Under the pieces are notes generated by a model. It did no database searches, was not told the DNA's origin, and was given only the letters and a program-made list of their open reading frames with translations. This document shows, in pieces, positions 1 through 64,000 of a DNA stretch of 64,000 bases. The position numbers and the translations under genes were made by a program. Each line of letters opens with the position of its first letter. Within the stretch, counting starts at the first letter, position 1. Source of the DNA: Hemibagrus wyckioides (Eukaryota > Chordata > Actinopteri > Siluriformes > Bagridae); assembly GCF_019097595.1 (NCBI RefSeq), contig NC_080731.1:12398071-12462070 (forward strand), read 5' to 3'.

Positions 1-3000
1 TTCTCTTTTTTTATTCTTCCCTTATGCCTTGTTGCCTCACACACACATTTGTCACAACGAAAACTCATTTAATAAAAAATCTCCCACGGGCCATCAATAG
101 AAAAGGCCAAGAGCATCATCAGCCTCAGTGCACTTCTTTAATAACACACTTCCAGGATTAAAAACAAAAATGTTTAATGTGTCTAATCCGGTTCAGGCAT
201 TTGAATGTGGTGGGTGATGTGGAGCTTTCAGGACGCAATAATGAATTTCAAATGAGTTTAAAAAAAGATGTTTTGAGTTATTGGTTGATGAGCTTCGTTT
301 TGGCTGGATTTGTTTAATAGGGATTTTTTTTACTACATATTAAAGTCCTGATTTTTTTTTCCAGCCTCCTCTTTATCTGTTGCGTTTGTTGTATGTGTGA
401 TTACCATGGGCAAGAAATTTGATCTGTTTCCCTGTACTGAGAAAACAATGTAAAGCCTCTTGACTCACCGCTCCTGTATTTATAATGGCAGTCTAAAGGC
501 AGGTGTTCCATTTAACTCATAAATACGGTAACACTTTACAGTAAGAGAACACGAATAATCCTGAGCTGATAGGTGAAATATGAATAATACTTACTTTAAG
601 TACGATCTATTGATGAGTTAAGGCATGTACAAATCATGAACTAAATAAAAAGCGAAGTGTGAATCGAGTCTTTCTTTCATTCATGCGGGAATAACAACCG
701 CCTTAAGTGCAGGTCTGTACATGTTTGTTAGTTAATGTAGTAATTAATATGTGGAACATGCTCTATCTAAGAAAAACAGAAACTAATCTTAATATATAAA
801 CGCCGATTTTAAATGTTAATAGATAATAAATAAATGTTACTTGTATATTCATATCTCTTGTGGATAAAGGAGCAAAGCTGTACTGGTGGGATTTGGAGAA
901 AAACTGATAGAGAATGATAAGCTGAGATAAAATGTAGGATAAAGGAGGATCAGTGTAAATTATGAAAGTAATCCAACACCATCCAATGATGTTTTTGTAT
1001 GCAGCTCCATGTGGAAATCTACATAAACTATTTGAAATAATGCACGTTTAATTCATTTATTCTGGTTTTGTTTGAGTTTGTCCCTTTGTGTTAATTAATA
1101 CATTAACAAACAAACAGGTATGTAAGTTGGTTGTTATTCACACATGAATGAATGAATAAATAAGACTCATGTCGGTTAGCTCTTCATCAGTTCATGTCAT
1201 TGATAATTAGTTCATATTTAAGTAAGAATGAATTTAAGTATTAGTGCTGGATTATTCAAGTTCTGTTATAGTAAAGTGTTACCTTAAACAACAGAAAATA
1301 CATCTTTTCATTCATGCAACTATCCAGTCCACCAATTAAGAGGTGGCAGGAGGTAGCAAAGGGTCAAGAGATTTAGTTCATGTTCACCTGGTCTTTAGAT
1401 GTCCAGTGTCCATCCATTCTCACAATCCTGTTCTGGACAAAGAGAAGTGGAACATGGTATGATGTGTAGCTTGCCGCTCGTCCCGTTCCTCTCAAGATCG
1501 GACATGTTCCGAGATGCTTTTCAGCTCATCACATTTGTAATGAGTGATTGATTGAGTTACCGAAGCCTTTCTTTCAGCTAGAACCAGTTTGTTCATTCTC
1601 TTTCATCATGGAGGCATTTCTGCCTGCAGAATCAATGCGCACTGGAGCTTGTTTTGATTTTGGCACCATTCTTTCTTGCCACATGATTGAGTGATTGGAT
1701 AATTGCATGAATGTGCAGGTGGATGGGTGTTCCTAATGATATAAATGATCCGCTCTGAAAGGAGTTGTCTCTGTATGGACAAATTATACCAATTTAGACA
1801 AAATACACCAAGTAAACGTTTTATTGAATACCTGTAGGTGAATCATTCTTAACAGTGGTGATGATTTGTATTTCACATCGGTGGTTTTTGTTTTTTTGTA
1901 CTGATGCCACAAACTAATGAGATTCAAATAATCTTGTCTTTTTATAATAATTCTTAGACTTGTGTGTATTGTGATTGTTTCGACAGTTGAAGATTCATCT
2001 GAAGGGTGGAGTATTACTTTAATGCCCTCAGTGTACTAATAAACATCATTTAGCTCGGATTGTGTAACAGCACTTTGTCTTCTTATAGCAGGTTGTGACA
2101 AAATAAATGTGCCTCTTCAAGCACCGACTGACGTTTTCCACCAAGGCTGGCGTGATAAGTGTTCCATCCATTTCCTGCATGCTGTAAATATGGCCATAAC
2201 TGTGTCTAATATCCCTTTAAAAAATTCCATTTCATTTCATATCAGACACACCAGCCAGAAATATACACTGTGCGTAAAACCCAATTACATCATTCATTGT
2301 TTCTGGCAGCTTGCTGCTTAGGGAATTATCTTTATCAGTGCCTTCAAGTGTCGCATCCTACTAAGACTGCCTTCATGCCCAGAAATCCAGACTAGATTGG
2401 ACAGAGGATGTGAAGCATAGCAGGGGTTTATAAGAATGCTAGAGATAAGTGCACAGGCCTGCACATCGACCTGGCCCTGTGGCATCTTCAGGGTGATGGG
2501 AGTGGATTTGCACTCTAATGAAGCAAATCGAGGGAGAGCAGCGAGGGGAGGTTAATGTAGTCAGTACTGTGTGTGTGTGTGTGTGCCACATCAGCTGCAT
2601 AAATACCAATACAAAGCTGGTTATATTGTTTCTAAAACCTACCTGGGGGAGAAAACGGCCTCGGAAAATGAAAGAATATGCATTACAAAAGCAAGAGATC
2701 CAGAGTGTGGGAGAGCTATGGAGAGATTTCATTATTATTTTACAAGCCACCTGCAGTCTCTGTACAGTTTTACTCTGTTTTTATATGCCATACTTTAGGA
2801 ACAATCAATTACAGAGCTTAAAAGGTTGAAATAATTATATGATTACACATTATGCTGTCTGTAAGATTTTGTCATACAATTTTAATAAAGGAGCAGGTAA
2901 TTAGAGGGAAGTAACTGGAGTCGTTTCACAGGCTGATCATTTGTGTGTTCAAGGGTTAAGAAATGTGCAGTATTAATGATTCAGCTTTATATCAAGTGAA

Positions 3001-3049
3001 TAGTAAGTAGACAAAGATACGATTTCTGAAGAAAACTGATTATTGTTTC

Positions 3050-3094
<45 letters not shown>

Positions 3095-4355
3095 ATATGT
3101 AATCATTCCAGTTCTGGTATATTTGAATAATTTTGGTAATCAGTCCCTCCAGGATTTTTGGATTTTGCCATCTGTGAAATTAGCACAAAATCCAGCGAAC
3201 TCCCTGATATTTGGAGGAGCTTGCAGACCTGGGCGGAGACGTGTCTCTTTACGTCTTCACAATGTGCATTCAGCCAAAGCCTCTTGGATTCACGTGTGTT
3301 GAACATGAGTACAGCTATCATGGAAAGTAATTACATATGTGTCTTCACTGGTAGGAGTTTAAAAGAAGAATCCTTTGTTTGCAATTTAACCAAAAAAAAA
3401 ATCTTTGAGGGACTGAATATTATTAAAAAAGAAAAAAACAACAACACTCAAAGCCCAAGCTCGAGCTTTTTTAAATGAATGAAGATCCAGTTGTATAAAA
3501 TGTCTAGCTTACAGATATCCAGACAACACTTACGTCTTGTTAGCAGAGCGAAGACTAATTGAAGCGCTTGTGTTTTGTTTCCCATTCCAGCCACAGACTC
3601 TGAACACATGAGACATGTCTGTGCTGAATTGGCTGCGGGGAGAAGAGAATCTTTCAACTTCTCAGGAATCTTTCAATGTTCTGGTTTAGTCATCTACGCT
3701 TTCGTCAGGTTGTTAATCAAACCGGAGAAGACAGATAAAATGAAAAATCGACAAAAGTCTGTGAAAACACTTTGCTTTTCTGAACTAATGTCTCTGGCGC
3801 TGTAGCTGCTCTCCCGTCTGATGAGCTGCAGAATTTACATAAATGCATGTGATAATCCCTGGGATAGTAGTGTCTTGAAACAAAACAAATATCTGAGCAA
3901 ACGCCTATGAAAAACTGTGTACAAAAATGCACCTTTATGCTAATAAAAACAACATGTAGCAGTGCATGTGGTTTACACACAGATAACTACACTCTCGTTG
4001 GTTCGTAGTTGAGCCTCTGACAGAATATGCTCTGGTGTGAACATTATGATTGTTTGATTTGACAAAAATGTCATGATTGACTTGTACATTATCATGATGT
4101 GTCATAGGCTTCCTACCAAACTCTCAGCAAGTCTGAGAGAGGAGTGAACCCGATGACACTGAAAAGAAGGAAAAACTCTTTGTGTTCTCTAACAAGTTGA
4201 TAAAAGCCTTTAACACGCTGCTTCCAATGTAATTTAAAACTTGTTGCAATATCTTAGAAAAGGGAATTGATATAAATGTATCATGAGATCAGTATTGTGC
4301 TTATGTTGCTCAGTCCTAATGATCATATATGCGGGCAGTAGAAGAGAGTGTAGAT
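1..4355. other. Gene-free AT-rich flank
   Basis: Unique AT-rich DNA with short (GT)n(GA)n runs near 2570 and 3050-3095. No splice-compatible exon, RNA gene or named repeat is recognised. Confidence 0.6.
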
Positions 4356-4359
4356 GCAG

Positions 4360-4590
4360 GACTGCTGTTATTCCCATAGATTAAACAGGCTCTTGGTTAC
4401 TGTTTGGTAGATCAGAGGCTCAAGCCCCAGTACTACCAATCTGCCACTGTTAGGCTCTTGAGCAAGGCCCTTACCCCTCTCTGCTCCAGGGCACTGTATC
4501 ATGGCTGCCCCTGAGCTCTGACCCCAACTTCCTAGCAAGCTGAGATATGCCAAGAATTTCACTGTAGTGTACATGTGACAAATAAAAGCT
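4360..4590 (+). repeat. tRNA-derived SINE
   Basis: It shows a B-box-like GGCTCAAGCCCC preceded by an A-box-like TGGTAGATCAGAGG region, a body containing GAGCAAGGCCCTTACCCCTC, and a 3' end GACAAATAAAAGC. The same body motif occurs at 13630-13655, so this is a family member. Confidence 0.7.
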
Positions 4591-7500
4591 TGTTCTTCAC
4601 TGTGCTATCCATTTTCTAAAAAAAGCAAAAACAAAACAAGCAGTAGGTCTGCACTGAGCTTGTCCCACAAACACGTCCCACACATAAATGCAAATAAATA
4701 CAATTGAATTGTAATGCAGCTGCTTTGCTTTATCCATAGTTCAGTTTTATTAGCTGTGATTAGAGCTGGATAAAATGTAGAATTAGATTCCCTGAACTGA
4801 GCATCTGCTGCAGTCTGACTCTGTGTGTGTGTGTGTGTGTGTGTGTGGTTTGGAGCATATCTGATTTGAGCACCAGTGAGCGTTCAGCCCAGCACAGAGT
4901 CCAGACTGTTATTGAACCGCAGCTGACAGATGAACGGACGAATATAGAGACGGGAAACGAGCTTACTGACAGGAAGTATTTATCGAAAATAGACGCTAGT
5001 GTTCAGATAACATGGTATTTATCACTTTTCCATTTCTAATTATACAGATACAACAGGACGCTTTGGAGCTCATGGGCATTCTGACACTATCAAGAAAAGC
5101 TTCGGGTCTGATGGCTAGTCGTTTCAGTGACGGCTTCATTATACCATCACGTCGTTGTAAAGGAAACGGAGCAATTTAGGGAAAATCATTATACGTCACA
5201 ATCCTGTCAGGAGTGAAATTCCTGCGTAAATCTTCCTCCAGCCTCAGGCTTTCCCTCACGTGTACCTTTCCTCAGGACACTGTAAATTTTTTTGAGAGAC
5301 ATTTAGTAATTTAGTGGATATATTATGCACGCTCAGGGAACAGGGGAACGGTCTTATATCTTACATTATGAGCTGGGTTTTTTGCTCCCAATAATATAGT
5401 GAGCTTTCGACACCTCGCAGGTGTTTAAACCCAAGGCGTCCCCTGAGCGAGGCAGAAATGTGTAGCAGTTTGTTTGGATTGGAAAGCGTCTGGTCTATTC
5501 TTAGCCCTGTCTGGGGAACCTTTCGGGAATGTTGTACGTGCGAGGCGTTTTTAATTCCCCCATGTTTTCAAAGTGTATGGCGCTTTAGTTCATTGTACAA
5601 CCTCACAAGATTTGACCAGGAGAGGGATTTTCACAGAAACTGGCTCTGAAACTGGTTAGATTGTGAGGGAGTTAGTTACCAGAATAAAGACTTGCTTTTT
5701 TATTTGGTTTGTTTTAGTTGACTTTGCTCAATAGAAAAAAAACCCCAAAAAACAAAAACACTTTAATATATTGCAAGTGTTTTTCCAGGAGATACTAACT
5801 GCAAACATGGATGAGCTACCTCAGCTGACCCTTTCCCTTCCTCTGGATGTTGTTTTCCATTCCATTCATGTTGCATCCACATCCACATCCAGCTGCAAAG
5901 AAGCACAGCGAAGAAGCACAGCTGAGTAATTAAGAGTAAGCGCCCTTTGCATAACGCCTGGGGTTTTTTGCTCTCTGCAGTCTGAGCTGAAGTTTAATAC
6001 AATGCAATGTGATATTAGTTTCTGCTCAGAAAGCAAAAGAAGGAACATGTTTCGGTTCAGGGAAGAAGTTGATCTTCTTCCAGACCACATACAAATCTTC
6101 ATCAGACGAGAATGAGCATTAAAGCAAAGCGTCATGTTCCTCGCAGCATGTGTCTCTGCTTGATGGCCTGCTGCTCCAACGATAATGGACATGTCTACTG
6201 CAGACCCAGTGAGGAAAATCACTTCATCTGGCAACACTCGAACCCTGCAGCTGCATGCTGTGTGTGTGTGTGTGTGTGAGCGTTTGTGTGCATATGCATA
6301 CAAGTGTAGGCCTGTGAGGATGGAAGAGAGGGTGTGTGTGTAAAAATGTAGGCGTGTGTGTGTGTTTCTGCAACAGAGCACATCCTTCAGGGGATTTCCT
6401 TGGATAGGTTTGATGGAAATATCTGTAGGCTAAAACTCTGAATTCAAATTCTTACTTCTTTCTTTTTCAAACCCTATTTTCCACATACAGTCAGCCGGAC
6501 TGCTGCTTTTGTAACTGAGCCAAATAAAGGTACACACACGTGTGTGTGTGTGTGTTTCTCACGGATGCAAATAACTAGTTGGCTTGAACTTAAAAGGCAC
6601 AATAACAAGAAATCCTCAAGAAAAGCGTTTCAGAAAGTTCTCTGTGCTGTTTAGTGCCTTTATCTTCAGCTCTGACTCAGTCAGCTAGCTAGCTAAAGCT
6701 ACCACTGAAGCTAACTTAGCTAAAAAGAATTTTCTCCTGACAAATCTCTAAATCTACTTCTGTTTTATGTTTCTTGAACCAAATGTATCACCTGTTCAGA
6801 AACATATTTTAATGTATTCTTTGACAAAAAAATGAAAAAAGTGAAATGTGTCACTTCCTTTGCTAGTTTTATTGCAGTTTGATGCAATAAGCCTCTAAAT
6901 AAAGCCTCTAAGCCTCAGAATAGTTGATAGAAAACAAAAATACTACATTTTAGCATGACTCAAACATGATATTGGTTTCTCTCTGAGAAGAGTCTCTGGC
7001 TGCTGTGCTGTTTGAATTATTAGCAAGTTATTTTGTTTTTTAAATAAAGCTTAGCTAAACAACCCAGTGGATGACATGTAGGGAATCTATGCATTTTCAA
7101 TCCTAGAAGCAAACTAGGAGTAATTTAATCGTTGTTGTGTGTCACGTGCCACAAAATAAACCACAAAAGAACCAAGCCACAAGTCGAGGTTAAACTATTT
7201 AATTTGCATAAGGATTAGGTTTAATAACGGTGATAAAGAGCTGTACTGTGATTCAGAATGATTCCAAATCCTCCAATTTTCTTCTTGCTTTTTCTTTTTG
7301 CAGTTTTCTTGCTAATGAAAGGAGGAGTAATGTGTGTCAGCATTTCTTATGTGAAGGGCTTCAGTGGTGCTTGGATTTCAACTGTAAACCTCTGTGTGTG
7401 CGAGACACAAGCTTACTCACACGTGCATTGCTGCCGGTGCTGCATAGCAGAGATAGACGCTGCCACTCATCACTTCATGCACTAAAGTGTAAATTAGACA

Positions 7501-7609
7501 GTGAGGGAAGTGGAGCGTGACTTAATGAGCGAAGGAAGGAATTCTGAAATTTTTGGAACTAAAGCCAGTTAATAGATGGTGTGATTGGCATGCTGTGCTC
7601 CTTTCGCTC

Positions 7610-7622
7610 TCTCTTTCCCCCT

Positions 7623-7660
<38 letters not shown>

Positions 7661-7922
7661 TTCTCTCTTCCTCTCTCTCTCTTGCTCCCTCTCTCCCACT
7701 CACTCTCTCCCTCTCACCCTCTCACTGCCTCTCTCTCTCTTCCTCTCTCGCTCCCCTTCTTTCTCTCTCTTGCTCCCATTTTCTCACTCACTCTCACTCT
7801 CACAATCTCTCTCTCTCTCTGTTTCACTCACTCTCTCTCTCCCTCTCTCTCTTGCTCTCCCTCTCTCACTCACTCTCACTCTCTTGCTCTAACCCTCTCT
7901 CTCTCTCTCTCTTTCTCTCTCA
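7610..7922 (+). repeat. CT-rich pyrimidine tract
   Basis: About 310 bases are almost only C and T on the + strand, mixing (CT)n, CCCT and CTCACT words. It explains three overlapping Ser/Leu-rich open frames and is not coding. Confidence 0.95.
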
Positions 7923-9861
7923 GATGTTGTGCATCCCCCTGCTTCCTGTCATACTGCCAGCCAGACTCAAGCATCTGGCTAACACTGGATCTGTCATGCT
8001 GTCAGTGCAGAGACACAATTAAAAGAGCTCTGAGGACCCAGGTTCAAATTAATGATGGCACCTTTGCTTCTTAAGGGCGTCTGTCGGCTACATTTATTGC
8101 TTGTCCTGACCTTGTTCTAGTGACCTTCCTTTTTTATAAGAGAATTTTATGATTTTTTTTTTTTGTATTTTGCTGACGTTTTTTTCCCCCTCCATCCCCC
8201 CTGGATGTCTGTTCATCCAGCCTCATCTGAGATGCGAACAGTACAGACAGCTTCTTTTGTATGGTGACATCTCATACAAAGGTTCAGAGCTGCCTCGTAT
8301 CCTAGGAAGTGCCGTCCTCTTTGTTGTTGCACACTGAACCAAAAAGCGATTTTAGGGAAGCCTTAAGCCTGCTCTTCACCACATCAGTCTTTTCTCATAT
8401 CTCAATTGACGAAAACTGCAATCCGTTATTTTTTTTCTTTTTTCTTTTTTAGACTCATCTCGACTGGTGTGCAGAGCTGAAGCTGAGAACAAAGCAAGCA
8501 GTGCAGCGTAGCAACCAATTTTGCGTCATCCAACAGATTTGCTTCATTTTCATTCCGTAGTAATACTTTTGTCATACCTGAGCATTTCAAGGAGACCTCC
8601 TTGAGCCAACACGATTTTTATTTCAGTTGAGTTGTATTGATCTATTGCTCACATGATGGGAAGGTGGGGGGAGCATAGATGGATGTCAAGGTCAAACTGT
8701 CAAGCCTGAACAATATGTGTGTTTTGTTTGGCGAAGCTTTTCAAGTAAAGCTCACATCCATCAAAAAAACAAAAAAAAATCATGCTCCAGTGCTGCTGTG
8801 TGTGTCATTTGGGAGGTGTCTGTGTATCAGGAGACACTGTTTCACATGTATATATTGGTGTACATCTATGTTTTCTTACATCAACACGTTTGTTGGCTTG
8901 GTGTTTAAATATATTTAATGACAGAGCAATCCTTTAACCAAGCATTATTTCCGTGGCATTTACTCTGAAAAGCAGATTACAAAACAAACCTACAAGAACA
9001 AGCCGTTCTGTTTCTCTAACCATTACTTACACTCAGGAAAAGCTGGGCTCATGTCTGCGAGTAGGCTCGAATCGTCTGCTTTTTTCCTACGAAGCAAATT
9101 TTGGCTGCGACGTGCCGCATTTTCAGCTTGGCATGGAGCTTTGTGTTACCCTGTCATGAGTAAGGAATGAGTCAAGGTGAGAGTGTCATTATGGGAGTAT
9201 TATATCTGCAGATATGCTGCACTGGGCTTGTCAGGATTTATAATGCGTGGATGAGGAATCCTCTGACACACTGCGGCCTCATCGTGTTTCATTGAGCTAT
9301 TTTAGATATCATCTAGAGCTCTGGAGTCATTGGAGTTAGCGTTAGGGACCCGTTTGCTCATACGATTGACCACCTACTGACTGTCTGAGCCAGATTAAGA
9401 TGCTCAGGTCACAGGAACACTGAGAAAACCTATCCTGGGACAGCCTTCAAATTAATTGAAAGATGTAGACTCTGAGTCTTTAATTAAATTGGAAGGTCAG
9501 CAGTCGTGTTGAGCCAGCAAGCCTCTGATTAGCTTCCTGGAATCGTTCTTAAACTGCTTAAATGACTCGTCTGTGACACTCTGACCTGCTGGATGACATA
9601 CATCACGCACGGCATGGAGCAGACCCCCACCCCCTACCCCCTTCATGCTGATGACAGACACTGACAGTGAAGTGCTTTATTATGGATACAGCAACACAGT
9701 CTTTACTTATGGCTCAATTACTTTATACACCAATAGTAGAGCCTTTGGAGCATAATTGTTTGAAAGAGTGGAACTATATGAAAGTCTTTTGGAGAAATTA
9801 TGTTTCTGCAGAATCTCTGACAGGAAGTAAAATGGCTTTTAATTTAAAGAATGCTTTAGCA

Positions 9862-9865
<4 letters not shown>

Positions 9866-9902
<37 letters not shown>
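9866..9902 (+). repeat. (TC)n microsatellite
   Basis: A near-perfect dinucleotide run of about 18 units. Confidence 0.97.
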
Positions 9903-9905
<3 letters not shown>

Positions 9906-11092
9906 TACCTGCTCTAATACATTTTATTGTACCAATTTACAGAGAGACTTGTACTTTCACACCATGCAAGCTGAGATGGATGCAGTTGCAGTTTTTAAAC
10001 AGTTTACAAATGCAAGCAACAGTGAAATCATGAGACAGAATCAATGTCAAAAAACAGACCACAGTTCAGACCATCAGCAAACAGTGCAACGTTACATAGC
10101 TGAGACGAGGAAGCAAAAGACCAGGATATCGTTACACAGATAAAAGAAAATTCAGGTGAGACTTTCTAAAGTTTGTGTGAATAAAAGTCTTTTGTGACCA
10201 GTGAGTGTGTGGGTGTGGACCTGGCAGAAGGTGTGTGTATGTGATTAGAGCTCCAGAGACTGGAGCTGGGGATTGTAGTTCATGGCAGCCATGTTTGTAG
10301 GCTGCCGTGCATTCTGGGAGTTCGAGTTTACCGACGGTGCTGATGTGACATATAGTCGATACTTCACACGATCCAAGCCTAATATTAAACAAATGTCACA
10401 TAATAGCAAGAAAAAGACACGATTGTTGTTGATATAATCGTGAAGCTTTCTGTAAGTAGAGCTTTCTGGAGTCTTCAGGAGATCATGAAAGAGTTTCTGG
10501 TCATGGAACAGCTGTTTATCATGTTTTGTGCACTTTTCCTCAAACATTAAATATGACACTAAATGGATATATATGTGTTTTATTTATTAATAATATAATA
10601 TGTAATCCTTGGCATAGTGCTGTGGAATAAAGGGACTGAAAATGTGGAACAGGCGGAAAATCATGGGCTTTGGGACGGTAACAGTATAACTGCTTCACGT
10701 CAGGCCACATCACACACACGTCACTGGATACTTTTCTATAACAGACGCCCAAGTGTTTTATTCCTTACATATAAGCCATTCTTCTGCACTAGTCTTCTGA
10801 GTTCGTCCCTCAAATCTGTCTGTACCTTGAGCATTTAGTGATGTGACTACTTTTTTCCAGAGGGAGTCTGTGGTTATGTTTTAACAAAATGGCTCAAAGT
10901 CATGGAAGTGTGTCAGTTTCTGCCTGATGCTGCAGGAATACTATGGAAAGCTAATGGAATGACTACTCTATAGTTTCGGTGCATGAAAGAGTGTAATATT
11001 TTTGGGTTTTGCAAATGCCTTTAGACTTCTTATAAAACATATGATGCGTTTTGAATACACAGCTATTCTGTTGTTTCTCAGTACATGAAAAT

Positions 11093-11318
11093 TTCAATTC
11101 AGTTGTGTTTGTATAGCGCTTTTAACAAGGGACATTGTCACCAAGCAGCTTTACGAAAATTCTGAATAATAATGATCACATTTTACATTTAAATGTATCC
11201 TTAATGAGCAAGCGAGAGGTGATGGTGTTGAGGAAAAATTCCCTGAGACAATATGAAGAAGAAATCTTCAAAGGAATTAAACTCAGAAGGGAACCTCATC
11301 CTCTGAGGTTTGGCGGAA
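11093..11318 (+). repeat. Dispersed repeat, 'GTATAGCGCTTTTAACAA' family
   Basis: It begins with CAATTCAGTTGTG, then TGTATAGCGCTTTTAACAA, a CAGCTTTACG block, an AATGAGCAAGCGAG block and ends at CCTCATCCTC. Three other copies occur at 33018, 53012 and 56353. Confidence 0.7.
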
Positions 11319-11464
11319 ATTGAATACTTGAATCTCATAAACTACAGATGAGATAAACAGTGATTATTTTTATGCTGTGTATTACTTTAGCAGGTTTGTT
11401 TAATCATTTTGTATTATATAGATTAATTGTATCTTTCTCAAGCAGTGGTTTAGGATCCGTAACA

Positions 11465-12070
11465 TACGGTGGCCGAGAAGTGCAAAACTAAATAACAAAT
11501 CAGAAACAAAATAACGAAAACTAAAAACAAAATAACAGATCCAAAAAAAATATAACAAAAACTAAAAATAACAAATCCAAAAACAAAATAAATCCAAAAA
11601 CCAAATAACAAAAACTAAAAATAACAAATCCAAAAACAAAATAAATCCAAAAACAAAATAACAAAAACTAAAAATAACAAATCCAAACACAAAATAAATC
11701 CAAAAACAAAATAACAAATCCAGAAACAAAATAAATCTAAAAACAAAATAAATCCAAAAACAAAATAACAAATCCAAAAACAAAATAATAAATCCCAAAA
11801 CAATATAAATCTAAAAACAAAATAAATCCAAAAACAAAATAAATCCAAAAACTAAAAAAAAAATAAATCCATAAACAAAATAATAAATCAGAAAACAAAA
11901 ATACTTTATAGTGTATAGTTTGCAGATGGAATTCTTACCACTGATTGGATGAGACATCTGTCACTCAAGATATACAGGAAGTACCAACTATACCTACCTT
12001 TTCCAATTTGTGCAAAATGTCGTTGTGTTTTCTGATTTGTTATTTTGTTTTGCACGTCTCGGCCACCGTA
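11465..12070. mobile_element. Foldback/MITE element with internal minisatellite, 606 bp
   Basis: Termini TACGGTGGCCGAGA and its inverted partner form inverted repeats of about 45 bases with few mismatches, flanked on both sides by GTAACA (11459-11464 and 12071-12076), a plausible 6-bp target duplication. The interior from about 11500 to 11910 is an A-rich minisatellite of AAATCCAAAAACAAAAT-type units. The family is not assigned. The frames read across it on the minus strand (FCFWIYFVF repeats) are artefacts. Confidence 0.75.
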
Positions 12071-12076
12071 GTAACA

Positions 12077-15000
12077 TGATGCTGTTCAAGGTTTCAGGAA
12101 ATTCCTTTGAAAGCCATTAAATAGTCCTCACTGTACATGCGAGACAAACAATACAGATTGACACATGACACTTTGCATCCAGTTTCTATTCAAGCCAGAC
12201 ATAACTGTCTTGTGTAACTGTCTTACTGGAGTGTAACATGGTGTATTCTGAACAGTTCGTTCAGATAAGCTGAGAATGAAACTGCAGTTCCATTCTGTTG
12301 TTGGACTACAGGGTGGGAACTATTGTCATACCTGTAGCTGCTATCTTCCTGGCTTTGACTTCATGTGCTTTATCTGCTGTCAGACCTGGATTAAGTTGTC
12401 ATCACTAATATTCCAGAAGAGTCAGTCAGGCACACACAGGGATTTGAGAACACCGGTTTGTTTTGTTAACTGTATTAGACCAGTGGATCCAGTCAGAAGG
12501 TATTTCATTCGTAGTCATTTCCAAACCAAGCTAACTGTAGAAGGAACAGGGATGTTGTTTTATGGCATGCATAAAGCAACCAGCAGTACAACTTGGCACA
12601 TTTATAATCACATATGTTCTTCTTGTCTTTGCCAAGTGACTGAATTTAAATAAACACCATGTTGAACTGATGCCTGGACACCAAGACAATGGCACTGAGT
12701 TCCTGTGTGCTATATGCAATATTATATTTACAGTCACTTAGATACAGTTCTGAGGCTTGTACGTGATATTTGAGTGTCAGTATGTTTTGCCTGTAAACAA
12801 CTATATGCTAATCTTTATTGTTTCTATAGTAACAGTTTACACAGGGACTTGTATAATGGTTGCTTCACATAATCTATGTTCAGACATACAGTGATTTTAT
12901 TTATTTATTTTTTATAGCGCCACAAGTCTTCAGTTGCTGTACTTTAAGTCGTCAGTAGGCTTTCCTAATACTGGTTGCCATGGTAATAAGGTTTATCAGT
13001 GGGTAGTGCAACTAGCATACCAATTTTGTTCAGCTAGAATGAATCATGCTGGAAGGACACGTGGTGTTCGTATATAAATTTCAGCAGTGTATGTTTATGC
13101 TTTATCGTATGAGATGAAGGTAAAGCAGTGTGTGCTCTCTGCTACGGATCACATGTGCTCTACTGTCTTCAATCCTAATGCTAGTTGCTTTGCTGGACAC
13201 ACCCACATCTAATCACTAACACTCACTGTCACTGATGTTACTGGAAGTCACAGCTTTCATTGAAAATGATGATCTCCTGTCACTTATCCCTAGGAGTTTC
13301 TGTATGCGTCGTTGTAGCATAATAAAGGAATGGAAAACATTTAATGAATAAAAATGTACATCGTTTGTATACTGATCTTTTCTGTAAGGGGATATTTATG
13401 TAGGCTACTCCTTTCCATGGCTACTTTTTATTCTAGCTACACTGACATAAGCTATAACAAGAACTTAGCTTTTTTTTGTGTTGTTACACACTAAAACAAC
13501 GCTCTTGTATCTAAGTTCTATTTATTACTGACATTATTATGGGATGTGCTAACTTAGTGGTTAAGGTGTTGGACTACTGATCTGAAGGTTGTGATTTCGA
13601 ATCCCAGGTCCACCAAGGTGCCTCTGCTGTGCCCCTGAGCAAGGCCCTTAACTCTCAGTTGTAAATGTAAATGAATAAAGATAATAAATAACGGTTGTTT
13701 GACAGTAAAAGTTGGAAGTCACATACTGGTGAACATCCCAAAATAGACGACGACTTATTATTTTTAGCTCAAATGTGGTAAAATTTAACTTGTAATATTG
13801 GTGAATGAAATATAGTAAATAAATGAAATATAGTATATAAATATTAATGATTCACCATGTCCTTATATTCACACACTAGACAGTCATTTCTCTTCAATAC
13901 TTTATTTTGTTTTTGTTTGTTTTTCTGACCCCAATGTAATGAACTGCTCATTTAGTATATAATAAATATATAAATATCACATTTCCAGTAATTTAGCAGT
14001 TTCTTATCTCTGTGTACCAACCCCCCCCCCATCCCCCCGCCAAAAAAAAAAGCTCTTTTCAGATATTTGCTATAAAAATGTGTTGTGAAATGTCAAGGAC
14101 CAATCTCACACAGGTTGCTTTTTGTTTATTAACCTTTCAGTATCAACAAAGTTTATTTCATCCACAAGTGAAATTACAGTTCAGAAAGCTCTCTCTGATG
14201 GTAATTACATGCAATTTCAAATCTGCGACTTGCCAATCTAGCGTGAATAACGTGGCTGTATTAGCATGTCAAGATGATTCTTGAGTAGTGAATTTCACAT
14301 TCAAATCTGAAATTCCTAAATGAATCTGCATTGGCCTTCTTTTGTGTTTCCTATTTCCCGGGCTGGAGATGTTCTCGTGCACTGTATGTCGAGGTCTGAG
14401 GTCAATGAAGCCTCTTAGAGAAACTGAAGTGGACAGCTGGTGTAGTGTAAAGTGGGCTCTAGTGTGCGCTTCATTTAAATATGAAACAAGAGCGATCATT
14501 TCAAATGTAGAAATGTTTACAGGAGTAGAAACAGCTTGTTTTATGGACATCAGGCTGAACATTACATGATTGCTTTTGTCATTTAAAGCCCCCCCCGCCC
14601 CACCCCACCCCTTCTGTCTCTGTCTGAAATGAGAACCAATCCGTCCATAAAATGCTGGGCTGATGCTAAACGGTTTGTTCAGCAGAGAGATAATATTCAA
14701 CCAAACATATTTGGGAAAGGTAAACAACAAAGTGACTCCATGTAGCACTTTCAGGCTCATCAGCGTGCGCTGTACGCTAGCAGACAGTCTGGCGAGGGCC
14801 ACTGGAGCCAACACTCTTTACACAGTGAAGATGGTGAACAGGCTGATTGCTTATGCATCGGGTGGACACACAACTAAAATGGAAACGATTTTGTTTGCTG
14901 ATCGTTCCTTGTTCATCTTGGTGAGGATTAATGTGGGAGCGCTTCAGCTGGATTCCCGGTTAGTATGCAGGCCGAGTCCCTATAACTGCTGCAGTGAGCT

Positions 15001-15576
15001 CATCAAAGCCATCATCAGACTAAAAAGCCCCGTCCTTGGGTAATGAATGAGCTATTGTAATCTGGGGGCCGAAGTCTATCAAAAGCCCTGAGACAAACAA
15101 AATGGACTGTAGGGGGGGTGGAGTGGGGGTGTTTCTCTACAGACGAGTCTCTTTACAAAACAGCTCACGTCGTTTAATTAACACGGCTGAAATTAAAGCA
15201 ATTTATTAATTATTCCCACACTGATTCTTTATTGGTGAGAAGTAGATGAAACAAGGGTCATTTGCATTGCATCTAAAAGAAAATTTCTGGTAAGCCTGGG
15301 TGATTCCATAAAAGGGGTGGCATTTGCATCTTGCTTAACATCACATTAACAAATGGCTGGGTTAAAGGAAATGTAAAGTAAAGGTGAAGGGTTTTTAAAA
15401 ATAAATAATGTCTTATACAACAGCCCATGGGCATGTTTCTAAACAATGTTTCTCCTGGCAAAAGCTACTGGGGCAGGAATGTTAATCATTTAAACACTTC
15501 AAAAATCATAATGTGTGAAATCACTGTCATGTTAGAAACACTGATTCAACAAGGCATCCATTACGGAAAAAAAGGA
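12077..15576. other. Gene-free flank
   Basis: Unique AT-rich DNA apart from the SINE at 13545, a diverged repeat at 12815-12875 and poly-C near 14020. No gene is seen. Confidence 0.55.
13545..13695 (+). repeat. tRNA-derived SINE
   Basis: A-box-like TAGTGGTTAAGGTG and B-box-like GATTTCGAATCCC are followed by GAGCAAGGCCCTTAAC, as at 4467, and end in A/T-rich GAATAAAGATAATAAAT. It is shorter than the 4360 copy. Confidence 0.75.
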
Positions 15577-18500
15577 ACTCTATTCTACTCTAGTCTACTC
15601 TATTCTACTCTACTCTACTCTACTCTAATCTAGTCTACTTTATTCTACTCTACTCTATTCTTGTCTACTCTACTGTATTCTACTCTACTCTTGTCTACTC
15701 TACTCTACTATAGTCTACTCTATTCTATTCTACTCTACTATAGTCTACTCTACGCTATTCTACTCTACTATAGTCTACTCTATTCTATTCTACTCTACTA
15801 TAGTCTACTCTATTCTATTCTACTCTACTATAGTCTACTCTATTCTATTCTACTCTACTATAGTCTACTCTATTCTATTCTACTCTACTATAGTCTACTC
15901 TATTCTATTCTACTCTACTATAGTCTACTCTACGCTATTCTACTCTACTATAGTCTACTCTATTCTATTCTACTCTACTATAGTCTACTCTTCTCTAATC
16001 TAGTCTACTTTATTCTACTCTACTCTATTCTTGTCTACTCTACTGTATTCTACTCTACTCTTGTCTACTCTACTCTACTATAGTCTACTCTATTCTATTC
16101 TACTCTACTATAGTCTACTCTTGTCTACTCTATTGTATTCTACTCTACTCTTGTCTACTCTACTCTACTATAGTCTACTCTGCTCTGTTCTACTCTACTA
16201 TAATCTACTCTACTCTACTGTATTCTACTCTACTCTTGTCTACTCTACTCTACTATAGTCTACTCTATTCTATTCTACTCTACTATAGTCTACTCTATTC
16301 TATTCTACTCTACTATAGTCTACTCTATTCTATTCTACTCTACTATAGTCTACTCTACTCTACTCTACTCTAATCTAGTCTACTTTATTCTACTCTACTC
16401 TTGTCTACTCTACTCTACTATAGTCTACTCTATTCTATTCTACTCTACTATAGTCTACTCTACTCTAATCTAGTCTACTTTATTCTACTCTACTCTATTC
16501 TTGTCTACTCTACTGTATTCTACTCTACTCTTGTCTACTCTACTCTACTATAGTCTACTCTATTCTATTCTACTCTACTATAGTCTACTCTATTCTATTC
16601 TACTCTACTATAGTCTACTCTATTCTATTCTACTCTACTATAGTCTACTCTACGCTATTCTACTCTACTATAGTCTACTCTATTCTATTCTACTCTACTA
16701 TAGTCTACTCTACGCTATTCTACTCTACTATAGTCTACTCTTGTCTACTCTATTGTATTCTACTCTACTCTTGTCTACTCTACTCTACTATAGTCTACTC
16801 TGCTCTGTTCTACTCTACTATAATCTACTCTACTCTACTGTATTCTACTCTACTCTTGTCTACTCTACTCTACTATAGTCTACTCTATTCTATTCTACTC
16901 TACTATAGTCTACTCTATTCTATTCTACTCTACTATAGTCTACTCTATTCTATTCTACTCTACTATAGTCTACTCTACTCTACTCTACTCTAATCTAGTC
17001 TACTTTATTCTACTCTACTCTTGTCTACTCTACTCTACTATAGTCTACTCTATTCTATTCTACTCTACTATAGTCTACTCTACTCTACTCTAATCTAGTC
17101 TACTTTATTCTACTCTACTCTATTCTTGTCTACTCTACTGTATTCTACTCTACTCTTGTCTACTCTACTCTACTATAGTCTACTCTATTCTATTCTACTC
17201 TACTATAGTCTACTCTATTCTATTCTACTCTACTATAGTCTACTCTATGCTATTCTACTCTACTATAGTCTACTCTTGTCTACTCTATTGTATTCTACTC
17301 TACTCTTGTCTACTCTACTCTACTATAGTCTACTCTGCTCTGTTCTACTCTACTATAATCTACTCTACTCTACTGTATTCTACTCTACTCTTATCTACTC
17401 TACTCTACTATAGTCTACTCTATTCTACTCTACTATAGTCTACTCTATTCTACTCTACTATAGTCTACTCTACTCTTCTCTACTCTAGTCTACTCTATTC
17501 TACTCTACTATAGTCTACTCTACTCTAATCTAGTCTACTTTATTCTACTCTACTCTTGTCTACTCTAGTCTACTCTATTCTACTCTACTCTAGTCTACTC
17601 TACTCTATTCTACTCTACTATACTATAGTCTAGTCTACTCTACTCTATTCTACTCTACTCTATTATAGTCTACTCTACTCTATTCTACTCTACTCTACTA
17701 TAGTCTACTCTACTCTTCTCTGCTCTTGTCTACTCTAGTCTACTCTACTATAGTCTACTCTACTCTACTCTACTCTAGTCTAGTCTCCTCTACTATAGTC
17801 TACTCTACTCTATTCTACTCTACTCTTGTCTACTCTATTTTACTCTTCTCTACTCTTGTCTTCTCTAGTCTACTCTATTCCACTCTACTCTAGTCTACTC
17901 TACTCTATTCTACTCTACTATACTATAGTCTAGTCTACTCTACTCTATTCTACTCTACTCTATTATAGTCTACTCTACTCTATTCTACTCTACTCTACTA
18001 TAGTCTACTCTACTCTTCTCTGCTCTTGTCTACTCTAGTCTACTCTACTATAGTCTACTCTACTCTACTCTACTCTAGTCTAGTCTCCTCTACTATAGTC
18101 TACTCTACTCTATTCTACTCTACTCTTGTCTACTCTATTTTACTCTTCTCTACTCTTGTCTTCTCTAGTCTACTCTATTCCACTCTACTCTAGTCTATTC
18201 CACTCTGTCTCTAGTCTTTTCTATTCTACTCTACTCTAGTCTACTCTACTCTACTCTACTCTACTCTAGTCTACTCTACTCTATTCCACTCTACTCTAGT
18301 CTATTCCACTCTGTCTCTAGTCTTTTCTATTCTACTCTACTCTAGTCTACTCTACTCTACTCTACTCTAGTCTACTCTACTCTATTCCACTCTACTCTAG
18401 TCTATTCCACTCTGTCTCTAGTCTTCTCTAATCTACTCTACTCTAGTCTACTCTGCTCTAGTCTACTCTAGTCTTTTCTACTCTATTCTACTGTACTTTT

Positions 18501-18637
18501 ACTCTAGTCTACTCTAGTCTTTTCTACTCTACTCTATTTACTCACTGTACTCTACTGTACTTTACTTTACTTTACTCTTCTTTACTTTACTTTACTTTAC
18601 TCTTTTCTACTCTACTGTACTGTACTCTACTCTACTG
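15577..18637. repeat. 3.06-kb TCTAC-pentamer satellite with higher-order units
   Basis: The array is built from five-base words (TACTC, TATTC, TAGTC and variants). The left two thirds are dominated by a 30-base unit, TACTC-TATTC-TATTC-TACTC-TACTA-TAGTC. A longer block starting TTGTCTACTCTACTGTATTC recurs at 15661, 16031, 16501 and 17126. Near 17581-18180 a 300-base unit is duplicated almost perfectly. Because the period is a multiple of 5, 15-base phase keeps frames open, but these are not genes. Confidence 0.97.
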
Positions 18638-21059
18638 AAAAGATTTACACACATGATGTGTTAGTGTGGTTTGCATGGCAGAAAGGATTATTCTCCATAA
18701 AAATAGTAAAAGTACACACACAATTCATACATCTAAATGTGTCGAAAACTAAGAATCAATAAAACTTTCACCAAAATATTTCAACCATTTTCAAGACACT
18801 TCATAACACAATAGCCTTAGGCCTTAAAATCAGCACAAATCAGGAAATGTTGAAAGAGAAAATTCCCATACATCATTTAAAAAAAAAAAGTATATAGATA
18901 TTGTGGTACATTTATGGTGTTGGATTTGTTTAGTCTGTATGAATCAAGTACGTAGGGCTTCAGACATGACAACACATCAAGCTGAACAACCAACACTGAC
19001 CACATGTGGACAGTCATTTCCCCCCAACTCATGCATCCAAGCATTCTGAGCATATGTAGCGTTATAAACCGCCTCCCAGCATGAACAGCGCCGCTGAAGT
19101 CAAAACCAGGAATAAATCAGGCTTTGTTTAAAGAAAGAAATATGAGTTGTAAAGTAATCATCATTCTACCTGATGGTCATTGACCTTCTGACAATCTGCT
19201 TCAAATATGGTAGTATTTTATCTAACAGTTCATAGCTGCTAGTGTGCTGTATATGGAACAGGCGATGAGCTGCTTGCTGGAAACTTGGACTGGTTTGTGT
19301 AAGGCTACAGATGGATGAACGCAGCCTCCACCCTTTCCAAACTGCTCGCCTTCCCCAAGAGAAACGACTTGGAGAAACGGCCCAAAATGTGCTGATCTGA
19401 CTCTCTACCCAAGCGGCTTCTGCAAATATTTTGCTTGAGCAACCCTTATGGTGCCATTTGGCGTGGGTGTGAGAAAAGATTACGGCGATTTACTAAGCCG
19501 TTTGTTTAATAGGCATGCAAATGGCTTCCCAGCATGTGAATCAACTCAGCTACATCAGGACAGCTTGTTCACACATTGTGCAGATTTGTCAGTTGGGTTC
19601 AATCATAGGTCCTTTTCAGCTGGACAAGAAATTAGATTCCGGCGTGAGACCTATGAGAATTCTGAGGTTTTCAGTACATTCTGAGCAGACACGGTATAGT
19701 GGGACAGATGTCACAGAAATTATGACACTGTCTTTTTTCTGATGTACATCAAGCCCATTGCCAGTGACAGGCTGAATTTACGTCACCTAAATTCACACCT
19801 TTCTAGCTGGGCGCCCCATTTTGGAGTAATTGGTGCCAATGGTGTAGAAATGCAGAGATAAAGTGCTATCTTTGACATCTGCACGTTGCTCAGAGGAAAG
19901 CCTATTTATTGGCTGCAGTACCCCCAAGAGCACTAAGTGCTGCTCATGTTATACTCCATGGACCAATTAAGGCAGTGGGGCGGTGCTACCCAGGTGCTGT
20001 TTACTCACAGGTCTATTTTAAGTGATACTGCTGATAGAGGAGGTGAAAACAAGCTCAGAATCAAACCTGAGAGAGATCAGGTGGAATCGTTCTTTTTGTT
20101 AATACTGATCCTGTGTTTAAGCTCCCAATCTGGGAGATGTCTTACAGAAATGCATGCAGATGTATTCCACTTCTTAGTCAATCTGGTCCCATGGCTGAAT
20201 AAACTTAATGCTTCCTTAACAAAAGCAAAAAAAATAAATAAATAAAAATAAAAAACCCTGGAAGATATCAGGTTTAAATGGAGCTTAATTAAAGCAAAGC
20301 CTGATTTTTTAAGCTTCGACTTTATGCTAATCCATTTGCAAATCTGTTTGCTTGAAAGCTTTTGGCTCTCAATGTGTTGGCTTTCTAGGAGGGAATTTTA
20401 ATAAGTCTTTGAGCTGAAAAAAAAAAAAATCCTGACTTTGCTATGATATTGGAATGGCAATATAAAGACAGACAAAAGAGAAAACAAAAGAGACAGACAA
20501 ATTAGAGCAGCCTTAATCAAGCACTGCTCTTGAATTGGTGTATAAATGCTTAAAAGTGTGAATAATTCATCTGTTTCCTGCACACACACACACGCACACA
20601 CACACACACAGTGAGAAGGTCCTGGAGAGCTCATTGGCTAGTGAATAATGAAGCAGTGCACTCTGGGATGGCCTGTCGTGGACAGGCTTCTTTAAAATGC
20701 AATGTCTGTGACATGAATCTAATTTCCGAGCCATTTCGTCTGGGTGAAATCGAGGACAAAGGCCTGGGGAAGCAGATCAGCACACCAGATCCCTTCCCTG
20801 CTTCTGGTGCTTATGAGAAGACCAGGAACGTCGTCTTGGGGTCATCCTAACATCCCTGCATGAAAGCGAAAGGGGAAATTGCTTTGCCAGACATTTTGAC
20901 GAGAACAAAAGGACTGTCTTAAACAGTGTGCTCAGGCTGAAAAATGAAGCCCAAATTTTCAAATCTGGACACAGGAGGTTGAGGAGGTTCTGCATAATCA
21001 TCCTTATTGTCTGTATTATACTGCACTAAAGAACTGCAATGAACCTATAATCACATCTG

Positions 21060-21565
21060 GCTTATTCTCATCTCTCTGCATTGGCTGCTGGTCAGATTTG
21101 GAATTGATTTAAAAATTATTTGTTTTGAAATCATTGAATGACCAAGCGGCTGAATATCTGTCTGATGTGCTGAGCTCACACAATCCATCCAAATCGCTTA
21201 GATATGGGGATCTTGGATTGCTTTCTGTTCCCAAGTCCAGATTAAAGCGTTGATGTGATTGAGCTTTTGCCGTAGCTGGACCTGAGCTCTGAAATGATAC
21301 GCTGGTATCCATTAGAGTGGCATCATCTCTGTCGGTTTTTAAATCCATGCTCAAAGCTTGAATGTATTTTCCCTGACTTTTAACTTGCATTGAATCTGTT
21401 ATGGGTTATCTGTTATTGTCTGGTGTTTTGTGTGAGGCTTGTAGTTTTGTTTCCTTATTTGTTTCTCTTGCGAGTGTACAGCACTGTAGTGTATCTTCAG
21501 CTGATTCTAAATGTGCTTTATAAATAAACAGCATTGATTGAGTGATTGACTAATTGATTGATTGA
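21060..21565 (+). mobile_element. L2-type LINE 3' end, decayed
   Basis: Interrupted frames resemble the C-terminal L2-clade text (HWLLVRFRIDFKI near 21080). The fragment continues through a 3' UTR and closes with short TTGA-type tandem repeats (21533-21570), the expected L2 tail. Stops in every frame show it is dead. Confidence 0.65.
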
Positions 21566-21672
21566 TTCGTTCATTCATTCATTAATATGATTTGGACTAA
21601 ATGGTATCATTTTATGATATAAAATTGTTATACCACGAATAAAATTACTATTACTCTCATTTAAAAGAGCCC

Positions 21673-21733
<61 letters not shown>
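21673..21733 (+). repeat. (AAT)n microsatellite
   Basis: A perfect trinucleotide run of about 20 units just before the repeat copy at 21735. Confidence 0.97.
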
Positions 21734-21734
<1 letters not shown>

Positions 21735-22899
21735 GTAGTAATATTGCTCTGAAATGGTCAGAGCATACAGCTGTTCCTGTAAATTTTCCATCATGGGAAA
21801 GACTTTGCTTTGCAGTTTCTCAGGTACAAGCCCAACTGCTTTTTTTCTGTATGAACTTCAACGCAGAGAAATGAGAGACACTGACGAGGTAAAATAATGT
21901 TGGTAAATAGCTGTAAGGTGTTTGGTGTGGTAACAGCATTGATTGTTTTCCTATAACAGCAAACCCCAAGGCTTGATCATTAAAAAAAAACTGTAAGTGC
22001 TATTAAACCACTATTCCAAACAACCTGGACTGTTGCCATTGCTTTAGCAGACATGCGCTCGCTTTTGATCTTTTAGAAAAAGGCAGATGATTTAATACTA
22101 AGGAAGTTATTAGGTTGCATCACTGAGCCTCATCTGGGGTGAAACATAAATCCTACAAATCTTAAAGCATATTTATAAGATATGTTTATTCCACTCAGCA
22201 TTCTACCGTCTTTCTCGGTTTTTTATTGATTTTGAGGCTCACCTTGACCGTGAACCACGCATTCATCTTTCCCCGAGACGACCAGACACCTGCCTTTGTC
22301 CTGAGAAATACAGCCAGTGGCGTTTATTGCTCTGGGTTGATATATAGCACCTGAAGGAGTCCCAGGGCTCAGAGGCAGCAACCGCTGACCTTCCAATATA
22401 AACTTCAATCAAAAAGGCACGGCTTTATTCAGAGAAGAAGCAGGCTGCTCACGTTTTCCACTACAAAGGCTGGACAAAGTAGAAAAAAAGGTCATCGGCC
22501 ATGAAAACAACTCTCACTGCCAAAAGAAAACCGACTTTCTCCAAGTCAAGTGTTATGATTTATAGGCTTTGTAGCAGAGGCTCAGATCAATACTGACATT
22601 TTTACAGTACTTTTACACACTTTCTAATCTAAATTTGGCGAGCTGACGTCATTGCTGTGATTAGATATGAAAGGAAAAAGTAAAGTGTGTCACATGTTGG
22701 TTTAAAACCAGGTTAGAAAATCCACCAGATGAGACATTAACTTACCACATCACTCGTTGAATCAAGCACAGCCCATTTAGACTGTACTCTCTGATACTTT
22801 TGGCCAGAATTTGCTTACAAAAAAAAAAGAAAAAAAAGAGACATTATAAAAGAATTGGCCGACGACAAATTTCTGGCAGTGTCAGTCTCAGAGTGCGAG

Positions 22900-23035
22900 T
22901 GCTGCTGCGAGACTCGTCTAACTCGGATTATGGAGTTGTTTCCTTATTTGTTTCTCTTGCTCTTGTAAACACTTTGGTCAACCCTGAGTTGACTTGCTTT
23001 TTAAACAAAAACGTGATGGATTGATTGATATGGAT
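22900..23035 (+). mobile_element. LINE 3' tail fragment related to the 21060 copy
   Basis: It shares the stretch TTCCTTATTTGTTTCTCTTG (22940-22959) with 21451-21470 and also ends in GATTGATTGAT, so it is a second, shorter tail of the same or a related LINE. Confidence 0.5.
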
Positions 23036-23139
23036 TTGGAGAAAATTGTACATCGTCCCAAGTGTTTTACGATATAGTCGTTACAGCACTAATAAAATGA
23101 ATGTTACTGTGGTTTAAAAGAGCCCTGCTCATTATAGTC

Positions 23140-23270
23140 ACACAGCGCTACTAAATTCTAGATTCTGATTGGCCTGAAAGTGTTGATTCATTTTCTACAT
23201 TAGAAGCTCAGGCAGTAGTAATATTGCTCTATAATGGTCAGAGCTACAACTGTTCCTGTAAATTAAATAT
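23140..23270 (+). repeat. Dispersed repeat sharing sequence with 21735-21795
   Basis: The stretch AGTAATATTGCTCTATAATGGTCAGAGC is repeated with few changes at 21740-21768, both followed by an AACTGTTCCTGTAAATT block. Confidence 0.6.
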
Positions 23271-26200
23271 GCAAAAGCTCCAAATCTGCTAGTCGTTATG
23301 TTGAAACATGAAGGAATTTGAAGATTTGTTAAGAATGACTACAAATGCATGGCATCCAACTCCTGAGCACTGCTGAGGGATATATAAAGAGAATCAGATT
23401 CCAGTTCCAGATTATGACACAGTTTATATTCAGACATTTATTGACTGATTTTATCCTAGTCTTTGCCTTATAAAATGTGTTTTCTCTAGACATAACATTA
23501 CCCCTTACATACTGAGGGCTTGTTTCTGTTACTGCAACCCTGTTTTCTGCACGAGTCTGAATCATGTCGATTAATGGCGTAAGCAGTAATTTTCTTTAAT
23601 TGCAGGTGTATTGTTAGAGGATCTTGCTCGTATAATCTGACACGGAGAACACATTATTGCCAAGTTTGTTATAGATTTTGATTCCACTTGTCTTGTACAG
23701 TGTGATAAGTACTAATCCTAAACGGCAGCTGTAATCATCTTGGACTGTACAGTCTTCTTCTATCACACTAATCTGAGAGTATGAGAGGAGATCTCATCTA
23801 CACAAAATGTTAGTCATCCGAAAATTAGCTTACTTAGCCGCGCTCGGAAGTACAGCGCATGCTAGTAAGCTCGGTAGTGAGTGTTTTCGGTTCTTTCCGT
23901 AGTGTTTCATTTCCTGCACCAGATCATTTACAGTGTAATAAGTCAGGTTGTGTGTCATACACTTGTGCCAGTGTGTTTTAGAGGTTTTCGTATTGTTCTA
24001 GCAGAAAAACAGAATCTCCCGTGCCAGCTCCACAATCGGATGAGCTGAACAACTCAAAGACGTTCACACATCTGTGGTCACCCTGAAGTGACCATAAATA
24101 TTGTCAGCGCAGATGCTGGTTGTGTCAACAGCAGCACCCAGGTGCACTGCCTCAGGATGCAATCTAATACACACGTCTGACACCGAGGAATCTCTGCTTG
24201 GCTTTGCCTCTTTACTGCTTGGGGGAGGGAGTGAGAGCGAAAACATTCCTTGTACGTCTCTTCATGGATGTGTTGATCTGCTGTTGGGTTGTTACGTTAA
24301 GCCGGGCCGGGTCGTACCTCTGTTTGTTTGCTCGCTCAATGACGCGTGAAATGGCTGTGCTGCCCCTGTGATGATGATCAGCGCTGGAGATACACTCGTG
24401 AAGTCACTGCGCTGAGAACCAGTGGCAAAAATGCTTTGAAGTGTGTTGTGGAAACATGCTGGAACAAAACGTGCAAAGCGATTTCTCGGAAACTGACGCC
24501 ACACTATGCCGTGTTATAAACACGCTTCTATTATTGTTACACTGAAATATTACTGGAGATGTTTGCCTCAGATTACTCATCATCAACAACAACAGGCTTT
24601 GACCACATGAGATTACTCTTACTACTATTACTAGATTATTCACCATTAATACTTAAAAATTCAATCCTGATCTATTTCAAATAGCTCTAACTGGAATATG
24701 TTCCAGTTAATCAAGGTTTTGATTAATGCCTGATTCACACAGACTAGGTTTTTTTTTCGGTTCTCGGCTGCACTATTATAAACAGAATGAGAGGAGCTAA
24801 CCTTTTTAAACATAAGGGGCCTTCTGAGTGTTTGGCAAAGGAAGTAAGACACACTGAGATGCTCAGCCCTGTCCAGGCAGAATAAATATTTGGGTAGCTC
24901 CAACACCTCAAGAATGGGCTTTTACAAAACTGACGGCACAGGAGCTATCCATCCACACAGGGCAATAACGGCTGACAAATAAACCTAAGACCTAAAAGAA
25001 GTAATTAATGATCCACGAGAGGTTTAGAATACAGGCCTGTCGTTTCTCTCTCAACAAGGAAACCCGAAAATCCTGTAATCCTAGTTAATGTGAAACTACC
25101 GTGTGCTTGAAGCCTCATGTACTCGAGTCTCACTTGATACGAAATGCTCAATTAGTATGAAAAGAGCATTTTGACGGCACAGTTGGTTCACTTTCGTCTG
25201 AGACATCCACAGAATTACTCCAAAATTCTAGTAAGGAACCAACCAGTAAGGAAACTGGTCACCAGAAGATGACAAGTAGGGCAACAAACTGGTGTGAGGG
25301 CAGCAGTAAAGACGCTATCTCCACCAATTAGGCTGCAGAAGAAGCGAGGCAGACCACAGCTGTTTAAGCCCTGATTAATGGAGTGCTGAAAGTGGCTCCA
25401 GGGCTTCTGCTCAGCTTCATCAGCTCCACACAAAAGCCTGCAGCTCTCTCTGAGGTGATGATTCTTCTGCCAACCTCCTGGTTATCATCATATGCCTTTG
25501 TCTCATCTCATCTGTGGCTTGTACATTAAGACTCTGGATATCTCACTAGCGAGAAAATTGACCCTTCGTTGGGGTTAAAGTCCATGGATTAGGGATTGTG
25601 ATGAAACAAAATCTGGTGGTCTTTTCTCAGCTCTGTTTATACATTTTTATTCGAGTTTCTCAGAATTCTGTAGGAAATGCGCTGGATCTGGCACGCAGCT
25701 TCACAGATTGTGATAGGAACATGTGTCCACAGATGGGTCTGGCAAAGGCTCTGCACTCCTACCTTAATTTTAATTACTTGTCCTGAAGCCAGACGTGGAT
25801 CTTAAGCCAAATAGCTGTAATTATAGTTCAATCAGGCATCCAACATCGTGCCATTTGGAGGAAAAGATGGACGGATGAAGCCTTCTCTAATTTGCATTTC
25901 GTCAGGGACTGGGGCTGTAAATGGGGTATCATTAATATGACAAGGTGCTAAAGGCTGTTGTGGGGTAAATATTGTTAATATGTGCCAAATATCAGTGACA
26001 GAACTCGCAGTTATTATCACGGCTGTTATTATGAAGACTAAATGGATCTTGGGTTACACTGCAAAATCAGTTCATTGGATGGTAAAAGGGGGTACGGTCT
26101 TCATTGTCGGATCATTTTCTTGCAAGATGTATCAAAGCCATTATACATGAACTTATGTGTTAACATTTAATAAAAGGAACAGGACGAAAGTATAATCCAT

Positions 26201-27229
26201 GTTTTAAGGAAATCATACAGGCGTCTCCTTTTAGAACAGTTCCTATTAGTCTCATCTGTATTGATTCTATTTTATTTCACTCCTGGAACACCTGCACCGC
26301 TAACAAGGGCCGCTGACTTATTCAAAGGTACCCTGGTTTATTTAGGTGCTGAGGCTCATAAAACACAATCTATAATCCATACTGGGTTTGACTTTCACCA
26401 CAGAGCCCTGAGGGTGTGGCTGTACAAATTCCAGCAGCGCACTCACATTGTGTTCATCGCTCTGCTATTTGTTTTGACACCGCTCTGACAGAACCCGATC
26501 ACACGACCTGTTTGAAGAAGCCAAAATGGCCGCCTTCGAAAGTCTGGAGCTGACGGCGGACATCAGGAGTTTGTGTTTGAAATCTGCGCTGTGTTCTGTT
26601 ATGATTGCTGTGTCTTGAAGCTCCAATAGGTCCATGAAAGAGATAAATTGGTTGTTTGGGTTCAGGTGTTACCCTTGAAAGCATGGGGTCTACTGGAGCT
26701 CTGCTGGAAAACCTCCACCTAGAACTGAAACAACAAAAGAAGCTCCAGCGCTGGCAGTGAAAGCCTGAGGAAAGGCACAATGCCAAGGCACATTTCACAG
26801 CGCTAAGCTCAAAAGTACAGAACTATAAATCAAGCAGTCTTTCATTTCAGAGATGCTCGCCAACTTTCCAACTTCTCTCTCTCTCTGCCAGCCTGGATCA
26901 TCTGCTTTACTTAACATGACTGCTGTTTTATTTGTCTTCTCTAGACTCTTTGCCAAAGTAATATATGAAGATAAATGATTGTGTATACTATTTTTTTTCT
27001 AAAGCTTTGATTAATAAGTTTCACTTTATACATATTTTAATATGCATTTTTATATGAGCTCTTTGGCAGTCATAAAGAGCTACACAGAGACTTAACTGGG
27101 GTCGGAGTCCCGCTGCAGCCAGCAAGCAACGATAAGCACATGTTCACAACAAACAGGATTCACACTGAGCTGAGAGGTTCAAGAGGTTGTGTGTTTCAGA
27201 TGGAGGTAGAGTTTAAAATGGTTTAGTAA

Positions 27230-27257
27230 AGAAGGAAGGAAGGAAGGAAGAAAAAAA

Positions 27258-27305
<48 letters not shown>

Positions 27306-27378
27306 ATAAAGGGAAGGAAGGAAGGAAGGAAGGAAGGGAAAGGAAGGAAGGGAAAGAAAGAAAGACAGACAGACAGAA

Positions 27379-27432
<54 letters not shown>

Positions 27433-27489
27433 AGGAAGGAAGGAAGGAAGGAAGGAAGGAAGGAAGGAAGGAAGGAAGGAAGGAAGGAG
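27230..27489 (+). repeat. (GAAA)n/(GGAA)n polypurine tract
   Basis: About 260 bases are nearly pure purine on the + strand, with blocks of GAAA and GGAA and a short GACA insert. The Ser/Phe/Leu frames on the minus strand are artefacts. Confidence 0.96.
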
Positions 27490-27561
27490 AAACATACAAA
27501 CAGAAAAAAATCCATCTATTGGAATATAATACAACAAATGGTTGTAACACCATTATTATTG

Positions 27562-27562
<1 letters not shown>

Positions 27563-27631
<69 letters not shown>

Positions 27632-27632
27632 T
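27563..27632 (+). repeat. (AAT)n microsatellite
   Basis: A perfect run of about 23 units. Confidence 0.97.
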
Positions 27633-29649
27633 ACTCAGTCTTTAGTAACCTTTCTTATAGATTTCAAGGCTAGACATAGCCAAGAGGTCTCCTGAGTATC
27701 TGACTATCAATAAGAATTTAATAGTAGTCTTGCTATTCAAGGCTAAATATAGTGAAAGCAGAACAAAGCAGCATCACATGCTGGATAAGACTGATGCTGA
27801 ATTTTAATCACGGACTGACAGTAAAAAGAAAAGCTCTCACTTTTAAGTGATTTTGAAAAGATCTTTGAGGTTTTCCCCCTCTCACTATTCTGTAATTCTG
27901 TTTTCGCTGGATTTATTGAACAGTTTTCGGTTGATTAAAAATGTAGATGAATTAATTATTCATGATGTTATTTTAGCAAATCCATGTGAAGCCGAGAGAC
28001 GATGTCCGTTTGTCGCAATAAGCTACTTCAGCTGCACAGAGCTGCAGATCAGTCAGCTCATGCCGTAGTCTTACTCCGAGTTAGAGGAAAAAATACTTGT
28101 TCAGTTTTAACCAGGATCCCAACACGAACATTTTTATTATGACCTGAGTAAGATTTTTCACTGTTTCATCATATCTCCCATATGTTTGTGTTACTGCATG
28201 TGCGCTCATGTGCTTGCTATAAAACAAAAAAGGCAAAACATTCATCAGGCAATTACTATGCTGATTTGCTTACAAATTTCCTGGGAGGAAATCCCTGAGG
28301 ATAGAATGACAGACATGCCTCCCACAGGGAAGCAGTCATGTCGTGCTGCTGCATTAAACATATCGTTACACAGCAACAAGCAGCCAAACAAACTTGTTCA
28401 GTTTTGCTGTCGATTGAAATGAAGAAATGTAATGAATCAGTCAGCGGTATTTAACGCGTAGGTTCAAATGGGGGGTGCACAAACTTTCTGCATTCTTTTA
28501 AAGACATCCTATTTGCAAATGCACGAGAGATCGATTTTATATTCAAACAGAATTTATATACAGTATCAAGAGAAACTCCTTCTCTCCATTGTGCTCAAAT
28601 ATTTAGAACATAAACACATTCTGTATCTTATAAACCTCATTTTGTTGCTATTTTCTAATTCCAGTAATTATTTAAGGTTTAGACAAGGAAGCGTGACCTG
28701 CAGTGTAACGGTTGTAGCTGATAGCAGTTGATACTGATCTCCAACATCAGCATGTCATTAAAGAATCATTTTAAAAAAAATACAGTCATTAAGAGACCTC
28801 TGGAAGTAGTGAGGCTGAAATACTGCCTTCAGCACAGTGCGAAATTCCATGAGAAAGTGCAAATGCCATGCACAACTGGTCTCAGCGTGGCTACGGGAGT
28901 GTGGAAGTCTCTCTGGTCTCACTGAGGGGACAGCTGTAGAGGGACTGGAAGAGTCATTTGTTCACAGCGGCTGTGCTTCATGGAAGGTGCTGACAGTGCA
29001 GAGAATGTTGAGGAAGTGAGGGTCCATCTCTGGCTCTCATCCCTCAGCAGGCCAGATGGTAGGAACACTTGTCTCACCACTAGTCCCCTTGGCACCCACA
29101 CCCTCACACTCACTTGGTCCCACACACACACACACACACATGCGTGCTGCTTCAGCTGTTCACTTTCTTCAAGTCACAGCAGCATGGAGGTCTAATTTAT
29201 GAACACGTCTGTATATTCCCATGCAGATAGATGACAGATAAACAGCAACGAATCTAACCCGGCACATTCAAACTGAACAATAGGAACTATAAAAGCCACT
29301 TTTTAGTTCATGCAAACCAGTTATTTTCATCAGGCTCTGCACCGTTCCCATAAGGTCTGAGGAATTTTGACATCTGCCCCAGCACACATGGGAACACAGA
29401 TGTGCGCAGAACTTTCAAAAAAAAGAAAGAGAGAGAGAGAGAGAGAGAGTAAAAAAAGTCAAATCCCTGATTTCCTGTCTTTTGCGGTTACTGGGGATAC
29501 TTGCTGTTCATGATTGAAGAGATCTAGCTTGTTTCAGGAGACTACAATCAGATTTAAAAGAGATTTATCATATGATATATATTTTACTACGCAATATCTT
29601 TCCCGCAAACTCATATGATTTGCTTTCTAAAAAAACCACTCAGAGGTGT

Positions 29650-29650
29650 A

Positions 29651-29747
<97 letters not shown>

Positions 29748-29750
29748 TAT
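29650..29750 (+). repeat. (AT)n(GATA)n microsatellite
   Basis: A short AT run followed by about 21 GATA units. Confidence 0.97.
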
Positions 29751-32700
29751 AATGCAGAGCTGCCTTTTGGGTTAAACTCAATCTATCCTTGTCAGATTTT
29801 CTGCAGGAAAAAGCATTCTTCCTTCATCAGCTTCCTCTCTTTACATTTCTTTCACATGCACTTCTATTCACACAAGCGTTTCAGGTAGGATTGTGCAAGA
29901 ACGTGTGAGACAGATGGCCAACAAACTGAAACAGAGCTAAATGGATGATCTTTGGATCGCAAACTGCACAGAGTTTGACTCAGGCCGAGTTACAGAATGA
30001 CGTTAACTACAAGTTCTGAGTGTCTGCCTGGGAGGGCTGCGAGCTATTGCATTATATCCGCTGGAGGGAGAGTGAGTAATGGACGTGATGAATTCGCTTT
30101 ATGAACAGTCTGAATCCGCGCCAGAGGCTGAGTTGGATTGATGAGGCTGAGAGAAGCGTCATGTACATAAACGACAAGCAAATACCGTGCATGCTGCTTC
30201 ATGATCATGTACGGTGTAATCTTCACTACTGAATCCAATCCTACTGCGAGACATTTGGGATAATCTGATCAGCACTTTTACTCACACCTCAGCAATCTGA
30301 TCAAGGGAAAATCCTGAGTCTACACAAGTTACCAAGTAATTGGATTTCTTTCAGCAATATTGCTACTGCTAAAGGCTAGCGATGAGTGGATTGTAGAATG
30401 TGAATGTGAAATGACGCAAAAGTAAAAATAGTCAGTCTGGCTTCAGAATGAGTAGAAAGCTCATGGTGGAGTTAACTGGGGACATGCCGTAGCCTGGAAC
30501 CCCTAAAAGCCGTGGCGCTAAAATAAATCCTTAAATAAATGTTAAGAAACAATAAAAAAAGAGATTTATTTTTTCTGGTTTTAACATCTGACGTTTAATT
30601 TCATAAAACCTTAACTAACTAGCCAGCTGTTGGTACACTGTAGATTCTTCAAACATATTTTTTGCATATAATGATACGCGTAACATATCACAACATTTCA
30701 TGCACTAGCACGGCTACGTATCAAAATATGGACATTATTATAGACTTTTTGAACACTACACAGGACCTTTGGATGAAAGGTATAGGTGTGTAAGGGAATT
30801 GCTGCTACAGTCATTTTGGATCATTTTCAGCTAAACAGAAATGCAAATGAAGTCCTTACACGTAGCAAACTTCGTGGTGATTAGCAACATGTGAAAGCGT
30901 AGGCTCAGAGCTGCGGCTTGCGCAATGCTATGCAATCGTATTCAGTGAGTTTAGAGCCTGCTGATGGTGCCAGCTCACAGACACTGATCCAGACTCATTT
31001 TTGGAATATACCGAGGCTGGAGTCAAAGATGGTGGAAAAGCCTTCCATGTGTAGCTACATTCAGCATCCTCCCTTTGTGGAAGACTTTTCATTGGTTGTA
31101 AGTTAAGATCTGTTGGTGGACATGTCCATGCTGCGCAGTCTCAGTTCTGAGTTCAGCTGCGCTGCCAGATTCTCCATATGAATACATTTTAAGAAAGAGA
31201 ACATCTTTAAATCAGTGTAATATAATACATATATTTATTATTTTTGCACATTTATTGCATTACTTTATTAATCTTTATTGGTAACGTCATTTAGAGCCTG
31301 TGTTTGGTGGGTTGCCACATATTTTATGTTCATTCTTTTAAACTGAACTAATAAAATAGGCGACAAAAGCAATGTCCTGAATCTGAATCTGTTTTTGAAT
31401 CAACTACTTTTTTTGAATTAATGTTGTAAAAAATTGCAGTTGTATATCCAATAGTCCATGTAAACACACACTGCGTTGTAAAAGTTCATTAGTCATATGT
31501 GATTTGAGCATGAGACAAATTCTGTGAAAAATGTAAGCTTTTTTTCTTTTTCGGTGCCCCTGTCTATATGAAATGATCTTATCTGCATTATGATTTGTTT
31601 TTTTATTTAGTAACGTATAGAGTATCATACGTAGCACAACAATACAGTAATAATGTACAGATTCTCAACCACAAAAGACACCGAACTCCAGTCCTCTCAT
31701 ATTCATTACAGCACCATGAAGCTACTCTCTGCTCAGTCAGATAGGAATCATGAACATCATCCCTGAGTATGAGTATCAGGGAGGGGCTTCATGTGGTCTT
31801 TCTGCCACCTCTGACACCCATGAGACACCTTCAGATAATGAAACGGCGCACACACACATTTGGCTCCTGCACTTGAAGAGAAAGCAATCCACTGCACCCC
31901 TCCAAAAGAGCCATTAGATTTTATAATTACTACACAGGATGAGCAGGAACCTCTGTGTGGGGCTTTAAGGACTGGGGTTTGTCTCTTAGTGCTATGGTTA
32001 TGCATTAAACATGAAGCTCAGATGCAGCTACGTGGAAGCTGCACTCCCTCGAGAGGATGCTGAAGTGTCTGAGAGAATACCAGGATTTCCCTTAATGTGT
32101 ATGCAAAAAGCAGGAATTAAAAGCGCATACACGTGTATACACTGAGGATCATTTTGCATTTCGGCTTAAAATGATGCTGACAGTCAAAGGCTTGAAATGA
32201 TACGGCGCAGTGTTATACCAAAATAATCAGAGCCAGGGAAGTATAAAGCTGTAGCAGCACATCCTGTAGCGTTTTATTCCCCTTTCACCACAGCCAATCC
32301 ACAGCCAATGATTAACAAGCCATAAACATATTATGATTTTAATTGTTTATAGTTGTGAAAAACCCAATTAGGTTAAGTTAATACTGTACAACACAATAAA
32401 ATCTGACCTTTACAGCACAGTGATACTGCAGATACATTTTTTCCCTAAATGTAAAACGTAAGCATCTCCTTACAGTAAGCTTTACCATATCAACAATTTA
32501 TGCAGTTATCTAACAAGCCAGTCATGTGATTGTTGGTGGCAGATGGTTCCGTTTCAGTATCTGCTGATCTTCTGGGATTTTCACACATAAATGTCTCCAG
32601 AAAAAACAAAAACACACAGAGTGAGTGACAGCTCTGTGGGTGGAAACACCTTGTCGATAAAAAGAGATCAGAGGAAAATCACCTAGCTGCCAGGAAGGAC

Positions 32701-33017
32701 ACAGTAACATTATAATCACTGTGTAAATCTGTGGTGAGCAGAAAAGCTTCACTATGCACAAAACTATCACATGGATGAGCTACAACAAAAGATTAGACCG
32801 GGTTCCACTCCTTTCAGCCCAGAACAGGAACCTGAGGTTATCATGGACACAGTTCCTCTATTCATTTGTCCAGTTTTGATGATTCTGTTCCAATGACAGC
32901 CTCAGGAGTGGAACACTGTTGTAGCTCGATGTTTAATGTATTGTGAAATGCCTTTCTACTCACCACAGCTGTGAAGAGTGATAATATGAGTTAATATAGA
33001 CTTCATGTTAGCTCATT

Positions 33018-33268
33018 CACTCTAAAGAGGATGGGTTCTCTTCTGAGCCTGGTTCCTCTCAAGGTTTCTTCCACCTATTATCTCAGGGAGTTTTTTCTTG
33101 CCACCGTCGCCTCAGGCTTACTCATTAGGGATAAATGTTCGGGATATAAATAGTAACTAAACTTTAAACATTATCATTTTGTCTATGTTTCTATACTTCT
33201 GTAAAGCTGCTTTGAGACAATGTCCATTGCTAAAAGTGCTATACAAATATATTGAATTAAATTGAATT
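33018..33268 (-). repeat. Dispersed repeat, same family as 11093, reverse orientation
   Basis: This copy carries GGTTCCTCTCAAGGTTTCTT, CAGGCTTACTCATTAGGG and GTAAAGCTGCTTTGAGACA, the complements of the blocks at 53012 and 56353. Confidence 0.75.
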
Positions 33269-33573
33269 CTCTTCTGAGCTCTCTCCTTTCTTAAATGTTA
33301 AACACCTGAAAAGCTTTTCCTCATAGAAATCATCATAATATCAGTTAGTGTATAATTTATTTTGTTACAGTAAATGAAATATCATGTTTAATGCATGTGA
33401 ATGAACACATTCATATAAACCTGTGGTACGTTTTACAGATTTAAGAAGCTGGTTGCTTTCATTACACATTACTCAAATATAGTGTGTCCAGAAACATCTG
33501 ATTGACTGAACCAAGACCGAGGAATGTTCATAACACTGATGTTTTTTTATATGGGTTCATGAACAGGGCGATG

Positions 33574-33574
<1 letters not shown>

Positions 33575-33625
<51 letters not shown>
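33575..33625 (+). repeat. (GA)n microsatellite
   Basis: A near-perfect dinucleotide run of about 25 units. Confidence 0.97.
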
Positions 33626-33627
<2 letters not shown>

Positions 33628-34780
33628 AGCCAGGTGGCTGACCCTGTGTCACTGTGAAATGTTTCGGTAACTAGTAGGACCTCCCACAGGATAATGACGA
33701 GGGTTCATGCTCGCTTCACCAGCAGCAGGTGGTGGAGGTCGTGCTCACATCACCTACCTGAACTAGTTATGCATGTAGACAGCTAGCAGACTTGCCGAGA
33801 GCAGAAAAGACATGGTTTGGAGTGGGAGGTTTGCCAAACAGGACTATAATATTGGTAAAATCATTAATACGTAATAGTATTACAGATATTGCATCTGTTT
33901 TATTTTTATGGCATTCTCATGAAATTGTATAGCATTCCTTTATTAGCAGCATAGCAGTATAGTAAGTCACTGCATGAAATCCATCCAACAATGATCTTCT
34001 TGAAAAACTTTATTAGATCCCTAGTGGAAACATCACATGCCCAACATAAAATATGACACGTATCATAAGACCCAGCATTAGATGTGTTGCATATTTCCTA
34101 TAATTGCTCATCTTTGTTGACACAGTTCTCAGTGGTCAGTCATGTCCACTCCTTCCCTGCTGAAAAATGATCTGTTTGTTGTTGTTGTTGTTGTTTTAAT
34201 TCTTAAAATATACATCCAGCAGCTTATCTATAGAGCAGCTATCGAGCACCTGTCAAAGACACTTTGGTGAGATTTTGGCTACTGGTGTGAGCCAGACAGC
34301 TAAAAATGGGCCAGCCATAGATCTTATGATCTCCATGTGCTTCACTGGATTTTTGTCAACTGTATTATTAGGAGATAGAGAGGAAATAATAATAAATAGA
34401 GAGAGAGAGAGAAAGAGGAGGGTGTATTTATCACTCCATGAAGACAGAATCCTGTTCACACACCAATCTCACGAGGACAAACAACATCTGGAGACAAGAA
34501 AAAGCTGGTTCGTGTAATGAAAATGCACTGATACATATAAGGAGAATACAGTCGAGCTCATTTTAACCATATGGTGCAGGGGAAGCAAATGTTCTCAGAA
34601 GAATAGGAATATTTGACAGTTTTGACCTTGTGGGGACATTTGGCCTGTCCCCATTAGGAATAGTGCTTTTTTTAACTAACTTTTTTCCACTAAAAACTGC
34701 AGCTTTTATTTAAAAGTTACTGGGGTTAATGTTAGGGTTAGGTTTAGCATGGCGTTTAATTAGCTGCATTAATAGTTTAA

Positions 34781-34785
<5 letters not shown>

Positions 34786-34821
<36 letters not shown>

Positions 34822-34968
34822 CATAATCTGTTTTAATTGTGCATCTGTGCAGCTGTCTGTGTGATGATTATGAGTGTACCCATGGGTGTGGTTCTGCATA
34901 CATATACCCATATACAGTATATTCGTGTGTGTGTGTGTCTGTGTGTGTGTGTGTGTGTGTGTGCCTGC
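34786..34968 (+). repeat. Two (GT)n microsatellites
   Basis: Runs at about 34788-34814 and 34924-34964 are separated by 110 bases of unique sequence. Confidence 0.9.
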
Positions 34969-36754
34969 ATGTGTAACTAGGTTTGCATTCCCTTCCAGGG
35001 AAACCCTGCATGAGCACAAAGGCACCCTTGTCTTAAGGTGTCATGGAGCAGTATGTATCAGACACAAGATTGAATGTCCCTTAAGCATGGAGGAAGCGGA
35101 GAGAAGGGGCGAGACCGTGCCAGCCTGCCACCAAAGAAGCTTTTGACGATGGGCCAAAACAGATGGCTGGGAATGGAGAAACAAGGTCAGAGGACAGAGA
35201 ACACAACTCTCGCCCCTCCTTTGGCCTCACCACATTTGATACGGCGGAGCATCATCTGATGTCCGCCTTTCTTTTTAATTAAAATGGATGGTATGGAATA
35301 AGAGCTCGCTTGTTTTCCCTGGAAGGTGCTTAGGGGAGAAGTAAAGCTACACAGTGGCTTTGTGCGGCCCTGTCTGGATGAAAAGAGCTACTGTGTCAGT
35401 TGCTCGGAGTGCGAGCAGTCAAAGATAACCCAGGCCCGATTGATAACAGTCACGACAATGTTTAGAAGACATGTATCTACATGGGAGTTGATAACTTATG
35501 GTAACACGACCTCGGGGTGGTCCCTGCCACATTCACACTGCCACAATGCGGCCCAAGGCTCTTTCCGTGTTTTTGTGGCCTAATCTGCCGTTATCCGATG
35601 CCTTCTTGGCCTGTGTCAGATGTTGCGTGATGCTCACACAGTACCGGTCAGTCACACAGGAAACGGGTCGACTAGAACACTAACACATTAGCCCCTTCAT
35701 TCAGCACTCTGTACTCTACAGCACCAGACTTCAGAGTTCCAGAGTGAAACATAAAATTTTTATGCTAATATATATTTATAAGCCTTTTACAACCTTTATT
35801 ATATTTATTCTCTTTTAAAGAAAAAATGTAATGAAATATAACATAATAAACATGTATTTCAAATATTGTTTTCTGAATGTGTCATATTCGTCCACTTCAC
35901 ATTCCCTCCTTGCATGTATTCATTATATACTTTATATAAATTTGATAAACCTTTCTGATATCCTTTTTTTTTTTAAATAAAACTGAACAAAGCTCAGAGT
36001 AACATGCAGTGTTTTAAACACTTGATTTTAACATATATTCCGATTCATTTCTTGTCTGTTTGTGAAGGTGTCAGGAGCAAGAGTTCATGAATTTTATCAT
36101 TTAAAAGGTAACTTGCTCCATTACAAATGCAGGTTCATTTTCTATCTATTTTCGCAAAAAGAAAAAAAAACAAACATTTTTGGACTTTTTTCCAGTGTAA
36201 AAAAAAACAAGTCTGTACGAAAAATGTTTCAATGGCTAGACATGAATCCTACAGCCTTGATTCATCTCACCATATATAATTTATCTCTGAATAAATCCTG
36301 CTAACTGATGTCTTCTTCACATGAACAAAGCAGGTCCATGTTCATCAGTTCAACCCAAGTTCAGAAATTCAGTGTAAATAATCTGGATAAAAGAATTGAT
36401 ATCTGAATCACCCATGCTATATGTAACCCTGCTATTTCAGAAGTCATTGTAATGTTAAGCTGATTTTAAAATAAAAACTGATGCTGAGCACTCTGTTTGC
36501 AAATCCTTTGCTCTCATTGACGACCACTGATCTGATACTGGTAGACTCTGATGATGCTGTGGACTGTAATGCAGCCTTCGTTAGACATTACCTGCTTATG
36601 TGGAGTTCAGGTTAAGCTCTTAAGCAAATGTACATTTTAAAAGTAACATTTATGAAGACATCTGAACTGCTGGCAGCAATACAAACTCACTGCATCAAGA
36701 TTCCTTATTTCCTTTATTTCTTTATACTTTCCTTATTATATCACTTGGCTCACT

Positions 36755-37020
36755 CTTATGTTTGCAGCACAACTCCAGGGTTTGATTCTCGCCTCTGCCC
36801 TGTGTGCGTGGAGTTACTTCTGGGTACTCCAGTTTCCTCCTCTAGTCTATAGGCTATAGTGCTATAGGCTGACTGTCATCTCAAAATTGTCCATAGTGTT
36901 TGAATGTTTGTGTGAGTGGGTCGGCATCCTGTCCACCTTGTGCCCCGGGTCCCAAGGTTTAGCTGCTGGTTCCCCGTCACCTTGTGTAGTTATCCTTCAG
37001 AAAATGGATGGATGGATGGA
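36755..37020 (+). repeat. SINE-like dispersed repeat
   Basis: It has a GGTTTGATTCTCGCC B-box-like site, then GGGTACTCCAGTTTCCTCC and a 3' part GTCCACCTTGTGCCCCGGGT, ending in (ATGG)n. The same order of motifs occurs at 47440-47740 and, partly, at 39500-39740. Confidence 0.6.
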
Positions 37021-38439
37021 TTTTGACACTGATGTGCCCTCAATCTTTCAGGGTCATGTACTGTTAGTGTACAATGCAATGATTGGAGTATAAAACAACC
37101 AAATACACAACACTGCCCTTTTTAGTGTGCACTTCAAACCCTGCTCATTCTCTGAAGCTACTGTAGTCTAACCACGGTGTGGGGAGTAGACAGGCAGTAC
37201 ATAGGAAGCCAGCTGGCTGCAGAGGCAGTGCACTGTAAGCGATACTAGATGAACCCTACAGACAAAAATAGAAAATGCAGGAGATAGGAAAGATGGGTGG
37301 GTGTTTATAGGTTTCCGGAAAAATAAACAATTAAAAAAGTTGGACTGAAATGAGTTAATAAATATAAATCAGAACTTACTCTACTGTAATTACACATCCC
37401 CTTTATTTATTCTGTCTCACAGATGGTCAGATGGAAATGATTTACTTAACCAACAGGTAATAATGATCTGCATTCTTAATGAATCCCTATCAGTCCAGAG
37501 ACTTTCAGAGACTTCACTTTAACACCCTTATGTTCTTTTCTATTAGTCTTATTATCTTTATTGAATACATGATTATATGCTTTAAAAGTAAGACCTGAAT
37601 AAAAGCCTACTACAGCACCGAGATTCGTACTTTGTTAAAATTAATATTTTAAAAAATAAATTTGTGCATTTGTTAAACCACCCTGTACTTTGCAAGGTAA
37701 TGAAAGGTCAAGAGACTAACTAGTGACTGACCTCTATTCAATCCAGGACAAAGCCACTGATAGAAGAGCCAGCATGCTCTATATGTCCAATCAATAAGCA
37801 ATTATCACAGTATGCACACACTGCTATTTCTGGCTCACTTTGAAACCCAAAAGGTTTAAAACCAACCAGTTTTAATACAATAGCTGCATCCCATATTTTA
37901 TTGTCCACAAAAGCTATAAAAATCCACTATAACCCACCAGTTCACAGAGTTTCACACTGCGGTCAAAAAAGTGGTTATGGAGAGGAATTATGCATAAAAG
38001 TATAATCCGCTAAGCAAGCCATGTCCGACTACAGTAAGAGCCAATGTTTATTTGACCCAAGACTGTATTTTGGTCTTGAGAGAGGATTCTCTGCACCACG
38101 GCTGATTGCGGGCAGGTCCCTTAAGCCATCAGGGTAGAAGAGGATTAGAGGAATAAACATCTCGAAGCTCTGCGCTTTCCTTTGCCTGTTATTCTATGTG
38201 GAAAAGTGTCAATTCAGTTTAAGCTGCATGGAACAAACCATGGTTCTTTAGTAAGTAAGAGGGTTATAGGAGGAAAAAAGTAGACTTAACATCAAAAAAC
38301 ATTGTCTATTATCTAAAAAATATTTTCAGGTTACTATATGCACTAAAAAGTTCATTTTTAGTCTTCTGTCTTTCTCTTTACTAAATCATCTCTGATAGGT
38401 GATTGGGCTTATTTGTATTCTGGAAGAGTTCTCATGCTG

Positions 38440-38440
38440 G

Positions 38441-38500
<60 letters not shown>

Positions 38501-38574
38501 ATGAGAGAGAAAAAGAGGAAAAGATAGAGATAGAAAAACAGCAAGGGAGTGTGCAATGCATATGTATGTGAGTT

Positions 38575-38607
<33 letters not shown>

Positions 38608-38779
38608 CTGCACATGCAACATCAGTTGTGAATATTTAATCAGCACCTGCACATGCTCATATGTGTCCTGTATGTTGCATGTGTAACACATACGGTAACA
38701 TGTTATTATTCTTATTTATTAACACATGGACCATTCGGGCAGCACTGCAAATTATTTCATTATTATTATTATTATGTTT

Positions 38780-38813
<34 letters not shown>

Positions 38814-38899
38814 AGGTTCTGCTGCTGCTGTTGATGATGAGGAGGAGGAGGGGGATGATATCATGCAATTGTGATCAACAGATATACTGTAATGTTTTA

Positions 38900-38974
<75 letters not shown>
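38440..38974 (+). repeat. Compound microsatellite cluster upstream of rgmb
   Basis: In 535 bases lie (GT)n at 38441-38494, (GT)n at 38578-38606, (TTA)n then (TTG)n at 38759-38813, short GCT and GAG runs, and (AT)n at 38904-38974. All open frames here are repeat artefacts. Confidence 0.95.
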
Positions 38975-38979
<5 letters not shown>

Positions 38980-39474
38980 TTTTGCTGAATTTTCTTGTAC
39001 TTATACATTTATTTCTATTTTATTTAATACCTTGTTAAAATGTCATATTATAAAATATTGCTTAACGAGAATGAGCTCTCTTGTAGATGAAGGGATATAT
39101 TTAACATGCAAATCCTCTCTCCAGAAAGGGAGGGAAAAAAAAAAGAAGAAAACTCAGCCCCCTTTTGTGCACATCTCTCACCGGGATTTCCTCTCGTGTG
39201 CGATTCACCATGACTCGGTTCTTTACGAACGACTCTTTTAAGGCAGATGAATCGATTCACGTCCACAACGGGGTTTTTTTTTTTTTGTCTGCACACAAGA
39301 CAAATAGTGTGAAGTACCTTGCCAAATAAACCAATTAGTACCATACTCCACAACATATCTGGTCTTGATGTAGATTTTTTTTTAGTCCACAGCATCTGGA
39401 CAACTACAAGTACTAAATGTCTATTGTAAAATTTAATGATTACCTTTTCAGTGGTTGCCAACAATTGTTTAAAC

Positions 39475-39745
39475 TTAGTTTTGGCATAGTTTGGTCCCTG
39501 GTTCGACCCTGTGTCTGGAGCTGTGAGCTGTGTCTGGAGCGGTGATATGTTGTCTGTGTGGAGCTTGTGTGATCTTCCCATGTCAGCATGGGTTTCCTCA
39601 GGGTTCTCTGGTTCACTTCCCAGAAATATGCCAGTAGCTGGATTGAATATGATCTTGGCGTGTGTCCGTGTTGTCCTGTCATAGACTGGTGTCTCATCCA
39701 GGGTGTATTCCACTATTCTCACTCCCAACATCCCCAGATCCTGAT
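39475..39745 (+). repeat. SINE-like dispersed repeat upstream of rgmb
   Basis: GGTTCGACCC, GTGGAGCTTGTGTGATCTTCC, GGGTTTCCTCAGGGT and CATCCAGGGTGTATTCC follow the order of the 47390 copy. It explains the open frame across this stretch on the minus strand. Confidence 0.6.
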
Positions 39746-40089
39746 CCTCCACAACTCTGACTAGGATAAAGCTGTTTAACTGAAGATGAATGAATAATGA
39801 TAGACACATGCTGAATCTGTCTGTCCTTAAATTTTGTTCCATAGCTGAAAGGACAAAGACTAAACGTGAGAAGACCTCTACACGGCTAAGGCAAGTTATG
39901 AGCATAGACTGACGATTCAACATTTTGATATTTTCAGTGCAAAGTACACAAAGCATAGTATAAACTGTACAGTAGAGCACAGTGTGCCTCCTTCTGCATA
40001 CAGCACAGTGCCGAATCCACCGAATCATTTCGGAATCGAATCACTTAAACGGGTTTGTTCTTGAGAGTCGACTCGCTGACATTCTGAAG

Positions 40090-40615
40090 CCTTTCACTAC
40101 AGGGCAGGCGGGCGCGTGGAGCTAGCCGGGGGGCGGGCTTTCCGCTAAACCCAGCGGTAGGCTGATTCACTATCGATCACTCGGAAAAAGTCTGGAGGGC
40201 GGAGGGGGGAAGGATAGATTTCCGTACGGAGGACGATCGCGTAGTGTGTGTGTGCGTGCTTGTATGCGTGCGTGTGTGTGTGTGAATGTATGTGTGTGTG
40301 TACCTATGGTGTGGTCGGAGCATGGATTGATCTTCGCCTCGCGCTCGCTCTCGCGCTCGGACTGACCGTTTTGTGAGAAAGACTAAAACTGTGCGCTGAA
40401 TTCCAGAGACCCGCTTTTCTTTCTCTCTGTTTCTCTCCACTGGACTCAGTTCGCTACTTCAGTTGTGTGTTCGGGGCGCGGACGGTGCGACTGAATGCGA
40501 GCGTGCATGAAGGAGTGAAGTTGGAGGAGCACGGGAAAGCGGAGCTCCGGTTTGTGGACTCGTTTTTGCGTGACGCGAGGAGTCTCCGGGTCGCTCCCCA
40601 TCGCGCGCTGGATGG
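40090..40615 (+). promoter_or_regulatory. rgmb: rgmb promoter / 5' UTR, CpG-rich
   Basis: Composition changes abruptly from AT-rich to GC- and CpG-rich here, unlike anything else in the first 40 kb. A GC box (GGGCGG) is at about 40130-40136 with further G-runs around it, and no convincing TATA box is seen. A (TG)-rich microsatellite (40245-40304) sits inside the likely 5' UTR. Several upstream ATGs are present, the last overlapping the rgmb start. The transcription start cannot be fixed from sequence. Confidence 0.7.
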
Positions 40616-40656
40616 ATGGGCATGGGGCAAACGGGATCTTACTACCGCGGGGCTGA
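40612..40656 (+). promoter_or_regulatory. Upstream ORF overlapping the rgmb start codon (14 codons)
   Basis: An ATG four bases before the rgmb ATG opens a +2-shifted frame of 14 codons that stops at TGA 40654-40656, inside the rgmb signal peptide. Both ATGs have T at -3 and G at +4, so a scanning ribosome could use either. Such overlapping uORFs usually lower main-frame translation. Whether it is translated is inference. Confidence 0.5.
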
Positions 40657-40715
40657 GCGCCTTCTCACCGCCTCTCTACTGCTCCTGATCACCCTTTCAC
40701 TCCTGCTCCACACTG
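40616..40715 (+). CDS. rgmb: rgmb coding exon 1: start codon and signal peptide
   Basis: This 100-nt coding part encodes Met1 to residue 33 plus one base of codon 34. It carries a leucine-rich signal peptide core (LLTASLLLLITLSLLL) and ends at a G|GT donor at 40716. The start at 40616 begins an MGMG block that also occurs near the start of RGMA, which supports it. Met3 at 40622 has the better initiation context (G at -3, G at +4) and could be used instead, removing only two residues. A second, out-of-frame ATG lies four bases upstream. Confidence 0.9.
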
Positions 40716-43286
40716 GTGATTACTCTTATTCACTTATATACTCACTACTGAGTCACGCGCTAAGAGCTTCTACTTCTATTCCTAAAGCATTACTATAATG
40801 CTGTAAAGTACAGGCACGCGCTTTGCTATACTTCTGATACACTTTAAGTAGCTCCGTTATAATGCATGGATTTTCATGGAGGCACGGTGTTTTTTTTGTT
40901 TGTTTTTTTTTGCTGCCGATTGTATAAAATAATAATAATTATTCCTATACGTTGACGTGGAAATCTACAATGCTTGTTGGAGCAGATGTGCTGCATCAAT
41001 CAACACAAAAGCGATTTCACACTCTTTTGGCCTCACAAGATTGAACTGGGGGAAATGGGTCTTGTTCTTGTCTAATTTGTTACACTAAGTATTGATGCTG
41101 ATTCATATTGAATCGGATTTAACTGTGAAACTGACCCGACTCAGACCCGTGTCAAACTAAAGTGTTTCCTTTTTCCGTGTAATTTATTTATTTTTTTATT
41201 GCTGATGGACTCATGATGTTACTGAGGCTCTAAATATGTCTGGTTCAATATATTTATGAGTGCTGGCCTACAGCTCATCAATGCTAAACCTCTGACTGAC
41301 TAAAAGCAGCTGCTTTTACTTTTACATATATGCATCTTTTAATCCTCTCTGCTATAGCAATTTCGTGTAGAAATATAGTTTCTATGGAAGCGTCTAAAGA
41401 AATAGAAATTGAAATTGAATGCTTGAGTGTGTTTCTGTATGTGGGAAGTTTCTCTGAAGTGATTTTTCTTTTTTTTCTTCTGTTTTTGTACATCTGATAT
41501 CCTTAGAAATCTTAGGAAATATTAGGCTTGCATTCTGTTCGTCTTAGTTCTCGCAAATCTGCTAATAGAAGATGATTATCAGACAAAGATCTGTTTCAAT
41601 CTGTAGAAATCCTAATCGGTGAGCCTTTATCTCTGTATGATCTGTTTTTTTTCCGAACAAAGTGGTCTATCTTAGATATACGTCTGTTCGCAAAGGATTT
41701 GAGGCATATCAGATACCTATAGTTTATGTGCATCTTAATCGTGTTTGTCTAATGTGGATGTCCTATTATGCTCATTTGAGTACCTTATGGTTTCTGAGCG
41801 CCCGGGTTGCTTGTGCAGAGGAGAGTGTGAACCCATTTGGTGTCCTGGTTTCCTTTGGTCCTGTCTGTCAGCTACTCAGAGTTAAAGGCAGCTTTAATAC
41901 AATATTCCTGCAATTGTGTACTCATACCTTCATCATTCAGTTTAACTCAGGTCCTGTCAGTGAGATATATCAGATCATTTGTGAATCATTTTTGTGATAT
42001 TAGCCAAATGTTTTGATTTTACATGTTAAAATGTTTTATTGTGTGCTGTGAGGATTCAGTTTCTGCAGGGTTTCGATCACATTGATTACCTAAACTGTTT
42101 GATTATAATAATGCAGGCTGATATGTTGCTTCAGTAACATGCTTTTAAAACACTATACTTCTAAGATCTCATAGTCACAGGAGTCTCATGCAGCCGTTAG
42201 ACCATGGGAAGCTGAATACGTTCGTCATTTGCATTTCTTTGAACATCTCTCACATATTTAAGAATTACAGTTTGTCCAGAAATCTCTTACTAGATATTAC
42301 TTGTGTTGCAAATTCCCAATGTCACTGTATGACATTGTGTGTTTTAGTGGTCACGGGTGCTTTGGCCAGCAGGAATTTAAGACATCTTTTTAAAGTGGGC
42401 TGACAAAATATTCTTTATTTCTGTTTTCAGCCGTGAATCTCTGCTGGAGTTGGTGGACTTCCAAATATGCAGGGAGTCTTGATTACATTTGACTGAGCAG
42501 AATGTTGTGCTGTCTCTTTTTGTTTGGCCTTTTCTCATTTCTAATAGCTCGTGGCAAGGCAAGACGATGGAAAATGAATCTTTTGTTATCACCTGGCCTA
42601 GACATGCTCCTGTTAAACATGTGCGGAAAAGTCAGACCCTATTTTTCAACACTAAATCAACACTAGTTGAAATGATTTCAGGACAGCTTTGGGTCTGGAG
42701 ATGTCATTGGGACACGGTGGGTTGTAAGCTCCCTCACTGTAGGCAGTTGTTGAAGTTCACTCCTGGAGAAGAAGGAGGATGGGATTGGTAGTGGTGGTGG
42801 TGGGGGTGTATGTGGGGGTGCAGTTGACCTTTCTGCCCTGGCCAAATTCCACATCTTGAAATTTCACTCGCTTCACACACCGGCGAGGGCCCCTCTGCAG
42901 CTGAGAAGTGCCTCGCAAAGCGCCTGGCCACCCTGAGAAAATATTTCCAGTGGCTTTAATTGCAACAAGGGTGTGCTCTGTGCTCCGAAACGACACACTT
43001 CAGCCCTGCAAATTAACTCAGCCTGTGAAACAAACACCTTGTTTTTTTCTCTCCGTTGCTCTCTCTCTCGCTCTCGCTCTCTCACAGCCTGTGGTTTATT
43101 ACGAGCTTGGTTTTATGATCTCGGCTGAACCAGAAAAGAAGACCAAGGACTTTGTTCTTTTCACGCCTGAGGCACTGAGGCTGTGAGTTTACTTGGCAAT
43201 TAAAAAAAAAATCAATTCAGAACCACAGTGTAAGAATGATGTATTATTAAGGTGTATATATATATATATATATATATATAAATACC

Positions 43287-43320
<34 letters not shown>

Positions 43321-45402
43321 ATATATATATATATATAAATCGTTTCAGTTTATAATCTGTTCAATTCACAATATATTACAGAGGACGTATTGACGGTTGA
43401 GTTCAGCTACACTATTTGGCAGTACACCGAGACATTCTAACACAAACTGTGAGAGTTTGATTTGTACACGCTGCACTGCGAGTAATACTTTATGATCTGC
43501 TGCCCCCACCTGGGGGACCCCTGAGACATTCCTTTTCTCACTCACTCTAAAATTACAAACAGCTTTAGGGGACGAAGACGACTGGCCTACTTTCTCTGCT
43601 CCCCCACATTTCTTCTCTTATCGAGTGTCCCGGTGTCATTGTTGTTATTGGTATGAATGTGGATCCAATTGCACGGCTCCCCTCATGACAGTGTTTTTGA
43701 AGTGGCAGTGTCAGGTGACGTGCTAATTGTGTTTCAGCTACCTAGCCACAAAAAAAAAAAAACACAGACCGTGTCCATGACTGCCGAGAATTGGATTAGG
43801 ATCAGCCGCGATCGTAAGCCTCGGCCTGCACGTGCCTAAAGATTTGGTCGTACACTTCATTCTGAACGTAGACTCATGATAGACATCTCATCTCATGGAC
43901 TAAGGCTTTGGGCTACAGAGCTAGAGCTCAAATCTCAGCACCAGCACCACCACCATGCTGCAACTATTAGGTTCTTGAGCACCACCCTTCATCTTCAGCT
44001 GTGTCCTGTCTCAGTTTTTAAGGAAATTAAAGCCAAATTAGTAAATGTGATGAACAGACTAGACTTAAACAGGCAATTTCCCCCACTCTGAGCTGAGTTC
44101 CTTCGTCCTGTAAACGTCTCAGACATCTCAGTGTCAGAGGGCAACATCTTGCCATTGCCCCACACATGCAGCTGGGTGAAGTGCTAGAGGCGCATGAGTT
44201 TGCCAGGTGATGAGGTCATGTGGTGGCCTCATCTGTGAAAAGCCTCTCTGTTTGTGGGTGAGATGTGGGACATCCATAGCTAATGTGGTTACATCTACTG
44301 CTTCGTCTTCTAGCGGTTTCTTTAGCTACCTATAGATACATGTTTTATGACTAAAACCTGTTCCTATTTTCTGGTTCTAGATTTCACCAGACAGGATGCA
44401 ACAAAAGAAATAAAACCCATATTGCCACATTGACAGTTGATTCAGCAGCCTTCCTCCTGGCATTTTTCAAAGCTTTTGCCTTTGTACCACAACATGGCTT
44501 CAGCTGGTCCTCCATATTGTTTTACAGCTTGTCAGTGAAACCCAATCTGCCCATGCTTTGTCATGCCGGCTGCAGTGGAGGACGCTGGGCCGATCTTCCG
44601 CCGTTGGCTGCACTACGCCATCATCTGATAATCAAATCAGGCGGATTTGAATGGGCTGCTCTTGCAGGCTGCAGTGGGGGGCCGCTTAGTGTGCAAGATT
44701 GAGTCATTACAGGCGTGTTAATGGAGAGGCTGCAGCTGATATCGGATTATGAAAGGCCTCTCTAAACCACTCTCTCTCTCTCTCTCTCTCTCTCTTATTC
44801 TTTCTTATTTTTTCTCTCGCACATTCTCTCACTCTCTGAGGTAATGCACTTGGAACACACTTTAAAGCGAGTCGCAAGCTAATGGTGTATGAATGTTCTT
44901 TTCTCACTCTCTCAGGCGTTTTATTTTGTGCTATGTCATCGCCAGATAATGGAGTGAAGTGCTTCGCGTGTGAAAATTGCATAATCAATAATGAAACGGA
45001 GCCTCTTAGCGTTTTTAAACAAAGACCACTGTGGCATGTGAGCGTGGTGGACGTTTGCACTTGAGTGTGCACTTGAGTGTCCGAAAAGAGAACCAGAAAA
45101 GTTGTTGGACCTCATGGTTAAGCATGTTTATGAAAACGTTTATATTTGTATGTAGATATAATGTATTGATGAAAACATCAAAGTTGCATTTGAAGTGAAT
45201 CTAAGTGGCTAAAGCTGCTTATTAGTTGCATGGTGGCTCTTTTGTGTCTCCAGGCCAGGGTGCTAGCTGCTACGTATTGCTTTCACAGTAGAAAAGCCTC
45301 CTCTGTTTTGATCCATTGAGGTGCCGTTTTATTTGATCTTATTGGTGCAATAAACAGGCTCCTCTGGCGATAAGGGGAGATTTTACATGCTTGTTGAATC
45401 GG

Positions 45403-45449
<47 letters not shown>

Positions 45450-47590
45450 GTCTCGCTGTCTTTGCGCTGCAGTGTAAAACAAGTCCCGGAATCTGACCTT
45501 GAAGAAACACTCGGCACACCCTTTAGACAGATCTGGGACTTATAGGGAAATTATTTGCACATATGCACAGTGCACAGCACGCTACTCCTTAACATTGCTT
45601 TGACTCATGGTTCATAGTGTGGTGATGAGCAATTTGTTAGCAAATAAAGCAGGTGACATAATAACAACGTAATTGGCTGTTATTATACATAATCAGATAA
45701 TGGACTGTTTTTGCAGCTTTGTGGAAGTGACAATAAAATGACTCTAATCTTTCTTGATAGATGTGAGGAATAAAAAAAATGCATCTAAAAAACATTTATT
45801 AAAATCACACTTTAATGTATTTTTATTACAATAGATCTAGCGTCATTTCAATGTATGTATGTGACTCCTGGCAGAATACACTGTATCAGTTTGGCAGGTT
45901 TTTTGAAAGACTCAAAAGCGACATTTTACCTTCCTAGTTTATTTTTCTAGTCACATTTTGTACAACTTATCTTTATATTAATCTCTTAAATGACAAAAAT
46001 TAAGTGCATGTATCTAGAGAGCCATTAGAAAATTCAAGAACTTGCCAAAAAAAAAAGATTTTTAAGCACATGTAAATTCATTTTGCAAAAATGCAAAATA
46101 ATGAAATGAAAAGGTTTTCTGTATAATCTGTGAGGAATAATCCACTACAGGGCAAGCTGAGATAGGAAAGTAATCAGTGTTAGGCTGCTTTATTTTCTGA
46201 TAGCAGCACAGCCTGAAGTATTCATTCATTTATTTGCAGAATCTTTTACATTTTACAGATTACAATTTACAGAATGTACATCATGAGGTGAATGGGATCA
46301 GTTACAACATGAAATTTCTCACAGGGTTTGTGAGTATGGCTCAGATCCATTGAGGAGCATCTTATCATTTTCCTTCTCTTTCTTCACTTTCAGGTGAAAG
46401 TCAGGTCCAGACTCCACAGTGCCGTATCCAGAAGTGCACCACAGACTTCGTCTCACTCACATCTCACCTGAACCCGTCTCTGGATGGCTTCGACACTGAG
46501 TTTTGTAAGGCTCTGCGAGCCTACTCGGGCTGCACACACCGCACCGCCAAGAGCTGCAGGGGCAACCTGGTTTTCCACTCGGCCATGCTGGGTATTAGTG
46601 ACCTCATGAGCCAGAGGAACTGCTCCAAAGACGGACCCACGTCCTCCACGCACCCGGCCGTTTCTATCGAGCCCTGCAACTACCACAGCCGCTTCCATCA
46701 TCACCAGGCTGTACCCACCGCCACAGGCACAGGGATCGCCGGCACACCGGAGCACGCACGGCCCAACTACCTGTTCTGTGGTCTGTTTGGAGACCCGCAC
46801 CTTCGGACTTTTAAGGACCAGTTTCAGACGTGCAAGGTGGAGGGGGCGTGGCCTCTTATTGATAATAATTACCTGTCAGTGCAGGTAACGAACGTGCCAG
46901 TGGTGCAAGGATCAAGTGCCACAGCAACAAACAAGGTGAGTGACCTTCTATTGTGTGTTGTGCAACTGTAGAGGAAAGAACACAATCCTCTAATTACATA
47001 TACAACAGAACCTGATGAACGTTTATCAAACCAAATTCAGATTTAAGTTAGATTTTCAGTTCGTATGTTAGCTGCTGTTTTAGAGTCATTTATACAGAAT
47101 TGATGTTTATTTCTTGAATCTGATTGGACAGAAGGTATTTTTTTGTGTAACAGCAGCTCAGGAAATCATAATATAGTGCAATCACTGGTTTTTAATAATG
47201 CACATGTTATTATACACAACTGTTTCCATAGTAACAGTTCATTCACAGTCACTTGTATGGCAGATGCTCCACGTCATCTCAGGTTAATAATAAAACATGC
47301 TGATATTCAACAAAGCAAAAGATATTATCTTCATATGTGATGGAGTTTCGTGAAGGAGATGTTTATTTAATATTTATGAAAGCAGTGTACGGCGTCTTAT
47401 TGGATAGAACGTTAGCTTCACACTTCCGGGGTTGTGGATTTGATTCCTATCTCTGCTCTGTGTGCACAGGGAGTTTACATGTTCTCCCTGTGCTTTGTGT
47501 GTTTTCTCTGGGTACTCTGTCCGGTTTCATCCAAAGATATGAATTGGAGGTTGTTTGGCATCTCTACATTTTTTGTGGTGTGTTTATGTA

Positions 47591-47669
<79 letters not shown>

Positions 47670-50652
47670 ACCCTTCAATTAGTTGGTATCCCATCCAGGG
47701 TGTCCCTAACCATGTGCCCCAAGTCATCTTGAATAGACTCCTGGCTCACAGTTAGTAAGTTTTCTGTTACAGGAAAGTCCTCAGGACCGAGGCGCTATGC
47801 CCTTTCTTGTTAGCATGACAAGCAGTCTGAGCCAAAGTGAAGAAAGTATATAGTGATATATCTGTACCTGGTGTGTAGATGGTGCAGTCTGTAGGTATAC
47901 AGTGATTTTAATATATTGTTTTAGTTGTATTGCATGTACTAGTTAGTAGATCAGTGTGGTTTAGTGCATTTAGCTGAATATATAGTTCAGTAGTACAGCA
48001 TATAGTGTGGCTGAATGACATCAGACTTACTAGTTCATATACATTGTATTTTCTTGCCAGAGCAACCTTTTTTATTACTCTATATGTGTAATAAAGTCAT
48101 TATAGTATGAGTAGCAGACTAAAAAAAGACACAAGTCGTAGAAGTGCGACAACTTTGAGTGACTGTCTACAGGTGTTAGCTGAACAAAGCACAGTGCTCA
48201 GGTCTTGTGACTAACACTTGTGACTAACACGTCTGTGAAACTCCAACGTTGCTAATGACTGGATATAACTCGGGCTCAGGCGTGACCCTTAATAAGGTGG
48301 CCTTGAAAGAAGGCTCTGTGTCCATTTTTTTCCAACTTGTCCGGCTGTAAGACCTCACACACACATATACGCACACATACATGTGCACACACCAAGACAG
48401 TATATTGGCTGCTGCATGCTAGACATCATTCTGTCTTCTACTGATTGTAAATATTTGTCAAACTAGCAAGGTTTTGAGATGCATGCTCTAGACAAGTCTC
48501 TTCTCTTTCCCCAAACTACAAATGTGAAGCTCATCCAAGGTCGAGTGAGGGGTACACCACTTGGTTGTGTGAGGGGTATAACTACCCACGTCTCATTTGT
48601 GACCTTGTGACTTTGGAGGTGGGGCGCGTTATTAGCGCTCGCCCGTAATTATTAGCACACACTGCTCGACTGAGGCCCTTTCAGCTGCCTCACCTAATGG
48701 CTAGTTAGTGGTCATTTTTCATCCATGTCATGAGAACAAAGCTTGCATTCATCCTGCACTAATGTAACGCCACACATCTTGTTACTCCGCAGGCTTCCCC
48801 CGTTTTGTGTGTGTGTGTGTTATGGATCAGCATGACTGGAAATCTGTAGAGTTATGTTTGTGTGTGTCTTAAGGCAAGTGCATGCTGACAGGCAAATACA
48901 CACTGACATTGGTTACTAACTAAAACAGCAAATATATTAAAGCATATTGTCAGTATAATGCTAATTGGTTGCTGATATTAAATGTACCATTCTGAGTTCA
49001 GTAGTTATGGGTTTGACCAGAGGGTTGTGAGTTTAAATCCCAGGATTGACCCCATGCCATGAAATCAGCTTCCCATCCTTGGGAAAAATATTTGCCCCCT
49101 TGAGAATAAGCATTAAAGGAGCAGTTTGTCATTCTCAGAGCCTTCTGTGGCCTGTGATTATAATTATAATGAAAATGCTACACACCCTGTCCTCCTCCTT
49201 CTCCTCTTCATTTATCTCATCCTACTCCTCCTCCTCTTTCTTTTCCTCCTCTTCCTTTATCCCCTCATCCACCTCATCCACTTCCTCCTCTTCCTTTATC
49301 TCCTCCTCCTCCTTTATCTCCTCCTCTTCCTTTATCTCCTCCACCTCTGCCTCTTCCTTTATCTCCTCCTCCTCCACCTCCTCTGCCTCCTTCTTTATCT
49401 CCTCCTCCTCCTTTATCTCCTCCTCTTCCTTTATCTCCTCCACCTCTGCCTCTTCCTTTATCTCCTCCTCCTCCACCTCCTCTGCCTCCTTCTTTATCTC
49501 CTCCTCCCCCACCTCCTTCTCTTCCTCTATCTCCTCCTCCACCTCCTCCTCCTTCTCCTTTATCTCCTCCTCCAACTCCTCCTCCTCTGCCTCCTCCTCC
49601 TCCTTTCTCTCCTCCTCCTCCTTCTCTTCCTTTATCTCCTTCTCCACCCCCCCCCTCCTCCTCCTGAGCAGCTCTGTTCCTACATCACAGTCATAGTTTT
49701 TAGAGCAAATGAACGTGAAATGGATCTTTAATACATTTAAAAGCCACTCTGCTTGCTCCAGACTTTGCAGATACAAGTGCTGGTTTAGATCTGTTGCTGA
49801 TAAAAAGGGTGGAGTTCCATTCTTTTTCATAAGAACTTTCTGCTGGCACAGAATGTATGAGATGAGCAGTAATACGTCTTACAGTCTTTTTTCAGAGTGT
49901 CCTGTAATGATGAGTGTAAACAAAATAAAGCAGAAAAACAAAAAGCAAAGAGGTCTGAATGCAAGAGCAACTGATCATGTGCTGGTTTCTGTTTCCAGAT
50001 CACTGTCATCTTCAAACCGTATCAGGAGTGCACAGAGCAGAAGGTGTACCAGGCGGTGACGGATGATCTGCCGGCGGCGTTCATGGACGGCACTGTCATA
50101 GGTGGCACTAGCGAGACACGCAGCCTGGTGGTGCTGGAAAAGCTGGCAGGTCGCCACGTGGAGCTGCACGCCGCCTACATTGGCGTAACGGTGGTGGTGC
50201 GCCAGCTGGGCCGTTACCTTACGCTCGCCGTACGCATGCCCCACGAGCTTGCTATGGCTTATGATGACACTCAGGACCTGCAGCTGTGTGTGAACGGCTG
50301 CCCCGCCTCAGAGCGCATCGAGCTGCCTGCACTCGGCCTCCAGCACGGCGCCACTCCCTCTCTCCCTGCTGTCTCTCCACCTCAGCAGGCCTTCACACTC
50401 GAGAGCGCCTCCAGAAAGTGCAGCGAGCAGCTGCAGGTCCAGGACATCTATTTCCACTCGTGCGTCTTTGACCTGCTCACCACCGGCGACGCCAACTTCA
50501 CCGCTGCCGCCTACAGCGCCCTCAAGGACGTGGAAGCGCTGCACCCCGAGAGGGATCGCTGGCACATTTTCCCTCGCTCTGCAGCTGGGTTAAGACTGAC
50601 AGCAGCCCTGAATGCACTTCTCGTTTGCTTATTCGCCGCTGCACTTTTGTAA
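40616..50652 (+). CDS. rgmb: Repulsive guidance molecule B (RGMb/Dragon), three coding exons, 431 aa
   Basis: Joining 40616..40715, 46394..46935 and 49999..50652 gives 431 residues with GT-AG introns and matching phases (1 then 0). The product has the full RGM layout: a signal peptide (about 1-33), a Cys-rich N-terminal RGM domain starting near Cys43, a variable His-rich linker, the FGDPH autocleavage motif with the scissile Asp167-Pro168 bond, a partial von Willebrand type D-like C-terminal domain (about 169-385), and a hydrophobic tail (about 414-431) typical of GPI addition. Sequons are visible at Asn109 (NCS) and Asn380 (NFT). Blocks such as CTTDFVSLTSHL, SDLMSQRNCSKDG and KVYQAVTDDLPAAF match RGMB rather than RGMA or hemojuvelin. 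The family binds BMP ligands and neogenin at the cell surface. Length is close to human RGMB (437 aa from memory). Codon use is GC-rich in exons 2 and 3 against AT-rich flanks. Confidence 0.96.
43254..43340. repeat. (AT)n palindromic tract in rgmb intron 1
   Basis: Three alternating AT runs are separated by short AT-rich joints, able to form cruciforms. Confidence 0.95.
43885..44060 (+). repeat. Degenerate SINE fragment in rgmb intron 1
   Basis: GGACTAAGGCTTTGGGCTACAGAG and GCTCAAATCTCAGC resemble the A- and B-box regions of the 4360/13545 family, with a decayed GAGCACCACCC counterpart of the GAGCAAGGCCC motif. Confidence 0.5.
46394..46935 (+). CDS. rgmb: rgmb coding exon 2: N-terminal RGM domain and GDPH cleavage site
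   Basis: The exon opens after a pyrimidine-rich acceptor ending at AG 46392-46393 and closes at AAG|GTGAGT (donor 46936). It encodes residues 34-214. After a short linker comes the Cys-rich domain (Cys43, Cys48 and others), which in this family forms the helical bundle that binds BMP. A linker with a His triplet follows, then YLFCGLFGDPH, whose Asp-Pro bond is cleaved autocatalytically in family members. The last segment begins the C-terminal domain. The linker near 46680-46760 is the least conserved part. Confidence 0.95.
47060..47340 (+). repeat. Dispersed AT-rich repeat in rgmb intron 2
   Basis: TTTCCATAGTAACAGTTCATTCACAG with GGCAGATGCTCCAC is shared in diverged form with 12815-12875 (TTTCTATAGTAACAGTTTAC). 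Its left part CTGATTGGACAGAAGG is like 23164-23185. The family is unassigned. Confidence 0.5.
47390..47760 (+). repeat. SINE-like repeat in rgmb intron 2, interrupted by microsatellite
   Basis: GGATTTGATTCCTATCTCTG is a B-box-like start. The body has GGGTACTCTGTCCGGTTTC and ends at CATCCAGGGTGTCCCTAACC. A (GT)n(GA)n run of about 65 bases (47600-47665) grew inside it. Confidence 0.6.
49190..49665 (+). repeat. (CCT)n-type pyrimidine tract in rgmb intron 2
   Basis: About 470 bases of CCT, CTT and ATC triplets are frame-preserving, so they produce 200-residue Ser-, Leu- or Glu-rich frames. A 114-base block is tandemly repeated (49327 and 49423 regions). Confidence 0.95.
49999..50652 (+). CDS. 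rgmb: rgmb coding exon 3: C-terminal RGM domain and GPI signal
   Basis: The acceptor is a pyrimidine tract ending AG at 49997-49998, the exon starts in phase 0, and the TAA stop is at 50650-50652. It encodes residues 215-431, including VYQAVTDDLPAAF, LQLCVNGCP, and DIYFHSCVFDLLTTGDANF, all typical of RGMB, and ends with the WHIFP motif (Trp402) followed by a hydrophobic GPI-attachment signal. The insertion around residues 328-345 (Pro, Ser, Ala-rich) is variable between RGMs. Base composition is strongly GC-biased compared with both flanks. Confidence 0.95.
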   Translation: MTVIFKPYQECTEQKVYQAVTDDLPAAFMDGTVIGGTSETRSLVVLEKLAGRHVELHAAYIGVTVVVRQLGRYLTLAVRMPHELAMAYDDTQDLQLCVNGCPASERIELPALGLQHGATPSLPAVSPPQQAFTLESASRKCSEQLQVQDIYFHSCVFDLLTTGDANFTAAAYSALKDVEALHPERDRWHIFPRSAAGLRLTAALNALLVCLFAAALL

Positions 50653-52680
50653 ACAGCGTGGCCGGGACGGACTCAACTTTCATAGTAAAATTCACGGAAG
50701 CACGAGGAGACTTTGTAAACAATCAGAGCATTACTTGTATATATTGTGTAGACGGAGGAGGCAGGAGACGCTCCTTCGTATGACTGTAAATTTGTGTACA
50801 TGCCATTTTCAGGAGAGCTGAGGTGCTCGGTGAATTTTTTTATGTGTGTGAAAATTTTTTGTGACTTTTGTTTTGGTGTCATCCTTGCGAGAGGAAGTCT
50901 GAATGGAAGCACTTTATTTTTTACTTTTTTTTTTTTTGTTGCGACTACAGAACAGTGTTCCACAGAAGCGCAGAGCTCAATAGTCTCGGATAGCTTGTCT
51001 TTTTAATACCCGCGGGCGCTTTTTCAAACCCTTTTCCTTGTGTCTGTATGTAGATAGGACTTGCCTCATCGTGGTTCTCCACAGAACAAGTGACAGTCGG
51101 TTATTTCAGGAGTGCAGTTATTAGTACAGTAGTAAGTAGTAACGTGGCTAGATTTCCAAGGATCACGAAACAGTTTGTAACACAACCGCAGTATCTGTCT
51201 AGAAATCATTCCTTGTTTGTAGTCTAGAGCTCAATATTGTTGTTGGACTTTTGTGTAAACGTGGCGTGAAAATATGAAGAATTCAAACCAACACAGCAGA
51301 CATGGGTTGAAGTAAAACAGGGATCTTATAAGGAACTGTTCAGTAGTCTGTTATCCATCCGGCAGACCAAATGTCATTTCATTTGCATTTAATTCAGTCC
51401 TGCATTTCATCAGTTACAATCAGAATATCTTTGTATCCGGCACGACTGAGTAGAGACGGCCAAACGTTTTCTAGCCAGGCACGTATTTTGTACATTCAGT
51501 CTGATTTGATTAACCTTTTCCTCTCAGTGCAGTAATGGTTAGGAATTAAACACACTGAAGAAACTGGATTGCTAAAATGAGTCACGTTTCGGTTCCATGT
51601 GAGTTGATGGAACTGCAGCTTCTCCTTCAGCCGCTCTTGGCTCACACTTGATGGCCTTTTCTTTAGCCTCTTTATTGCTAAACAAGATAGACCTTCAATT
51701 AAAACCTATCTAATGTCCTCCAGCCAAAGATTTTGTGTCATTCTGCTGTTCTTCATACGAAAGAATTCATTTTGCCATAAAGGATAGTCACTGTGATTGG
51801 CATTTCCTGATTTCCTGATTAGCATGTGCAGCTCGCGACATTACAGTATGCTTAGCGGGCTGACATCATGGTGTAAAACCTTCTTTGCCAGGAATGTCTA
51901 AGAATTGTTTTTTTTAATGTCACCAGAAGTTGCTATTTGGACTCTTGTTAACAAAGCTTAAGGCCTTTCTGTAACAAAGCTCACTGAACTTAGCGTCCAC
52001 ATTTAACTGACTGCCGAGCAACGCTTATTCTTTCAACGCTGACTCCCTAACAGTGCATCCTAATTCAGTCAACACTCCCACCCTAAAAAGACTTGCTACT
52101 GTAGACTCACATTTGTACGTTCATTTGTTTGCAACTACTGCCAGTGCTGAAGAGCTGCTAACATACTGTGACTAGATTTTATTTGGAACACTGGGATTTT
52201 CTGTGATTGGCCAAATCCTTGGTGATGATTTATTGGCCAAATCCTAGATAGGCTTTATTTCGCCGTATAATAGAAAAGACCAGAGCAAAGCATCTGAGTG
52301 CAATTAACTGCAAAGATAAGCCTTCATCCTGTGTTTTTGCTTTGTTGCGTTTGATCTTGTGATTATTTTTTATTTTTTTTCTTGAGTGAAATCTGTTTTT
52401 TTTTTTTGTGAAGAGTGACTGCTCAATGTTTATACTTAAATTATTTATGAAATATAGTGTATTGTTAGAGAAGGTCCATATTCTTGCTGTTTGGAGAAAA
52501 AAAAAAACATTTCAGACGTGATTGTACTGCCACCTAGTGGACCACCGTTGTTACATCAGTGTTTTAGTATTGTCCTGGATGCGGCGACTGAAAACAAGGA
52601 GGAAAAAAAAATGTGTTTTATTTAAAAACATTAAAAGAAAATGCATACATTTTGTAGGCTTTGAGTAATTATTAATTAGT
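50653..52680 (+). other. rgmb: rgmb 3' UTR (probable extent)
   Basis: Sequence after the rgmb stop is unique and AT-rich, with T-rich runs. I find no AATAAA in this stretch. ATTAAA variants occur at 51545-51550, 51698-51703 and 52630-52635, and the last could close a UTR of about 2 kb. A dispersed repeat begins near 53012, which sets an outer limit. The end is inferred. Confidence 0.5.
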
Positions 52681-53011
52681 ACTAATTATAATGGGAATGA
52701 CAAGATGACGTTGTTGTTATTTGTGTAGTGGCCAGAGAAATATTTGGACAATTTCTGCTGTTTCTTTTTAAGTAACTTCAGAGGTACCCCTGACTTGAGA
52801 CAAGATATTTTGGAATCAGTATAAAGAAAAGAATTATATTATTGCCGCAAATCTGATCTCAAATGAGTCGCGACACTGTTGGCTTTAAGTATGAAACCTA
52901 ACACAGAATTTCAGTGGTTGAAGATGAAGCCTTCAAATTTTACATGATCATGAACAAGCACTTGAATTATCTCAGAGATGCCACAAAAATGGGTTTGATA
53001 TCACCTGTTAT

Positions 53012-53262
53012 TCAATTCAATTCAGTTCAATTCAATTTTATTTGTATAGCGCTTTTAACAAAGAGCATTGTCTCAAAGCAGCTTTACATAAGAAACAACA
53101 TAAGAAAACAACAAACATATAAACAGACAAACAGTCCTAGATGTTATCCCAAGTGAGCAAGCCTGAGGCGACTGTGGCAAGGAAAAACTCCCTTAGATGG
53201 TATGAGGAAGAAACATTGAGAGGAACCAGACTCTAAAGGGAACCCATCCTCATTTGGGTGAT
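53012..53262 (+). repeat. Dispersed repeat, same family as 11093
   Basis: ATTTTATTTGTATAGCGCTT, CTCAAAGCAGCTTTACATAA, GAGCAAGCCTGAGGCGACTG and GAGAGGAACCAGACTC appear in family order. It sits between the 3' ends of rgmb and ptcra. Confidence 0.8.
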
Positions 53263-54354
53263 AGCGAGGAGTGTGATTATATTGTGCATTGATGTGATGC
53301 TGATACAGCGTGTGTATCTGCCGATACATCTGTTTTTGACATCCGATACAACCTTTCTATGAAATATTGCCCCTAGTAGGCTAGGTAAAAACAGAAAATG
53401 CTTAAACGCTTAATTCTTAAAGCCCTGAGTGTCTACTTTCATATGAGCCATTAAACACTACCATGGAATGTGGCATGACAAAGACATTCAATGCTGAACA
53501 TGGACATAACAAAGCAGGCGGAAATTCCTTTTAGTTAAAGTTAAAGAAACGTTTTACTTTTAAAACATTTGAAAATTGAGAAATTAATGGCTTTTAAGTT
53601 TCCAGTTTTCATTCCAGTTCCACTGATATATGCCACATATTCCTCTACATTTATAACTTTACCTGCTTATGGAAACATACTGCCAAATATTAAGAATTGT
53701 AAGTTTACTATAGTAATAGAGTATAGTAGTTTACCATAGGTAAAGCTTTCTGCCTAATTTTCAGCCACTGATGTACTTTAAAGTAAAAGATTTCCACACA
53801 GACTTGGTAAAGTATAAGTATAATATTTTAGCTTTGGCTATTTTCAGCTACAGAGAAGCTGATGGATTTTCCCACACTGCCTCATATTTATTATTATTAT
53901 TATTATTACATGTGCTATTCATAACTAAATCATACACAATCCTTATTGTATGAGTGAAATGAAAGAACCTTCATTGACTGTTCAAACATGCTCACACTAG
54001 TCACAATATGAAACTGACATTCCCTTGGTTTCGAGGTAACCGAACAGACAAAGCTGTCTCGTGCATTTCACCTGTTCTTTATAGCTTGAGGTTCATTTGT
54101 GATCTGATAATTCCTTGTTCTCACACCACAAAATGTAGCACCTGCGTTTGCATCAGAAAGCCTGGTTTCATTATCTGATGGCACGGCCTGAGAAAAAGCA
54201 AAGCCCAACATTCAAAATGTTCAGCTCCTACACAGTGAGGACACCAGGAGTGAGCTGCATCCAAGTGGAACAGGTCTTCTAAAATCTTCCTGTGGAGCTC
54301 GGTTCTTCAGTCATTCATTCAGTCGTGACATTCTGATAAAAAATACTGAGTATA

Positions 54355-54500
54355 AATAATAATAATAATAATAATAAGAAGAAGAAGAAGAACAGCAAGA
54401 CAGGAAAAACAACAACAATAATAATAATGACACAAAGAAGAAGAACAAAAATATCAAGCAATAAAAACAACACAAAGAAAAACAAAAAAAAACAATAATA
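54355..54500 (+). repeat. (AAT)n/(AAG)n A-rich stretch downstream of ptcra
   Basis: AAT then AAG trinucleotide runs (54357-54393) grade into A-rich sequence. On the ptcra strand this would be T-rich 3' UTR or downstream sequence. Confidence 0.85.
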
Positions 54501-54534
54501 AGAAAAATAGAAGAAGTAAATTATAATGGAATTT

Positions 54535-54644
54535 TTACCATTTTATTACCGCTGTGGCTGTCATCAAGACATTGAAGACTGTGATCTTCACAAGGATAAT
54601 CCTAAGAAAATGGATGACCAGAAGGGCAGTGTGTGCTTGGATAG
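54535..54644 (-). CDS. ptcra: ptcra exon 4: transmembrane segment and short tail
   Basis: The acceptor is pyrimidine-rich and ends CAG at 54647-54645. The exon gives residues 141-176: a hydrophobic span of about 22 residues with Arg155 and Lys160, then FNVLMT, and a tail ending VIKW before TAA (54537-54535). Mammalian pTalpha has a long proline-rich tail in this exon and here it is missing. A GTAAAA immediately after the penultimate codon could act as a donor to a further tail exon, so the end is provisional. Confidence 0.8.
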
Positions 54645-55455
54645 CTGGTGGAATGAAAGAAAACAGTGCTCTTTACTTTGCCCGACTTAAACCTGGCTCA
54701 TATGAAAATACTAAATATACGACTACAAATATATGACAAACCGTTAGAAAAGCTGTCATGCTCAGGACACGTATGCTCCATGTTCTCATGATCAAAATCT
54801 AAAACTTAAAAACACACACACAATTATAATCAACAAATTAATTGCAAAAAATATTTCATTGTTTTTCAGCATTGCCATAGGTCTGTGTTTTAACGTCTGT
54901 TCCTTGCACTGAATGAGTGACCCAGAGAAAACACACAGTAATTCGAGACCATTTAAGATGATGAGCTGTCGATTTACCTTTTCTGCTCATTGGCAGTCCA
55001 TAGTTGTGTCCAACCTTGAAGCGAATCGTGCTTCGGTGACTGATGAAGCAAGTGTACGTGTCCCATCCCACAGAGACAAGTGAATGGACAGACACTACGT
55101 CCTGAGCGTCTTCTTTTCCTTGTATGTTATATAAGGCAGGGTTTGATCTGCTGGTATGTTTGGAGAGCCAGTGCATCCCTCCATCCCGGTTTAAAACGTC
55201 ATTGACCACACAGACCAGTATGGTCAAGCCTCCGTGGTCCAGCGGGATGTGGAAAAAGGGTGATGTGGAAAAGGGGGCAGCCTTTACATCCGCCATGTTA
55301 TGCACTGTCAAATAGACATCATAAATCATGAATTAATATGGCATTGGTATGGCATATCAACAACCCAGGACTATATCATTTAAAGATATCAGGTTCTCCA
55401 TAAATGTCTCACACTTACTTGTAAGGAGCAGGATGATAAGTAAGCTGCGGAGCAT
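54535..55455 (-). CDS. ptcra: Pre-T-cell receptor alpha-like chain (pTalpha), four exons, 176 aa
   Basis: Exons complement(55419..55455), (54978..55304), (54742..54798) and (54535..54644) join with GT-AG borders, every intron in phase 1, to 176 residues. The product has a signal peptide (about 1-13), one C1-type Ig domain with Cys44, Trp58 and Cys98, a connecting peptide with a single Cys132 in the context HTCPE, and a transmembrane segment with Arg155 and Lys160. In known pTalpha the Ig domain pairs with TCR beta, the connecting Cys makes the interchain disulfide, and the basic residues recruit CD3. The TM stretch LRIILVKITVFNVLMT follows human pTalpha position by position (L-R, K five later, F, LxT) and also resembles TCR alpha. 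The signal peptide is on its own exon and no V or J segment is seen, which argues for an invariant chain. The tail is only a few residues. A TCR-alpha-like paralogue is the main alternative. Confidence 0.83.
54742..54798 (-). CDS. ptcra: ptcra exon 3: connecting peptide with interchain cysteine
   Basis: This 57-nt exon, phase 1 to phase 1, follows a good T-rich acceptor (AG 54800-54799). It supplies residues 122-140, an acidic His-containing stretch with one Cys132 in TCPEH. Mammalian pTalpha has a similarly tiny exon with TCPQE. The donor (GTTTGT at 54741) is weaker than consensus, so the 3' border is the least certain splice of the gene. Confidence 0.7.
54978..55304 (-). CDS. ptcra: ptcra exon 2: C1-type immunoglobulin domain
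   Basis: The acceptor AG is at 55306-55305 and the donor GT at 54977-54976, in and out of phase 1, giving 109 codons. The Ig core is clear: VCVVNDV around Cys44, the core Trp58 14 residues later, and GWDTYTC with Cys98, a 54-residue Cys-Cys spacing. Trp93 lies five residues before the second Cys, as in mammalian pTalpha (SWEPLVC), rather than the longer spacing of ordinary C1 domains. No N-glycosylation sequon is present, which differs from mammals. Confidence 0.85.
55419..55455 (-). CDS. ptcra: ptcra exon 1: signal peptide
   Basis: This encodes MLRSLLIILLLT plus the first base of codon 13, followed by a perfect GTAAGT donor (55418-55413). The ATG has A at -3. The stretch is a compact hydrophobic leader. 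It is too short to show as an open frame by itself and was found by looking upstream of the Ig exon for a phase-1 donor. Confidence 0.78.
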
Positions 55456-55726
55456 GATGATGACTGAGGTAATTCTCTGAGTTGGGTAGAGCCAAGCAGA
55501 GGATTATCAACTTTCAGTCACATGACTTCACACCCACCATGGATTCTTCCTTTCAACTGTGATGTCTTTTCCTCTCTGCGTAGCCATGGATATGCTCTGG
55601 CTTCAGGGCACAGACACCCGTGGTCTTCATTACTTATGATTGTATTAGTCCCAAATCCTGCTGGGAATTTTAGAGCTAAAAGTGCAACTGTATTATTTAT
55701 TGAAGTATACATACATACAACCATAC

Positions 55727-55759
<33 letters not shown>

Positions 55760-55920
55760 GTGTTGGAACACTATTGTACACCAGGCTATAATTTTTAATT
55801 GATCTAACAATAAAAACCCCAAGCTCAAAACATTTTCTCACATGTGTGTAAATGTAAATGAGTCACTGTCTTTCAGCAGGCCTGTGGTTCACACCTGTTT
55901 TTGGTTTGTGGTCAACCAAT
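55456..55920 (-). promoter_or_regulatory. ptcra: Putative ptcra promoter / upstream control region
   Basis: Upstream of the ATG there is no TATA box. Within 30 bases at 55883-55912 lie two RUNX-type TGTGGT motifs flanking a CACCTG E-box, about 430-460 bases upstream. Nearer the gene are a GTCACATGAC E-box palindrome (55517-55526) and a CAACTG Myb/E-box site (55554-55559). E proteins, RUNX and Myb are known regulators of T-lineage genes. Use here is inference. An (AAT)n run (55727-55757) lies between. Confidence 0.4.
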
Positions 55921-56352
55921 AGCAATGATATGCTTTGACAATGAAGCTAACGACTTTTCTGCATCTGCTTCTCCATGACCAAACTGTTACTCATCATATG
56001 CAACCTAACCGTTTTTTTTTATTTATTTTTTAAAGCTGAATGCTTGAATCAGAAGAGAAAACTAGCTGTTTAAGCTAACGTATCGACATTGCACTCCTGT
56101 ATTTTATTTATTACTGTCACTAAGCTTTATCGAACAAAACATTTAAGACCTAATACATTTTGAGTCAGAGTTATTGTGAAAATACCCTTTCCAAGCAAAG
56201 AAGGAGTCTGAGGTGAGTGTGTCCACATGCAAATTTGACTGATAGGTCACATAATAAATAATAATTCTTTCATTTTTACGGTGATTATATACATGATTGT
56301 GCTTTTAAGTCTAGCGTAACAATCTGACAATTCATAAATCGAATATTATTTA

Positions 56353-56621
56353 TTCAATTCAATTTATAGCGCCTTTTACAATGAACTTTGTCTCAGAGCA
56401 GCTTTACAAAAGAAGAGAAACAGAGAAAAAGGAGGGGAAAAAATGAAAATAAAAAAACTAAATAACTAGAAATAAGAATAAATTATTAAATTAAACTATT
56501 TTATTTTATCCCTAATGAGCAAGCCTGTGGTGATGGTGGCGAGGAAAAACTCCCTATGATGATATGAGGAAGAAACCTTGAGAGGAACCAGGCTCAGAAG
56601 GGGACTTCATCCTCATTTGTA
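56353..56621 (+). repeat. Dispersed repeat, same family as 11093
   Basis: TATAGCGCCTTTTACAATGA, GAGCAAGCCTGTGGTGATGG and GAAACCTTGAGAGGAACCAG occur in family order, ending CATCCTCATTTG. Confidence 0.8.
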
Positions 56622-57214
56622 ACTGATTAATGTCCTTTCTACAACAGCTATCAATGGCCCATGAGGAACTATTAGGTCATTGTAATTTCTAAGGTCATTA
56701 TAAACACTAATACTTTGCTGTCACAAGTTATTATTCTGTTACTGTCATTATCAGTAATACATATCTATTGTTTACAAGAATAGGCAAGCAGTATGTAAAA
56801 AACAACCAAGATTTTTAACCGATGTGTAAATGGCTAGCAAGGTGATTTACCCATTATGTTTTATATGTAAAATGTTTTCTGCATCATCATTTGTGAATAA
56901 ACATGAATAAACTCTGAACAAAGTTGGTCACATATTGGTCAGAGATTATTGCTCTTATTTCTTGTCGCACTGCACCTCACTCCCACAGATCCACTAGCAC
57001 TGCTCGACTGGTCCCACCATCTCTCAGGGTAAGAGGTAGGTTTTACATCTAGACTCTTCTATGTTCTGGCACAGAAATTACTCTGAATTAATTTCATGTT
57101 TATAGAACTGTTTTATTAAAGCAATTTCATTCTCACAATTTGGCTGTTGTACTGAATATCACCACGGCTCTGATTACCTACACCTGCATCACAGCAGTGC
57201 TGATACTCATTCAT

Positions 57215-57465
57215 TCATTCATTCATTCATTCATTCATTCATTCATTCATTGTCTTCCGCTTATCCGGAGCCGGGTCGCGTGGGCAGCAGTCTAAGTAGG
57301 GATGCCCAGACTTCCTTTTCCCTAGCTCTTCCGGGGGGATTCCGAGATGTTCCCATGTCAGCTGAGAGACATAGTCCCTCCAGCGTGTCCTGGGTCTTCC
57401 CTGGGGTCTCTTCCCTGGTGGGGCATGCCTGGAACACCTCCCCAGGGAGACATCCAGAGTGCTGA
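57215..57465 (-). mobile_element. Non-LTR retrotransposon (LINE) 3' fragment
   Basis: On the minus strand this reads GKRPQGRPRTRWRDYVSQL followed by WEHLGIPPEEL, the well-known C-terminal end of fish non-LTR reverse transcriptase ORFs, and then ends in a (GAAT)n tail at 57208-57251, consistent with the 3' microsatellite tail of such elements. It is 5'-truncated. Confidence 0.75.
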
Positions 57466-58629
57466 TACTCAGTATAACATAATATCGAGTTGTTCGTTTA
57501 AGAACCAAACCAAAATCATATCATATCAGACCCTAACAGCAGACTCTCGACTCTCTCCTCCTATCATAGGCCCCACCCACTGAAAACTTACGTATTTGTG
57601 GCAACGCCCCTAACAATTGCACTTGATTGTTCTTAAAACAGACTTTGAGGCTTTAACAGTGTTTTAGTAGATTAGTCATAGCTTGTTTCATACTTAGTTT
57701 GCGTGTTTTTAACAATAGTTTTAGTTTCCTGTTGTCAGTGTTCTTGCCCTAGCCTGTTATTATCTGCTTGCACTTTCAATCCCCTTGTGACAAGGTGTTG
57801 GAAACATCTTCTGTTCATTATCATGATCTCTTCACTGTGTCACTAGTGACAGTCGCAGACAGTGCATCTCGCCTGCTCACGGTTCACTAAGGTTCTATTA
57901 CAGAATCCATTTATTTGTCTTTCGCTTTGATTCATGTTTACTTCCTGCTTTTTATGCTGCCTTGACCTTCGCTGTATCCGAAAACACTCCCTCACTATAT
58001 ACTATAGACTGTTCTACATAGAGCAGTACATAGGACCACAAACTGAATTAAGAAAACACTGACTAATGAAACACATTAGTGTGGTCAGTCATTGCATAAA
58101 AATGAATACAGTAAAAATTACAAACTGAAAACACAAAAATACCGACCTAGGACCAGGGATGCTAATCCCTTGGAGTATAAAAATGTATTTACCAAAAACC
58201 TGGGGTTAAAAATACCCTTCTACTGAACCCCCTCTGGTTCCCCTATATCAAAGGTTATTAGTACATGCTGTAAAATACTATGCTAAGCTCAAGGATACAT
58301 ATTGCTTACCTTTGCCTGAAGCAACCATGACCTTCGTTTACTCAAAGCAAAAAGAAAAATATGAATTATTTACTATAATTTACACTGATACCAGCACATT
58401 TGTTAATTCATATTTCTGGCAGGGTTTAATGTAATATATAATTTTAACATTATATGGCATGAAATGTAATAATAGATTATCTGTGCAGAGGCATAATAGC
58501 CCTTATAAATAATAGCTAATAGCTATTAATAAATAATAATTAATAGCGCTTATAAACGCAATTTTGAAAAGGACTATATAATAATCGCCAGTGTAACTTA
58601 CACCATGATGAAGCTCCTCATCATGGCAC

Positions 58630-58845
58630 TGTTAGTGGGTGGGATATATTAGATAGCAAGTGAATATTTTTTCCTCAAAGTCGATGTGTTAGAAGCAGGA
58701 AAAATGGGCAAGGTTAAGGATTTGATCGAGTTTGACAAAGGGACGAATTGTGATGGATCAGAGCATCTCCAAAACTGCAGCTCTTGTGGGGTGTTCTGCA
58801 GTGGTCAGTATCTGTCAGTGGTGGACCAGCAAAAAAAGTAATTTT
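58630..58845 (+). mobile_element. Second Tc1-like element, 5' transposase remnant
   Basis: After ATG 58708 the reading begins MGKVKDLIEFDKG, the start of a different Tc1-like transposase lineage common in fish, then decays within about 40 codons (SISKTAALVGCS-like text in shifted frames). No inverted repeats were located, so it is a fragment. Confidence 0.6.
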
Positions 58846-58911
58846 CTTTATTAGGGGATTAAGCACTGAAGGTTCTGGGACCTTATTATTTTCCAGTTTT
58901 TCTTATTTTAT

Positions 58912-58960
58912 ATTATTATTATTAGAAGTAGTAGTAGAAGTAGTAGTAGTAGTAGTTTAT
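58912..58960 (+). repeat. (ATT)n(AGT)n microsatellite
   Basis: Short ATT run followed by imperfect AGT/AGA repeats. Confidence 0.85.
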
Positions 58961-59572
58961 TCTCATTGCTGTTCCTCTTCTTCATCTTGTCATGAATATG
59001 ATTCCTTGCCTCAAGAGGATCATAATTGTCAAGATAATATACAAGATACAAGATAATCAAAATGTGGATGTCTCCTACTGTACATAGTAGACTGGGGCTA
59101 TGTTTAGATAACTGTCCAATTAAGCTGTAATTTTGTCTATTGCATCTCGATGCTAATCTGTAAGTGGATTTTTGTTGATTGCCGGATTCCTGTTTTGGCA
59201 GGAATGTGAAACTCAACAGTAGAGGTTTGTAAACATGACCACCACAGGCCACTCAAGCATGTGAATATTGTAAATATATATTCTTACTGTTAACCTGGTT
59301 CATTCAAAAACATAGCTGCTGTTGGGCAGTCAGCTCTCAGTATGCACTTCACAGTGTTAGTGCTGAGCTACAATCACCAAACGTTTTAAAGTATACTCAT
59401 CGATGGTTGCTGTAGTGTTCTATGTAACTTGGTAAGAAGTAGTCACTAGGGGTGCTATCTGCAAAGTTGTGTGTAGCAAGATTGCTGCTTGTGACTATAT
59501 TTCTATTTATTTTTTAAAGATTGATTTTTAAAAAAAATGTTAATTTTGTCACAAATTTATGTTTGACATGTA

Positions 59573-60984
<1,412 letters not shown>

Positions 60985-60999
60985 TAACTATGAAAATTA

Positions 61000-63900
61000 T
61001 TGTTGCACCGAAAAGACAGTGAAGAAGAAAGAAACATAAAAGACACTGACGTTTCACAACATGTGACATTAAATAAGGCCATAAATCCTTAATCCATGCA
61101 TTGTAGCAGAATAAAATGTGTGCATGCGTAACAATAGTGCTACAGAATCCGGCTGGGGATGTGGAGTGTGTAGAGTTAAGGAGAAAATGCTGCAGAACTG
61201 ATCAACTAATAAAATATTGCTGTTAAAGCAATACTTTTATATTCATTATCTTGGTCATTTATTTAAAATAGAATTAAAAAAATGTTTTAAATAGAAATTA
61301 TGATCACTTAATTGGACATTTTGATATGTTTAAAGTTATCCATATATTATTTAAATATTTCACTGTATTGTATCATACTATACCACACTAACAGACTTTT
61401 TAACATTTTATAATATTTTTTAAATAAACTCTTATTTTACAAGGGCCTAGTTTGTATGTTGTAAAATTACAAACGTTTACGTGCGATAACTGATCAAGCA
61501 ACAATCGAATGCTTTTGGAAATTTAACCCAACATGTTTCAAGCTAACACTTTATTTTCTAAAAAATATTGTATGGGTGTTTTGTTTTTTTAATTCCATGT
61601 CCAGTAAATTGTTTCAGCATGAAATAGTCATATTGTGAAAAGTTATTGCAGTTATATATATAATTAGAATATTATCACTGTACTCCTGTAAATCCTTTGT
61701 TTTAAAAGTTCAATATAGAGAGGTGTTTAACTTCCTGATGGACTTACTGACAGTTATATTGTTATACGGCTATTCACCTTAGAATCCTGTCGAAAACTGA
61801 CAACAACAATTCTATGACCGTACAGAAACATTCAGAAATGAGATATGTTGTTAATAAATAATATACCAGACTATTCAATAATATATCTGTGTGCTGGAGG
61901 ACTGGAGAGAGAGCATGGTGCAGTGCAGGGTGTACTCAGTGCTTGACGGTAGGTGGGTGCTGGTCCATTTCTGGCTTTGTAGGCGTGCTTCAATCTTTTT
62001 AATTTGACATGGGCAGCTACAGGAAGTCAGTGGAGGGAGTGCAGCAATAGGGTGGTGTTGGTGAGCTTGAAAAGGAAAGTTAAAAACCAATCACACAGCT
62101 GTAATCTGGATCAGTTGCAGAGGCTGAATGGTGCTCAGAAGCAGACCTGCAGAGTTGCAGTAGTCCAGTCTCCAAATAAAAAGGGACTAAACAAGCACCT
62201 GAGTGTCCTGTGTGGTTAGAAATGAATGAAATCTTCTGATATTGTGAAGCAGAAATGGATATGAGCGGGTCAGCTTAAAAACGTGAGAAGAAAAGGACAG
62301 TTGATTGTCCATGGTTAGCCCTATGTTACATGCAGGTTAAATCAGCATGGACATCATCAGTTTCTGATAGATTTATTGAATATTTGTTCAATGCCTGTGT
62401 ATTTATTTTTATTTTTTAAAGAAATTAAAACCATTAATTTACATCTCTATTGATATATGAGGTTATTTTTAATTGATGTGTACGAGTTAAATAGGTGGAA
62501 GTAATATGTTTTGATTATTCTGAGACTTTTACAGGTTTGACCAGACGGGAGGCAGAGAAGAGAAGATGGGAGACCCATTGTCAAAAAGGGGTTGGGTGTT
62601 TCTTTCTTTCTCTTTTCAGTGATTCTATCTGTGCTGCTCAGCTCTCTCTCTCTCATGCCTGCCCCACCTCCACAACTAGATTTAATGCCACTGTAGCGAG
62701 CTGGTTTTTAATTGTTGTTAATTAGATGAAAACACATTTTCAGGTTTTGTCAGTATTTTATAATAAAATGTTTGTATTTCTAGAAAAATGCTGATCTAAT
62801 GTAAAGCAGAAAACAGTGTCATTACTTCTGTACACCAGAGTTTGAACTAAAAGTATATTTCTACACTGTAATTGTACGTAAAAACCAATGAGAAATGCTT
62901 ATAGTGTGTAATAAGAAAGAGACACCTGAGACACATGAGTGCTGAACAAAAATAAAGACATTTATTGATCAATTAGAATAATAAACAGTACATTAAAATA
63001 AGTCTTAGTATGTGTTATACCTCAACGAATAATCAAACTACAAGGTGTGCATTATCTTAATACATTTTAGTGTAATTATTGTAGTATTGTAGTAATTCCT
63101 AATAATAAACCGATTAAAAACAGAAAGTTCTTCTTTTAAAGGTTGGTGTGATATTGAAGGAAATGTTTATATTTATCATTAATGTTAATAAATGACACAT
63201 TGTTGTTGTTGAGAAACCGTTGTGGTATAATTAACACACACAATTAACGTGTGGCTGATTAACACACTCTTAACTAATGTGTGTGTGGGGGGGGGGGTAT
63301 TAGGGTAGTAGTAATGCACTACTGGTGTGTTAGTCGTCCTTAATCTTAAAAATTTTATATTAATTATATAACATATATTAATTATATTAACTTTATAAAA
63401 AATTAAATATATATTATATACATATTTACAACATGTTGTGGAAAACACAGTGATCAGAGGTGAAGATTACAATTAAGATTACAATTAATCTTCTTTTGTG
63501 CTACGATGCGTACTGTTCTCTGATTTTGATCACTGTGTTTTCCACAACATGAAGGTTTCTGTGAAGTGCCTTGGTTCTTTTGTAAAACATGGCAGTAGAA
63601 CAGTCGCACACCCACAGCTAATATTCCTTCACGTTTTGAGATGAACAATATTTCAGAGAAAATAAAGTGTTCTCTAATTTTGATCTCCACTCTGCAGTAA
63701 CTGCTACACAGACATCTCTCAAATGTAACTGAGATCTGACATCTACAAGGCGAGATAGACAAAGGGGAGCGATGATTCTGTGACAAGAGAACGGACGAGA
63801 AGATATCGAGCTGATTCTCACCACACGGTTAAAGGGATAAAATCATTTACTTAAACAGATAAAAAAAAGACTATTGCTGAAGCCTAGAAGGTGAAATACA
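61000..63900. other. Gene-free AT-rich stretch at right side
   Basis: Besides the 61880 repeat there is a G-run at 63285-63297 and AT-rich unique DNA. It would be intron if the edge exon candidate is real. No internal exon was recognised. Confidence 0.4.
61880..62225 (+). repeat. Probable dispersed repeat of unassigned family
   Basis: Text such as GGGCAGCTACAGGAAGTCAGTGG and GAGTTGCAGTAGTCCAGTCT resembles a repeat I associate with many fish genomes. There is no second copy in the window, so the call rests on recognition only. Confidence 0.4.
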
Positions 63901-63907
63901 TACTTAC

Positions 63908-64000
63908 CACAGATACCACACATCTTAAGATTAATATGTGGTGATGTCCATGTCCATGTCTTCGTGTGACACAGGGATGTTAGTCAAAATTGATGGCAAG
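63908..64000 (-). other. Possible exon with strong splice donor, cut by window edge
   Basis: On the minus strand a perfect GTAAGTATG follows CTGTG, placing a donor at 63907. One frame stays open back to about 63986 and reads through an ATG giving MCGIC before the donor, in phase 1. Another frame gives SHEDMDMDITTY followed by a stop. Neither allows a family call. It may be a coincidence. Confidence 0.22.

Follow-up and report, generated by a model that had tools for sequence, protein, structure and literature searches.

A likely pre-T-cell receptor alpha gene in catfishes and other teleosts

We find that a 64,000-nucleotide stretch of the Hemibagrus wyckioides genome (the window) carries a four-exon gene that is very probably a single-copy teleost ptcra, the product of which is likely to be the invariant surrogate alpha chain of the fish pre-T-cell receptor (pre-TCR). 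Papers from 2019-2025 treat teleost PTCRA as missing or unidentified. According to one of them, PTCRA 'arose in amniotes' and fish are without obvious surrogate genes (PMC9614664, 2022); an amniote origin is also concluded in PMC12529555, and absence from amphibians and fish is stated in PMC10464911 (2023). The excerpts of PMC7824517, PMC4558533 and PMC9138301 say nothing on a fish gene. Among the titles and abstracts listed from open-licence PubMed Central, we found no report of a fish PTCRA. The gene described here gives fish immunologists something concrete with which to ask how a beta chain is checked in fish thymocytes and how each cell is held to a single receptor.

Structure and neighbourhood of the gene

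The candidate ptcra occupies positions 54535-55455 of the window on the minus strand and comprises four exons separated by GT..AG introns, with all three introns in phase 1. The features of the gene and of its convergent neighbour, rgmb, are as follows.

55455-55419, minus strand: ptcra coding exon 1, 37 nt; start codon and hydrophobic leader MLRSLLIILLLT; donor GTAAGT, phase 1
55304-54978, minus strand: ptcra coding exon 2, 327 nt; acceptor TTTGACAG, donor GTAAAT; single C1-type Ig domain, with Cys44, Trp58, Trp93 and Cys98
54798-54742, minus strand: ptcra coding exon 3, 57 nt; acceptor TTTTAG, donor GTTTGT; connecting peptide DFDHENMEHTCPEHDSFSN with its sole cysteine, Cys132
54644-54535, minus strand: ptcra coding exon 4, 110 nt; acceptor CCACCAG, stop TAA; membrane helix LRIILVKITVFNVLMT with Arg155 and Lys160
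53887..53892, minus strand: candidate poly(A) signal AATAAA (motif only), the first past the ptcra stop
46354..46971, plus strand: rgmb exon, open frame
49975..50652, plus strand: further, more 3′ rgmb coding exon, open frame

Joined, exons 1-4 give a 531-nt CDS that encodes 176 residues with no internal stops. The joins are those of a predicted model, with which independent gene models from other species agree, and analysis of the sequence confirms the four-exon gene at 54535-55455 as real, far beyond chance. A preliminary description of this DNA had drawn four minus-strand exons with phase-1 borders, and the same coordinates, 531-nt open frame and GT..AG introns were recovered here; the leader, C1 domain (Cys44, Trp58, Cys98), one-cysteine connecting peptide and helix with Arg155 and Lys160 that it listed can all be read from the 176-residue model. 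The protein further contains Cys132, Trp93 and Trp176, its connecting peptide is about 19 residues long, and its tail is very short, with the stop falling seven residues past FNVLMT, a motif of the helix. Leaders akin to that of the window protein are present in the relatives P0001, P0004 and P0007. Across the 790-Mb genome of the species, the window protein finds just three matches at E <= 10, which are ptcra exons 2, 3 and 4; the gene is single-copy in H. wyckioides. Downstream of the stop, 54244-54348 (minus strand) matches the final part of the Silurus asotus gene model at 57% identity with in-frame stops, and is either a 3′ untranslated segment that has been conserved or an exon predicted in error.

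The preliminary description had also placed the gene beside rgmb, and this holds: the two rgmb exons, when joined, match RGM domain family member B (6z3m_C) with an E value of 5.7e-141. It had proposed looking for the same pair in other teleosts, and one instance is found in the bonefish Albula glossodonta, in which protein P0039 covers ptcra exon 2 with its residues 48-148 and, with residues 138-327 and 330-417, antisense frames of both rgmb exons of the window, in preserved order. P0039 is a gene model fused by mistake; since it spans both ptcra exon 2 and the antisense rgmb exons, this bonefish has the tail-to-tail ptcra-rgmb pair as well. On the other side of ptcra, within 80 kb past the window end (69-87 kb in window numbering), lie what we take to be ERAP/LNPEP-like aminopeptidases, followed by urea-transporter-like copies and a SETBP1-like gene. 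In the human genome, the genes corresponding to rgmb and to the aminopeptidases are neighbours on 5q15, so this block may be old. Amniote PTCRA adjoins CNPY3 (PMC9614664), a placement that the window gene, with rgmb as its neighbour, does not share. Genomic position is not part of the definition of PTCRA, and the fish gene may have moved from the CNPY3 side or may be a genome-duplication paralog.

Relatives, conservation and age

Nineteen proteins match the window protein at E <= 10, with E values from 9.1e-92 to 1.8e-6. Full-length proteins from catfishes, a characin and knifefishes are of near-equal length and align end to end, including the connecting peptide and the helix. Whole-chain relatives among the matches listed come from catfishes (Ameiurus, Clarias, Silurus, Tachysurus), the characin Metynnis, the knifefishes Electrophorus and Brachyhypopomus, cyprinoids (Culter, Onychostoma, Cirrhinus, Xyrauchen, Carassius) and elopomorphs (Albula, Anguilla, Conger, Megalops), so that ptcra is kept in four fish groups outside catfishes. 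The closest named protein, from the bagrid catfish Tachysurus ichikawai, has 84% identity with the window model, and such database-labelled fish relatives belong with it to one gene family. None of the matches listed comes from zebrafish, salmonids or spiny-rayed fishes; the searches were seeded by exact words, and one of them gave the best 120 of 196 matches, so that birds, reptiles and other fishes may be in the remainder. Because the query of that 196-match search included a typed human PTCRA, its mammalian E values were not used as evidence.

In the NCBI lineages, from which three species were looked up, the first split within Teleostei separates Elopocephalai from Osteoglossocephalai, with Elopomorpha and Otophysi on opposite sides. 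As the gene occurs on both sides, it was present in the common ancestor of Elopomorpha and Otophysi. In both trees described below, the orders within the fish clade group broadly like the species tree, as one inherited gene would.

In a 22-row fish alignment the Cys-Trp-Cys of the C1 domain is invariant, and the Arg and Lys of the helix are nearly so (at least 90%). This conservation of single residues over fish orders, together with the four-exon open frame and intact splice signals, makes it extremely improbable that ptcra is decayed or never expressed, a reading to which the different end of the Silurus asotus model P0013 might lend some weight. The connecting peptide varies among gene models: those of P0036 (Anguilla rostrata isoform X2) and P0006 (Bagarius yarrelli) are without this stretch, and such a chain would miss the cysteine that is expected to bond TCR beta. 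The eel isoforms P0033 and P0036 differ solely by this stretch, which is ptcra exon 3. In P0004 (Silurus meridionalis) the cysteine of the connecting peptide sits a few residues away from its position in other catfishes.

Placement with PTCRA

The Pfam PTCRA model (PF15028, cut-off 23.1 bits) was reached by five of the 20 fish proteins scanned, all within the gene's own clade: P0033 and P0035 (37.8 bits each), P0027 (33.2 bits), P0024 (25.4 bits) and P0020 (23.9 bits). For P0033, P0035 and P0027 (eel, conger and bonefish), PTCRA was the best family, above C1-set. The window protein itself gave no Pfam PTCRA match and a C1-set E value of 0.042, under the Pfam cut-off. Since it is too diverged to be classed alone, the identification runs via its eel, bonefish and cyprinoid relatives. 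Among eight non-PTCRA controls the PTCRA model matched one, own_L002, at 20.6 bits, under the cut-off; this locus of the same genome (C2:22060075-22063308) fits C1-set far better, at 81.5 bits.

An HMM built from 104 mammalian PTCRA, applied over the whole chain, gave each of the 19 fish proteins a score higher than any of the 26 controls: 5.0-52.8 bits for the fish (12.1 bits for the window model) and 4.2 bits for the best control. In the opposite direction, a full-length fish HMM gave the 104 mammalian PTCRA a median of 32.2 and a best score of 43.0, and none of seven typed human C1 chains more than 28.5. Profiles were also compared with single sequences in a design that keeps sizes equal, with 27 other C1 chains (19 own-genome and 8 typed) as controls for 16 mammalian PTCRA. 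All 16 PTCRA scored above every control with the elopomorph profile (60.6-79.8 versus <= 49.8), the all-fish profile (57.1-83.6 versus <= 50.0) and the otophysan profile (45.2-66.6 versus <= 43.7).

Single-sequence searches rank antibody constant domains first: with the eel protein as query, human pre-TCR alpha (3of6_D) is matched with an E value of 1.5e-6, and the constant domains of IgM (4.8e-11) and IgE (2.3e-9) both do better. A mammalian ectodomain HMM gives the window model 3.4, under several controls (own_L002, 19.1; human IGLC, 15.7), and a fish ectodomain HMM shows no preference for PTCRA, with a best of 24.7 and a median of 18.5 for the 104 mammalian proteins and 28.0, 27.4 and 27.2 for own_L002, human IGLC and own_L023. 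These antibody matches, and a fish ectodomain HMM that does not part mammalian PTCRA from immunoglobulin light chains, would fit a membrane protein with a single C1 domain of some other kind, immunoglobulin-like or MHC-like, which uses the charged helix to pair with an adaptor of its own and is unrelated to TCR beta. We consider this reading highly unlikely, given that the Arg/Lys spacing is that of TRAC and PTCRA, that the connecting peptide holds a cysteine, that the full-length profile match is collinear, and that both trees support the clade.

Maximum-likelihood analysis joins the PTCRA of fish and of mammals in a single clade, with support of 99/95 at full length (61 rows, 160 columns) and 100/99 for the ectodomain without the helix (57 rows, 101 columns); PTCRA is represented in these comparisons by mammals, and fish TRAC and TRDC and bird and reptile PTCRA are outside both trees. 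AU tests on the same trees do not reject the grouping of fish with TRAC (p = 0.38 at full length and 0.47 for the ectodomain) and, for the ectodomain tree, that of fish with own_L002 (p = 0.24) and, barely, with IgL (p = 0.056). TRAC is a very long branch in the trees, which fish TRAC might shorten.

The AU result leaves some room for a separate ray-finned-fish invariant chain, derived from a copy of TRAC or TRDC without V or J, which may act as a surrogate alpha by convergence. The helix motifs R-x4-K and FN-x-LMT are common to TRAC, as is the connecting-peptide cysteine; the catfish-only profile rates the mouse TRAC helix (34.6) above 15 of the 16 mammalian PTCRA, and also ranks TRAC over the mammalian PTCRA profile; and the genomic place differs from that in amniotes (PMC9614664). 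We nevertheless judge such an origin unlikely. Profile similarity to TRAC covers just 19-34 residues (21-34, around the helix, with the elopomorph, all-fish and otophysan profiles), whereas mammalian PTCRA aligns to these three profiles over 134-152, and the ectodomain by itself joins mammalian PTCRA. Even within the helix, human TRAC (0.7) scores lower on a mammalian PTCRA HMM than each of the 19 fish chains (2.6-18.3, with 9.0 for the window model); one of these chains, P0011 (2.6), falls slightly under the non-TCR control own_L023 (2.8). The TRAC Pfam model DUF1968 (PF09291) matched none of the 20 fish proteins, the window protein included, and gave typed human TRAC 130 bits; because it finds nothing above its cut-off anywhere in the H. 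wyckioides genome (two weaker matches, neither TRAC-like), it may be blind to fish TRAC.

Descent of the fish chain from a common PTCRA thus appears well supported by these comparisons, short of proof, because the divergence of the catfish proteins, the ectodomain HMM and the AU results count against it. The preliminary description had named the gene pTalpha and proposed a tree as a check; the clades above, the profile comparisons and the Pfam scores of the relatives all place it with PTCRA, with the AU values for TRAC as given. AlphaFold2 models were too weak for use (mean pLDDT 52 for the Tachysurus relative; 63, with pTM 0.36, for the eel relative), the helix of the Tachysurus relative having mean pLDDT of 79-93 in blocks over residues 141-175.

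The sets behind these comparisons were as follows. Of 28 own-genome C1 loci (L001-L008 and L020-L039), 19 served as controls, and L005, L006, L008 (the same site as L027), L024, L028, L035, L037, L038 and L039 were left out. Fragments (P0005, P0008-P0010, P0012, P0014, P0016-P0019, P0029), models without the connecting peptide (P0006, P0036), with another end (P0013), fused (P0039), partial (P0028, P0030, P0031, P0067) or with extra ends (P0032) were kept out of the trees and HMMs. The mammalian PTCRA numbered 104 in the HMM, 16 in the full-length tree and the profile comparisons, and 11 in the ectodomain tree.

V(D)J context and the TCR beta partner

V or J segments rearranging to the gene, which the preliminary description had named as evidence against pTalpha, would be expected of TRAC, a constant gene that serves rearranged V-J. 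No J-like motif was found in 144 kb (the window and a further 80 kb upstream of ptcra), versus three motifs in 9 kb of the TRB locus of the same genome. An RSS scan of the window found none above chance and also missed the signals of the TRB control, so the J-motif scan, which passed that control, was used instead. In the gene model, the leader exon is predicted to be spliced straight to the constant-type domain, with no V or J between, and V(D)J joining would therefore not be needed.

The partner that such a chain would need exists, as TRB constant exons and J segments with FGxGT motifs are present on another contig (L021 and L020, C9:21383500-21393000), and the constant exons group with human TRBC1 in the full-length tree (99/89). 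These two loci also offer a ready handle on the H. wyckioides TRB locus.

Proposed role in beta-selection

By analogy with the mammalian pre-TCR, we suggest that Cys132 bonds the TCR beta chain and that Arg155 and Lys160, five apart as in TRAC and mammalian PTCRA, hold the CD3 dimers. The assembled pre-TCR would, free of ligand, signal the presence of an in-frame beta chain, and this signal would halt TRB rearrangement, drive proliferation and open TRA. The tail of mammalian PTCRA is proline-rich. In contrast, the fish chain has almost no cytoplasmic tail, so its signalling would depend on CD3 alone; if the chain works, a proline-rich tail cannot be required in fish, where only a few residues remain. 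A natural pre-TCR alpha that nearly lacks this tail bears on the role of the tail in mammals.

The fish chain shares with amniote PTCRA (PF15028; 3of6) the leader, the single C1-type Ig domain, the one-cysteine connecting peptide, the Arg/Lys pair and the character of an invariant, unrearranged chain; it differs in the tail and in adjoining rgmb rather than CNPY3, and mammalian members are 22-28% identical to the eel protein. From TRAC it differs in its own leader exon, in the absence of a near J-like motif and of a DUF1968 match, and in a profile similarity confined to the helix. In B cells, VpreB and lambda5, V-like and C-like pieces, are soluble and lack a membrane helix. They form the surrogate light chain and, like the fish chain proposed here, substitute in invariant form for a chain whose rearrangement comes later (PMC9614664).

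With a teleost gene, what was taken for an amniote origin becomes a loss from amphibians and perhaps from some of the fishes. We think it probable that a germline pre-TCR alpha was present in the bony-vertebrate ancestor, that it persists in eels, bonefish, carps, characins and catfishes, where it would run beta-selection and TRB allelic exclusion in the thymus, and that it was lost in amphibians and perhaps in zebrafish and spiny-rayed fishes. The preliminary description had, subject to confirmation of the gene, dated the pre-TCR checkpoint to before the split of ray-finned fish and tetrapods; the great age of the chain bears this out in part, and pairing with TCR beta and beta-selection as a working checkpoint in fish are what we infer by analogy.

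Other features of the window

Upstream of ptcra, an open frame at 57239-57520 (minus strand) resembles what we take to be the tail of a LINE reverse transcriptase, and another at 59880-60419 (plus strand), 4.4 kb upstream, looks similar to a Tc1-like transposase. A 3-kb minisatellite of 10- and 15-base units at 15577-18637 has a strong strand bias (GC skew of -0.72 in 16001-18000) and contains long, meaningless open frames.
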